Shown: one piece after another, positions 1 through 36,267 of the stretch | Layout of the letters: each line of letters begins with the position of its first letter | How positions within the stretch are numbered: position 1 is the stretch's first letter | IMG/VR virus record: IMGVR_UViG_3300042898_000748 | Coordinates: 1-36,267 of that record | Length of the DNA: 36,267 nucleotides | Strand: one strand, 5' to 3' | Origin: a virus | Position numbers and translations under genes: made by a program | Notes under the pieces: generated by a model | Database searches by the model: none | What the model was told of the DNA's origin: nothing | What the model saw: the letters and a program-made list of their open reading frames with translations, nothing else

Positions 1-846
1 TTTGGCTTGTTTGGTTGGCTTAGCGCGCCTAAACAATTCTGAATCCCAGTAGAGAGTAGCTAGGTAAGCGTTAGGCTCGCGGGCAATAATCTTGTCCATT
101 AGCTTCGGATAGAACTCGCCCATCTTTACAAGAACGCGACTTGTATCAATGCTAAAGAACTGACTAATTCTCATGTCTCGTTTATTACCACCTGTTTGAT
201 ACAGGTATTGGTAGACGATCGGATAGTTTAGGTTCTTATCGCGGATGTAGCGCCAGACATCAGTATCTTTCCAGTCGTAGATTGGAAATAACTTAGCGTC
301 GTTCTTAGACATACTTACTGCGTAAAGTCTCTGAACAGATTCTGCTGTCCGAAGTCCGACCATAGAGATTCCGTCTTTACAGATTCTTTCTAGGAATGTC
401 TGGTAAGTTTCTTCTCTGGTCTTTAGCTTTGGATGTTCTGTAATAGCAAACTCTGGCATCTTGCGAACCCAGTTATCTTTTGCCTTACGGTCCCAGCAGA
501 TAAAGCTCTCGTCATTAGTTAGCTGATTGAAACAGTTAAAGTGCTTGACCTCAATGCACCACCAGCGAAACTGAACGCCGATAAGCATAAACTTACTGCG
601 CCATTCTTTTACGATACCTTCGACATCATCAAAGACAGCTTCTTCGTCAATAAAATCAACGACTAGAAGGCTCTTATCAACTTCTCCGCTAAGGCATAGT
701 TCATAAACCAAGTTAGCTAAAGTAATTGAGTCCTTACCGCCACTAAGCGATAGGTAGACAGGTAGCTTATTTGCGAAAATGTTTTTGATGCGCTCGTTAG
801 CTGCGCTGACTACATCTTGCTCAAGTTCCCTTTGAACTAAGACCAT
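1..846 (-). CDS. PAPS reductase-like PP-loop protein (IbrA-like), N-terminal 282 codons; continues across the contig junction
   Basis: The frame opens with ATG at 846, overlapping the stop of the upstream ParB-like gene by 10 bases, and stays open to base 1. It resumes without a break at base 36101 and ends at 35814, giving a protein of 377 residues. Visible motifs are the PP-loop SGGKDS at residues 35-40, GLRTAESVQR at 164-173 and LFPIYDW at 186-192. All are typical of the adenylate-alpha-hydrolase fold shared by CysH, DndC and IbrA. The Cys-containing C-terminal tail of true CysH enzymes was not seen; cysteines occur at 97, 105 and 117. A ParB-like gene lies on each side, as in IbrA/IbrB pairs. 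A role in DNA modification, regulation or sulfur chemistry is inference only. Confidence 0.85.
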   Translation of the reverse strand, partial: MVLVQRELEQDVVSAANERIKNIFANKLPVYLSLSGGKDSITLANLVYELCLSGEVDKSLLVVDFIDEEAVFDDVEGIVKEWRSKFMLIGVQFRWWCIEVKHFNCFNQLTNDESFICWDRKAKDNWVRKMPEFAITEHPKLKTREETYQTFLERICKDGISMVGLRTAESVQRLYAVSMSKNDAKLFPIYDWKDTDVWRYIRDKNLNYPIVYQYLYQTGGNKRDMRISQFFSIDTSRVLVKMGEFYPKLMDKIIAREPNAYLATLYWDSELFRRAKPTKQAK

Positions 847-1406
847 ACCTTCTGCCCACAACTTTCGCAAACAGAGTATTGGTCTTTGCTTTCATTATTT
901 GTATCGTTATTCATTGACTTGATTTCGGCGTTTATCTTTTCAGATTGTGCTTTGACCTGTTCCCTAAAGGATTCATTTACAGTGCCATAGCTTTTGCCGA
1001 TTTCTTCTAGTTGCTTTGGAGGGGCAACAAGGCTTTTTAGAATCTCATCGTCAAATCCTGGGATGTCTAATTCATCCCGCAGATCGTAGATAAGTTCTTC
1101 GATAACTGAGTAATCGTCTGAACCAAGTGCAGCGATTTTATTATCAGCTAGAGTCAAACGCTTTTTAGAAAACTCGGATAGTCCGACTAACTGAATAGCG
1201 TCTGCATCTGGTTTACCAAGCTCGCGCAGGGCGGTCAATAAGCCATTACCAGCTAGAACAACATTATCTTCATCAATAATGAGCGGTCTAATCTGCCCAA
1301 ACATTTCAATGGACCTTTTGAGTTCACTGATCTGTAGCTGTGAGTGCTTGCGCGGATTCTTCTCTAGTAGCGTTAGCTCATCCAGCGCGACCTTGATAAT
1401 TTCCAT
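837..1406 (-). CDS. ParB/Srx-fold protein 1
   Basis: This 189-residue protein starts with an N-terminal ParB-like fold: NPRKH at residues 17-21, a helix ending in FGQIRPLII near 36-44, AGNGLLTAL at 52-60 in place of the usual GHxR-type motif, and LADNK at 86-90. The C-terminal part is charged and ends in a CxxC pair (CESCGQK), perhaps half of a zinc site. Phage proteins of this type are often annotated as ParB-like nucleases and lie beside methyltransferase or PAPS-reductase-like genes. The ATG directly follows the stop of the symporter gene, and the 3' end overlaps the next gene, so the three are probably translationally coupled. The His and Arg of the canonical motif are replaced by Asn and Leu, so nuclease activity is uncertain. 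Confidence 0.85.
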   Translation of the reverse strand: MEIIKVALDELTLLEKNPRKHSQLQISELKRSIEMFGQIRPLIIDEDNVVLAGNGLLTALRELGKPDADAIQLVGLSEFSKKRLTLADNKIAALGSDDYSVIEELIYDLRDELDIPGFDDEILKSLVAPPKQLEEIGKSYGTVNESFREQVKAQSEKINAEIKSMNNDTNNESKDQYSVCESCGQKVWS

Positions 1407-2810
1407 TTACTTTACCAGTTCCTTCTTTTTAGAATTGTTACTGGTAATTATCTGCGTAATTATGTAAGCCACAATACCTGCGATTGTCGCGGTAAATAGT
1501 GAGCCATAGAGTTTTACATCAGCTAGGTTGTTTAGATTTCCGTAAAGGAATACTGGGAATCCAGCTCCCATAGCTGTTGTTAATCCAGCGACTACTGCGT
1601 TTGCTTTTAGCTGTAGCTTAGGGAACGCAAGAGTTAGAACTGTAATGCTAAATGTGGAAGCTCTTAGAGTTCCATAAATCATAAACATAATTAGAACTGA
1701 GTTGCCCGGAATGTTTGCGATTAAAAGCGCTACAACTGCACCAACAAGGATTACTAGATGTTGCTTTTTCAAATCCTTCGTGTAGTCCGTAGTCAAGGAA
1801 CCAAGCGCAACTAGCTGAGAATCAACAGTAGATAGAAGTCCACTTAGAAGCATTAGCAAGAACGGTATTACTACCCAAACTGGGAAGATCGCCTGAATTA
1901 CTTCTAGGTTTACATAGCCAGCGTTAGCAACTTCAACGCCACTACCTGCTGCGATAAATCCAAACACAGACATTGATAATGGAACTATGGCAAACACAAG
2001 AGCTGCAAGTGCGAATGATTTAGCAATCTTTGACTTATCAACGGCAAAGACTCTCTGCCAGAATGATTGGTCTCCAATTGGTCCAGCAAAAAGACCAATA
2101 GCGGAAATAATTCCGAAGGTTACTGCGACTCCAATACCACTATCGGTAAACAGCCCATCAATGTTGTTTATTCCTGTGAGTCCAGCGACTAGAGTATCCC
2201 AGCCCTGAGTAGCGATTGCTACTGGAACAAATAGAGCGAGCGCACCCAAAATAAAAATCATTTGAATAGCGTCGGTAAGTAGAGATGCCTTTATGCCACC
2301 GCGATAGGTGTAAGCCATTGTCATAGCCATTAGCAAGATGCTACCAATCCAAAGTGGGATGCCTGTAATGATGCTCAATACAGTTCCACCAGCCAGAATG
2401 TTTACAGACATTGAGAGAGTTGAAAGTGTACCCATCTCAAACTGATAAAACTTCTGAACTTTGGTGTTGTAGGTCTTACCCATAAAAGCGGAAAGAGTAA
2501 AGCCGTCTGGGTATTTTTCACGAAGCCTTTTGGCGAACGGAATAATAAACAGAAGGGTGAGGATGTTTGGGACTAAGAACCAAAATAGTCCAACCCAGCC
2601 ATTGTTGTAAGCCTGAGTCGAACCTACGAAAAGTGCTGGTGCCCAAATCCAAGTAGCTGCGATAGAGAGAGCTGTCTGAACGGTGCCCTGCTTGCGATCT
2701 GCAACTGTGTAGTATTCAGCGGTTTGTTTTCCCTTTACAAATTTGTAAGAGATTGCGGTCATCAATAGTCCGTAAAGAACTAGAGTCGTTACTCCTAGAA
2801 TCATTTCCAT
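1407..2810 (-). CDS. Sodium:solute symporter (SSS/SSF family) carried by the phage
   Basis: This is a 467-residue, very hydrophobic protein with about 12-13 membrane segments, close to the usual length of the family. Family signatures are present: YRGGIKASLLTDAIQ at residues 169-183, DQSFWQRVFA at 247-256 (resembling the DQxxWQR segment of DUR3-type urea transporters) and LLSTVDSQL at 325-333, the helix carrying the Ser/Thr residues of the sodium site. No frameshift or stop is visible, so it looks functional. It should import a small solute with sodium at the host membrane. The substrate cannot be read from sequence; urea is only a guess from the DQxxWQR segment. It lies 17 bases after TerS and directly before the ParB-like gene. 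Transporters of this family are rare cargo for phages. Confidence 0.9.
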   Translation of the reverse strand: MEMILGVTTLVLYGLLMTAISYKFVKGKQTAEYYTVADRKQGTVQTALSIAATWIWAPALFVGSTQAYNNGWVGLFWFLVPNILTLLFIIPFAKRLREKYPDGFTLSAFMGKTYNTKVQKFYQFEMGTLSTLSMSVNILAGGTVLSIITGIPLWIGSILLMAMTMAYTYRGGIKASLLTDAIQMIFILGALALFVPVAIATQGWDTLVAGLTGINNIDGLFTDSGIGVAVTFGIISAIGLFAGPIGDQSFWQRVFAVDKSKIAKSFALAALVFAIVPLSMSVFGFIAAGSGVEVANAGYVNLEVIQAIFPVWVVIPFLLMLLSGLLSTVDSQLVALGSLTTDYTKDLKKQHLVILVGAVVALLIANIPGNSVLIMFMIYGTLRASTFSITVLTLAFPKLQLKANAVVAGLTTAMGAGFPVFLYGNLNNLADVKLYGSLFTATIAGIVAYIITQIITSNNSKKKELVK

Positions 2811-2827
2811 AATGAATTGTATCTTTC

Positions 2828-3346
2828 TTAGTTGGCGATTTGTTTGCGTTCAACGCGTCGACGTTCTAGTTCATCTAAAACATCAACTTGCCTGACTTCA
2901 GCTAATCCTAGTCTAGCCCTATCTGTAGGACTAAAGCCAAGTGCCGATAACCAAGCCGTTATCTGCGACCGAAGATCTTTTAACTGTACCACTAACGGAT
3001 GACTAACTTGCTGTCCATTAGGTAATACATAAAATCTTCGGATTTCTCCAACCGCTAAAGCTCGACGGATTTGCTCTGCTTCATCCTGAGCTTGACACAA
3101 CATCACGATAATTGAAAGGTCACTTGTGGGTGACAGCCATTTCTTGCCTGCGGTCCAAACGTGATTCCAAAGTTCAATTCCGTCTTTACCCAGAACTGGT
3201 GCCTTTGGGATGCCATTAGCAGCTTCCAATCCTTCTCCGAAGATCGGCGCATCTGGGATAGGTCTATGACCCGGATTTCCAAGTGCTCGTTTTACTTCGG
3301 TAGGTTTTGGCGGTCTGCCATTCGGTCTTCCTGTTGGTGTTGCCAT
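2828..3346 (-). CDS. terS: Terminase small subunit, P27 family
   Basis: The protein is about 172 residues from the ATG at 3346, which is preceded by GAGAAG; in-frame ATGs at 3358 and 3370 would add 4 or 8 residues. It shows the P27-type pattern: an N-terminal GRPNGRPPKP segment, KRALGNPGHRPIPDAP, a central helical region with WLSP, and the conserved LGFSPTDRARLG near the C-terminus. It should bind the packaging site and recruit TerL. An HNH endonuclease gene lies upstream, the usual HNH-TerS-TerL order. TerL, however, is about 5 kb further on, after the symporter/ParB/PAPS-reductase cassette and a second TerS-like gene. Confidence 0.85.
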   Translation of the reverse strand: MATPTGRPNGRPPKPTEVKRALGNPGHRPIPDAPIFGEGLEAANGIPKAPVLGKDGIELWNHVWTAGKKWLSPTSDLSIIVMLCQAQDEAEQIRRALAVGEIRRFYVLPNGQQVSHPLVVQLKDLRSQITAWLSALGFSPTDRARLGLAEVRQVDVLDELERRRVERKQIAN

Positions 3347-3390
3347 GCGGCTTCTCATTTCTATAACCATGCGGTTTGTGTGCCATGCGG
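3343..3390 (-). repeat. Three copies of CCGCATGG at the 5' end of terS
   Basis: CCATGCGG (CCGCATGG on the coding strand) occurs at 3343-3350, 3367-3374 and 3383-3390, at distances of 24 and 16 bases. Two of the copies contain candidate start codons of terS. The same word occurs again in the leader of the scaffold gene at 31213-31220, with a seven-base copy at 31182-31188. It could be a protein-binding site or a reused start-region module; the sequence does not decide. Confidence 0.5.
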
Positions 3391-3591
3391 CGATTCAGAA
3401 TAGGTTCTGAATTCTTTTGATGCGAATTAGTGTATCGCATAAAGCTTATTTATTTACCCCTATACCCCCCTGCGGGTTTCGCGGTGCTACATCTGAGCTA
3501 ACCGCCCCGCACTCGGTCTGGGGGTAGGGGGGGGCATACTCCCCTATACTCCGACGATCGAAGCCAAAATCTAATGCTCAGTAATACCTCT
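3347..3591. other. Non-coding region between HNH and terS, candidate packaging/cos region
   Basis: No gene is supported in this stretch of about 245 bases. It holds a perfect inverted repeat with an 8-base stem and 4-base loop at 3393-3412 (ATTCAGAA, TAGG, TTCTGAAT), a second inverted repeat at 3420-3440 (ATGCGA, 9 bases, TCGCAT), the CCGCATGG copies, and a GC-rich part at 3455-3555 with long runs of C and G. Its position between HNH and TerS genes is where cos-type phages often keep their packaging site. I could not identify a cohesive end. Confidence 0.4.
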
Positions 3592-3945
3592 TTAGAATCT
3601 TCTCTTGATTCTATTGCCTTGAATAGCCCTAAGACCTTCTTGACTTGTCTTGTATCTGTGGCAGTAGGGTGCTACCGCATGATGTACCGCTTTTAGATTG
3701 CTTAGCGAGTTATCATCGTTCGGAATAACGTGGTCTACTCCATCCGCGTTAGGTTGCCCGCATAGATAACAGATTCCCTTGTCCCTTTTGAGAACTATTG
3801 TCCTTCTTGCTGACCAATCTTTAGGGTATCTACTCTTGCGGTTATGCCCTATAAAAGCTTGAGGGGTATGCTCTTTACAAGCCCCTTTTGATACCGCGTA
3901 TTCCTGACACCCCCTCTCCCGACAAGGTGTAGGTGCTAACGCCAC
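3592..3945 (-). CDS. HNH endonuclease, packaging-associated type
   Basis: The 117-residue protein has a GTG start at 3945 preceded by GGAG. N-terminal cysteines (C8, C13, C23, H26) may form a first metal site. The HNH core follows: CYLC at 59-62, DHVIP at 71-75, an Asn at 83 in SLSNLKAVHH, and CHRYK at 95-99. HNH proteins of this size next to terminase genes assist DNA cleavage during packaging in HK97-like phages. It is the first gene of the late operon, downstream of the candidate promoter at 4030-4059, and is followed by the non-coding region and TerS. Confidence 0.88.
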   Translation of the reverse strand: MALAPTPCRERGCQEYAVSKGACKEHTPQAFIGHNRKSRYPKDWSARRTIVLKRDKGICYLCGQPNADGVDHVIPNDDNSLSNLKAVHHAVAPYCHRYKTSQEGLRAIQGNRIKRRF

Positions 3946-3983
3946 TCTATTACTCCTAAAGTTAGAGACCCACCACCACCCTG

Positions 3984-4009
3984 ATACACGAAAGAGGATG
4001 TCCGTGTAT
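3984..4009. repeat. Inverted repeat in the late leader
   Basis: ATACACG at 3984-3990 and CGTGTAT at 4003-4009 form a perfect 7-base inverted repeat with a 12-base loop, downstream of the candidate late promoter and upstream of the HNH gene. It could act as an operator or as a hairpin in the mRNA leader. No T-run follows, so it is not a standard terminator. Confidence 0.4.
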
Positions 4010-4018
4010 GCCCTAACT

Positions 4019-4059
4019 GTGTGCGCACACTAATAGTAAAGGCGTGTAAGGGGTGTAAA
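4019..4059 (-). promoter_or_regulatory. Candidate late promoter with palindromic operator
   Basis: On the minus strand a TTTACA box (4054-4059) and a TATTAG box (4030-4035) are separated by 18 bases. The perfect 12-base palindrome GTGTGCGCACAC at 4019-4030 begins at the last base of the -10-like box and covers the expected start site. This is where a repressor or a regulator of late transcription would bind. The promoter would serve the HNH gene and the whole late operon. The boxes were judged by eye. Confidence 0.4.
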
Positions 4060-4074
4060 GCGAAGTTTATTTGC

Positions 4075-4188
4075 TTATTTAGTTAGGTTTTTTACTTTAT
4101 CTTCTATAGCCTTGATTACCAAAGCCAGCTCATCTAGGTCTTTAGTTAGATCGTCGAGCTTGTCTTCGTAGCTTTGTTCTTCTTCCAT
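4075..4188 (-). CDS. Small acidic coiled-coil protein, unknown function
   Basis: This is a 37-residue frame starting at ATG 4188, with GGAG four bases upstream, and ending at 4075. The sequence is a single charged helix with heptad-like hydrophobic spacing (EDKLDDLTKDLDELALVIKA). It overlaps the 3' end of the upstream gene by 43 bases and is the last gene of the small-gene operon. The tight overlap and helical composition support it, but the length is near the limit of what can be called. Confidence 0.5.
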   Translation of the reverse strand: MEEEQSYEDKLDDLTKDLDELALVIKAIEDKVKNLTK

Positions 4189-4367
4189 AACTCCATTACC
4201 TTGTCTACCGCTAGCTGAGAATCCCTGCGGTCTCTATACTTTAGCTCATCCCAGATGTCTTCGGGGGTCAAATCTACCCCTTTGTGGTCTTCTATCATTT
4301 TCATAATAAAGTCTCTTTCTAGCCTTATTCCCGCCTTGATACCAGCTGAGAAGTCGCTCTCAATCAT
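4146..4367 (-). CDS. Hypothetical small protein, paralogue of the next upstream gene
   Basis: This 73-residue protein has ATG at 4367 with AAGGAG upstream. The segment AGIKAGIRLERDFIMKMIED matches in pattern TKGFQAGQEYETQRIIQLIK of the gene at 4360-4554, so the two look like a tandem duplication. The N-terminal part is helical and the C-terminus is Lys/Thr-rich. No family was recognised. It overlaps both neighbours by a few bases, as throughout this operon. Confidence 0.7.
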   Translation of the reverse strand: MIESDFSAGIKAGIRLERDFIMKMIEDHKGVDLTPEDIWDELKYRDRRDSQLAVDKVMELWKKNKATKTSSTI

Positions 4368-4554
4368 CTTGGGACTCCTTTAGTAGCTCTAACACCCATT
4401 TGGCGCATGGAGAATCCCAATCGCCACGATAGCTATTGTCTTTGATTAGCTGAATGATTCTTTGTGTCTCATACTCTTGCCCCGCTTGAAAGCCTTTTGT
4501 GTATTGAGTTCTATTGTCTTTTCGGGGTTTTGCTTGTTCTTGCTGATTAGCCAT
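4360..4554 (-). CDS. Hypothetical small protein, paralogue of the downstream gene
   Basis: This 64-residue protein starts at ATG 4554 with AGAGAAG upstream and overlaps the preceding stop by 8 bases. It has a polar, charged N-terminus followed by an amphipathic helix with the pattern GFQAGQEYETQRIIQLIK, shared with the next gene downstream. No catalytic motif or membrane segment is visible, and no function can be given. Confidence 0.7.
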   Translation of the reverse strand: MANQQEQAKPRKDNRTQYTKGFQAGQEYETQRIIQLIKDNSYRGDWDSPCAKWVLELLKESQDD

Positions 4555-4780
4555 AGATTCTTCTCTCTTTCTGTTCTAAATACTCCAACACTTCGGCTAT
4601 CGCATTGTGAGCATCTGTTGTATTTAGCCCTTGTACATACATCCCAGCTAGAAACATAGTTCTTTGCTGGTGAGTAAGGCGGGGCATAACCTCATCCAAC
4701 AGATCGTATCTATAGGGGCTTTTGCGATAACTAATGTCTATTCGCTCAGCCTCTAGTCTTTGGAGATACTCAGGTATCAA
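4547..4780 (-). CDS. Hypothetical protein
   Basis: The protein is about 77 residues from a TTG at 4780, which overlaps the upstream stop as TTGA and has GGAG six bases upstream. A TTG at 4792 would add four residues but has no ribosome site. It is predicted to be mostly helical, with no cysteine, no membrane segment and a charged C-terminus. The family was not recognised. Confidence 0.7.
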   Translation of the reverse strand: MIPEYLQRLEAERIDISYRKSPYRYDLLDEVMPRLTHQQRTMFLAGMYVQGLNTTDAHNAIAEVLEYLEQKERRIYG

Positions 4781-5070
4781 GCCAGACTCCAAACAATCGC
4801 TAGGCGGTTGCTGTGAGGCATTTTGACCTTGAACCCTGTATCCACTACTACACCTTTGGAAACAAGCTCTGCGCGCCGTGTGCGGATGCCTGAATCGCTA
4901 GCAATAGCAGGGTAAAGATCTTGGAACATTTGGACTATCTCAAAATCGGCTCTCGGTCCATTGACCAGCAAGCTAATTATGAGCTTTTGGGTTTTGCTTA
5001 CTTCTCCGTTGCTGATTGAGTCAGCTGCTAGGTGTGAAGTAATCGGGTCGGTTGTTCTAGCGTGTGGCAT
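4777..5070 (-). CDS. Probable winged-helix DNA-binding protein
   Basis: The start is ATG 5070, preceded by GGAGAAGG and overlapping the upstream stop by 14 bases, giving 97 residues. The middle reads like a winged helix-turn-helix: SKTQKLIISLLVNGPRADFE is helix 1 to helix 2, GIRTRRAELVSKGVV is the recognition helix and start of the wing, and VDTGFKVKMPHSNRLAIVWS is the wing. Similar small phage proteins carry a PHARTTDPITSH-like N-terminus. It may regulate phage transcription, but its target is unknown. Confidence 0.7.
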   Translation of the reverse strand: MPHARTTDPITSHLAADSISNGEVSKTQKLIISLLVNGPRADFEIVQMFQDLYPAIASDSGIRTRRAELVSKGVVVDTGFKVKMPHSNRLAIVWSLA

Positions 5071-5308
5071 TGTCCTTCTCCTTGTTTTCTTGATTATCCC
5101 AGATAGCCTCTGAGATTTTGTCGTGTATGCCCTCCCAAATATCCCATTTACCAAGCTCATCTGCTATTTCCGCAAATTGCTCGTTAGTCGGGGCGGGTTG
5201 ATCGTCGTAATCGAAATCATGTCTACTAAAGTAGTTCCAAATCACGACATCATCTGGTTTTGTGTATTTCTGTAGTATCTCGACTAGTTCTTTAGAAGTT
5301 GTAGCCAA
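5057..5308 (-). CDS. Hypothetical acidic protein
   Basis: This 83-residue protein starts with TTG at 5308, with an unusually strong GGAGGT site five bases upstream that decides the start. It is rich in Asp, Glu, Trp and Tyr, with two Trp-rich segments (VVIWNYFSRHDFDYDDQ and KWDIWEGIHDKISEAIW). Strong acidity in a small early phage protein can indicate DNA mimicry or protein binding, but no specific family was recognised. Confidence 0.7.
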   Translation of the reverse strand: MATTSKELVEILQKYTKPDDVVIWNYFSRHDFDYDDQPAPTNEQFAEIADELGKWDIWEGIHDKISEAIWDNQENKEKDNATR

Positions 5309-5309
5309 T

Positions 5310-5468
5310 TTAGACCTCCTTCATGTTTAGAACTATCAGCGTTCCCAACATCCCAATAGCCAAACCAAAGCTATAAGCTGGGTCGTTATTGTTGAGAATT
5401 GCGCCGATACTCGAAGTTATGCCAAGTAGCAAGAATACGCTTGTGCCCATTTTTACATACCTAAGCAT
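5310..5468 (-). CDS. Small membrane protein with two transmembrane segments
   Basis: This 52-residue frame starts at ATG 5468, which overlaps the upstream stop as TAATG, and ends at 5310 just before the next gene. Two hydrophobic stretches of about 17-20 residues (VFLLLGITSSIGAIL and YSFGLAIGMLGTLIVL) are separated by a short NNNDPA turn. It could sit in the host inner membrane. The position is in the early small-gene block, not beside the lysis genes, so a holin role is not favoured. Confidence 0.65.
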   Translation of the reverse strand: MLRYVKMGTSVFLLLGITSSIGAILNNNDPAYSFGLAIGMLGTLIVLNMKEV

Positions 5469-5713
5469 TACGCAACACCCCCTATGCTAATGAGCTTTTT
5501 GGCGTAATCCTTAGCTTGCTCGAAGCTGTGGATGTCGTAATTGGTGTTGCACTCAACGGCTTCCCAGCTACCCTTGCAGTTGTCTCCACAGACACCCGAA
5601 GCGCACTTTACGCGCTTGTAGGTGTTGAAGGTAGCTTGGTAGTTCCAAGTAATCCGCAGATCTTCGGCTTTGTAGACCTCAATTAGCTGGTTGGATAGCG
5701 ATAGTCCGCACAT
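5468..5713 (-). CDS. Hypothetical cysteine-rich protein
   Basis: This 81-residue protein has an ATG at 5713 overlapping the previous stop (TAATG). It has five cysteines, four of them clustered as CASGVCGDNC followed by a further Cys after about 10 residues, which may bind zinc. The C-terminal part, DIHSFEQAKDYAKKLISIGG, is helical. No known family was recognised. Confidence 0.7.
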   Translation of the reverse strand: MCGLSLSNQLIEVYKAEDLRITWNYQATFNTYKRVKCASGVCGDNCKGSWEAVECNTNYDIHSFEQAKDYAKKLISIGGVA

Positions 5714-5943
5714 TACTTTTTACCTCCATCCTCTATTTGAGCTAGCTGACCGAGAATCTTGCGCCATGCGAAGCGCCTGACCTCTCCAGCTTCGGGGTTG
5801 TAATCCGCCACAAATCGGTCGCTCTTATCAGCGAAGGTTTTACCCTTTGGCGCGACGATCTCGATAGCAAATCGCGAATATTCCTGATTGACCTCCACGC
5901 CTAGTTCTTGCGCTTTGGCTAGTGCCTTATCTCTTGTGTTCAT
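5713..5943 (-). CDS. Hypothetical protein
   Basis: This 76-residue protein has an ATG at 5943 overlapping the upstream TGA. The layout, with an N-terminal helix and then alternating strands (FAIEIVAPKGKTF and VRRFAWRKILGQL), suggests a small alpha/beta fold. It shares the feel of the protein at 15342-15590 (LGxxxxxTGQxLxIExPKGxxF), and the two may be distant relatives. No function is assigned. Confidence 0.7.
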   Translation of the reverse strand: MNTRDKALAKAQELGVEVNQEYSRFAIEIVAPKGKTFADKSDRFVADYNPEAGEVRRFAWRKILGQLAQIEDGGKK

Positions 5944-6260
5944 CTGTTTATCCTCTCTTGGATAGTTTTTAGTGGTGTTTTCTTGAAGGTGATGTCTCGC
6001 TCAATAGCGGGTATCCCAGCAAGCTCTTTTATTGTCATCCGTTCCATCTCGGATAGTGAGAAATAGCCAAACTCTGGTTCCCAAAGATTGACTAGCCCAT
6101 AGAATGTGTCGACTCCATCGAACTCCATCGCATACCATTCGCCCATACTGCTCAATGAGAAGTAGCGGGCGTAAACTACGGCTTTGTCTCCAGCGCCATC
6201 CTGACCGTAAAGATCTGGTAGCTGTTTCCGCAGTCCCTCTGTCATCAATCGGTTTTTCAC
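5940..6260 (-). CDS. DUF2958 family protein
   Basis: A GTG at 6260 preceded by AGGAGAG and overlapping the upstream stop as GTGA is preferred over an upstream ATG at 6323 that lacks a ribosome site, giving 106 residues. The pattern LMTEGLRKQLPDLYGQDG, then VVYARYFSLSSMGEWYAMEF, then YGLVNLWEPEFGYFSLSEME, then GIPAIERDITFKKTPL matches the DUF2958 family found on plasmids, integrative elements and phages. The biochemical role of that family is not known to me. Confidence 0.8.
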   Translation of the reverse strand: MKNRLMTEGLRKQLPDLYGQDGAGDKAVVYARYFSLSSMGEWYAMEFDGVDTFYGLVNLWEPEFGYFSLSEMERMTIKELAGIPAIERDITFKKTPLKTIQERINR

Positions 6261-6484
6261 TGTAGGTTCTCTCCTGTCTGAAGGTATTCGGTAATTACGC
6301 TGTTTGAATCTTCTACTGTCCAAAATACACGCTGTCCGATAACCGAGAAAGCTCTTGAAGCTCTATCAGCGAAGAAATCAGCGTCGCTAGATAACTTGAA
6401 TTTAGCTATCAATTCTTTGGGCTTGTTTTTCATTCGATCTTCTGTTGTTTGGCGATAAACGCTTACTCCGTGTTTCCAGCTCAT
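6257..6484 (-). CDS. Hypothetical protein
   Basis: This 75-residue protein has an ATG at 6484 overlapping the upstream stop as ATGA. It contains predicted strands (VFWTVEDSNSVITEYLQ) and a basic middle part. No motif was recognised. It is an internal gene of the tightly coupled small-gene operon. Confidence 0.7.
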   Translation of the reverse strand: MSWKHGVSVYRQTTEDRMKNKPKELIAKFKLSSDADFFADRASRAFSVIGQRVFWTVEDSNSVITEYLQTGENLQ

Positions 6485-6675
6485 TCGCCTCTCTTTTCTC
6501 TGCTCATCTTACGAACTTCTGTTACCTCATTGCCAATCGCTTGCTGTAGCTCAAAAAGCTGTTCTCTAATTCTTGGGCTTTTAGCGAGATTCATCAATTT
6601 CCAAAGCTCCGAGTAATCTTCGCTTAGGTGGCGTTCCTTGTCATCTAGTTGCTCAATGCTCATCATGTCTAGCAT
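6481..6675 (-). CDS. Hypothetical helical protein
   Basis: This 64-residue, highly charged protein is probably two helices in a hairpin (LDDKERHLSEDYSELWKLM and REQLFELQQAIGNEVTEVRK). The ATG overlaps the preceding stop as TAATG. There is no membrane segment or cysteine. It could be a small coiled-coil adaptor, but its function is unknown. Confidence 0.7.
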   Translation of the reverse strand: MLDMMSIEQLDDKERHLSEDYSELWKLMNLAKSPRIREQLFELQQAIGNEVTEVRKMSREKRGE

Positions 6676-6857
6676 TATTTCTGACCTCCCCAGTAAATAA
6701 CATTGGTTTGAGCTAGCTCATCAGTAACTTCTGTGACTACCTGCCAAAGCTCTAGCTTGTCTACATCTTTGATTTCTCGGTGTAGCTCGTAAGCCAAAGC
6801 TGGGTCTGTCCCTGTGAGCATTACCATTTTGACGCTCTTTTTTAGAGTCTCTCTCAT
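6675..6857 (-). CDS. Hypothetical small protein
   Basis: This 60-residue protein has an ATG at 6857 overlapping the upstream gene's stop by four bases. It is mostly helical, with a Trp in the centre and another near the C-terminus. No recognisable motif is present. Confidence 0.65.
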   Translation of the reverse strand: MRETLKKSVKMVMLTGTDPALAYELHREIKDVDKLELWQVVTEVTDELAQTNVIYWGGQK

Positions 6858-7111
6858 TTTCTGCCTCCAAAAGCACCCATTAGCGCTTCGAAATCAGACT
6901 GGTCGGTGCGGGTGCGTTCTTTCTGTAGCTCAACAATCAAATTAGCTAATACCTGTCGCTTGTCCCAAAGAACCTTTTCTTCTTTTCTAAGCTTTCTTTG
7001 CTCAGCCATTGAGCCTTCTCGACAAGCTCGATACAGCTCTATGTTTTTAGCATCATACTGACGATCTGCTTCTAGTAGCTGTTTCCTAACTACCTCTATT
7101 GCCTTATCCAT
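6854..7111 (-). CDS. Hypothetical coiled-coil protein, first gene of the small-gene operon
   Basis: ATG at 7111 is chosen because GGAGAAGG lies directly upstream, and because the same leader in the second promoter copy ends at the matching ATG at 15784. An in-frame ATG at 7135 would add eight residues. The protein has about 85 residues and is very rich in Lys, Glu, Arg and Gln, reading as a long coiled coil (residues 1-70). It is the promoter-proximal gene and so is probably among the earliest and most expressed. Function unknown. Confidence 0.7.
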   Translation of the reverse strand: MDKAIEVVRKQLLEADRQYDAKNIELYRACREGSMAEQRKLRKEEKVLWDKRQVLANLIVELQKERTRTDQSDFEALMGAFGGRK

Positions 7112-7214
7112 TTCCTTCTCCGTTTCTCTAGCCATCTAGCTAGTAGGTAAAGTAAATCAACTGCCAGCTTTGAGCGCAAGCTTAGAGGGGTCGTTTTTAT
7201 AACGATTTGGTAAC
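7112..7214 (-). promoter_or_regulatory. Leader/promoter copy B of a duplicated early promoter
   Basis: This stretch matches 15785-15894. Both minus-strand copies begin with GTTAyCAAATCGTTATAAAAA, share an AAGCTTG core, then (C/A)TTTACTTTACCTA, and end in GAGAAACGGAGAAG, the ribosome site. A possible promoter is TTGCGC with TACTTT 19 bases later, at the same spacing as TTGACC/TACTTT in the other copy. It follows a terminator directly and precedes the small-gene operon. Confidence 0.55.
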
Positions 7215-7215
7215 G

Positions 7216-7239
7216 AAAAAGCCCCCTATTTCTAGGGGG
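7216..7239 (-). terminator. Rho-independent terminator of the replication operon
   Basis: On the minus strand CCCCCTA, a four-base loop and TAGGGGG are followed by CTTTTT. It sits between the last gene of the replication operon (stop at 7277) and promoter copy B. The stem is perfect over seven pairs. Confidence 0.8.
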
Positions 7240-7276
7240 TTTTAGGGGGTTTGGGCTGTGCGGGGCTGTGAGACCC

Positions 7277-7564
7277 CTAAGCGGGCTGAGAAGTCTTTGG
7301 TAGGCGCTCTATCGCGGAACTAGCCAGCATAGCCTCAGCTAGCCGTTCAGAACGCCGTTTTTGAGCTAATTCGCGCCAAGAATTGGTTTCTAGCCAAGAA
7401 TCCTGCTCTCTATCTATCCGAGCTTGTAGCGCATCCAAAAATAGCAAATCGTATTCGTTGTTTGGCTTGTATTTCATTCCAATGACGATCGAATGAACGT
7501 GAACTAACGAAAGCGAGTTAGCTATCTCTGATAAAGCTTCGTTTACTTTAGCGTTTTTCCTCAC
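7277..7564 (-). CDS. Hypothetical protein, last gene of the replication operon
   Basis: This 95-residue protein has a GTG start at 7564, preceded by GAGGT and overlapping the RusA-like gene by 17 bases. The N-terminal half is hydrophobic-helical (NEALSEIANSLSLVHVHSIV) and the C-terminal half is basic (WRELAQKRRSERLAEAML). No known family was recognised. It is followed by a terminator. Confidence 0.7.
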   Translation of the reverse strand: MRKNAKVNEALSEIANSLSLVHVHSIVIGMKYKPNNEYDLLFLDALQARIDREQDSWLETNSWRELAQKRRSERLAEAMLASSAIERLPKTSQPA

Positions 7565-7988
7565 TTGCTACCTCTCTAATGTTTATAAAGACCCCAGTTG
7601 GTTCTCCGTTTTTAGCATAGACCTTGCGAGCGCGACTGACTACTACCAAGGAGTCATCAGTCCAGATTTTTGTAAGGGTCAAAGCATCCCATAATCCGCG
7701 TTCCAATTTATCCAAATCCGGTGGGACTGTAGGCAGCTCTCGTCGAACGCTAGCTGGTTTGGCTAGTAAGAATATTTGTTCTAATTCGACCGCACCTTCA
7801 AAGCGCGACTCTCCCTGAATCGCAAATGCTTTAGCGATTTGATCGGCGACTGCTTTCCGCCAAGGTTTGACTTTCTTGCTAGCCTCAATCATTACACCGT
7901 TACCGACATGGCGCTTAGAACCTTGGGGCGCTGGTTCACCGACGATAAAGATGCTAAACTCGCGACTCACTTTTTGTAATACTGCCAT
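7548..7988 (-). CDS. rusA: RusA-like Holliday junction resolvase
   Basis: The 146-residue protein carries RusA features: an N-terminal strand followed by GEPAPQGSKRHVG, a Lys-rich KKVKPWRKAV segment, and the catalytic region PPDLDKLERGLWDALT followed by WTDDSLVV, which supplies the conserved aspartates that bind magnesium. RusA proteins cut four-way DNA junctions formed during recombination-dependent replication. That fits the nearby ERF and YqaJ genes. The start at 7988 lacks a clear ribosome site, and a GTG at 7970 overlapping the upstream stop is an alternative. Confidence 0.85.
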   Translation of the reverse strand: MAVLQKVSREFSIFIVGEPAPQGSKRHVGNGVMIEASKKVKPWRKAVADQIAKAFAIQGESRFEGAVELEQIFLLAKPASVRRELPTVPPDLDKLERGLWDALTLTKIWTDDSLVVVSRARKVYAKNGEPTGVFINIREVASEEKR

Positions 7989-8122
7989 CCATTTACGGCA
8001 CCAGCAATAGTAAACAAACCGCCCATAATAAAGCCAGCGATTCTAAGCCAATCAGACTGAGCTTCGCCCGCTAACCCGAAGATTAGCAAAGCAAAGACAA
8101 AGGTTAGAAATACAGGAATCAT
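7967..8122 (-). CDS. Small membrane protein with two transmembrane segments
   Basis: This 51-residue frame has an ATG at 8122 overlapping the upstream stop as TAATG; it overlaps the start of the RusA gene by 22 bases. Two hydrophobic stretches are visible, VFLTFVFALLIFGLAG and LRIAGFIMGGLFTIAGAV, with a short polar EAQSDW link and a basic tail (YYKK). Position and form suggest a real gene. The role is unknown, possibly at the host membrane during replication. Confidence 0.65.
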   Translation of the reverse strand: MIPVFLTFVFALLIFGLAGEAQSDWLRIAGFIMGGLFTIAGAVNGWQYYKK

Positions 8123-8469
8123 TAGAACGGTAGAGAATCGCCGTGTGTCGGAACAAACGGAATTTCGGTTGGGGCAGACTTCTTAGCAAAAGGCTCTGCG
8201 ATCTGAATCGTGTTAGCCGAAACCACATTGTTGTTGTAGCTCTTGCCGTCTCTCTCGTTTTGTTCGGTCTTGAAGCGACCTTCAACCTCAACATACTGGT
8301 CTAGTTCCCAAGCTTGCGAGCGCTGTGATTCAGGAATCCATACTTGGTAAACAGTCCAACTAGCTACATACCAGTTGTTCTGTGGGTCTTTCTTGCTGTG
8401 TGATTCACGCACTAACAAAAAGCTAGGGTGAACCTTTGTTACTTTTCCTTTTAGTTTGATTTCAGCCAT
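8122..8469 (-). CDS. OB-fold single-stranded DNA-binding protein with SSB-type acidic tip
   Basis: The start is ATG 8469, preceded by AAAGGAAAC and overlapping the initiator gene's stop; the protein has 115 residues. The first 90 residues look like an OB fold with alternating strands (AEIKLKGKVTKVHP, WYVASWTVYQVWIP, YVEVEGRFKTEQ, NNNVVSANTIQI). The C-terminus is HGDSLPF, close to the acidic-Pro-Phe tip by which SSB proteins recruit host repair and replication proteins. A second SSB gene lies at 14730-15113 and lacks this tip. Assignment to a named family is uncertain. Confidence 0.65.
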   Translation of the reverse strand: MAEIKLKGKVTKVHPSFLLVRESHSKKDPQNNWYVASWTVYQVWIPESQRSQAWELDQYVEVEGRFKTEQNERDGKSYNNNVVSANTIQIAEPFAKKSAPTEIPFVPTHGDSLPF

Positions 8470-9316
8470 TTGAGTTTCCTTTCTTCTTGGCTTCTCGTAA
8501 ACATGTCTTGCAGGATACAATACTAGCGCCATGCTCACACTTAGGCGCGGGAGACGCGCTAGCTTTTAGATTCTCCATTTCAGCTAGTAGCTTTGCGGAA
8601 TCTTGGATTCTACGCTCTCGGTCCAATTCTGCTTTAGCTCTCTGAGCCTCTGCACGGCTCTCAGGAGTCTGTTCGCGCTCTGGGTAAGGCTCATCTAGCC
8701 ATCCCTCTCTGTTGAGCCATGTAGAAGCGTGTGGGATGTATTGAGGTTCGGGTAGGTTGGGGTCATTTGCTAATCGTAAAGCTGAATCAATAATCTGCTT
8801 TGACAAGTGATTTCTACTTTGATCGTCTAGCTCAATAAGGGCTTTGATAAAAGACTTCTCAGCTGCACCTCTACCCACCTTGCGCGGGTATCTATCCCAA
8901 AATAGTTCGAAGTTTTGAGCGTAATTATTCTTTAGTTCAGTCTTCTTATAATTGTTCTTCTTTAGGTGCTGGTTATCCGCTATCGGCTCATCCGTCGACG
9001 GATAATCCGTCCACGGTTGCTGGGGGTCTTTTGTAGTCCATAGGGTGCTAGCTAGGGTGCCATCTAGGTTGCGAAGTTGTTCTCGCTTTAGGTATCCAAT
9101 AGCTTCTAGTTCGCTAATCGCGCTGGCTATTGAGTCTCGACCATCTATGCCCTTGGATGCTAGGCGCTTGATTGATACTTCGTAACCGATACTGTGGCTC
9201 ATTAGCTCAGCTAGTAGCCCGCGAGCTTTGTAAGACAATCGTATGTCTCGAAGCCACGCGTTCGGAACTTGCGTAAAGTGTGAATCGAAGGAGTGTTCTC
9301 CCCTAATTATCGGCAT
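8462..9316 (-). CDS. Replication initiator-like protein with N-terminal winged helix
   Basis: This 284-residue protein starts at ATG 9316 with GAGG upstream. Residues 1-95 resemble the replication-protein helix-turn-helix seen in phage initiators: HFTQVPNAWLRDIRLSYKAR, then SIKRLASKGIDGRDSIASAI and the wing LEAIGYLKREQL. A low-complexity linker (about 96-135) encodes five-residue repeats. The C-terminal part, FELFWDRYPRKVGRGAAEKS followed by a helical domain and YIPHASTWLNREGW, is common in phage replication proteins. A Cys/His cluster (CEHGASIVSCKTC) ends the protein. No polymerase or helicase is encoded, so it probably loads host machinery. Confidence 0.75.
   Translation of the reverse strand: MPIIRGEHSFDSHFTQVPNAWLRDIRLSYKARGLLAELMSHSIGYEVSIKRLASKGIDGRDSIASAISELEAIGYLKREQLRNLDGTLASTLWTTKDPQQPWTDYPSTDEPIADNQHLKKNNYKKTELKNNYAQNFELFWDRYPRKVGRGAAEKSFIKALIELDDQSRNHLSKQIIDSALRLANDPNLPEPQYIPHASTWLNREGWLDEPYPEREQTPESRAEAQRAKAELDRERRIQDSAKLLAEMENLKASASPAPKCEHGASIVSCKTCLREAKKKGNSNG
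8920..9019. other. Candidate replication origin inside the initiator gene
   Basis: Three tandem 15-base units begin at 8975, 8990 and 9005, each starting ATCCG with CGG at positions 10-12. The central unit contains the perfect 14-base palindrome ATCCGTCGACGGAT. Next to them, at about 8920-8970, is a markedly A/T-rich stretch. Iterons beside an A/T-rich region within an initiator gene are the lambda O arrangement. The repeats also code for a five-residue repeat in the protein linker. Confidence 0.5.
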
Positions 9317-9653
9317 CTTTTTCCTCTCTTACTTTGGTGCGGTTGAACTCGTTGTCTATTAGGTAGTATTCCGCATCATGCGCGTAATAGACAGGCGTGT
9401 CTAAAGGTTCTTGCCAAGATTCTAGTTTCCACCCCCGCTCTTTAGCTAGGGATGCCCAGACAGCATCTGCTTCGATAAGCCAGTTGAACTTACTACAAAG
9501 AACTACTATGTTGCTTGGAACATCCCGCGTTTTTGAGCCACCCATTCCGCGATTCTTACGGTGCTGTGGAATTAGCGTGCTGTCCATCAAGCCACAATGA
9601 ACGCACTTATACAGATCGCGCTCTAGATACTTATCAAATTGTTTAGGTGTCAA
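9303..9653 (-). CDS. HNH-type nuclease-like protein
   Basis: This 116-residue protein has a TTG start at 9653 with GGAGAAGG upstream, overlapping the preceding stop as TTGA. The order CVHCG (residues 17-21), then QHRKNRGMGGS, then PSNIVVLC matches phage HNH proteins of the type CxxC ... HR..RGMGGS ... N..LC. The final HNH histidine is not clear, since FNWLIEAD follows, so activity may be altered. It sits between the initiator and recombination genes. Confidence 0.75.
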   Translation of the reverse strand: MTPKQFDKYLERDLYKCVHCGLMDSTLIPQHRKNRGMGGSKTRDVPSNIVVLCSKFNWLIEADAVWASLAKERGWKLESWQEPLDTPVYYAHDAEYYLIDNEFNRTKVREEKDADN

Positions 9654-9883
9654 AGCCTTCTCCGAGACTTATCTTCGAAGGGGTCATACTCTCTAGCTGG
9701 AACACTAAGACCTGACACCTGAAAACCGATAACATTCTCTACTTGCGCAGTTCCGCTAGTTGCCCCATCTTGCTCATCCTGAATCTCGCAGCGGTGATTC
9801 TTACGCCATTCTTTTACAAGCTTGACAGCTTCGGCTTCATCAGTTTTGATAGAAGCCCCACAAGAACAGCGTTCGTGAATCAT
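9650..9883 (-). CDS. Hypothetical small zinc-binding-like protein
   Basis: This 77-residue protein has an ATG at 9883 overlapping the preceding stop as ATGA. The N-terminus has CSCGASI followed by a helix (AVKLVKEWRKNHRC), a Cys/His arrangement that could bind one metal. The C-terminal half is polar and probably flexible, ending in KSRRRL. Function unknown. Confidence 0.7.
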   Translation of the reverse strand: MIHERCSCGASIKTDEAEAVKLVKEWRKNHRCEIQDEQDGATSGTAQVENVIGFQVSGLSVPAREYDPFEDKSRRRL

Positions 9884-10236
9884 CTGCTTGTTGCCATTGA
9901 CGATCTGTAAGTTAGTTCGACTAACCTAGCTTGGGTCTGAACACTCATTTGAGAAAGCTCTAGGTGCTTCATCTTTATCTTTACTCTGTTGAACTCTGCT
10001 TTAGATACAGCGTATTCAAGGGCTTCATTCTCTGTCATAATCTTGACTTTAGCATTCCGTTCGCCAGCAGTTCCGTCGGCGTTTAGGTAAGCAATAGCTT
10101 CCGCTTTGTCTAGCGCTAGCTCTAGTTGTAGCATTTTTAGTTCAGCTTGATACTGAACAGAAATACCCTTTTCGGCTTCTTGCCGTATCCCAACCAATTC
10201 ATCAATTATTTGGTCAGGAGTCACTATCCGATTCAT
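9880..10236 (-). CDS. Hypothetical helical protein of the recombination region
   Basis: This 118-residue protein is mostly alpha-helical, with an N-terminal DQIIDELVGIRQEAEKG and a long helical stretch to the C-terminus. It resembles in layout small phage proteins that lie next to ERF-type annealing proteins, but no named family was recognised. ATG 10236 lies inside the small frame 10214-10381. Confidence 0.7.
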   Translation of the reverse strand: MNRIVTPDQIIDELVGIRQEAEKGISVQYQAELKMLQLELALDKAEAIAYLNADGTAGERNAKVKIMTENEALEYAVSKAEFNRVKIKMKHLELSQMSVQTQARLVELTYRSSMATSR

Positions 10237-10381
10237 TCTCCAACTCCTCTATTATCTTTGCCAGTATTCTTTTTGCATCTTGCTCTTGGGGTTTAGAAGA
10301 CTCGCCCAAGTGCCTAAGAACTAAAATAAGTTCCGATACTTGAGCGAGCGCTTCTATGAGTATTTTTTTATTCGAAGGCAA
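10214..10381 (-). CDS. Possible small helical protein with TTG start
   Basis: An open frame of 55 residues fills the gap between the ERF gene and the next gene, beginning at TTG 10381 (14 bases inside ERF) and ending at 10214. The peptide is an amphipathic helix pair (ILIEALAQVSELILVLRHL and DAKRILAKIIEELENE). Overlap with both neighbours is normal in this genome. The start codon is weakly supported: only AAAGAC lies upstream. Confidence 0.45.
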   Translation of the reverse strand: MPSNKKILIEALAQVSELILVLRHLGESSKPQEQDAKRILAKIIEELENESDSDS

Positions 10382-10940
10382 CTGACTTGTCTTTTATCTT
10401 CTTTAGCACAACGGCAGGTGCTTTAGCCTTTTGCGCTTTGAGATACAAGTCCCTTAGATCGTCGATTGAGCTAACTTGTTCTAACACCGCTAACCAATCA
10501 ATTTTAGCTTCGGCTTTATCGCCTAGCTCATAGGTGTATGTATCTGGGTCTGGTTCATCTGTAGGTAGCGCCAACATCTGAATCAAGAAGGTTCTAAGCG
10601 CTACGCTCATAGCCTTTGCTGTTGCCTTGTCTCCAGAATCAAACGCTTCGGATGCTACAGTTCCTTTTACTGCATCCCCTTCAGAACCAACTATTGAAAA
10701 CTCAACAGTTAGTCGCACCACATTCAGCGAACCGCCGTTGCGGGCTGGCATAACATCATGTGTCTTCTCAATTATTACTGGGAGAATGAAACCGCCGTGC
10801 TTACGCAAGGCTGGACCAACAGCATTTAGAACGGCATCAATACCTCTAAAGTTGAACCCTTGTGATTCGTTCTTGTTGTTTTTGCCAACTCCCTGAACCT
10901 CTTGCATAACCGCAAGTATTACTTCTGTTGCTTTTGCCAT
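10368..10940 (-). CDS. erf: ERF-family single-strand annealing protein
   Basis: The 190-residue protein matches the ERF pattern: KNNKNESQGFNFRGIDAVLN at the N-terminus (the FRGIDAVLNAVGPALRKHG core), VVRLTVEFSIV, GTVASEAFDSGDKATAKAMS and the following hydrophobic helix FLIQMLALPTDEPD. ERF proteins anneal complementary single strands in phage recombination and in circularising or repairing the genome. It directly follows the YqaJ exonuclease gene, the usual two-component recombination pair. Confidence 0.9.
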   Translation of the reverse strand: MAKATEVILAVMQEVQGVGKNNKNESQGFNFRGIDAVLNAVGPALRKHGGFILPVIIEKTHDVMPARNGGSLNVVRLTVEFSIVGSEGDAVKGTVASEAFDSGDKATAKAMSVALRTFLIQMLALPTDEPDPDTYTYELGDKAEAKIDWLAVLEQVSSIDDLRDLYLKAQKAKAPAVVLKKIKDKSVAFE

Positions 10941-10941
10941 G

Positions 10942-11871
10942 TTACTTACCTCTCTTGTTTACTAGGAACGGTGGGTTGCCCCCGCGCCCCGCTTGTCTAC
11001 TTACCATGTGTTCAGTATAAACCAAACCGCGTTTAGCCTTACCCATAGCGCTTATAACACGCGATTTCATTTCATTTAGCTGGGCAGTAGCTTTATCCGC
11101 ATCCGCGACCGCATTGAAGTAATGCATCCCCAGATCGCCTAGCTCTACTTCGGTGTCTTCTATGTCTGGGTTGATTTTGCGAATAGTCTCTAGTGTCGCA
11201 TTAGCCCCATCAAAATCGGGCTGTGTGTCTTCTAGCAAGTGCTTGCGAAAAAGCTCTACTCTCGCAAGGTTCGCATCCTGCTCAAAGCTATCTGCGGTAA
11301 TTGCTATTTCTATGTATTTTGACCCGCTAAACAAAGCCACAATAGTCGCTTCTTGGAGACCAAATACTTGCAGATACCATTGCACCTGCGCCATGTAGGA
11401 CAGCGGGACTGTGTATTCGCCGTATCTATCTCCTTGCCAATCTTCCTCATACCTAGCTGTTTTCACTTCTAGGATTCCATAAGTGCCGTCGGCTTTTTGA
11501 TAAATAGCATCAGGGTTAGCTATCTGCCACTCACGATCTTTGTGTTTCCACATCCCAGTATCGCGAAATACTTTGTAGTCGGAATGGTTGTCTGCGAACT
11601 TATCTATAACTACAGGTTCTAACCTATTGCCCCACTCCATCGCTTCGTTCTGCTCAACAGGTTCTTCTACTCTGCGGGTCTTGCGCGCCCATAGCGACAT
11701 TGGTGAATCCCAACGAGAGTAGCCACAAATAATTCCAACATGGCTACCCCCAATTCCAACAGATCGCATGTCGTGCCACTCTTGACTATTTGATTTAGCG
11801 CGACTTATGCGACTCGCCGAACCAAACTCGTCAGGAAGTTCGGTTAATTGTGCTACAGTTTCTTTAGCCAT
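10942..11871 (-). CDS. YqaJ/lambda-exonuclease-like recombination nuclease
   Basis: The 309-residue protein has the YqaJ-type core: SQEWHDMRSVGIGGSHVGII (recognition of DNA end and start of fold), WGNRLEPVVIDKFAD, IANPDAIYQ supplying the acidic metal ligand, and GILEVKTARYEEDW with the catalytic E-x-K. MAQVQWYLQVFG follows, as in the family. It should resect 5' ends to give the ssDNA substrate for the ERF protein. ATG 11871 has AGAGAGGAAAC upstream. It is transcribed away from whiB. Confidence 0.9.
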   Translation of the reverse strand: MAKETVAQLTELPDEFGSASRISRAKSNSQEWHDMRSVGIGGSHVGIICGYSRWDSPMSLWARKTRRVEEPVEQNEAMEWGNRLEPVVIDKFADNHSDYKVFRDTGMWKHKDREWQIANPDAIYQKADGTYGILEVKTARYEEDWQGDRYGEYTVPLSYMAQVQWYLQVFGLQEATIVALFSGSKYIEIAITADSFEQDANLARVELFRKHLLEDTQPDFDGANATLETIRKINPDIEDTEVELGDLGMHYFNAVADADKATAQLNEMKSRVISAMGKAKRGLVYTEHMVSRQAGRGGNPPFLVNKRGK

Positions 11872-11929
11872 TGTTTCCTCTCTGGTCTCGATTCCCTCAA
11901 GTCTTTTGATTTGGGGGTTTCGTGTTTTT

Positions 11930-11945
11930 TATTGTATAGTCATCC
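11930..11945 (+). promoter_or_regulatory. Candidate promoter -10 region of whiB, also symmetric toward the exonuclease gene
   Basis: TATAGT at 11935-11940 lies about 35 bases upstream of the whiB start. The same bases read on the other strand give ACTATACAAT, a -10-like word toward the exonuclease gene. The 104 bases between the two genes are A/T-rich. No clear -35 box was found for either direction. Confidence 0.4.
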
Positions 11946-11975
11946 TACAAGAAGCATCCGACATGAGAGGTATTT

Positions 11976-12266
11976 ATGAGCTACTTAGCAACGCAACTTC
12001 ACACGCAACTGATAGAGACAGCGCAAGATTATGAAGTTGGGTGTAAGCAGTTTCCAGACGCTTACTTTATGAGCGCCGAAAATCACGAAGAACAAAGCCT
12101 AAATAAACTAGCTGTTTCTATCTGTAATGCGTGTCCAGTAAAAGATCTGTGCCTTGCTTACGCTCTCGAAGCTAAAGAACCTTATGGCATCTGGGGTGGC
12201 AAGACAACTTCTCAGCGTAAAAAACTAATTGCTAAAAATCTAAAGCTTTCCAAACAGCTTCTTTAG
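11976..12266 (+). CDS. whiB: WhiB-family iron-sulfur transcription regulator
   Basis: The only plus-strand gene, 96 residues. It has the four cysteines that hold the 4Fe-4S cluster, spaced C-X26-C-X2-C-X5-C (GCKQFP, then ICNACPVKDLC), and the GIWGG turn followed by a basic C-terminus (TTSQRKKLIAKNLKLSK) that contacts DNA. WhiB proteins are confined to actinobacteria and their phages and act by binding region 4 of the main sigma factor. GAGAGG lies five bases before ATG 11976. The 3' end overlaps the opposing gene by 27 bases. It may redirect host transcription during infection. Confidence 0.95.
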   Translation: MSYLATQLHTQLIETAQDYEVGCKQFPDAYFMSAENHEEQSLNKLAVSICNACPVKDLCLAYALEAKEPYGIWGGKTTSQRKKLIAKNLKLSKQLL

Positions 12267-12587
12267 AGTTTGACGCGTAGCTTTTGATTGCTCAGTCAAA
12301 GCTTGGTAAATGTAAATCTGTCTTTTGGTTTGCTCATCCCATTCTTCAAGAACATCGGGAATAGTTAGCTCTCCATCTTCTTCTGTCCATCTAGCTTTCT
12401 TGCTAGGTTCTTCTTTCATCAAAACGCTGACGATCGCATCAATCTGGTCTTCAATATGTCTGTATTCGAATTGAGTAGCGGTATCTAGCAAGTTAGCCAA
12501 AGGCTGACGTATTGCTTCAAAGTCCTCATCCCAGACCAAATTATCGTCTCGAAGTAATCGTATTGCTTTATCAATTTGTGTATTCAT
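12240..12587 (-). CDS. Hypothetical protein convergent with whiB
   Basis: This 115-residue acidic protein has ATG 12587 with AGGGAAC upstream. It is predicted helical throughout and has a Trp-rich acidic segment (KARWTEEDGELTIPDVLEEW) in the middle and a basic C-terminus (KATRQTLKKLFGKL). No family was recognised. It follows the sigma-like gene by six bases and its last 27 bases overlap the end of whiB on the other strand. Confidence 0.75.
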   Translation of the reverse strand: MNTQIDKAIRLLRDDNLVWDEDFEAIRQPLANLLDTATQFEYRHIEDQIDAIVSVLMKEEPSKKARWTEEDGELTIPDVLEEWDEQTKRQIYIYQALTEQSKATRQTLKKLFGKL

Positions 12588-12593
12588 CGTTCC

Positions 12594-13175
12594 CTAAATA
12601 GTTAGCGGGGGTCCACCTAGCTCAGATTGTAGCTTTTTGATTGCTCTATAAATCCTTGCTTGTGCTGCCCTGTCTGAAATGCCCAGCAATTCACCTATTT
12701 CTTTGAGACCTAGATTTAGCTGGTATCTCCATTTAAGAATAGTCTGATAATCAAGATTTAGCGACTGAAACGCAAAGTCTAAATCAGCAATTACAGCTAG
12801 GGCATTGGTTGAATCTTCACCCGAAGACAGCTCATGCCTAATAGCGATTGTCTGGGGTCTCTCTAGCCAGACATACGGCAAACCGCGTTCGATCTGCTCA
12901 AAGGTGTAACGGAAGTCTGTGTCTAGCGGTCTGTGGATGTTTGCAGCGGTCTCATTGGCGCAGTATCTAGCTGCGACTCGTTTGAGCGCCACAACTAGCT
13001 CACCTTCTCCACCAGCAAAACCACGCCAGTTGTAAACAATTTCATAGTGTTCTAGCATCCAAAGAAGTAGCTCACTATTCAGATCTTGGTAATCAATAGT
13101 TGCCCATTGACGGCTGAATCGTTTAGCTATGCCCAAGGCAATTCTAAACTCATCTGCTGTTATCTCTTTAACCAA
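12594..13175 (-). CDS. Sigma-70-like DNA-binding protein
   Basis: TTG 13175 is preferred because GGCGGAG lies four bases upstream; a TTG at 13190 adds five residues. The C-terminal region is a good region-4-type helix-turn-helix: FAFQSLNLDYQTILKWRYQL (start), LGLKEIGELLGIS (helix 2 and turn), DRAAQARIYRAIKKLQSELG (recognition helix). The N-terminal 110 residues (DLNSELLLWMLEHY, then GGEGELVVALKRVAARYC) fit a degraded region 2. It may direct RNA polymerase to phage promoters. Alternatively it is an HTH regulator without sigma activity. Confidence 0.65.
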   Translation of the reverse strand: MVKEITADEFRIALGIAKRFSRQWATIDYQDLNSELLLWMLEHYEIVYNWRGFAGGEGELVVALKRVAARYCANETAANIHRPLDTDFRYTFEQIERGLPYVWLERPQTIAIRHELSSGEDSTNALAVIADLDFAFQSLNLDYQTILKWRYQLNLGLKEIGELLGISDRAAQARIYRAIKKLQSELGGPPLTI

Positions 13176-14436
13176 GAAACTCCGCCTCAATCGGGGTCTT
13201 ACGCCAGAAGTGAGGTATTACACTCTCGACTATAGCTTCGCGGGTTGTAGTGCCACAGATAACCGCTGGGTCATTAGTAAGCCCCGCTGTTTGAGAAAAC
13301 CAAGCTGACGAGTCACACAGCGCGCCACCCTGCACCCAATAGGTATTACCAACAAGTTGCTGGAATCTAACATGGTGATAGTGACCAGTAAACAAAAGAT
13401 CTGAATCACCAATCGGGTCGCGTATTGCAGCCATTGACCTAAACCAGTTTGTAATCTTGCCCTCTACTCCAACACCGCCCCTTGCTATGTGTCCGTGTGT
13501 CAAGCCAACTATCCAGCCCAATACTTCTACGGTTAGGCTTAGGCGCTCGCGGGCAGGGAAGCTAAATGTAATGTTCTCAAACTTCTCAGATAATTGTAGG
13601 GCTTCAGCTACTTGCTCAACTACGGCAACATCGTCATTGTCGTGAAGTGTTGTGTAGGCTTTTCCGTTCTGCCTATTCTCACCATGGTTGCCAGGAACGA
13701 CCGCAACGTGAACTGGTAAACCTAGCTGACCAATCTTCATTAGATACTGCAGTAGTATCCTGCGAACTATTTTTACTTGGTCTCGACGATCAAGCTCAAC
13801 GCTAAATGTCTGCATCTCATACCAGCCACTAATGCCTTCTACCAAGTCTCCAGTAATCGGGACAAAGATTTGTGTTACTTCTTTTCCTGACTTCTTTAGA
13901 GTCTTGATGTCAGCAATAGCAAGATCGGCAAGCTGTAAAGCTTTGCTAACCATACCTTCGATACCGCTACCGTCAGGCTGACCCGCTTGGAGGTCAGTAA
14001 TCTGTTGCCAGTAAACTCGTTCAACAAGACCTGCAGTATTAGGGGTTTTAGCAGGGCTGTGCGCCTTCACAGCAGCCTGAATCAAGTCTTCTAGGTCTAT
14101 ACCCCCGACAGCACCCAAACGGCGTATGCGGGCTTTGAAGTAGTACATCCGCTTACTGCCACCTTCGCCGTCTCCTGAATCCCAAGCGCGAAGCTCAATC
14201 GGATACTTCGAATCAATCGTGTAATCTTCACGATTTACATTAGGGGGCAGTAGCTCGTCGAGAATCTGCGACCAATCTTCTGGTTGTTCTTCTCTTGGCT
14301 CAGTAACAATAAATCCGCCGTTACTGGATACCTCAACTCTTGGTTCCCAGCCCGACGGATGTTTCGCGCGTGTTCTCTTTACCTCTTTGGCGCTACCATC
14401 GTTACCGATTTGTAGCAACCTATCTAAGTCTTTCAA
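13168..14436 (-). CDS. Calcineurin-like metallophosphoesterase
   Basis: The C-terminal 300 residues carry the metallophosphoesterase motif set in order: QITDLQAGQ (first metal ligands), GDLVEG, VPGNHGENR, THGH and GHYHHVR. These are the di-metal site of the MPE/Mre11-type fold. The N-terminal 120 residues hold a basic linker and a possible HTH (ADAIGVRLKDLDRLLQ). Proteins of this kind are common in actinophages and may be DNA exonucleases or other phosphoesterases. TTG 14436 with GGAG five bases upstream is preferred; ATG 14478 would add 14 residues but lacks a ribosome site. Confidence 0.85.
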   Translation of the reverse strand: MKDLDRLLQIGNDGSAKEVKRTRAKHPSGWEPRVEVSSNGGFIVTEPREEQPEDWSQILDELLPPNVNREDYTIDSKYPIELRAWDSGDGEGGSKRMYYFKARIRRLGAVGGIDLEDLIQAAVKAHSPAKTPNTAGLVERVYWQQITDLQAGQPDGSGIEGMVSKALQLADLAIADIKTLKKSGKEVTQIFVPITGDLVEGISGWYEMQTFSVELDRRDQVKIVRRILLQYLMKIGQLGLPVHVAVVPGNHGENRQNGKAYTTLHDNDDVAVVEQVAEALQLSEKFENITFSFPARERLSLTVEVLGWIVGLTHGHIARGGVGVEGKITNWFRSMAAIRDPIGDSDLLFTGHYHHVRFQQLVGNTYWVQGGALCDSSAWFSQTAGLTNDPAVICGTTTREAIVESVIPHFWRKTPIEAEFLG

Positions 14437-14437
14437 T

Positions 14438-14644
14438 CTAACTCCAATCGCATCTGCAAACTTTTCGTCTATGTACATTGACCATGTTGTGACTAATCGC
14501 GAACCCAGCTTCTGTTATCTCATAAGACAACTTAGCATCACTAAGCCCGCCACTTCTATAACTCTTATCCAGCGCGGTCTGCAGGGCTGTCCTGTGCCGA
14601 TCTGAAAGGCTTGCTAATACTTCACCTAGCTTGCATAACTTCAT
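14438..14644 (-). CDS. Hypothetical small HTH-like protein, first gene of the replication operon
   Basis: This 68-residue protein has helices LGEVLASLSDRHRTALQTAL and LSDAKLSYEITEAGFAIS, followed by a possible recognition helix HNMVNVHRRK. That resembles phage proteins that block or bind short DNA sites by an HTH. ATG 14644 has no ribosome site, and a TAGATT box lies directly before it, so the transcript could be leaderless. It follows the terminator-like stem at 14672-14694. Confidence 0.65.
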   Translation of the reverse strand: MKLCKLGEVLASLSDRHRTALQTALDKSYRSGGLSDAKLSYEITEAGFAISHNMVNVHRRKVCRCDWS

Positions 14645-14671
14645 AGGTCTAATCTAGCACTTTAGGGAAAC

Positions 14672-14694
14672 AACAAACCCCCAACACTAGGGGG
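14672..14694 (-). terminator. Probable terminator after the SSB operon
   Basis: On the minus strand CCCCC, a seven-base loop and GGGGG are followed by TTTGTTG. The stem is perfect but short, and the U-tract is imperfect. It lies between the SSB stop (14730) and the next start (14644). Confidence 0.55.
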
Positions 14695-14729
14695 CGTGTC
14701 GGGGGCTGTTGCCTTTCGGAGAAGAAAGA

Positions 14730-15113
14730 CTATGCGGGAACTAGTTCCTCATCTACTACAAACTGCTTGCGGGTAAACTCAGCTTCGCCAAAACATAAAT
14801 CGTGACCGATAGAATTGGCATCGACCTCAACAGATGTGCCTGAGCGCTCGCCATTGTCCCAATCGCGAATCCGCAGATCGCCCGATACTATGACTCGCTC
14901 ACCTTTGTGGACTGACTTAGCTACATTGATAGCTAGCTGACGGTAGCTAGTAATCGTGTACCAGTTGGTGATTGATTCGACCCACTTGTTTTCCGTTCTA
15001 TCAAACCTGCGGGTTGCGCTAGCTAACCGAAACGAAGTAATTGGTAATCCTTCTTGGGTGACTAGGTGGCGCGGTGTTGTGGCTACTAAGCCAGTTATTG
15101 TTATCTTTTCCAT
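14730..15113 (-). CDS. ssb: Single-stranded DNA-binding protein
   Basis: The 127-residue protein follows the bacterial SSB pattern: ITGLVATTPRHLVTQEGLPI, SFRLASATRRFDRTENKWVE, NWYTITSYRQLAINVAKSVH, KGERVIVSGDLRIRDWDNGE, then strand SVEVDANSIGHDL. The C-terminus (DEELVPA) is acidic but lacks the Pro-Phe tip. It coats ssDNA during replication and recombination. It is the last gene of the short early operon. Confidence 0.9.
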   Translation of the reverse strand: MEKITITGLVATTPRHLVTQEGLPITSFRLASATRRFDRTENKWVESITNWYTITSYRQLAINVAKSVHKGERVIVSGDLRIRDWDNGERSGTSVEVDANSIGHDLCFGEAEFTRKQFVVDEELVPA

Positions 15114-15114
15114 G

Positions 15115-15345
15115 TTACTCGTTTCCCTTCAACTTGGTTTTTAGAATACCGAATAGTATGTCTGCTTTTTTACTGTTTTGTGTAGTGCTTCCATCTTTGA
15201 ACAAGGTGTCGAAGTTGTAGCCGTTGATTTTACCCGCGACTACATAAGCGCGCTTACCACCGCGACTACGGATGCCAAGGTGTATAAAGTTATATTCGTC
15301 TTGCCTATAGGTCTCCAACACCATCCATTCGGTTATCGTAATCAC
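15115..15345 (-). CDS. Hypothetical protein
   Basis: GTG 15345 is chosen because AGGAAG lies six bases upstream and it overlaps the previous stop as GTGA, giving 76 residues; an ATG at 15393 would add 16 very basic residues. The sequence alternates short strands (ITITEWMVLETYRQDEYNFI and RAYVVAGKINGYNFDTLF), as in a small beta-rich fold, with a basic helical C-terminus. It directly precedes ssb. No family was recognised. Confidence 0.7.
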   Translation of the reverse strand: MITITEWMVLETYRQDEYNFIHLGIRSRGGKRAYVVAGKINGYNFDTLFKDGSTTQNSKKADILFGILKTKLKGNE

Positions 15346-15590
15346 GCTTGCTTCCTGTCTTCGTCGCAGTAATCGCATTCTTCGATACCGCATAACTCAG
15401 CTAATCCAATGTGTTCGAAGATGTCCCGCCAAGCTTCGGACTTGGGAGAATGTTCGTAATTGCTGACTAGCGCGTGGAAATCATCCCAAAAGCTGTAACC
15501 TTTGGGTGACTCTAGTATGAGCACCTGCCCTGTGTCTTCGATTTTGTATCCAAGACGATCGGCGCGCTTGCGGGTTCTTGTCGCGTTCAC
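15342..15590 (-). CDS. Hypothetical protein with C-terminal cysteine pair
   Basis: This 82-residue protein has a GTG start at 15590, with GAGGAAACC upstream and overlapping the previous stop as GTGA. It has RADRLGYKIEDTGQVLILES, then PKGYSFWDDFHALVSNYEH, then a C-terminal CGIEECDYCDED that could bind metal. Its N-terminal half resembles the protein at 5713-5943. Function unknown. Confidence 0.7.
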   Translation of the reverse strand: MNATRTRKRADRLGYKIEDTGQVLILESPKGYSFWDDFHALVSNYEHSPKSEAWRDIFEHIGLAELCGIEECDYCDEDRKQA

Positions 15591-15784
15591 TTGGTTTCCT
15601 CTGGCTCAAAGTGCATGACCTCGAAGTGGATTATGCCCCAGTTGTTTTGGGTTGCCCAATCAAATGATTTGCTGACCGCTTCGAACTTAGTTCCCCTGTG
15701 GTAAAACAACTCATTGTTTCCAAGGTGCGTGTAGATACGCACGATACACAAACCTTCTTGTGCTTTGATTGTTTCTTTACTCAT
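15587..15784 (-). CDS. Hypothetical small protein, first gene of the early operon
   Basis: ATG 15784 is chosen for the GGAGAAG upstream, which is part of a leader duplicated at 7112-7214. An open frame runs further upstream to 15901, but it lies in the promoter region and should not be translated. The protein has 65 residues, with strands LCIVRIYTHLGNNELFYH and NWGIIHFEVMHFEPEE. No family was recognised. Confidence 0.7.
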   Translation of the reverse strand: MSKETIKAQEGLCIVRIYTHLGNNELFYHRGTKFEAVSKSFDWATQNNWGIIHFEVMHFEPEETK

Positions 15785-15894
15785 TGCTTCTTCTCCGTTT
15801 CTCGACCCGCGTATCGGGGCGATAGGTAAAGTAAAGCAACTGCGAGCTGGCAGGTCAAGCTTTGAGCGGGGTATTTTTATAACGATTTGATAAC
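15785..15894 (-). promoter_or_regulatory. Leader/promoter copy A of a duplicated early promoter
   Basis: This is the best-formed copy: TTGACC and TACTTT with a 19-base spacer, flanked by the conserved GTTATCAAATCG block upstream and the GGAGAAG ribosome site downstream. It follows the late terminator and drives the SSB operon. The conserved upstream block may be an activator or repressor site. Confidence 0.55.
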
Positions 15895-15946
15895 AGCCCA
15901 CAGCCCCCGAATCTAGCGGGATTTAGGCGCTATCCCCCAGATAGCC

Positions 15947-15981
15947 AAAAACCCCCCTACAGTCGGATGACCATAGAGGGG
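15947..15981 (-). terminator. Terminator of the late operon
   Basis: On the minus strand CCCCTCTA (15974-15981), a 14-base loop and TAGGGGGG (15952-15959), with one T-G pair, are followed by TTTTT. It lies between the last fibre gene (stop 16076) and promoter copy A. The remaining bases of the 15902-16075 gap show a small CTATC/GATAG inverted repeat and no gene. Confidence 0.75.
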
Positions 15982-16075
15982 TAGGTGATAGCACTACTAA
16001 GGGGCTGAAATGGCGCGTAGCGGGCGCACAGCAGGGCTAAATTGGGTGTAAATCGGGGTTTTGGCTAGGTTTTGG

Positions 16076-17098
16076 CTACTTGGCAGGAACGAACGTTGTA
16101 CCGTCCCAGACCTTTACTACTCCGACCAAGAACTCATCGCCGTCCCAGACATTTACTTGACCGGGAATAAACTCGTCTCCATCCCAAACGCGAACAGCAC
16201 TAATTACTGTAATTGTGCGCGAAGGTGTGTCGGTTGAACCAGTAACGTTTGTAGCACGAATAACAAAAGTAAAAGCTCCGACTGTAGTTGGCGTTCCAGA
16301 AATAACACCTGTTGAAGTATTTAACGTTACTCCATCTGGCAACGCACCTGAAAACACCGAGTAACTAACTACATCACTTGCGATTACTTGATCTGAGTAT
16401 GGAGACCCAACACTTGCATCTGGATTTATGGTTGAATCAGAAAATACTGGGGCTGGCGGATTTACAGTTATTGAAAGTGCTGCAGTATCTACAGACCCAC
16501 TTGTATTAGTTGCTCTAAATATTGGTGAGCGTGATTGAAATGTTGTTGTAGCAGTTCCAGTAATTGCACCTGTTGAAGTGTTGAAGTTTAGACCAGTAGG
16601 CAAAGAGCTTGAAATAATTGAATAGCTTTGAGCGTTGCTTGCTGATACACCATCCGAATAAGACTGTCCGCGGATAGCAATTCCATTGATCGTCGCATCA
16701 GTAAATACTGGATACGGCAACATTGTGTAAAAGCTACCGCTAGCAGTAGTCGTTCCCATTGAACCTTTAGGGTCATTAGTGCCAGTTAGCGAAAGCGTAG
16801 AACCAGTAGGAACAGAAATCGAACCAGAGCCAATTGTTCTGACCATGTTGGAAGTTCCACCAGTGCGGAAATCATAAGTGTAATACACTAGTCCACCGCC
16901 AAGAGTTGCACCACCAAGAGCAATGTTCATTCTTGGTGCACTGGCGTTTCCTGCTGGGTTTAGGTTGTAGCTAGTCCAAGTCGTAAGAGTTCTGACAAAA
17001 TAAGCTTGCCAGTTTACAACCCCAGGAGATGCATCCTGAAGATCAACTTGTGTATAGAAGCCGTTTGCGTGATTGAACTGATAACTAGCGCTTGCCAT
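16076..17098 (-). CDS. Tail fibre/adhesin protein with putative Ig-like (He_PIG) domains
   Basis: This 340-residue protein has an N-terminal domain of about 120 residues of unknown fold (FNHANGFYTQVDLQD). Two repeats of the He_PIG Ig-like type follow, each with the TGLNFNTSTGAITGTATT or VTLNTSTGVISGTPTT motif. The C-terminus has three short repeats of the form V-x-VWDG-x-x-F-x-x-x. Ig-like domains on phage structural proteins are thought to bind host surface sugars weakly. It is the last gene of the late operon, beyond the lysis genes. Confidence 0.8.
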   Translation of the reverse strand: MASASYQFNHANGFYTQVDLQDASPGVVNWQAYFVRTLTTWTSYNLNPAGNASAPRMNIALGGATLGGGLVYYTYDFRTGGTSNMVRTIGSGSISVPTGSTLSLTGTNDPKGSMGTTTASGSFYTMLPYPVFTDATINGIAIRGQSYSDGVSASNAQSYSIISSSLPTGLNFNTSTGAITGTATTTFQSRSPIFRATNTSGSVDTAALSITVNPPAPVFSDSTINPDASVGSPYSDQVIASDVVSYSVFSGALPDGVTLNTSTGVISGTPTTVGAFTFVIRATNVTGSTDTPSRTITVISAVRVWDGDEFIPGQVNVWDGDEFLVGVVKVWDGTTFVPAK

Positions 17099-17113
17099 TT
17101 TTAGCTACTCTCT

Positions 17114-17866
17114 TTAGTAAGAAATCCAGATGTCACCAATTGTAAAACCACCAACAGGTGCAGAGGGTTGAGTAGTTTGAACAATTACTCGTTTACCACC
17201 TATAAAGTTTATAGATGCAGTTGAAGCTAATTTACCAGTAGTAACTGCGCCGTCGACGATCTTAGCGGTTGTAACTGAGCTATCAAGTAAAAATGAAAGC
17301 CAAGCTGACCCAGACCAAAACTCTGGCTGTCCACTAGTAACGTTAAAACCAGAATTACCAACTACAGGACTTGCGGGGCGTGTTGTGCTTGTCCAGCGAC
17401 CAAACTGAGTTCCTAAGAATGTGCGAACATCAGTCACGTTTCCAGCTGCGATAGTAGTTGCGTTTGCTGGAACTGTAACGCTAGCTAAAGCTAGCTGAAA
17501 CAATCCGTCTGTGGTTTGAGTAAGTGTTGGTGCTACTGGTACAGCTGCAGCAGTTCCGTTTACCATTTTGAGGATTGTGGTATTAGCAGTTGGGTTCAAT
17601 TCCAAAACAACTATGTCAATTCTTGGGTTAGCAGCTGCAGCGGTAATAGCTATTGTCTCAGTTGCGTTTGAGAAGTAAGCGTGTCCACGAACAATCGCAA
17701 ATCCCGCTGGGACTTTTACTTGCATACCAGAAGAATCGCCAAAAGGTTTTAGATCGGCAACCGATGGGTCTCCCGCTACTCCGCTACTTTGTATTCTTCT
17801 AAATAAATCTGAATACTGAATCTCGGTTGTGTTTTGATTCTCAAAAGGCCAAGAGGTTTGTGCCAT
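17114..17866 (-). CDS. Minor tail/fibre protein
   Basis: This 250-residue protein starts WPFENQNTTEIQYSDLFRRI, an N-terminus common to actinophage minor tail proteins. The middle is Ala/Thr-rich beta structure (GHAYFSNATETIAITAAAAN, then IDIVVLELNPTANTT). The C-terminal region has short repeats of VTTAKIVDGAVTTGKLAST type, as in coiled fibre shafts, and ends DIWISY. It probably forms part of the tip or fibre. Its stop overlaps no neighbour and its ATG touches the holin stop. Confidence 0.75.
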   Translation of the reverse strand: MAQTSWPFENQNTTEIQYSDLFRRIQSSGVAGDPSVADLKPFGDSSGMQVKVPAGFAIVRGHAYFSNATETIAITAAAANPRIDIVVLELNPTANTTILKMVNGTAAAVPVAPTLTQTTDGLFQLALASVTVPANATTIAAGNVTDVRTFLGTQFGRWTSTTRPASPVVGNSGFNVTSGQPEFWSGSAWLSFLLDSSVTTAKIVDGAVTTGKLASTASINFIGGKRVIVQTTQPSAPVGGFTIGDIWISY

Positions 17867-18117
17867 TAGTTATCTTCCTTTTTCTTAATTGGCGCATTAG
17901 CGATTTTGCCAAAAGCTCTATTTATCTCGTCGGGGTCTAGTTTGCCATCCGCTAAGAATGACCTAGATAGTTCTTGAGCTACATCAATAATTCCCGCTAG
18001 TGCTGCCATCGCAGCTGCAGACTTTAGGTCTAGCCCGATAACAGAGCCACCGACAAAAACGCCAGTAACCTTTAGCACGATAACCGCAAAGGTTCTTCTA
18101 ATAATGTCTAACAACAT
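17866..18117 (-). CDS. Holin-like membrane protein
   Basis: ATG 18117 with AAAGAAG upstream is preferred; longer starts at 18150 or 18234 run back into the endolysin gene without ribosome sites. The protein has about 83 residues. The hydrophobic segments TFAVIVLKVTGVFVGGSVIG and AAAMAALAGIIDVAQEL are followed by a charged tail ending KKKEDN, as in small actinophage holins. Placement directly after the endolysin gene supports a pore-forming lysis role. Confidence 0.75.
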   Translation of the reverse strand: MLLDIIRRTFAVIVLKVTGVFVGGSVIGLDLKSAAAMAALAGIIDVAQELSRSFLADGKLDPDEINRAFGKIANAPIKKKEDN

Positions 18118-18136
18118 AAGTGTCTTCTTTCTTTTT

Positions 18137-19126
18137 TTAGAGTTTGCCATAGGTAATTGGTCCGACAATTCCATCAACTCGCAATCCATTTGCGCGCTGA
18201 AATTCACGCACTTTTCGATCTGTGATTTTGCCAAAGATACCGTCTTGAGTAATACCTAAAACACCTTGAATGTATTTGACATCTGCGCCAGTCGCACCCA
18301 TTCTTAGCCACTTAGAAAGCGGTGGCTTGCCTGCGGGTTTTGCTACAGCAGGTTGTTTCGCTGGGGTTTTTCCTTCAAGCGCAGCATAAGTAATTGGACC
18401 AACTATTCCGTCTACCAATAATCCGTTTGTAGATTGAAAAGCTTTAACGGCTGCATCAGTAATTGGACCAAACTGACCATCTACCTTTAGCCCTAAAATT
18501 GATTGAACGTATTTTACTGCTTCTCCAGTAGAACCACGCTTAATTACTTTACGCGCTACAGGTTTGTTTTGTGTGGTTGGCTTAGGAATGCTTGGCGCGG
18601 TAGGTGTAACACCTAAAGCTCGCTTGTTACACTCATCAACTATGTAATCAAGCTGTGAAGTAAGGAACGGACCGGGGCAAGCCGTTGCTTTGTATTGCGA
18701 GTGCCAAGCAATAAAAAACTCTGACTGAGTAACGCTAGGTAAGTTTTTAGCAAAGCCTTTACCAGATCGCGGTGATTGACTAGCGTGATAAATAATTACA
18801 TCAATAAGAGCTTCAACAGCTTCGGAAGATACAGGCCAGTCTCCACCAGTAGATGAATTATCAATCTCAAAAGTAACTGCGTTTGGGTCTGGTGTTCCAC
18901 CTGTTGAGTAGGGTCTGCGCTCAGGATGAACGATACCTGTAACCGCGCCAGACCTAGAGATGTGATAGGTCGGGTGAGAGTTGCGGGGATTCTCATTAGC
19001 TACATAAGCTAAACCGTTAGTTCCCGCTACATGATGAATTACTACACCATTGATTGACTGACCGTTGCGAGAGCCACCAAATCCATTGTCTTGAACGCCA
19101 GCTACTTTGGGATACCATGTTGTCAT
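18137..19126 (-). CDS. Endolysin: N-acetylmuramoyl-L-alanine amidase with two peptidoglycan-binding domains
   Basis: This 329-residue protein has an amidase_2/PGRP domain in residues 1-165 with the zinc ligands in VVIHHVAG (residues 28-35), H142 in WHSQYKATACPGP and C150. Y54 of HPTYHISRSG is part of the active site. Two PG_binding_1 repeats follow at about 196-250 and 274-329, each with the VKYxQxxLG...DGxFGxxT pattern and ending VDGIVGPITY. It cleaves the link between muramic acid and the stem peptide at lysis. There is no signal peptide, so export needs the holin. Confidence 0.93.
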   Translation of the reverse strand: MTTWYPKVAGVQDNGFGGSRNGQSINGVVIHHVAGTNGLAYVANENPRNSHPTYHISRSGAVTGIVHPERRPYSTGGTPDPNAVTFEIDNSSTGGDWPVSSEAVEALIDVIIYHASQSPRSGKGFAKNLPSVTQSEFFIAWHSQYKATACPGPFLTSQLDYIVDECNKRALGVTPTAPSIPKPTTQNKPVARKVIKRGSTGEAVKYVQSILGLKVDGQFGPITDAAVKAFQSTNGLLVDGIVGPITYAALEGKTPAKQPAVAKPAGKPPLSKWLRMGATGADVKYIQGVLGITQDGIFGKITDRKVREFQRANGLRVDGIVGPITYGKL

Positions 19127-19127
19127 T

Positions 19128-19373
19128 TTATTTTCCTGTCATATTTATAATTAGCCCGATAAGCGCTACAACTGCAGCAGTTAGTCCAGCGTAAGCAATT
19201 CGCTCAATCCAAGCTAGTCGTGCAAGTGTAAGCTCAACTTCGCGTATGCGATCTGGAACGTCGTCAAGATGGTCTAGCTTTTGGAGAACCTTTGTTAGTA
19301 TCTCGCTATGCTCAAGTTGCTTCTTGTAGATGTCGGCCTGAGTAATCCGAACTGAAGTGTTTTCGTCAGCCAT
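19128..19373 (-). CDS. Small membrane protein, second lysis protein (XhlA-like layout)
   Basis: This 81-residue protein has a long charged helix (ADIYKKQLEHSEILTKVLQK, then VPDRIREVELTLARLAWIER) followed by one transmembrane segment near the C-terminus (AGLTAAVVALIGLIINM). The layout matches haemolysin/XhlA-type proteins that act with holin and endolysin. It lies directly upstream of the endolysin gene, with its stop two bases before the endolysin start. Confidence 0.7.
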   Translation of the reverse strand: MADENTSVRITQADIYKKQLEHSEILTKVLQKLDHLDDVPDRIREVELTLARLAWIERIAYAGLTAAVVALIGLIINMTGK

Positions 19374-19686
19374 TTGTCTTTGGGTATTTTTCTTTTACAG
19401 CAAGGCAAGCAGCTATGTAAGTTTCAATTTGAGAATGGTCACCCTTTACAACTCCGTCAAGATAATCTGTGATCGGCGGGTATTCAGGAGCGCGAAGTCT
19501 TTGATACTCAAGTGCATCATAGGCAGCTTGAAGCTTTTTAGCTTCTGCTAAACACTCTTTTTCGGTTGGCTTAGTTTGAGTTTCATCAAGCCACTCAAGT
19601 CCTGAGTAGTCATCGCCCATAAGACTCCACTGAGCGCCTGGTTTTATGGATTGGAGCGCTTCAGCAATTCCAAATTGTCTTTTCAT
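19366..19686 (-). CDS. XkdW-like tail protein/fibre assembly protein
   Basis: This 106-residue protein has a GAQWSLMGDDYSGLEWLDE segment and a C-terminal YPPITDYLDGVVKGDHSQIE followed by TYIAACLAVKEKYPK. This pattern is seen in XkdW-type proteins encoded after tail fibres and in fibre chaperones. It follows three small fibre proteins and overlaps the next gene by eight bases. Confidence 0.6.
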   Translation of the reverse strand: MKRQFGIAEALQSIKPGAQWSLMGDDYSGLEWLDETQTKPTEKECLAEAKKLQAAYDALEYQRLRAPEYPPITDYLDGVVKGDHSQIETYIAACLAVKEKYPKTNG

Positions 19687-19694
19687 TGTTTTCC

Positions 19695-20234
19695 TTACTC
19701 TGCAATTTCCATAATTGTAAAAGTTGAAACCGCCGAACCATTGAACATAAAGCTATTGTCGGCGTAACCTGATTGTCTATTCCACAATAAACTTGTAGAC
19801 TCTGTTACTCCTTGAATGTTGTAAGTAATTGGAGACGCAGTAGCTGGGCTGTCTAAGAAATTTGCAGAAACAGTTCTTGAAACATGGTTAGGGTCTGCTC
19901 CGTTTGCCCAACCGCTAAATGCGGTTAGTCTTGCTCGAGAACCGAACGCATCACCTAACGCAATTGGATTTCCGTTTCTAGTAAATCTAAACGCCGCGTT
20001 GTTAGATCCTGTTCCGCCTATTGTTACGTTTGCCATTAGCAGAAATTTGCTATTTGAAAATTTTGGTGTGATAACAATTTGTAAAGCGTTAGCGGGAAAA
20101 TCAGACCATCCGGTGTGAGCGGTAATTGTAATTGTGTAAGAAGTAGTTGCCGTTTTGCTAGCTACTTGTAAGACCGTTCCGTAGGGTTGTCCTAATGTGT
20201 TTTGCCACTTATCAAATCTCATTGTTGAAGTCAT
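19695..20234 (-). CDS. Small tail-fibre tip protein, paralogue C
   Basis: This 179-residue protein has the pattern ITPKFSNSKFLLMANVT in the first half and ends STFTIMEIAE. The same elements occur in the protein at 20794-21345 (FTPKFANSKLLLQ, ending MSFTIMEIAQ). Residues in between are beta-rich, with Asn, Ser and Thr. It is probably one of several alternative or additional receptor-binding tips. Its ATG overlaps the preceding stop as ATGA. Confidence 0.65.
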   Translation of the reverse strand: MTSTMRFDKWQNTLGQPYGTVLQVASKTATTSYTITITAHTGWSDFPANALQIVITPKFSNSKFLLMANVTIGGTGSNNAAFRFTRNGNPIALGDAFGSRARLTAFSGWANGADPNHVSRTVSANFLDSPATASPITYNIQGVTESTSLLWNRQSGYADNSFMFNGSAVSTFTIMEIAE

Positions 20235-20797
20235 GATAGCCTCGCAAATTCTTCAACAATAATGTGCATAAAGTGTTGATTTCCGTTATTGCCTGACATC
20301 AATGTAGCGTTACCAACTGGATTAGCGTTAATATCGTGGTTTATTCCGTTATTCCAACCCACAGTTCCATCAAAAGATCTAAAGTAAAATCTAAACTTAG
20401 TTGTAAAGTCTGTGGCAATGCTAGGTGTTATTAGTATTTCATTTCTATAAGTAAGGATTTCTCCTGTGGCAAGGGTCATCATTTCGTGACCAGTAGTTCC
20501 CAAAGATTGCCATGCACCATCATTAAAGCTAACTTGTGGTTCTATGTAAAGACCGCCCCAGCTACCTGAATCATTCCGCATAGGTACGTGATACATCATT
20601 TTTATTAAAGAACCACCAGCGCAAGAAATGTTGTCAAAAGTCGGACCAAGTGTGTAAGTAGTTCCTGAAGTTCTGCTAACTGTATCTATTTGAGTTAAGA
20701 TGTTTCTAGTATAAAATCCATTACTTGATAATTTAGTTATTGAAACTTTCTCAGTTCCAGCGACATTTGCTATTCCGCTTACTCTTAGCTGGCTCAT
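20231..20797 (-). CDS. Small tail-fibre protein, divergent member of the tandem set
   Basis: This 188-residue beta-rich protein ends MHIIVEEFARLS, the counterpart of the MSFTIMEIAQ ending of its neighbours. It contains aromatic-rich strands (KFRFYFRSFDGTVGWNNGIN), typical of receptor-binding tips. The N-terminus MSQLRVSGIANVAG resembles virion attachment peptides of other small fibres. It overlaps both neighbours by four bases. Confidence 0.65.
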   Translation of the reverse strand: MSQLRVSGIANVAGTEKVSITKLSSNGFYTRNILTQIDTVSRTSGTTYTLGPTFDNISCAGGSLIKMMYHVPMRNDSGSWGGLYIEPQVSFNDGAWQSLGTTGHEMMTLATGEILTYRNEILITPSIATDFTTKFRFYFRSFDGTVGWNNGINHDINANPVGNATLMSGNNGNQHFMHIIVEEFARLS

Positions 20798-21345
20798 TGT
20801 GCTATCTCCATAATTGTAAACGACATTATTCTATTGTCTGCGCCAAAAGTGTTGTATTGGTAATTAGTGTTTGCATACATAGAAGCGCCAGAACCAGAAC
20901 TACCAATTCTAATGTTTATTGTTTTTGCAGTTGTTCCCCAAGAGTCAAATAAATTGTTGAAACTATAAAAACCAAAGTTCAAAGATGAAGTAGCCATCGC
21001 TGGCGCGGTAGCAACAACTAATGCAACCCTAGTTGTGTCATAAAAAGCCGCCATAAAAAATTCATCTTGAACGTTTGAATACTCACCCATAAGCAAATTG
21101 GTAGATTGTAACAACAGTTTTGAGTTAGCAAATTTTGGGGTAAAGTTAAAAGAATGATAGAGTGTTCCACTTGTTGAAATAGGGTTTGTAGAACCACCAA
21201 AAGTTCCAGTTATGCTGTTTGTCGTTTGACTAGAAACAACCTGAATAACGTGACCGGGAGCATAAAGGGTGTGTCCAGACGGAACGGTAATCACGTTGTT
21301 ATTGACTGTCAGACCACGAAGCTGACCAACTGTTAGTTCGCTCAT
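20794..21345 (-). CDS. Small tail-fibre tip protein, paralogue A
   Basis: The start is ATG 21345 with GGAG six bases upstream, overlapping the preceding stop as ATGA, giving 183 residues. The N-terminus (SELTVGQLRGLTVNNNVITV) is followed by HVIQVVSSQTTNSI and FTPKFANSKLLLQSTNLLMG, and the protein ends MSFTIMEIAQ. It resembles fibre proteins known from phages of aquatic bacteria and is paralogous to 19695-20234. Its role is probably receptor binding. Confidence 0.65.
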   Translation of the reverse strand: MSELTVGQLRGLTVNNNVITVPSGHTLYAPGHVIQVVSSQTTNSITGTFGGSTNPISTSGTLYHSFNFTPKFANSKLLLQSTNLLMGEYSNVQDEFFMAAFYDTTRVALVVATAPAMATSSLNFGFYSFNNLFDSWGTTAKTINIRIGSSGSGASMYANTNYQYNTFGADNRIMSFTIMEIAQ

Positions 21346-21671
21346 ACAATACTCCAAGAAGAACCTGCTGGGATCGTCACAACAACACCGCTTAAGATTG
21401 TTATTGGTCCAGCGCTAACCCCATTAAAGCCCGCAGGAATGGAATAGTTTGCTGTAATAGTTTGCTCATTTAACTGAATAGCAGCTCGACCACCGCCGTC
21501 AATCCAAGCAAAATCAAAATCAGTATTGCTTGCTTTACCTAGAACCTGTCCAGTTGTTCCACCTTCTGGGACTGGACCAGTCGGACCCTGTGGACCCGTT
21601 GGACCCTGAGCGCCCGCTAAGATCGGCACCCAAGTTGAGGTTACTGGATTGTAGTATTTTAGAAGTGCCAT
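21342..21671 (-). CDS. Collagen-like short tail-fibre protein
   Basis: This 109-residue protein has a short collagen-like stretch GAQGPTGPQGPTGP at about residues 20-33, then one copy of the GGTTGQVLGKASNTDFDFAW module. Two further copies of that module are present in the large protein upstream. The C-terminal 40 residues are beta-rich. It likely forms a trimeric shaft. The ATG overlaps the preceding stop as TAATG. Confidence 0.75.
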   Translation of the reverse strand: MALLKYYNPVTSTWVPILAGAQGPTGPQGPTGPVPEGGTTGQVLGKASNTDFDFAWIDGGGRAAIQLNEQTITANYSIPAGFNGVSAGPITILSGVVVTIPAGSSWSIV

Positions 21672-24127
21672 TAATTATACCCGTAAACCTTTATCGTTCC
21701 GCTATGAGTTCCACCAGTAATTAAAGCAAATCCCGTGTAAGAGCTATTAGTTGGAACACCACCTTGAGCCGTTCCGCTCACGTAAGATGTGTGAGTTGAA
21801 ACATAAGTTGTTCTAGTCGTGTTGAAAGGGTTGAAGACTTCAACGCTATGCGAGTTCATAGTGTTAGCGACTCCTTGACTCCAGCCAATCAACACTCCGT
21901 CTCTTGAGTCTCCACCTGTGACTGTGACTGCGCTGCCTCCGCCTTGATAATAAATTGCGTGACTTCTTTGGTTAGCTGTTGCGTAGTTAGCCCCAGAAGC
22001 CCTCATTCTCATGTTTACTTCAGTGTTTACACTAGCGCCAGATGAAACGTGAAGAATTTTGTAGTGATTATAAGCCGCTGAAAAAACACCGTCAAGGTTT
22101 ACCGTTGTTACACCTGTAAAAGTTACTAAACCAGTAGTTGAGTCTATTGAAGCTGACCCAGATACTGTCGTTACACCGCTTGGAATTATTGGAACAAGAC
22201 CGGGTGTGATTGGTGTCGCTGGTGTTTGCCAGTTAGCATTGTAATCTGTGGCGTTTATCTTTGTAAGAACTTGCCCAGTTGTTCCGCCTGCGGGAACGCT
22301 AGGTGGTGTAATCCACTGAGTGTTGTAATTAGTGCTGTCAATCTTAGCAAGAACTTGATTTGCGGTTCCGCCGATTGGAACAGGAATGTCCGAAGGTTCG
22401 TCAGTATCTAACCAAAGAACACCAGTAGAGCTTGGTGCGCTTGGTGATACTACTAGCCCGCTATTTCCAACTTGAACCGCTGTCAAAATAATAGAAGGAA
22501 CGGCTGGAGATACTGGGGTAGTTCCAGCAGGCAAGGATTCAACACGAAGGTCTAGGCTGTCACCTGCCCAAAATACTTGAACATAATCTCCCGCAGCTGC
22601 GGTTGCCACATAGTTGATCGTCAGGACTTGTCGGTTTGGAACTCCAGTAGATTTACGCGCTGATAAATCAAGCTCAGTAGCTGAATCAGCGTAATCAATT
22701 CCATTCTTCTTTACCCAAACAACAGCCTTAGTAACAGCGTTTGCGTAGTTTGTAAGTTGAATTGAAAAAGTCATGCTATAAGTTCCAGCGTTAGCAAACA
22801 AAACTCTATTAGCGCTAGTAATGCTTATCCCAACAGCTTCTGCAGTTGTTCCGATTGCGATTGGTTGAGCTGCAGTAATTGAAGCCAAAGGCTGGTCGGT
22901 CATGTCATAAAAAGAACCATAGTAACCTACTGAGCCACCGCCACCGCCACCGCCACCACCGCTTGGTTCATTACGCTCAAGATTGCTAATTCGATCTTCT
23001 TGATTATTCTGAACGCTAACAGTTTTGGTTTCTTTAGAAGCTGTATCGGGTTGCCCAACTGTAGCCAAAACATAAACGCCTGATTCGGTTATAGACAAAG
23101 CTACTTCGGTTACAACCGCAACGGCTACTGCTTCGTTAGCTACAACACTTACCTTGTCACCAAGATTCCAGTCATAACCAAATCTCATTAGTCCATCGTC
23201 AGATGGTCTTACTGAAATACCTTCTTGTGTCATTCCGAACTTAGCTAGTATCTCTAGCCCAGATTGTTCTAGTAGCGTATTATCAGATGTATCTCGCTGG
23301 TCTTTAAATACCTCAATACGGCGACCCCAAGTAGTTTCGGAAGCTTCGGATTCGGTAGTAGCGACCTCAAGAATAGCGCGCTGTTCACCCTGTCCCTGAC
23401 CTGCAACAATAGCTCTAGTAGCTTTAGGGTTTTCGTAAGTGTATTCAGAAACGCTAAGTCTGTTGTTTTCAACATCAAGTCGGATGTCTCCCGATCTGTC
23501 TACTGGCTGATAAACCGCAAAAACAAGTTTGTCATCTTCTTGTTTAATGTCATAGCCTAAACCGTCGGGCGCGACTAACCTAGTAAAGATTGAACCCAGT
23601 ACATCAAATCTAACTTTACCTGTAGTTGTAGAACCAAGCGCAGTATCTGGGGCAAGCTCTAAGTTAGCTATTTGTCTTTCAATAGGCGCGTCTGGTCCAA
23701 GATTAGCGTTTACATAATGATAAAGAACAGTTGATGCGGGTCCAGTAATTTCGTCATAAGCAACGGTTTGTAAACCAGCATCAGGTTCTGTCGGGTCTGG
23801 GTATCCTAACCTTTCAAGCAAAACGATAGAGTCATCTACGCCTTCGATTTCCCAGCTACCCTGTGGGTCTTCTGTGCTCTGTATCTTTTTAGCGGATGTT
23901 GTTGGTCCAGTAAAAATAACACCTTCGGGTCCAGTAACAATTACTCCCGCCCCTGGCTGACGAAGTGCTTCGGCTGCAGTGCTTTCAGCGGGTAAAGTAA
24001 CTTTCCAAGAACCAACATTGTTAAATCGCAACACAACAGTAAAGCCAACTAAGTCTTGCTCTGTGATCTGAGCAACACGCTCTAGTGAGCTATTGCGAAC
24101 CTCAACGGTTAGGTCCTGAACTTGCAT
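21671..24127 (-). CDS. Large baseplate/tail protein, ReqiPepy6 Gp37-like N-terminus with fibre-like C-terminus
   Basis: This 818-residue protein has an N-terminal region (about 1-370) resembling Gp37-like or Tal-type proteins (QDLTVEVRNSSLERVAQITE, then VGFTVVLRFNNVGSWKVTLP, WEIEGVDDSIVLLERLGYP). A glycine run (residues about 391-399) then links to a C1q/jelly-roll-like domain (YYGSFYDMTDQPLASITAAQ, then VQVFWAGDSLDLRVESLPAG). Two GGT..QVL.KI modules and a C-terminal beta domain follow. It probably joins the tail tip to the receptor-binding parts. Confidence 0.8.
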   Translation of the reverse strand: MQVQDLTVEVRNSSLERVAQITEQDLVGFTVVLRFNNVGSWKVTLPAESTAAEALRQPGAGVIVTGPEGVIFTGPTTSAKKIQSTEDPQGSWEIEGVDDSIVLLERLGYPDPTEPDAGLQTVAYDEITGPASTVLYHYVNANLGPDAPIERQIANLELAPDTALGSTTTGKVRFDVLGSIFTRLVAPDGLGYDIKQEDDKLVFAVYQPVDRSGDIRLDVENNRLSVSEYTYENPKATRAIVAGQGQGEQRAILEVATTESEASETTWGRRIEVFKDQRDTSDNTLLEQSGLEILAKFGMTQEGISVRPSDDGLMRFGYDWNLGDKVSVVANEAVAVAVVTEVALSITESGVYVLATVGQPDTASKETKTVSVQNNQEDRISNLERNEPSGGGGGGGGGSVGYYGSFYDMTDQPLASITAAQPIAIGTTAEAVGISITSANRVLFANAGTYSMTFSIQLTNYANAVTKAVVWVKKNGIDYADSATELDLSARKSTGVPNRQVLTINYVATAAAGDYVQVFWAGDSLDLRVESLPAGTTPVSPAVPSIILTAVQVGNSGLVVSPSAPSSTGVLWLDTDEPSDIPVPIGGTANQVLAKIDSTNYNTQWITPPSVPAGGTTGQVLTKINATDYNANWQTPATPITPGLVPIIPSGVTTVSGSASIDSTTGLVTFTGVTTVNLDGVFSAAYNHYKILHVSSGASVNTEVNMRMRASGANYATANQRSHAIYYQGGGSAVTVTGGDSRDGVLIGWSQGVANTMNSHSVEVFNPFNTTRTTYVSTHTSYVSGTAQGGVPTNSSYTGFALITGGTHSGTIKVYGYN
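22934..22962. repeat. Short CCACCG-type repeat coding for polyglycine
   Basis: About five tandem units rich in CCACCG encode nine glycines in the hinge of the large tail protein. Such runs vary in length by slippage and usually mark flexible joints between domains. Confidence 0.7.
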
Positions 24128-24990
24128 TAGTGTAAAACCTCACGTCTTAGGTTGAATGAACCGCTAATCTTTGTGTCTTCGTCTGCGCCTGTCGCGGTAA
24201 TACTAATAATACTATTACCAGCAGGTAAGTTAAATAGCTTTGGTGCAGCTGCTAATCCACTATAGGCGTTTACTCCAGCGCTTGTAAGAACAGTTCCTAA
24301 TTCAGTATTTATCAAAATTGATTCGCCAGTAAGTAGCGGGTCTTCATATGTAAATCCTGTTCCATTGAAAACAACGCTTACGCTAGTAGTAGGTCCTTCA
24401 ATTCTCCAAAACACAGGGGTCTCTACATCTCCCGCGTTATCTACCAAGATCGTTCCTAGTGCTTGACCAGAACTAACCTGTAGCTGACTCAGCGAGCGCT
24501 GACCAACATCAACACCCAAAAGACCGCGCGCAACTTCTTCGGCTTGTACGCTAAAAGTTGTTGCTGTCTGGTTTACCCAAAAAGGCTGTGGCGCTCTTGC
24601 GCTGATTACCCATTTAGCAAAGAACTTATTTGCATCTTCACCAAAGGTTGTTTCAGCACCGCCATCCATGTAAAGCGTAAGAGTCCAAATCTCACCAGTA
24701 GCGTAACTAGCTTTTAGGGTAAAATCCCTTGCCATTGCTCTAGCAAGCCTACGAAGCTTAGGTTCTAAATCTTCTTCATTGATACTTAGAATCGCAATAG
24801 GCAGATCAAGAACTCTTACTCCGCGTTTTAGAAACTTAAACTTACCGCCGTTACCAGCGCTTGGGTCAATCCTAACTTCTGGCTGAGGAATACCAAAACC
24901 AGTTACGCCAGTCTCCAGAATATAATCTGGACCACTAAGGGAAATCTCGTCATTGTTTTTGCCAATGATACTAAAGTTTATGTTTACCAA
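24127..24990 (-). CDS. Distal tail protein (Dit-like)
   Basis: This 287-residue protein has an N-terminal region with the Dit/phage tail family layout: ISLSGPDYILETGVTGFGIP, then GVRVLDLPIAILSINEEDLE, then LYMDGGAETTFGEDANKFFA and WVISARAPQPFWVNQ. A C-terminal beta domain carries VDNAGDVETPVFWRIEG and GTGFTYEDPLLTGESILINT, which is common in siphophage Dit proteins. It forms the hub joining the tail tube to the baseplate. It lies between the tape measure and Gp37-like genes, the expected place. Confidence 0.8.
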   Translation of the reverse strand: MVNINFSIIGKNNDEISLSGPDYILETGVTGFGIPQPEVRIDPSAGNGGKFKFLKRGVRVLDLPIAILSINEEDLEPKLRRLARAMARDFTLKASYATGEIWTLTLYMDGGAETTFGEDANKFFAKWVISARAPQPFWVNQTATTFSVQAEEVARGLLGVDVGQRSLSQLQVSSGQALGTILVDNAGDVETPVFWRIEGPTTSVSVVFNGTGFTYEDPLLTGESILINTELGTVLTSAGVNAYSGLAAAPKLFNLPAGNSIISITATGADEDTKISGSFNLRREVLH

Positions 24991-27005
24991 CCTGTTATTA
25001 CCCTTGCTCTCTTTAATGCTTCGAACAAAGCTTGTTCTGCATCTAATGATTGATTAGGTGCAGCATAGTAGTTTACTACCTTATTGCTTCCAGCGTTACT
25101 TTCGCTTCCATAGCCAGCTTGCGGTGAGACTAGAGACGGCAACATACCAACCGAAGTCGAGCTATTGCCAGACACAATTACTTCGTCAGCCATTTTACTA
25201 ATAGCTTTCGCGGGATCTGCAGAACTCTTTTCAATACCCGCGGTCATACCAGCTACAACATTGTCTCCAATAGACATAAACACCCTAGAAGGTGATTTTA
25301 TGCCAAGTAGTTTTTTACCCGCATCAATAGCTTGACCAATACCGTTTCCGATAGCGCCAATAAGATTAGGGATTGCCCCAACAATTCCAGCAATAAGACC
25401 GCCGATAAGCTGAAAACCAGCACTAACAAATTGTGGAATAGCACCAACAAGTGCGCCAATAAGCTTAGGAATCGCGCCTATGATAGCACCGATAATTTGA
25501 GGTGTAGCTATAACTAATCCGCCAATTACTCCTAAGAACAAAGCAACTGCAGCTTGAATAATTTGAGGTAGCGCTCCGACAATCGCATCTACAAACAAAG
25601 GAATCGCATCTACGATAGCGGTAATTATTTCTGGTAGTGCATCTAGCAAGCCTGTAATAATTCCAAGGAATAACTGGATAGCGCCAACAATAAGCTCTGG
25701 CAACATAGTTAGCAACGCATCTACGATTACAGGAATAAGGGCTACAACTGCAGCGATAAGCGCAGGTAGAATCTTTAGCAAGCCCTCAATAATTCCAGTA
25801 AACAATCTAATTGCACCTTCAACCAAAACAGGTAAGGTCTCTACTAGCGCATTTACGATTTGCGGAATTGCTTCGACGATCGCCGTAATCAAAATTGGGA
25901 TAACCGTTACAAAAGCATCAATGATAGCCATAAAGAAAGCTATTGCGCCTTCTATTAGCTGTGGAATTGCTGCAGTTAGCGCAGTAATTAGGCTAGTTAT
26001 CATGGTAGCCCAGCTAGTAACGATTATCGGAATGAAAGCAACAATAGCTTCAATAATTCCGGGCAAAGCTTTTAGCATCGCATCCATAAAGTCTTGCCTC
26101 ATTTCGGCAATTTTTGTGAATGTTGCTTTTAGTGTTTCAGCTAATCCATTGTCCCTAACGGAAATTAGAAAGCCAGAAAAAGCGGGCATTACTTTAGAAG
26201 TAAGAACCTGTGCAACACTTGTAAAAAGTGGTAGTAAAAAATCACCAAGAAGTATCTTAATGTTTCCGAATTGAGCAGCTAAAATTCTTTGTTGGTTAGC
26301 AAGTCCTTGGGATGTTCTCTCAAAGTCACCCTGTTGAACCGCAGACTGCTCAAAGATAGATGCGTTTGCTGCTAAAATCTTCTGTTGAGCGGTAAGTATT
26401 CCGTTACCGTCGTAAATACCCATCTCTAAAGCTTTCGCTTTTAGAGTCGCATCGTCAAGCAAAATACCGTATCTACGAAGCGGTAGTGCCTCACCACGAA
26501 GACCAGAACCAAGTGCGATTAATGCCTCATCAACAGATGTGTTATTGAACGAAGCTAAGTCAGTAGCTAGAGTAACTAGATCGGTAGAGAACTCAGCGTT
26601 AGCTTCTCCAGCTAGACCCGCTGCTTTTCCATAAATACCAAATTGCTTAGAAGCCTCAAGAACCTGTGTCTTTGTTTGTCCAAGTCCAGTAGCTGCACTT
26701 TCAGCAAACTTTTCTATTGTGCCAGCTGCATCTCCAAAAACTTCACCGACCGCTGCACCTGCCTCAGCAAAATCCGAAGCTGCTGATACAGAAGAAGTTA
26801 ATAATTTACCAAGAGCAATCGCAGCAACAGCAGTAGCAGCAATTAGCGCGGGTCCAACCATTGCTTTAAATCCGTTTGCGAAACTATTGCCACCAACTGC
26901 GCCAGCGCTAGCCATTTGACCGCTTAGTTGGCTGTTTATTCCAGCTGCAACACCGTCAATTCTGGGGACTATCTGAACATAAGCTTCAGCAATTCTGGAT
27001 GCCAT
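24984..27005 (-). CDS. Tape measure protein
   Basis: This 673-residue protein fixes tail length and is injected with DNA. The N-terminal 80 residues are typical (IAEAYVQIVPRIDGVAAGIN and an early hydrophobic segment, PALIAATAVAAIALGKLL). Residues 80-300 are helical. Residues 315-555 are a very hydrophobic region built on a 44-residue repeat with Pro at 348, 392, 436, 480 and 524. SPSRVFMSIGDNVVAGMTAG at about 571-590 is the conserved C-terminal motif of this group. At 673 residues the helical rule predicts a tail of about 100 nm. Confidence 0.93.
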   Translation of the reverse strand: MASRIAEAYVQIVPRIDGVAAGINSQLSGQMASAGAVGGNSFANGFKAMVGPALIAATAVAAIALGKLLTSSVSAASDFAEAGAAVGEVFGDAAGTIEKFAESAATGLGQTKTQVLEASKQFGIYGKAAGLAGEANAEFSTDLVTLATDLASFNNTSVDEALIALGSGLRGEALPLRRYGILLDDATLKAKALEMGIYDGNGILTAQQKILAANASIFEQSAVQQGDFERTSQGLANQQRILAAQFGNIKILLGDFLLPLFTSVAQVLTSKVMPAFSGFLISVRDNGLAETLKATFTKIAEMRQDFMDAMLKALPGIIEAIVAFIPIIVTSWATMITSLITALTAAIPQLIEGAIAFFMAIIDAFVTVIPILITAIVEAIPQIVNALVETLPVLVEGAIRLFTGIIEGLLKILPALIAAVVALIPVIVDALLTMLPELIVGAIQLFLGIITGLLDALPEIITAIVDAIPLFVDAIVGALPQIIQAAVALFLGVIGGLVIATPQIIGAIIGAIPKLIGALVGAIPQFVSAGFQLIGGLIAGIVGAIPNLIGAIGNGIGQAIDAGKKLLGIKSPSRVFMSIGDNVVAGMTAGIEKSSADPAKAISKMADEVIVSGNSSTSVGMLPSLVSPQAGYGSESNAGSNKVVNYYAAPNQSLDAEQALFEALKRARVITGW
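25437..25964 (-). repeat. 44-residue internal repeats of the tape measure gene
   Basis: Four consecutive units of 132 bases encode residues 348-391, 392-435, 436-479 and 480-523, and a partial fifth unit follows. Each unit begins Pro-x-hydrophobic and has two further prolines 22 and 33 residues on, giving an 11-residue sub-period. Confidence 0.75.
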
Positions 27006-27006
27006 G

Positions 27007-27632
27007 TTATTCCTTTGGGTTCATTCGTCTAAGTTGTTTTAGCACGTCAGATCGTGATTGTGCTTTAGTTGGCTTTAACCTATTTACATTCGGGTCAGGC
27101 CAAGGTGTCGGATAAGGTTTAGGTTTCTTTTTACTATTAGCCATAGCCAATAAATCAAAGATGTGACTAAACAAAATCCACTCGTAAGATACTGGATGCT
27201 TCCAGTTGTTTATAGCGGCCTGTAAGTGTGAATTTGGATTTGCCATTAAGCCATAAATAAGATAACTAGCTTCTAGCCAAGTTATTGATCTGCCTAATTC
27301 GAAGATGCTTAGTTGGAACTGAGCCCTAAAATCGTATGCTAATTCTTTAGCATAAGAATCGCGAAGTTCTAGGACTCTTAGGATTCCCCCAAGGATGCAC
27401 CCTGAGTCCAACCTTCTAGGAACTTCTGGAACTCAGCAGCTTTCATTGAATCTAGCGCCTCTAACGCAGGTGCGTTTTCGCCAAGTATTTCCTCAATAAT
27501 AATAAAAGCTTTATCTATGTCGTCGGTAGCCTTGCGCGCTTTACGAACAGCACCCATTGGCAACTCAGAGAAGAATGGGATTTCATAACTTTTCTTATTG
27601 TGTTCAAATGTGTAGACATTCTTTGCGGTCAT
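27007..27632 (-). CDS. Tail assembly chaperone, frameshifted long form (gpGT type)
   Basis: The long form is made by a -1 frameshift at the run GGGGGAA (27384-27390), three codons before the stop of the short form. After the slip, translation continues as GGILRVLELRDSYAKEL to the stop at 27007, giving about 208 residues. An ATG at 27411 in this frame lies inside the short gene and has no ribosome site, so separate initiation is unlikely. The long and short forms together fold the tape measure and recruit tail-tube subunits. Confidence 0.8.
27378..27632 (-). CDS. Tail assembly chaperone, short form (gpG type)
   Basis: The start is ATG 27632, with AAAGGAAA upstream, giving 84 residues; an in-frame ATG at 27680 lies in the hairpin region and is rejected. 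The protein has N-terminal strands (NVYTFEHNKKSYEIPF) and helical repeats (GAVRKARKATDDIDKAFIII, then ALEALDSMKAAEFQKFLEGW), as in gpG-type chaperones. It lies between the major tail and tape measure genes. Confidence 0.85.
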   Translation of the reverse strand: MTAKNVYTFEHNKKSYEIPFFSELPMGAVRKARKATDDIDKAFIIIEEILGENAPALEALDSMKAAEFQKFLEGWTQGASLGES

Positions 27633-27675
27633 TTTATTTCCTTTTTCTAAGTTGTGCGGTCTGTGGGTTTGAAGA

Positions 27676-27713
27676 CCCAAGGGGTAAGTCGACCGCTTCG
27701 CCTACCCCTTGGG
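27676..27713 (-). terminator. Strong hairpin after the major tail protein gene
   Basis: CCCAAGGGGTA (27676-27686) and TACCCCTTGGG (27703-27713) form a perfect 11-base stem with a 16-base loop, seven bases after the major tail protein's stop. The U-tract is poor (TCTTC), so it may be a partial terminator or protect the 3' end of the mRNA. Confidence 0.6.
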
Positions 27714-27719
27714 AGATTG

Positions 27720-28253
27720 CTACGGCGCTACTTCAAATTCAGAGTGGAAAATGTCAGCTACGCGACCTTCGGATGCGTAAGCTGTCATAGTTACACCGTA
27801 AGCTACGGCTTCACCGTTCTGAACTGTTTGAGCTTCTACGGATAGAACCTCACCAGCAGGGATGTAGTGACGAATAACCTTGTCGCCATCAACGATGTCA
27901 ATAACGAAAGACTTGCGACCACCAGTGTTTACTGGGTTTAGTTCAATCTTGCCACCGACCAAAGGTGAACCAAAGTAAAGCTCTAGGGTGTCTTCGGTTG
28001 TCTCTAGTAGTGAGAATGAATAGGTAACTGTTCCTTCAGTAATAACCTCACGCACAAGGTCAGCGTTCTGCCATGCGCGGATCTGGTTAGTTGATTTCTC
28101 AGATGCAAACTCAACACCATCTGCGGATACATAGCCAAGTGAGCTAAATCCGGTCAAGGTTGAAGTTGTTGATGCTGGTGCAGTAGCTGAGGTTGGTCCA
28201 ACATAGACCTCGCCTGTAATTCCAACTACCACGTTTTCGGCGTTTAGTGCCAT
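27720..28253 (-). CDS. Major tail protein
   Basis: This 177-residue protein starts with LNAENVVVGITGEVYVGPTS, then TLTGFSSLGYVSADGVEFAS, the pattern of siphophage tail-tube subunits. The core SFSLLETTEDTLELYFGSPL and RKSFVIDIVDGDKVIRHYIP fits the family. It polymerises into the tail tube. The leader at 28254-28311 has two short inverted repeats (28275-28288 and 28294-28310) and AAGGAG before ATG 28253. A strong hairpin follows the gene. Together they suggest high, separately tuned expression. Confidence 0.88.
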   Translation of the reverse strand: MALNAENVVVGITGEVYVGPTSATAPASTTSTLTGFSSLGYVSADGVEFASEKSTNQIRAWQNADLVREVITEGTVTYSFSLLETTEDTLELYFGSPLVGGKIELNPVNTGGRKSFVIDIVDGDKVIRHYIPAGEVLSVEAQTVQNGEAVAYGVTMTAYASEGRVADIFHSEFEVAP

Positions 28254-28311
28254 TTGTTTCTCCTTATAAGGTTTAGCTCAGATGAGCTGTGGTTTTCCGC
28301 TAATCGGAAAT

Positions 28312-28722
28312 CTATAATGTTGAGCCTTTAGTAATTAGCTCTAGTGTCATGTAACGACATTCTTGCGGTCCTGCTTCATCTATTCGTATTGGAGATAAAA
28401 CAACTTGACTTAGTTTGATTGATTCGCCAGTAAGTGTTATAGATAAAGCTTCTACAAGTCTAGCTAGTTCCGAAGCATCGGAATAAGTGTCTGCCCAGAT
28501 AGTAATACCAACTCGTTCGGTCTTTCTAACCCAGTCAATCTTAGGTCCACCGTCAGATCGAATTGTAATTATTCTTTCGGGGTATGGGGTAAAATCTGGC
28601 GCTGGTTTTTTAGTAGCAACATGAACATCTTCGGCGTAAGATTCGCCTCTTGCATCTAACTCAGCTTTGATTGCTGTAACTAAAACAAGCTCAACATCTG
28701 GGAATATAACTGCTGGCATCAT
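28312..28722 (-). CDS. Tail terminator/minor tail protein
   Basis: This 136-residue protein has the order seen in tail terminators: VELVLVTAIKAELDARGESY, RIITIRSDGGPKIDWVRKTE, VGITIWADTYSDASELARLV, then SLTLTG and strand RYMTLELITKG. It caps the finished tail tube. It lies directly upstream of the major tail protein gene, as usual. Two adjacent ATGs (28722, 28719) are possible starts. Confidence 0.75.
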   Translation of the reverse strand: MMPAVIFPDVELVLVTAIKAELDARGESYAEDVHVATKKPAPDFTPYPERIITIRSDGGPKIDWVRKTERVGITIWADTYSDASELARLVEALSITLTGESIKLSQVVLSPIRIDEAGPQECRYMTLELITKGSTL

Positions 28723-28976
28723 TTCTTAGATTCTCCTAATGCTCTTGCTAGTTTGCCCGTGCTCATCTCAATAAACCTAGCTTCTCTACGATCGTCAACA
28801 ACATTGACTACAACCCTAGATTTGCGAGATTCGTTGTCTACCTCAGCCCTGTATTCGGGTCCAGCTTTTGATGCAACTGTTTCTCCGACACCTAAAAGGA
28901 AGCTTGCTACCTCTGGGCTTTTTAGAAGATTTCTAACTTCTTTAGTATCAAGTTGAACATAAACTAAACTAGCCAA
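28719..28976 (-). CDS. Neck/tail completion protein, HK97 gp10-like
   Basis: This short protein (85 residues) has an N-terminal VQLDTKEVRNLLKSPEVASF, a middle GVGETVASKAGPEYRAEVDN and a basic SRVVVNVVDDRREARFIEMS region, resembling small gp10-type head-tail joining proteins of actinophages. It overlaps its neighbours by four and eight bases. The assignment depends mainly on its place. Confidence 0.6.
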   Translation of the reverse strand: MASLVYVQLDTKEVRNLLKSPEVASFLLGVGETVASKAGPEYRAEVDNESRKSRVVVNVVDDRREARFIEMSTGKLARALGESKK

Positions 28977-29307
28977 CTCTGCGCCTAACTGGAATTACCC
29001 TGCCACCCTCTAGACCAGCAAACGGACTTATCCATTCTTCGGTCTGTCCATCCTTGACCCAATTTGTGCCACGAATAACGAATGTGTCATTGTCTTGAAC
29101 TTCTACCTCATTGGGTAGATAGACAGTTAGCTTCGCATCTAGCGGGTTGCGAGAAGCATCAATAGGCTCTGTAGAGGCACCAATAGCCACTAGAGCGTCT
29201 TTTACGGTGATTGTGGTGCTCGTATAGGTCGGGTTGCCGTAAGGGTCTGTAGCGGTCGCAGATCGCCTCTTAATTGTTATGGTTTCGCCACCCCTAATAA
29301 AGCTCAT
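28969..29307 (-). CDS. Head closure (stopper) protein
   Basis: This 112-residue beta-rich protein reads SFIRGGETITIKRRSATATD, YTSTTITVKDALVAIGASTE, then LTVYLPNEVEVQDNDTFVIR and WISPFAGLEGGRVIPVRR. This is the layout of SPP1 gp16-type stoppers. It plugs the portal channel after packaging. It lies between the adaptor and gp10-like genes. Confidence 0.7.
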   Translation of the reverse strand: MSFIRGGETITIKRRSATATDPYGNPTYTSTTITVKDALVAIGASTEPIDASRNPLDAKLTVYLPNEVEVQDNDTFVIRGTNWVKDGQTEEWISPFAGLEGGRVIPVRRRVG

Positions 29308-29755
29308 TGTCGCTTATCTCCAGCCACTCAAATTCGTTAGCCATTCCAATACGGAAGTCATCTACAACACTTGGCGATTGTGCATCGAAGCCTTGATTTA
29401 CCTCATAGGCTTTACCGCGCTTGTTTGGTCTTAGAAGTGAAAGTTCATTTTCGGATAACCAGATGTCTGAATTACCAGCACCATAGTTTCGCGCTTGACC
29501 GAATGGTCCTGTTGTTTGTTGCCAGTAGCTTAGGTTTTCAGGATTGCGAAGAAGTCGGCTTACCATCCTGCTAACTACCATTACTACTGTGGCAAGTGGT
29601 AGCTCGTCATCGTCAATTCTTTCCTGTATCGCAGGAAACTCAGAGAGAATTACGGATTCAGCATCGTTGATTAGTGCTTGTATAAGATCTTCATCTGTTG
29701 GCTTATCACTACCAACCCAGCGGTCTAGGATGTCTTGCGGGGTTGCCCAGCTCAT
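29294..29755 (-). CDS. Head-tail adaptor protein
   Basis: The 153-residue helical protein follows the gp15/gp19-type adaptor pattern: ATPQDILDRWVGSDKPTDED, then QALINDAESVILSEFPAIQE, then VVMVVSRMVSRLLRNPENLS, and the C-terminal WLSENELSLLRPNKRGKAYE. The last segment is the typical tail of actinophage adaptors. It binds the portal after packaging. Confidence 0.8.
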   Translation of the reverse strand: MSWATPQDILDRWVGSDKPTDEDLIQALINDAESVILSEFPAIQERIDDDELPLATVVMVVSRMVSRLLRNPENLSYWQQTTGPFGQARNYGAGNSDIWLSENELSLLRPNKRGKAYEVNQGFDAQSPSVVDDFRIGMANEFEWLEISDNELY

Positions 29756-29787
29756 AGATTGCCTTTCAGCTAAAAAGTTTGGGGGGT

Positions 29788-29817
29788 GCTAGGGGCTAGC
29801 CGAAACCAGCCCCTAGC
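29788..29817 (-). terminator. Strong hairpin after the capsid gene
   Basis: GCTAGGGGCT (29788-29797) and AGCCCCTAGC (29808-29817) form a perfect 10-base stem with a 10-base loop, 14 bases after the capsid stop. On the minus strand a TTTTT run appears about 10 bases after the stem. It may terminate part of the transcripts or stabilise the capsid mRNA. Confidence 0.6.
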
Positions 29818-29831
29818 GAATTTGCCCAATG

Positions 29832-30680
29832 TTAGGCGGTTAGCTTCTTGAAAGCTGCGATGTCGCTGATGCGGAAACCAACTTCGATTTCTGCTAGAAC
29901 AGCAAACATGTTCTGCTGGAATAGGTTTACGGTGTCTTCGCCAACAGTAAGAGTAGCTTGGTCGCTAATCTTTACAGTTACGTCATCAACCTGACCCCAG
30001 ATTGCCTGAGTCCAGTCTCCAGTAAATCCTAGAACATCAGTTGTGGTGTCTAGGTAAGCAGCCTTAGACTTGAATACTGGACGACCCAATACTGAGCCAA
30101 TTCCACCTTCAGCCTGTAGGTTGCTGATGAATAGAGGGCGCTCGTCGCCATCCTTCTCACCTAGAAGCTTTGCTTCTCCCTGTGGGGAAACAATGATTCC
30201 GTTCATGTCGTATCCAGAAGCGCCTAGAGCTGACAAAGCTGCAACCATACCATCGTATGTTAGAACGTGAGCACTAGCACTGGTTAGGTTATCAAAGTCA
30301 GAACCTGGGTTGGTTCCGTGGAATACGGTGGTGTCGAACTTCTTGGCTAGCGCGTTTGGCAAGCGAGAAGCTAGAGCGTTGTAAAGTGCTGGTAGGTCGC
30401 GACGGAACTCGTTTGAGAATGTCTCGATTACTGCCAACTTGTATGGGCGAAGAATCTTGGTCGAAGCTGCACCGTTAGATACAGGCTTTGACTCAGTTTC
30501 TCCAACCCAAGATGCTGCAGGCTCACCAGTAATAATGTTTACTGCGGTGCCACGACCCGGAAGGTCGATGCGACGAGCTGCGCGCTGGATGATAGAGGTT
30601 TCTAGGACTTTACCTAGAATCTCGCTTGATACGGCTTCTGGAAGAACGATGCTTCCTGAGCCTCTGTTTAGATCTGCCAT
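29832..30680 (-). CDS. Major capsid protein, HK97 fold
   Basis: This 282-residue protein has an N-terminal GSGSIVLPEAVSSEILGKVL, then IIQRAARRIDLPGRGTAVNI, ASWVGETESKPVSNGA (the conserved WVGE element), LAVIETFSNEFRRDLPALYN, GIIVSPQGEAKLLG and VLGRPVFKS, as in HK97-type capsids. There is no N-terminal scaffolding (delta) domain, and a separate scaffold gene lies upstream. GGAGATA lies upstream of ATG 30680, and a hairpin follows the gene. Confidence 0.93.
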   Translation of the reverse strand: MADLNRGSGSIVLPEAVSSEILGKVLETSIIQRAARRIDLPGRGTAVNIITGEPAASWVGETESKPVSNGAASTKILRPYKLAVIETFSNEFRRDLPALYNALASRLPNALAKKFDTTVFHGTNPGSDFDNLTSASAHVLTYDGMVAALSALGASGYDMNGIIVSPQGEAKLLGEKDGDERPLFISNLQAEGGIGSVLGRPVFKSKAAYLDTTTDVLGFTGDWTQAIWGQVDDVTVKISDQATLTVGEDTVNLFQQNMFAVLAEIEVGFRISDIAAFKKLTA

Positions 30681-30695
30681 GTGCAGTATCTCCTT

Positions 30696-31184
30696 TTATA
30701 GTAGTTGACCCAATGCAGAAGCAAATTGGTCTGCCGTAGAAATACCATTCTCGGAAACCTTGCCCTGATTGATGTCTGGTTTGGTTGGTGTTTTTGACTG
30801 ATTCGCTATGAGCGATAGCAGTTTGTCGGCGGAACTTTCTAGTTCCTCACGACTAGACCCAGTAAGTAGGTCTATCGCATTACTTGGTATGCCTTTCTGA
30901 GTGGCAACTTCGTATCGCATTAGTTTTACAGTAGCCTCAGATGCTTCTGCCTTTACTTGAGCTAGTTCTTCCGCCAAGCGTTCCTGCTCAGGCTTTAGAC
31001 TTTTCTCGTATTCCCGCCACTTAGTAGCTGCCTCGCTGTCGGCTTTTGCAGCCTTAGCTCTTGCTTCCCACTTGCGGGCTTCCGACTTCCAATCGGTCTC
31101 TGATACCTCAGCTTGCGCCTGTGATTCTTCAACGATTTCTGTCGTTTCGGTGCTTTCGATTACTTCGTTAGTTTCATCGCTCAT
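30696..31184 (-). CDS. Capsid scaffolding protein
   Basis: This 162-residue, very acidic and helical protein has a coiled coil at about residues 28-95 (ARKWEARAKAAKADSEAATK, then EQERLAEELAQVKAEASEAT). It then carries the segment ATQKGIPSNAIDLLTGSSRE, typical of actinophage scaffolds. It directs capsid assembly and leaves the shell. GGAGAG lies six bases upstream of ATG 31184, within a leader (31185-31245) that also carries CCGCATGG. Confidence 0.88.
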   Translation of the reverse strand: MSDETNEVIESTETTEIVEESQAQAEVSETDWKSEARKWEARAKAAKADSEAATKWREYEKSLKPEQERLAEELAQVKAEASEATVKLMRYEVATQKGIPSNAIDLLTGSSREELESSADKLLSLIANQSKTPTKPDINQGKVSENGISTADQFASALGQLL

Positions 31185-31245
31185 GCGGTTCTCTCCTATG
31201 CAGGATTATCAGCCATGCGGCTGTATCTGACGATCTGCCAGAATT

Positions 31246-32007
31246 TTATTTCCACCCAGTAATTTGTCTTACTAAGCGAAGTCTGTTCTCAGTTGTCTGA
31301 GTAAGTTCGGGGTAAAGTTTGGCAGCCTGTCTAGTTTTCATTGAATACCATCCAACTGCTTCTCTTTGACTCTCAAGTTCTTTAGTAGCTAAGCTATAAG
31401 CATCTTGCGCTTCTTTGTAATACGGTCTTGTCTCTGGCGCTTGTCCAGTAAAAACAGGACTAATACTACAATTACAAAAAGCGTGGTAGCCATCAAAAGC
31501 TGAACTTCTTTGGACTTGCGCTACTGCAGCCATAGTTTTACAAAAAGCACAAGCATTGAAACTAGCCACTCTTTGATACTTAGTCCCCGACGGATCGGCG
31601 AAGATGTTCTGGTCTACAGTTGTCTTATCGTATTGTAGCACTACCCTAGTCACCGCACCAGCTAAGTTTGTCTGAAAAGTTGTGTAGTCTTTTCCTTTTA
31701 CTAAGCTAGCTACTCCAAACCCAATCGAGTCCTGAATGACCTCATTAGATTTATCGAACTGCTTAGGAACTGCCCTGTATTCAGTAGGTGGCTTTACCTC
31801 TGCCCTAAGTTGATTATAGGCGTTAGCACTAACTACAGATGCTACTGTTCCATAGCTATTAGTTACCGCTGGTAAGGTTGCCCTAAGTTGTTCGGCTATC
31901 TCTGGGATAGTTCTATCTTTTAGAAGCTCAGTAATCTCGACGGTCTGCGCAATAGCAAGAGTTTTAGTCTCATTTATGTATTTACGCTTATCGTCAATTA
32001 CTGCCAT
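31246..32007 (-). CDS. Minor head protein (MuF-like/capsid maturation)
   Basis: The 253-residue protein has a helical N-terminal half and a C-terminal domain with the cysteine-histidine pattern CAFCKTMA ... YHAFCNCSISPVFTG, seen in MuF-like or 'VG' minor head proteins of actinophages. The cysteines probably bind zinc. It is thought to sit inside the capsid near the portal. The ATG overlaps the portal stop as TAATG. Confidence 0.75.
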   Translation of the reverse strand: MAVIDDKRKYINETKTLAIAQTVEITELLKDRTIPEIAEQLRATLPAVTNSYGTVASVVSANAYNQLRAEVKPPTEYRAVPKQFDKSNEVIQDSIGFGVASLVKGKDYTTFQTNLAGAVTRVVLQYDKTTVDQNIFADPSGTKYQRVASFNACAFCKTMAAVAQVQRSSAFDGYHAFCNCSISPVFTGQAPETRPYYKEAQDAYSLATKELESQREAVGWYSMKTRQAAKLYPELTQTTENRLRLVRQITGWK

Positions 32008-33404
32008 TATTCTGCTTCGGTGTCAGTATTACGATTAGCTAATTCGGCTACTTGCGGATTCTGTGAAGCTGCTTGACTTGCTGCAGCTAGATTAGCAATT
32101 AGGTTATTGGCTTGCGCAACTTGCTTTTCAGCTCTTAGAACTTGCTTGTCTGATTCACTCAACCCAATTCGGTTGTAAGTTATTTCTGAATCAGGTAGGA
32201 ACACACCCGCAGCAATTAGCTTGACGGCTTCATCCGCAGCTGCAGCTCTAGTCGGTGTTGAAGCATCTCTCCAGATCGGTCTAATCTCACTAGCGCTTGC
32301 TGGAACTTGTCCGTCGCGAACTAACAAAGCAAGTTTAGCTACCTCAGTCCAAGTGCGACCAAACTGGCGCTGTCTGCGTTCTGCTCGCTTTATTAGTCTT
32401 GCTTCCATTTGGCGAATAGCATCTGCGCTCGCAGGATTATCAGTTTGGAATCCTAAGTAGCTAGATGGAATTGCCGTCTCAGCTGCGATAAGTTGTGCGT
32501 ATGCTTTGATCTGCTCAAAGTAAGGGCGGGTATCGTTAGCGCTAAATTGCCCTACTTGTGGCATCTGTCCATCTTGGTTAGCTGGAACACCAAGGATGCG
32601 ACCCTGATAGACACTCCAAGCATCTAGCGGTCTACCATCTGAATCAGTAAATAGGTCTTCATCCGCGCCAAGTATGTAGCGCTGTGGGGCGCTGTAGAAC
32701 TCTCTAGCTACTTCCGCCCCTAGCAAGGTTCGCATGGCGCTGTCGGTCAAGCTACGGACAGCTCTGGTTATCTCTGTGCGACCGTAAGGGTCTCCAGAGC
32801 GCGGGTTATTTGGAAGTTGAGCTACTAGCACTCGACCTAGATTGTGGATGTCTCTATCAATAACCACCCAAGCGCGGTTTGTGTAATCCAAGAAAATAGT
32901 TTGATCTGGTAGATACATTGTTCCGCTAATTGGAGAACCAGTTTCATTACGGTTTACCAGCAAAGCTGCGGATAATCTGCGGGTGCGCAAATCGTAAAGC
33001 GCGGTCATCTTTTTAGGAGACTCGATTGTAATGAGCGGGTCAGGCTCACCTTCCATACCCTTACCAACGGTGACAAAGCCAGTTCCAAAAACTAGCGCGT
33101 CTTTGTGTCCCATTGAGCTTTCTAGGTCAAGTTCGTTAGCCCTAAAAATTTCATTGACACCTAGATCGTCGGGGGCAATAAATCCCTCTAGGTCAAGGCG
33201 TTCCTCTAAGACATCAACCGTCGTGCCAGCCCAACCAACAACTGTTTCAACGGCTGTTAGCTGTGGTGGAATTGAGATTCGTAAATCTTTGAGTTTGTTG
33301 CGACCCTCATAGTATCGCTGTAAAACATAATTCTTTGGGTCATGCTTTTGTAGCTTGCGGTAAAGATACTCTAGTAGACCGAGTTCGTCTGCTGTTAGGC
33401 TCAT
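32007..33404 (-). CDS. Portal protein (SPP1 gp6-like)
   Basis: The 465-residue protein matches actinophage portal proteins: LLEYLYRKLQKHDPKNYVLQ and RYYEGRNKLKDLRISIPPQL at the N-terminus, VETVVGWAGTTVDVLEERLD, GHKDALVFGTGFVTVG, YGRTEITRAVRSLTDSAMRT, then AAETAIPSSYLGFQTDNPAS and the clip-stem AIRQMEARLIKRAERRQRQF. It forms the dodecameric ring through which DNA is packaged. It overlaps TerL by four bases. Confidence 0.92.
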   Translation of the reverse strand: MSLTADELGLLEYLYRKLQKHDPKNYVLQRYYEGRNKLKDLRISIPPQLTAVETVVGWAGTTVDVLEERLDLEGFIAPDDLGVNEIFRANELDLESSMGHKDALVFGTGFVTVGKGMEGEPDPLITIESPKKMTALYDLRTRRLSAALLVNRNETGSPISGTMYLPDQTIFLDYTNRAWVVIDRDIHNLGRVLVAQLPNNPRSGDPYGRTEITRAVRSLTDSAMRTLLGAEVAREFYSAPQRYILGADEDLFTDSDGRPLDAWSVYQGRILGVPANQDGQMPQVGQFSANDTRPYFEQIKAYAQLIAAETAIPSSYLGFQTDNPASADAIRQMEARLIKRAERRQRQFGRTWTEVAKLALLVRDGQVPASASEIRPIWRDASTPTRAAAADEAVKLIAAGVFLPDSEITYNRIGLSESDKQVLRAEKQVAQANNLIANLAAASQAASQNPQVAELANRNTDTEAE

Positions 33405-34909
33405 AGAACTATTGCCCTTCGTGGTGTTGTCTGGCGGTCTGATACTGCGTGTCTCGCACCATTAGCTAAAACGGCACAAGCTAGTAAGTCAATTTTACGC
33501 GGGCTTGATTTCTTTTCTTTACGAAACGAACCCGCTTCTGTTGCTACTGCGTTTAGAACGTGTCTTTCCAATCGTTTATCTCCATCGTGACCTAAGTCTT
33601 TAGCAACTATGTCTGCTATAAACTGTTGAGCTAGTGGTGCCATTCGATGGTTAGTCGGCGGTATTCTCTCTACGCGCCTTCTCCATTGTTTAGACCATTC
33701 TAAAACATCTGGTTCATAAAAGCTAGGGTCTGCCCAAAGCATTCTAACATTGTATTGGTCAAAAAGCTTCTGAATAGCAGCGTTTACATCTGCCCTATCT
33801 ACTACCCAATCTGGGTCTGTCGGGTCAGGTTCCCAAACAGCATGGACTTTTAGAGTCCCAGTCTTTACATCACAAAGAACAATACCTGTAGCATCTCCAC
33901 TTACAGATCCGTCGAATCCTGCGACTACTTCTGCACCAAGTGGTATCGTCTTTTCGCGCCTAGCTTCTCCCCAGAAATGAGCGCTAATAAAATCTTCTCC
34001 AGCAAGCCTTACCCATTGATTGAGTCGGTATCTCTGGAATCCCGCAAATCCCGCTGAACCTGCAGCTGCGATAGATGCCTCAAAATCACCGAGGTCAAGC
34101 AATCCTTCGGCAAGGTTAGGGTTAGCTAACTTCCACACTTCGGGATCTGTTGGGTCTGCTTCTTGTCCAGCTTCCCACCACCAAAAACCATACTGCGGGT
34201 CAAGCTCTCCGTTTGATTCAACTACTCGCTTACCATGCTCATACAAACGACCTAGCAAAGTATCTGTTCGCCCGCCCGCTGTGGTAATGCCTACCACTAA
34301 TGACTCAGGTCGGTCGGCGCTTCCTTGCGTAAGTGCTTCCCAGAGTTCGTCACCCCTATTGTTGCTAGGGCTAGACGGCCAAGCGTGTAGCTCATCCGCA
34401 ACCACGAGCGATGGCGCTAATCCGTGAGCGCGCATAGCATCAGCGGATAGTGCGCGATAAATAGAACCTTTGTATTCCAAGACATCTCGGTAAACTTTGA
34501 TTATCTTTGACAACGCGGGGTTATCCATTACCTGATTACGCGCTTCTCCAAACACGATTCGTGCCTGTGAGCGGTCAGATGCAGCGGAATAAACTTGCGC
34601 ACCTTCGGGTCCATAGAGAAGATGTTCCAAGGCAATCGCGGTGCCCAGCAAACTTTTTCCGTTCTTGCGTGGAAGTCCGATAACAGCTCTGCGGTAACGA
34701 AGCAATCCTGTTTCTGGATTCTCTTCAAGTAATCTATCTATTAGCCATCTCTGCCAAGCGGTAAGAACTAACGCTTCGCCCGCGCGAAATCCGCGACTAG
34801 CTTTTAGTAATAATTGAGAGAAGTCTGCAACATCTTCGCCTCTAGTTTGATCTGAATAACTTGGCACATAGTAAGCAGGTTTCCAGTTTTTATCTGGTTC
34901 GGGCAACAT
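33401..34909 (-). CDS. terL: Terminase large subunit
   Basis: This 502-residue protein has an N-terminal ATPase with Walker A GLPRKNGKS (residues 78-86), Walker B LVVADEL (168-174, the Glu being catalytic) and the coupling motif GITTAGG near 207-213. A C-terminal RNase H-like nuclease begins GFDGSVSGDATGIVL with Asp333, and MLWADPSFYE supplies a further acidic residue. It cuts and pumps DNA into the capsid. It lies next to the portal but is separated from the P27 TerS by the cassette. Confidence 0.95.
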   Translation of the reverse strand: MLPEPDKNWKPAYYVPSYSDQTRGEDVADFSQLLLKASRGFRAGEALVLTAWQRWLIDRLLEENPETGLLRYRRAVIGLPRKNGKSLLGTAIALEHLLYGPEGAQVYSAASDRSQARIVFGEARNQVMDNPALSKIIKVYRDVLEYKGSIYRALSADAMRAHGLAPSLVVADELHAWPSSPSNNRGDELWEALTQGSADRPESLVVGITTAGGRTDTLLGRLYEHGKRVVESNGELDPQYGFWWWEAGQEADPTDPEVWKLANPNLAEGLLDLGDFEASIAAAGSAGFAGFQRYRLNQWVRLAGEDFISAHFWGEARREKTIPLGAEVVAGFDGSVSGDATGIVLCDVKTGTLKVHAVWEPDPTDPDWVVDRADVNAAIQKLFDQYNVRMLWADPSFYEPDVLEWSKQWRRRVERIPPTNHRMAPLAQQFIADIVAKDLGHDGDKRLERHVLNAVATEAGSFRKEKKSSPRKIDLLACAVLANGARHAVSDRQTTPRRAIVL

Positions 34910-34916
34910 CTGGCTA

Positions 34917-35303
34917 CTAACTCAATTCTTTACTAGATGGTGTGTCTAGTTGAGCTTTGCCCTCGCTTGCTTTTTTACCATACTGTGTTGGAACAGCTCT
35001 CTCTAGCCACCAAGCAGCTGCTTGCCAAGTTCCGTTACTAGCTGCAGTCTGAATTGTCGCTACATTGCGAACTATAGATTCAGCTCTTGCCATTGTTAGC
35101 TTGCCCCATAGCTCAAATTGAAACTTGTTTTGTGGGTCTAGCTTTGTTCCAGCGGTTTCTTTTTCGGCTTCGCGCTTGCCGATTTCTAGCCATTCGTAAA
35201 TCTGCGAGATGCTAATGCCAGCGTAGTGTGCGGATGTCTCTAAGTCAGTTCCGCTTTTGATACCAAGCATTAGCTTTTGGATTTTAGGGTCTTCAATGTT
35301 CAC
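34917..35303 (-). CDS. Second terminase-small-subunit-like HTH protein
   Basis: The 128-residue protein has an N-terminal helix-turn-helix (LMLGIKSGTDLETSAHYAGI, then SISQIYEWLEIGKREAEKE) and a helical body with ESIVRNVATIQTAASNGTWQ followed by AAAWWLERAVPTQYGKK. The last motif is typical of HTH-type terminase small subunits and relatives. It lies seven bases upstream of TerL. Since a P27 TerS is also present, it may be the true partner of TerL, a second packaging factor, or an HTH regulator. Confidence 0.75.
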   Translation of the reverse strand: MNIEDPKIQKLMLGIKSGTDLETSAHYAGISISQIYEWLEIGKREAEKETAGTKLDPQNKFQFELWGKLTMARAESIVRNVATIQTAASNGTWQAAAWWLERAVPTQYGKKASEGKAQLDTPSSKELS

Positions 35304-35311
35304 GATTATCC

Positions 35312-35836
35312 CTAGTAATTGCTAATGAACTTGGCTTTACTGTATCCAGTCGAACCTTCGGTCATAAGATTTAGGAAGTCATCCCTAGAGAAGTCAGATA
35401 ATCTAAAGATTTCTTCTTTCTTCATACCAGTTTGCTTGACAATCTCATCCATAGTTTTGCCATTCTCAATAAGAGTCTTAACAATAACCTTCATTGGTTC
35501 TAGCAAGTGAGTTCCGCGGGCGCGGTTATGAGTAATGGTTCCGTAGATGTTAGCATCTCCGTCTGCGTGGTCCACGATAACTACAGGGACTTTACCCTCA
35601 AGCTTTGACAGAAGTGGCTCTCTACCCGATACTGTCCAGCGGTGAAAGCCGTCAATAATTGTGTAGTCGGGGCGAACAACGATTGGTAGTGTCCATCCGT
35701 TAGTCAAAATTGATTGTGTTAGCAGATCAAGATTGTCTTCTGATACCTTGTTCGGGTTGTAATCGTTAGCTTTTAGTAGGTTTCTATCTACAAAATCTAA
35801 TCTTGTAAGTGGCTTAAATAGCTCTGCGGTCGACAT
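35312..35836 (-). CDS. ParB/Srx-fold protein 2 (IbrB-like)
   Basis: ATG 35836 with AAGGA nine bases upstream is preferred; ATG 35860 would add eight residues. The 174-residue protein has ANDYNPNK at residues 23-30, VVRPDYTIIDGFHRW at 53-67 (the active-type GxHR motif intact) and ITHNRARGTH at 101-110. A helical part with an HTH-like TMDEIVKQTGMKKEEIFRL follows. The ITHNRARGTH element is characteristic of IbrB-like proteins that occur beside IbrA-like PAPS-reductase relatives. It overlaps that gene's 3' end by 23 bases. It is unlike ParB protein 1 in the key motif. Confidence 0.85.
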   Translation of the reverse strand: MSTAELFKPLTRLDFVDRNLLKANDYNPNKVSEDNLDLLTQSILTNGWTLPIVVRPDYTIIDGFHRWTVSGREPLLSKLEGKVPVVIVDHADGDANIYGTITHNRARGTHLLEPMKVIVKTLIENGKTMDEIVKQTGMKKEEIFRLSDFSRDDFLNLMTEGSTGYSKAKFISNY

Positions 35837-36267
35837 CAGCCATGTTCCTTTCCCAGTCATTCTTGCGTAAGCTCAAAGTAATAGCTCTTAGAGTTCGTTC
35901 TTTAGGGTCTCCAGCAACTAATACTTCATAAAGTCTTTTGTAATCTTTTGGCAAGATGTCATTTTGGAACTTTATAAGAAGCTGTCTAACTCGAACGGTA
36001 TTCTTGATTCTTACTTTACCATCAAGATTCTCAGGATTAGCAATAAACTCAAGAACTTTAGTTTTCCAGTCAATCGTGTCATCAACCAATTCCTCACCAG
36101 CTTTGGCTTGTTTGGTTGGCTTTGCTCTCCTAAATAATTCAGAATCCCAGTAGAGAGTAGCTAGGTAAGCGTTAGGCTCGCGGGCAATAATCTTGTCCAT
36201 TAGCTTCGGATAGAACTCGCCCATCTTTACAAGAACGCGACTTGTATCAATGCTAAAGAACTGACTA
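35814..36267 (-). CDS. PAPS reductase-like protein, C-terminal part (same gene as 1-846)
   Basis: This is the last 151 codons of the gene that starts at 846. The first 55 codons here repeat the end of the copy at 1-166, and the unique part after residue 282 (AGEELVDDTIDWKTKVLEFI to DVDRRAI) adds 95 residues. An ATG at 36224 is an internal methionine (MGEFYPKL is residues 242-249 of the full protein), not the start. The C-terminal extension is helical with KNTVRVRQLLIKFQND, as in IbrA-like proteins, which are longer than CysH. Confidence 0.85.
   Translation of the reverse strand, partial: SQFFSIDTSRVLVKMGEFYPKLMDKIIAREPNAYLATLYWDSELFRRAKPTKQAKAGEELVDDTIDWKTKVLEFIANPENLDGKVRIKNTVRVRQLLIKFQNDILPKDYKRLYEVLVAGDPKERTLRAITLSLRKNDWERNMADVDRRAI
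36102..36267. repeat. Right copy of the 166-base terminal repeat (left copy at 1-166)
   Basis: Bases 36102-36267 match 1-166 except at left-copy positions 22, 25, 27, 34 and 40. The last 126 bases are identical. The repeat lies inside one gene, and its frame is continuous across the join, so it is the overlap of a circular or permuted genome, not a packaged terminal repeat. Confidence 0.9.

Follow-up and report, generated by a model that had tools for sequence, protein, structure and literature searches.

The window, by which we mean the whole 36,267-nucleotide stretch of viral DNA analysed here, carries four adjoining genes that probably constitute a phage DNA-hypermodification cassette equipped with an importer of its own, which would take up the modifying group or a precursor of it. 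The genes encode a predicted SSS-family sodium:solute importer, two proteins of the ParB/Srx fold (ParB1 and ParB2) and a PAPS-reductase-like PP-loop enzyme (PAPS1). The cassette enzymes probably act ahead of packaging, joining the molecule taken up to the DNA of the phage itself. A sequence-only reading had suggested that an importer, a PP-loop enzyme and ParB-fold proteins act here as a single system, and that no system of such composition had been described. The first suggestion is upheld by the linkage reported below (a supply gene in 72 of 72 loci among the matches listed). As to the second, the literature we searched held no such system, and no account of a symporter, ParB and PAPS reductase joined in phages.

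The window represents one phage genome that was opened inside the PAPS1 gene. Bases 1-166 are repeated at 36102-36267 with 97% identity, and the 5 mismatches between the copies are all synonymous in PAPS1, which resembles strain variation. In the relatives L002, L004 and L005, PAPS1 and the gene order are unbroken. Because PAPS1 is intact in relatives and the mismatches are synonymous, an assembly artefact was ruled out and the join was accepted as genuine. Read across it, the minus strand carries the genes in the order first proposed: an HNH endonuclease that flanks the site (3592..3945; phrog_333 E 1e-16, with PF01844 at E 0.005, below cut-off); the P27-type TerS that forms its upstream border (2828..3370; PF05119 E 5.6e-8, phrog_83 E 5e-21); the symporter, or supply gene, of 467 aa (1407..2810; PF00474 E 6e-21, phrog_20720 E 2e-124); ParB1, 189 aa with a CxxCG tail (837..1406; phrog_620 E 1e-38); PAPS1, 377 aa in all, with its 5′ part at 1..846 and its 3′ part past the join at 35814..36101, the remainder being the terminal copy (PF01507 E 1.5e-10, SGGKDS motif); ParB2, 182 aa with a DGFHR motif (35312..35860; PF02195 E 8.5e-7, phrog_2159 E 3e-65); TerS2, a second small-terminase/HTH gene (34917..35303; phrog_4102 E 1.6e-19); and TerL, the downstream border (33401..34909; PF03354 E 7e-18). 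The cassette genes overlap or abut, as had been noted from the letters, with a median gap of -10 nt over loci. The late expression as one unit that was proposed with it would fit both this packing and the position of the genes. Non-packaging genes have indeed entered the packaging module, but the insert is smaller than the 4.3 kb first given: 4,019 nt lie between P27 and TerL, and SSS to ParB2 takes up 3.6 kb of these. The remaining larger genes that we scanned are those of an ordinary siphophage (Erf, a RecE-like exonuclease, a sigma-like factor, tape measure, portal and major head protein).

A search of IMG/VR with the symporter alone recovered four contigs (L002-L005) with a gene order identical to that of the window, and in a phage collection a gut phage record (L006) combines the symporter with ParB1, PAPS1 and another PP-loop protein (PP2). 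Alignment searches extended the symporter relatives to 162 viral contigs and 106 genome contigs, the named genomes being mostly Clostridia and Treponema. In nearly all phage and prophage loci uncut by contig ends, the genes share a strand and the order SSS-(PP2)-ParB1-PAPS1-ParB2, with TerS and TerL coming next. This order, repeated in more than 100 loci, is far beyond chance. A complete SSS-PP2-ParB1-PAPS1-ParB2 locus is present in Anaerotruncus colihominis DSM 17241, Faecalibacterium phage FP_Taranis carries a version of the cassette with a short symporter (gp35), and in L167 and L168 the symporter has been relocated behind ParB2 with linkage kept.

The sequence-only reading had also raised the question of whether the symporter always accompanies the ParB/PAPS genes. 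When PAPS1 alone served as the query, the symporter was present in 50 of the 53 loci with room for it, among the matches listed. After two further scans and dereplication, and with replacement supply genes counted, a supply gene was found in every one of the 72 PAPS1-anchored loci whose upstream sequence reaches 3.5 kb or more, again among the matches listed: a long SSS in 52, a short SSS in 11, an ABC permease with a binding protein in 8 and a cupin in 1. Each PAPS1 scan comprised at most the best 80 matches, so the figures apply to the window's own family and not to ParB-PAPS genes at large. Over all loci, irrespective of room, 117 of 119 among the matches listed have a supply gene. The exceptions are L117, where an insertion displaced the symporter, and PJN03, the sole case among the 119 in which the ParB/PAPS genes truly lack one. 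More distantly, no importer lies beside the ParB/PAPS genes of mycobacteriophage Gadjet or beside IbrA/IbrB of S. thermophilus.

The supply gene is near-obligatory, and its identity changes. In L203, L207 and L214 the symporter's place is occupied by an ABC permease together with an SsuA/TauA/NMT1-family lipoprotein that binds substrate; the neighbours examined include no ATPase gene, and this version would need a host ATPase. In one clade the place is taken by a cupin, which is not an importer. The short symporter is related to the long one (profile comparison of clean seeds, 98.9%, E 4e-17). In a PAPS1 tree with 120 rows, built by a quick method that leaves some joins uncertain, the well-supported branches require a minimum of 4 changes for ABC, 4 for short SSS and 6 for long SSS, so unrelated importers have replaced one another repeatedly. 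Within a fully supported 15-member clade, ABC, short SSS and long SSS alternate among close relatives, an observation that is independent of the deep branches. Such swapping is difficult to account for if the conserved role is anything other than taking up a compound. It also bears on the idea that unrelated accessory genes were gathered by chance in a permissive site: the site does accept insertions, and most relatives leave it empty, but fixed order, near-complete co-occurrence and the repeated substitution of one importer by another make that account barely credible.

Several features identify the symporter as a predicted SSS-family importer. It matches PF00474 at 75.2 bits (cut-off 22.8) and TIGR00813 at 115.9 bits, below that model's cut-off of 184. 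Its structural model (pLDDT 93.1) has the SSS/LeuT fold over the whole protein, the best fold matches being CHT1 (Z 44.5 over 450 residues, rmsd 2.8), SiaT (37.6) and DUR3 (37.4). Two hydroxyl residues of TM8 are conserved, S327 in 32/33 and T328 in 33/33, and on a match by motif we take these to be part of the sodium (Na2) site, corresponding to S364/S365 of vSGLT and S340/T341 of PutP. The cellular relatives of the symporter have PP-loop proteins as neighbours, asparagine-synthetase-like ones or others, which independently hints at a partnership between this symporter branch and PP-loop enzymes. We also attempted to read the substrate from the structures. The symporter is nearest the urea carrier DUR3 by sequence (E 6e-28) and the choline carrier CHT1 by fold; the model of the ABC binding protein ties among binders of bicarbonate/nitrate, taurine, sulfonate, formyl-aminopyrimidine and thiamin (Z 22-24), and among curated families that protein is nearest the SsuA/TauA sulfonate binders. 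Since these matches (DUR3, choline, sulfonate, THI5) disagree, we name no ligand.

PAPS1 belongs with the PP-loop ATP pyrophosphatases on its SGGKDS motif, which is present in 156/160 members. PP-loop enzymes adenylate carbonyl or carboxyl groups. A true PAPS reductase (CysH) was considered and rejected, as the C-terminal ECGLH catalytic cysteine motif is missing and ECGxH occurs in 0/160 PAPS1 proteins. A special form of the hypermodification proposal holds that the importer brings in a sulfur compound such as a sulfonate, and that PAPS1 installs a thio-base or phosphorothioate in DNA. Several observations are consistent with it: PAPS1 is of the PAPS-reductase/DndC superfamily, with weak matches to DndC and SspD; three of its cysteines, as many as hold a 4Fe-4S cluster in DndC, are conserved at about 95, 96 and 92%; the ABC binding protein is nearest to sulfonate binders among curated families; and a distant ParB-PAPS-ParB set (L336) includes a glutaredoxin. 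However, none of the three cysteines is kept by every member, the symporter is nearest urea and choline carriers rather than sulfonate carriers, and the PAPS1 of L006 scores 23.5 bits against the DndC model TIGR03183, which has a cut-off of 290.4. We regard the sulfur version as unlikely; it is a sub-case of the general proposal, so the two probabilities overlap. A reading of the cassette as a defence system was also explored and set aside, the search having yielded only weak matches, to DndC/SspD and to methyltransferase-associated ParB.

The second PP-loop protein, PP2, is likewise PAPS-like, and a class-II glutamine amidotransferase lies beside it in L089, L091, L096 and L004/L005. That this pair equals Gat-QueC was considered and found no support, PP2 matching PAPS_reduct and not QueC. 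For ParB1, the assignment made from sequence stands by its PHROG matches but not by Pfam ParB_N, where it falls below the cut-off (14.4 versus 26.3 bits). One of those matches, phrog_498 (E 2e-29), is to the ParB portion found in DNA methyltransferases of phages.

The location of the cassette bears on its target. Among 50 TerL relatives with both borders, P27 abuts TerL in 38, where the site is empty, and the earlier statement that HNH, TerS and TerL are normally adjacent was therefore right. TerS2 is found in every filled site examined in the window's lineage and is absent from the 38 abutting ones. Where the site is otherwise filled, in relatives with 72-84% identical TerL, a ParB gene comes first, in the same PHROGs as that of the cassette, and is followed by recognizable DNA-modification genes. 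L385 carries a DpdA-type queuine transglycosylase (phrog_7068 E 2e-85) with QueC, QueD, QueE and FolE; L342 and L343 carry Mom (PF25680, E 4e-52 and 7e-45); L348 a TET/JBP oxygenase (PF12851 E 2.5e-12); and L341 an ABC-ATPase/GNAT protein and a formyltransferase. A second lineage, of Clostridia prophages, has ParB and a C5 DNA methylase at the equivalent place (L429 and L432; PF00145 E ~1e-42), and a distant relative, L483, has a ParB-methylase fusion there instead. The cassette thus occupies a site used by DNA-modifying enzymes that have a similar ParB partner (L341-L343, L348 and L385; L428, L429 and L432). The sequence-only reading had left the target as DNA, nucleotides or a host regulator; as the other fillings are known DNA-modification sets, they favour DNA over a host regulator.

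The same observations weigh on two further accounts. In the first, the importer and the PP-loop enzyme would assimilate a limiting compound with no DNA target, as an ordinary auxiliary metabolic set. In published annotations the PAPS-reductase genes of phages do fall under host metabolism or AMGs (PMC11318856, PMC10434257), the importers are swapped, and the cellular symporter relatives adjoin asparagine-synthetase-like enzymes. Yet two ParB-fold proteins are nearly always part of the set (ParB1 in 119/119 and ParB2 in 117/119 loci, among the matches listed), and both the DNA-modification sets found at the site and the PAPS1 sequence, which lacks the PAPS reductase signature, argue against a host-metabolism reading for the window's branch. 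We consider salvage of this kind improbable. In the second account, the set would modify a regulator, a tRNA or RNA polymerase and so switch late genes, with the importer supplying the group or a signal. Homologues of the cassette genes are annotated IbrA/IbrB, a pair named as co-activators of prophage gene expression, and in 87 loci the cassette lies between a late-regulator-like gene and terS; against this, the site is filled elsewhere by DNA-modifying enzymes and most relatives have no set there at all. Host or prophage regulation of this type has, in our judgement, only a small chance of being correct.

From the gene content and its conserved order, the linkage to a supply gene, the swapping of importers and the site, we infer the following course for the hypermodification cassette. 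Expressed late, the symporter, its short relative or the ABC importer would bring more of an external small molecule into the cell. PAPS1 would then adenylate either the imported molecule or a carbonyl on a DNA base and couple the two; in some relatives the second PP-loop enzyme and the class-II glutamine amidotransferase may prepare the group. ParB1 and ParB2, as putative nucleotide-binding proteins, could target or switch this reaction, which would take place on phage DNA just before packaging, and the resulting modification would presumably shield that DNA from host nucleases. Counting against this course are the disagreement of the ligand matches, the cupin that replaces the importer in one clade, the distant ParB/PAPS genes that have no importer, the co-activator annotation of IbrA/IbrB and the dependence of the ABC version on a host ATPase.

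Hypermodification of phage DNA is already known, and the ParB-PAPS genes have annotations but no explanation; what the literature we searched does not describe is an importer that is both near-obligatory and interchangeable. Genes annotated singly as symporter, ParB and PAPS reductase, the last read as a sulfur-metabolism AMG, together form a single conserved unit, which occurs in Clostridia and Treponema phages and prophages and, judged by the IMG/VR contigs, in unclassified environmental phages. A broader proposal is that in many phages a dedicated, interchangeable importer feeds DNA modification with a group not made by the host, the modification thus depending on an extracellular compound; this would amount to a new, uptake-fed kind of hypermodification, with PP-loop/ParB enzymes and a new modified base. 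We hold this tentatively, at somewhat less than even confidence. The swapping of importers does point to a new, substrate-fed route by which phages may disguise their DNA chemically. If the imported group modifies DNA, a large orphan ParB-PAPS family would gain a function, there would be a new modified base to seek, and phage resistance to host defences would be tied to the surrounding chemistry. FP_Taranis and Anaerotruncus colihominis DSM 17241 are cultured carriers, so the cassette is directly testable.

The phage symporter shares its fold, length and sodium-site hydroxyls with the SSS/SLC5 carriers (DUR3, CHT1, SiaT, PutP and PanF), but forms a subfamily with motifs of its own, SIAATWIWAP and GPFGDQxFWQR. 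Its partners recall IbrA/IbrB and the phage ParB-PAPS-ParB genes (phrog_2302/424, phrog_620 and phrog_2159), in which a PAPS-like protein is paired with ParB as in the cassette. In FP_Taranis, gp37 and gp38 are annotated IbrA/IbrB and the short symporter-like gene lies two genes upstream; IbrA of S. thermophilus is 26% identical and has no importer. To our knowledge IbrA/IbrB have no known biochemical function, and an importer link for genes of this type is undescribed in the literature searched.

Among systems that act on DNA, Dnd phosphorothioation offers a similar pairing, of the PP-loop protein DndC with DndB of the ParB superfamily (PMC10853773), and ParB-fold partners take part in both Dnd and Dpd DNA modification (PMC10853773, PMC12839542). 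In contrast to Dnd, the cassette includes an importer; the DndC score falls well short of the cut-off, the cysteines are not strictly conserved, and the conserved neighbours include no cysteine desulfurase. The phage Mom and ParB-methyltransferase sets share the site and the ParB first gene in TerL relatives, but use a different modifying enzyme and no importer. The dpd/preQ0 7-deazaguanine cassettes occupy the same TerS-TerL site in L385 behind a similar ParB first gene and, like the window's cassette, use a PP-loop enzyme (QueC or Gat-QueC); unlike them, the window's cassette proteins include no match to DpdA or QueC/D/E. Homologues of YhhQ, an importer of preQ0, are likewise encoded by some phages and are reported to correlate with no phage group (PMC6884629), whereas in the window's family a supply gene is present in every close relative with room for one, among the matches listed.

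The second TerS-like gene, TerS2 (window 34917-35303), was found with every filled P27 TerS-TerL interval examined in the window's lineage (the window itself and relatives L341-L343, L348, L363 and L385) and was absent from the 38 relatives in which P27 abuts TerL. TerS2 may travel with the cassette, or it may be required for packaging of modified DNA.

Two distant phage lineages have in common a set composed of ParB, an ABC-ATPase/GNAT protein (phrog_11143) and a formyltransferase-like gene, located at the modification site in both (L341:1130-3017 and L428:5370-7140), and these genes are likely to constitute a further DNA-modification set. The product of L348:1332-2216 belongs to PHROG 6059, annotated as queuine tRNA-ribosyltransferase, yet it matches Pfam Tet_JBP, so this PHROG is probably misnamed. 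In the TerL relative L336, positions 321-2165 carry a distant ParB-glutaredoxin-PAPS-ParB set apart from the packaging genes; the glutaredoxin match (PF00462, E 1e-12) is a hint that thiol chemistry is involved.

The long symporter's place in the cassette is taken in L203, L207, L214, L231, L266, L325 and L329-L331 by a phage-encoded ABC permease and binding protein. No ATPase gene was seen among the neighbours examined in these loci, and a host ATPase is presumably used. One clade (L179, L199, L210, L298, L306-L309) encodes a cupin protein instead of an importer; the role of the cupin may be to produce, trap or detect the compound that is otherwise imported. At L117 (Eubacterium plexicaudatum; 9300-13700), a few-kilobase insertion separates the symporter from the remaining cassette and splits PP2, the second PAPS-like PP-loop protein.

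The window's terminal copies (1-166 versus 36102-36267) differ by five mismatches confined to 19 nt. All five are synonymous in PAPS1, the PAPS-reductase-like gene at the circular join, and the differences at the assembly ends look like strain variation and not like sequence error.

Cellular relatives of the symporter (L144, L146, L147 and L157, and also L142, L145 and L152) occur in two types of neighbourhood. In one, the symporter relative comes directly after two genes, one for an asparagine-synthetase-like protein and one for a zinc-ribbon protein (about 330 aa); in the other it adjoins another PP-loop protein; these neighbourhoods possibly represent a related cellular pathway.

Follow-up and report, generated by a model that had tools for sequence, protein, structure and literature searches.

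The DNA analyzed here, termed the window, is an IMG/VR virus record (IMGVR_UViG_3300042898_000748) of 36,267 nt. It displays a symporter gene that lies between packaging genes and a set of enzyme genes. The features are as follows:

1..870, minus strand: PAPS2, a PAPS-reductase-like (IbrA-like) PP-loop protein, 5′ part, truncated at the contig end (PF01507, E = 7e-11; phrog_2302, E = 4.5e-80)
837..1406, minus strand: ParBC, a ParB-like protein with a C-terminal zinc-ribbon-like tail, CESCGQKVWS (phrog_620, E = 1e-38; phrog_498, DNA methyltransferase, E = 1.8e-29)
1407..2810, minus strand: sodium:solute symporter (SSS), gene 1 of the cassette (PF00474; phrog_20720; predicted fold)
2828..3370, minus strand: terminase small subunit, 17 bases upstream of the symporter
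3592..3945, minus strand: HNH endonuclease, upstream of the terminase small subunit
33401..34909, minus strand: terminase large subunit
35312..35860, minus strand: ParB2, a second ParB-like protein (IbrB-like)
35814..36266, minus strand: remainder of the PAPS-reductase-like gene, at the opposite contig end
36102..36267, plus strand: terminal repeat of window positions 1–166 (166 bases, 161/166 identical)

The contig ends overlap within the PAPS-reductase-like gene, and the record therefore represents a nearly closed genome of ~36.1 kb. The five mismatches of the end repeat cluster, and the junction may mix two close variants. Read on the minus strand round the contig end, the order is HNH endonuclease, terminase small subunit, SSS, ParBC, PAPS2, ParB2, a short open reading frame, terminase large subunit and portal. 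The best terminase matches listed are from phages of Actinobacteria (Pontimonas, Streptomyces; 36%–38% identity), which makes an actinobacterial host plausible for this phage. The initial annotation had placed the symporter in the late region, and the gene does sit among packaging genes; judged by gene position alone, the symporter would act late in infection.

The symporter open reading frame is intact on the minus strand (2810..1407), has an ATG start and encodes 467 amino acids; the plus strand across the same positions has many stops. The initial annotation gave this open reading frame correctly, but left out its strand and missed the conserved multi-gene cassette described below. The Pfam SSF model PF00474 scores 75.2 bits (gathering cut-off 22.8). 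The family phrog_20720 covers residues 6–453 (E = 2e-124); it is a PHROGs family of unknown function, and its link to an operon is added by the present analysis. Scores against the NCBIfam equivalogs PutP (58.1 of 515.5 bits) and PanF (46.5 of 328.05 bits) are below the cut-offs.

The AlphaFold (AF2) model of the symporter (pLDDT 94.2, pTM 0.91) consists of helices only, and about 13 spans are counted on it, in agreement with the 12–13 that had been proposed. Foldseek gives whole-length PDB matches to CHT1, SiaT, DUR3 and SGLT. Structure comparison gives CHT1 a Z of 45.3 (450 aligned, 2.7 A), SiaT 37.9 and DUR3 36.2. An SSS/LeuT-type fold over the whole length is thus predicted with confidence.

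The proposed sodium-site motif LLSTVDSQL is borne out: LLSTVDSQ occupies residues 325–332, and its TM8 Ser-Thr pair is nearly invariant (S327 in 49 and T328 in 48 of 50 aligned relatives). The pair aligns with that of DUR3 and CHT and presumably belongs to the Na2 sodium site. The dN/dS ratio is 0.118 for the window and L003 and 0.097 for L002 and L003, the two pairs in which it could be computed; dS was saturated in two further pairs. The gene is under purifying selection (dN/dS ~0.1). The intact open reading frame, the predicted SSS fold, the conserved TM8 pair and this ratio show together that the gene is kept working, and the reading of a whole, apparently functional SSS transporter in a phage is upheld. 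The product is a putative cation-coupled importer of one solute.

The PF00474 match, the whole-length fold and the TM8 Ser-Thr pair are common to the phage symporter and known SSS proteins. The phage symporters differ from known members in forming their own group, in which WIWAP and GPxGDQxxWQR are nearly invariant, and in lying inside a phage operon. The segment DQSFWQR is at residues 247–253, and D247, Q248, Q252 and R253 are invariant across the 50 aligned relatives. It had been likened to DUR3 urea transporters and taken as a hint of a nitrogen-containing substrate. This comparison fails, as the solved DUR3 chains read FVDNGYW at the aligned place, with neither DQ nor QR, and QR is shared by CHT (QVYFQR). 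By sequence, DUR3 is the best-scoring solved family for the symporter; by structure, CHT1 and SiaT are equal or higher.

In a FastTree phylogeny of 54 rows the window groups with L003, L004 and L005. Cellular relatives (L140, L142, L145, L149, L153, L154, L156, L158) are intermixed with cassette symporters; row L376, from a host, has a very long branch and was probably translated in the wrong reading frame.

Relatives of the symporter are found in at least 162 viral-contig stretches and at least 106 genome-contig stretches, many of them in Clostridia. A tblastn search of deposited phage records gave a match in one of 50,697. The supposed rarity of phage transporters therefore applies to deposited records; among uncultivated phages and prophages it does not hold. 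In L002–L005 the symporters are 64%–72% identical to that of the window and have the same neighbors in the same order. In-house profiles detect the order SSS – [PP-loop1] – ParBC – PAPS2 – ParB2, with tightly overlapping genes, in the majority of a collected set of 162 sequences; the first position is that of an importer, and PP-loop1 is a PP-loop ATPase gene absent from the window. MT836198, a human gut phage fragment whose symporter has 45% identity, shows the full order with PP-loop1. Such cassettes are carried by clostridial phages and prophages, by Treponema contigs and by the group to which the window belongs. Relatives are also found in prophages of the cultured strains Anaerotruncus colihominis DSM 17241 (L104) and Acetatifactor muris DSM 23669 (L113).

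Loci were retained from the symporter query (the best 80 of 162 viral stretches and the best 80 of 106 genome contigs) and from enzyme queries (the best 80 of 278, the best 80 of 184 and the best 80 of at least 158). Duplicates were removed by comparing only part of a single protein. Among 188 distinct cassettes having ParBC and PAPS2, with the window itself and L001 (minus strand) left out of the count, the importer is SSS in 141, a mini-SSS-like protein in 28 and an ABC permease with a binding protein (SBP) in 9; 8 cut by contig ends were set aside, and 2 have none. The importer is upstream in 174 of the 188, within 150 nt in 171, with a median gap of –14 nt. ParB2 is near PAPS2 in 185 (2 are cut, 1 is without it). 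The terminase large subunit is at most 4 kb downstream in 133; 24 are cut, 1 has it elsewhere, and in 30 loci with at least 4 kb downstream it was not found with the seeds used. Other polytopic open reading frames (at least 250 aa and at least five spans, counted by simple hydropathy) are scarce near these cassettes, only 2 in 2,568 kb. In L167 and L168 the SSS gene is downstream of the cassette. Where the SSS gene stands alone, the contig either is cut off next to it or is a MAG contig of cellular look.

Because symporter queries would be circular (116 of the distinct cassettes stem from loci retrieved with the symporter, which contain SSS by construction), the enzymes were used as queries. 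They yield 127 distinct ParBC and PAPS2 cassettes: SSS 78, mini 28, ABC 9, cut 10 and none 2, with 28 of 214 loci left out as they have no ParBC and PAPS2 pair. Thus an importer is present in 115 of 117 evaluable cassettes when the symporter is not the query. As the enzyme queries derive from cassettes that carry a symporter, they favor near relatives, and since many cassettes belong to one lineage the counts are not independent events. The symporter is part of a fixed phage operon and is no stray nutrient gene.

The importer slot is occupied by different families. The mini type (~330 aa, e.g. Taranis gp35) is, according to hhalign, related to SSS but shorter (96%, E = 1e-9), and no solved relative was found with the mini-SSS profile. 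The Faecalibacterium phages Taranis and Pioen carry cassettes of this type. The ABC type consists of a BPD_transp_1 permease (PF00528) and an NMT1/THI5 binding protein in nine cassettes (L226, L239, L256, L320, L334, L343, L349, L354 and L358). As in NitT/TauT ABC importers (SsuA/TauA/ThiY type), a permease and an NMT1 binding protein are paired, here in the SSS slot. Unlike those importers, the phage sets show no ABC ATPase gene in any of the nine fetched stretches; they may borrow a host ATPase. The L226 pair is nearest to SaoP/TauC/SsuC-type (permease) and SsuA-type models, below cut-off, and the binding proteins predict no substrate finer than the SsuA/TauA/ThiY group. The two enzyme-query cassettes with no importer are L216 and phage PJN03 (L232). 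In L216 a cupin-domain gene (positions 1704–2402) is in the usual importer slot. The replacement of one importer family by another in the same place suggests that import itself is what the cassette needs, whichever family provides it.

The importer is also coupled to one of the enzymes. Of 152 distinct PP-loop1 loci, 146 offer 7 kb or more of context; in these, a transporter is present in 123 of 126 with ParBC vs 2 of 20 without it. Thus the importer and the zinc-ribbon ParB-like protein go together. A glutamine amidotransferase of class II is present in 15 of 18 loci that have neither ParBC nor transporter vs 5 of 123 that have both; the importer therefore largely alternates with a glutamine-dependent ammonia source. 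A sister cassette (L235, L255, L288 and others) consists of glutamine amidotransferase, PP-loop1, IbrA-like and IbrB-like genes, with no importer and no ParBC.

An AsnB-like amidotransferase gene adjoins the symporter in 4 of 11 cellular contexts, identified by Pfam in three (E = 1e-69 to 1e-73) and by sequence only in L145. At these places (L142 7030–9819, L144 1665–4418, L145 7167–9933, L154 7195–9938) it is accompanied by a ~330-aa protein with a zinc-ribbon-like start and a weak Toprim match. In L143 (2178–3961) and L149 (7790–9590) the symporter is beside a pair of proteins of ~360 and 225 aa; three of the four, those scanned, gave no Pfam match. A nitrogen-containing or amide-forming solute fits both the alternation and the cellular neighbors. 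The nitrogen-containing substrate first proposed from the DUR3 motif thus loses those grounds and is still possible because the importer alternates with a glutamine amidotransferase; the cassette solute is perhaps of this kind.

The IbrA/IbrB-type pair, i.e. adjacent PAPS-reductase-like and ParB-like genes, is present in the window and in the cassettes, and the Taranis record names IbrA/IbrB. The pair is annotated as co-activators of prophage gene expression; the original study was reportedly made in E. coli. The cassette IbrA-like protein has ~26%–30% identity to most listed IbrA-type proteins. In nine of nine control loci with ordinary, more distant IbrAB pairs, the stretch read has no polytopic open reading frame, thus such enzymes can work without an importer. 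PP-loop1 is missing in 38 of 141 SSS cassettes as well as in the window and is not essential.

BrxP and DndC models match PAPS2, and type II methyltransferase models match ParBC. Dnd and BREX type 4 have, like the cassette, a PAPS-reductase-fold enzyme, and both Dpd and Dnd systems employ ParB-like proteins (PMC12839542, on BREX). Unlike Dnd, the cassette protein is far below the DndC cut-off (TIGR03183, 16.4 and 23.5 bits of 290.4), and the cassette shows no recognized signature of DNA modification.

Five observations form the basis for an interpretation: the operon is fixed, nearly every ParBC cassette has an importer, the importer family can be replaced, the importer is coupled to ParBC, and it alternates with a glutamine amidotransferase. 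The importer may be the supply component of a phage operon, in which the solute is passed to the PP-loop and ParB-like enzymes, probably for phage DNA modification around packaging; this is given a probability of roughly 0.5. As a first step the symporter, from its fold and conserved site, would import one small solute driven by a cation gradient. The solute or a nucleotide would then be activated with ATP by PP-loop ATPases, one or two in number and with the PAPS-reductase fold, as their families suggest. The ParB/Srx-like proteins, one of them zinc-ribbon-tailed, might bind nucleotide or DNA and deliver the product onto DNA, or might regulate. Modification of phage DNA around packaging would be the most likely end use, because relatives of the enzymes work in DNA modification (the BrxP/DndC matches of PAPS2, the type II methyltransferase models and phrog_498 for ParBC, the ParB-like proteins of Dpd and Dnd) and the operon is usually near the terminase.

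A more specific pathway can be put forward tentatively. A small molecule taken up from outside the infected cell would be activated by the PP-loop ATPases and attached to the phage's own DNA through the zinc-ribbon ParB-like protein before packaging. The importer would replace the glutamine amidotransferase as source of nitrogen or of a building block, and its family could change while import remains.

Several results speak against the DNA-modification reading: the DndC cut-off is missed by far, PP-loop1 is dispensable, distant IbrAB pairs do without an importer, the ABC sets show no ATPase gene, and in 30 loci no terminase large subunit was found downstream. The annotation of IbrA/IbrB as co-activators points to regulation rather than DNA modification. 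The imported solute might then control the IbrA/IbrB-like proteins and in this way make phage or host genes responsive to the environment. A full transporter with one or two ATP-using enzymes exceeds what a sensor needs, and the closeness to terminase is left unexplained; such a signal system is unlikely. That the symporter is an ordinary auxiliary metabolic gene, feeding the host a scarce nutrient (urea, an amino acid or a vitamin) independently of its neighbors, is in keeping with the nutrient import of SSS proteins, with DUR3 as best solved match by sequence and with the PanF and PutP models, which match below cut-off. It is quite unlikely, as the importer is bound to one enzyme cassette across Clostridia, Treponema contigs and the window's group, tracks ParBC, and has its slot taken by an unrelated family.

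In a third alternative a sulfonate or related compound enters through the importer, and its sulfur is assimilated by the PAPS-reductase-like proteins. The ABC-type binding protein of L226 does match SsuA and TauA models (below cut-off), and phage PAPS reductases are listed under host metabolism in PMC11318856. Sulfur assimilation is weakened by the CysH-type models, which are far below cut-off (PRK02090: 17.1 and 21.5 bits for PAPS2, 27 for PP-loop1, of 154). The mediocre PAPS2 model (pLDDT 75) is matched best in Foldseek by tRNA thiolases and LarE, at low TM-scores. The two ParB-like proteins and the amidotransferase link would have no role, and this alternative is distinctly improbable. An assembly chimera, or a host gene carried into the contig, has next to no probability: a 49-base exact junction search found no second copy of the window phage, but the gene order is shared by L002–L005 and more than 100 further loci, a phage family (phrog_20720) exists for the symporter, and the same neighbors in four other, independent contigs refute the chimeric assembly that the initial annotation had considered.

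A description of the operon was not found in the open-access literature searched, as far as its text was available, which does not show that it is unpublished. IbrA/B are listed in glacial phages in PMC4490671, and the main text of PMC5883640 (Taranis) has no match for transporter or Ibr. The symporter is of a known family; what is new is an operon whose importer can be exchanged.

Transporters in phages are commonly taken to help with nutrients. In this case a phage transporter is tied to a defined enzyme set, both in prophages of gut Clostridia and in the quite different phage of the window. The cassette interpretation would question the listing of such PAPS-reductase genes as sulfur metabolism. 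The cultured prophages (L104, L113) and the phages Taranis and Pioen make the cassette directly testable. If the product is modified DNA, the phage would be taking up from outside the precursor with which it modifies its DNA. The finding suggests that these phages take in a small molecule to serve chemistry of their own instead of merely feeding the host.
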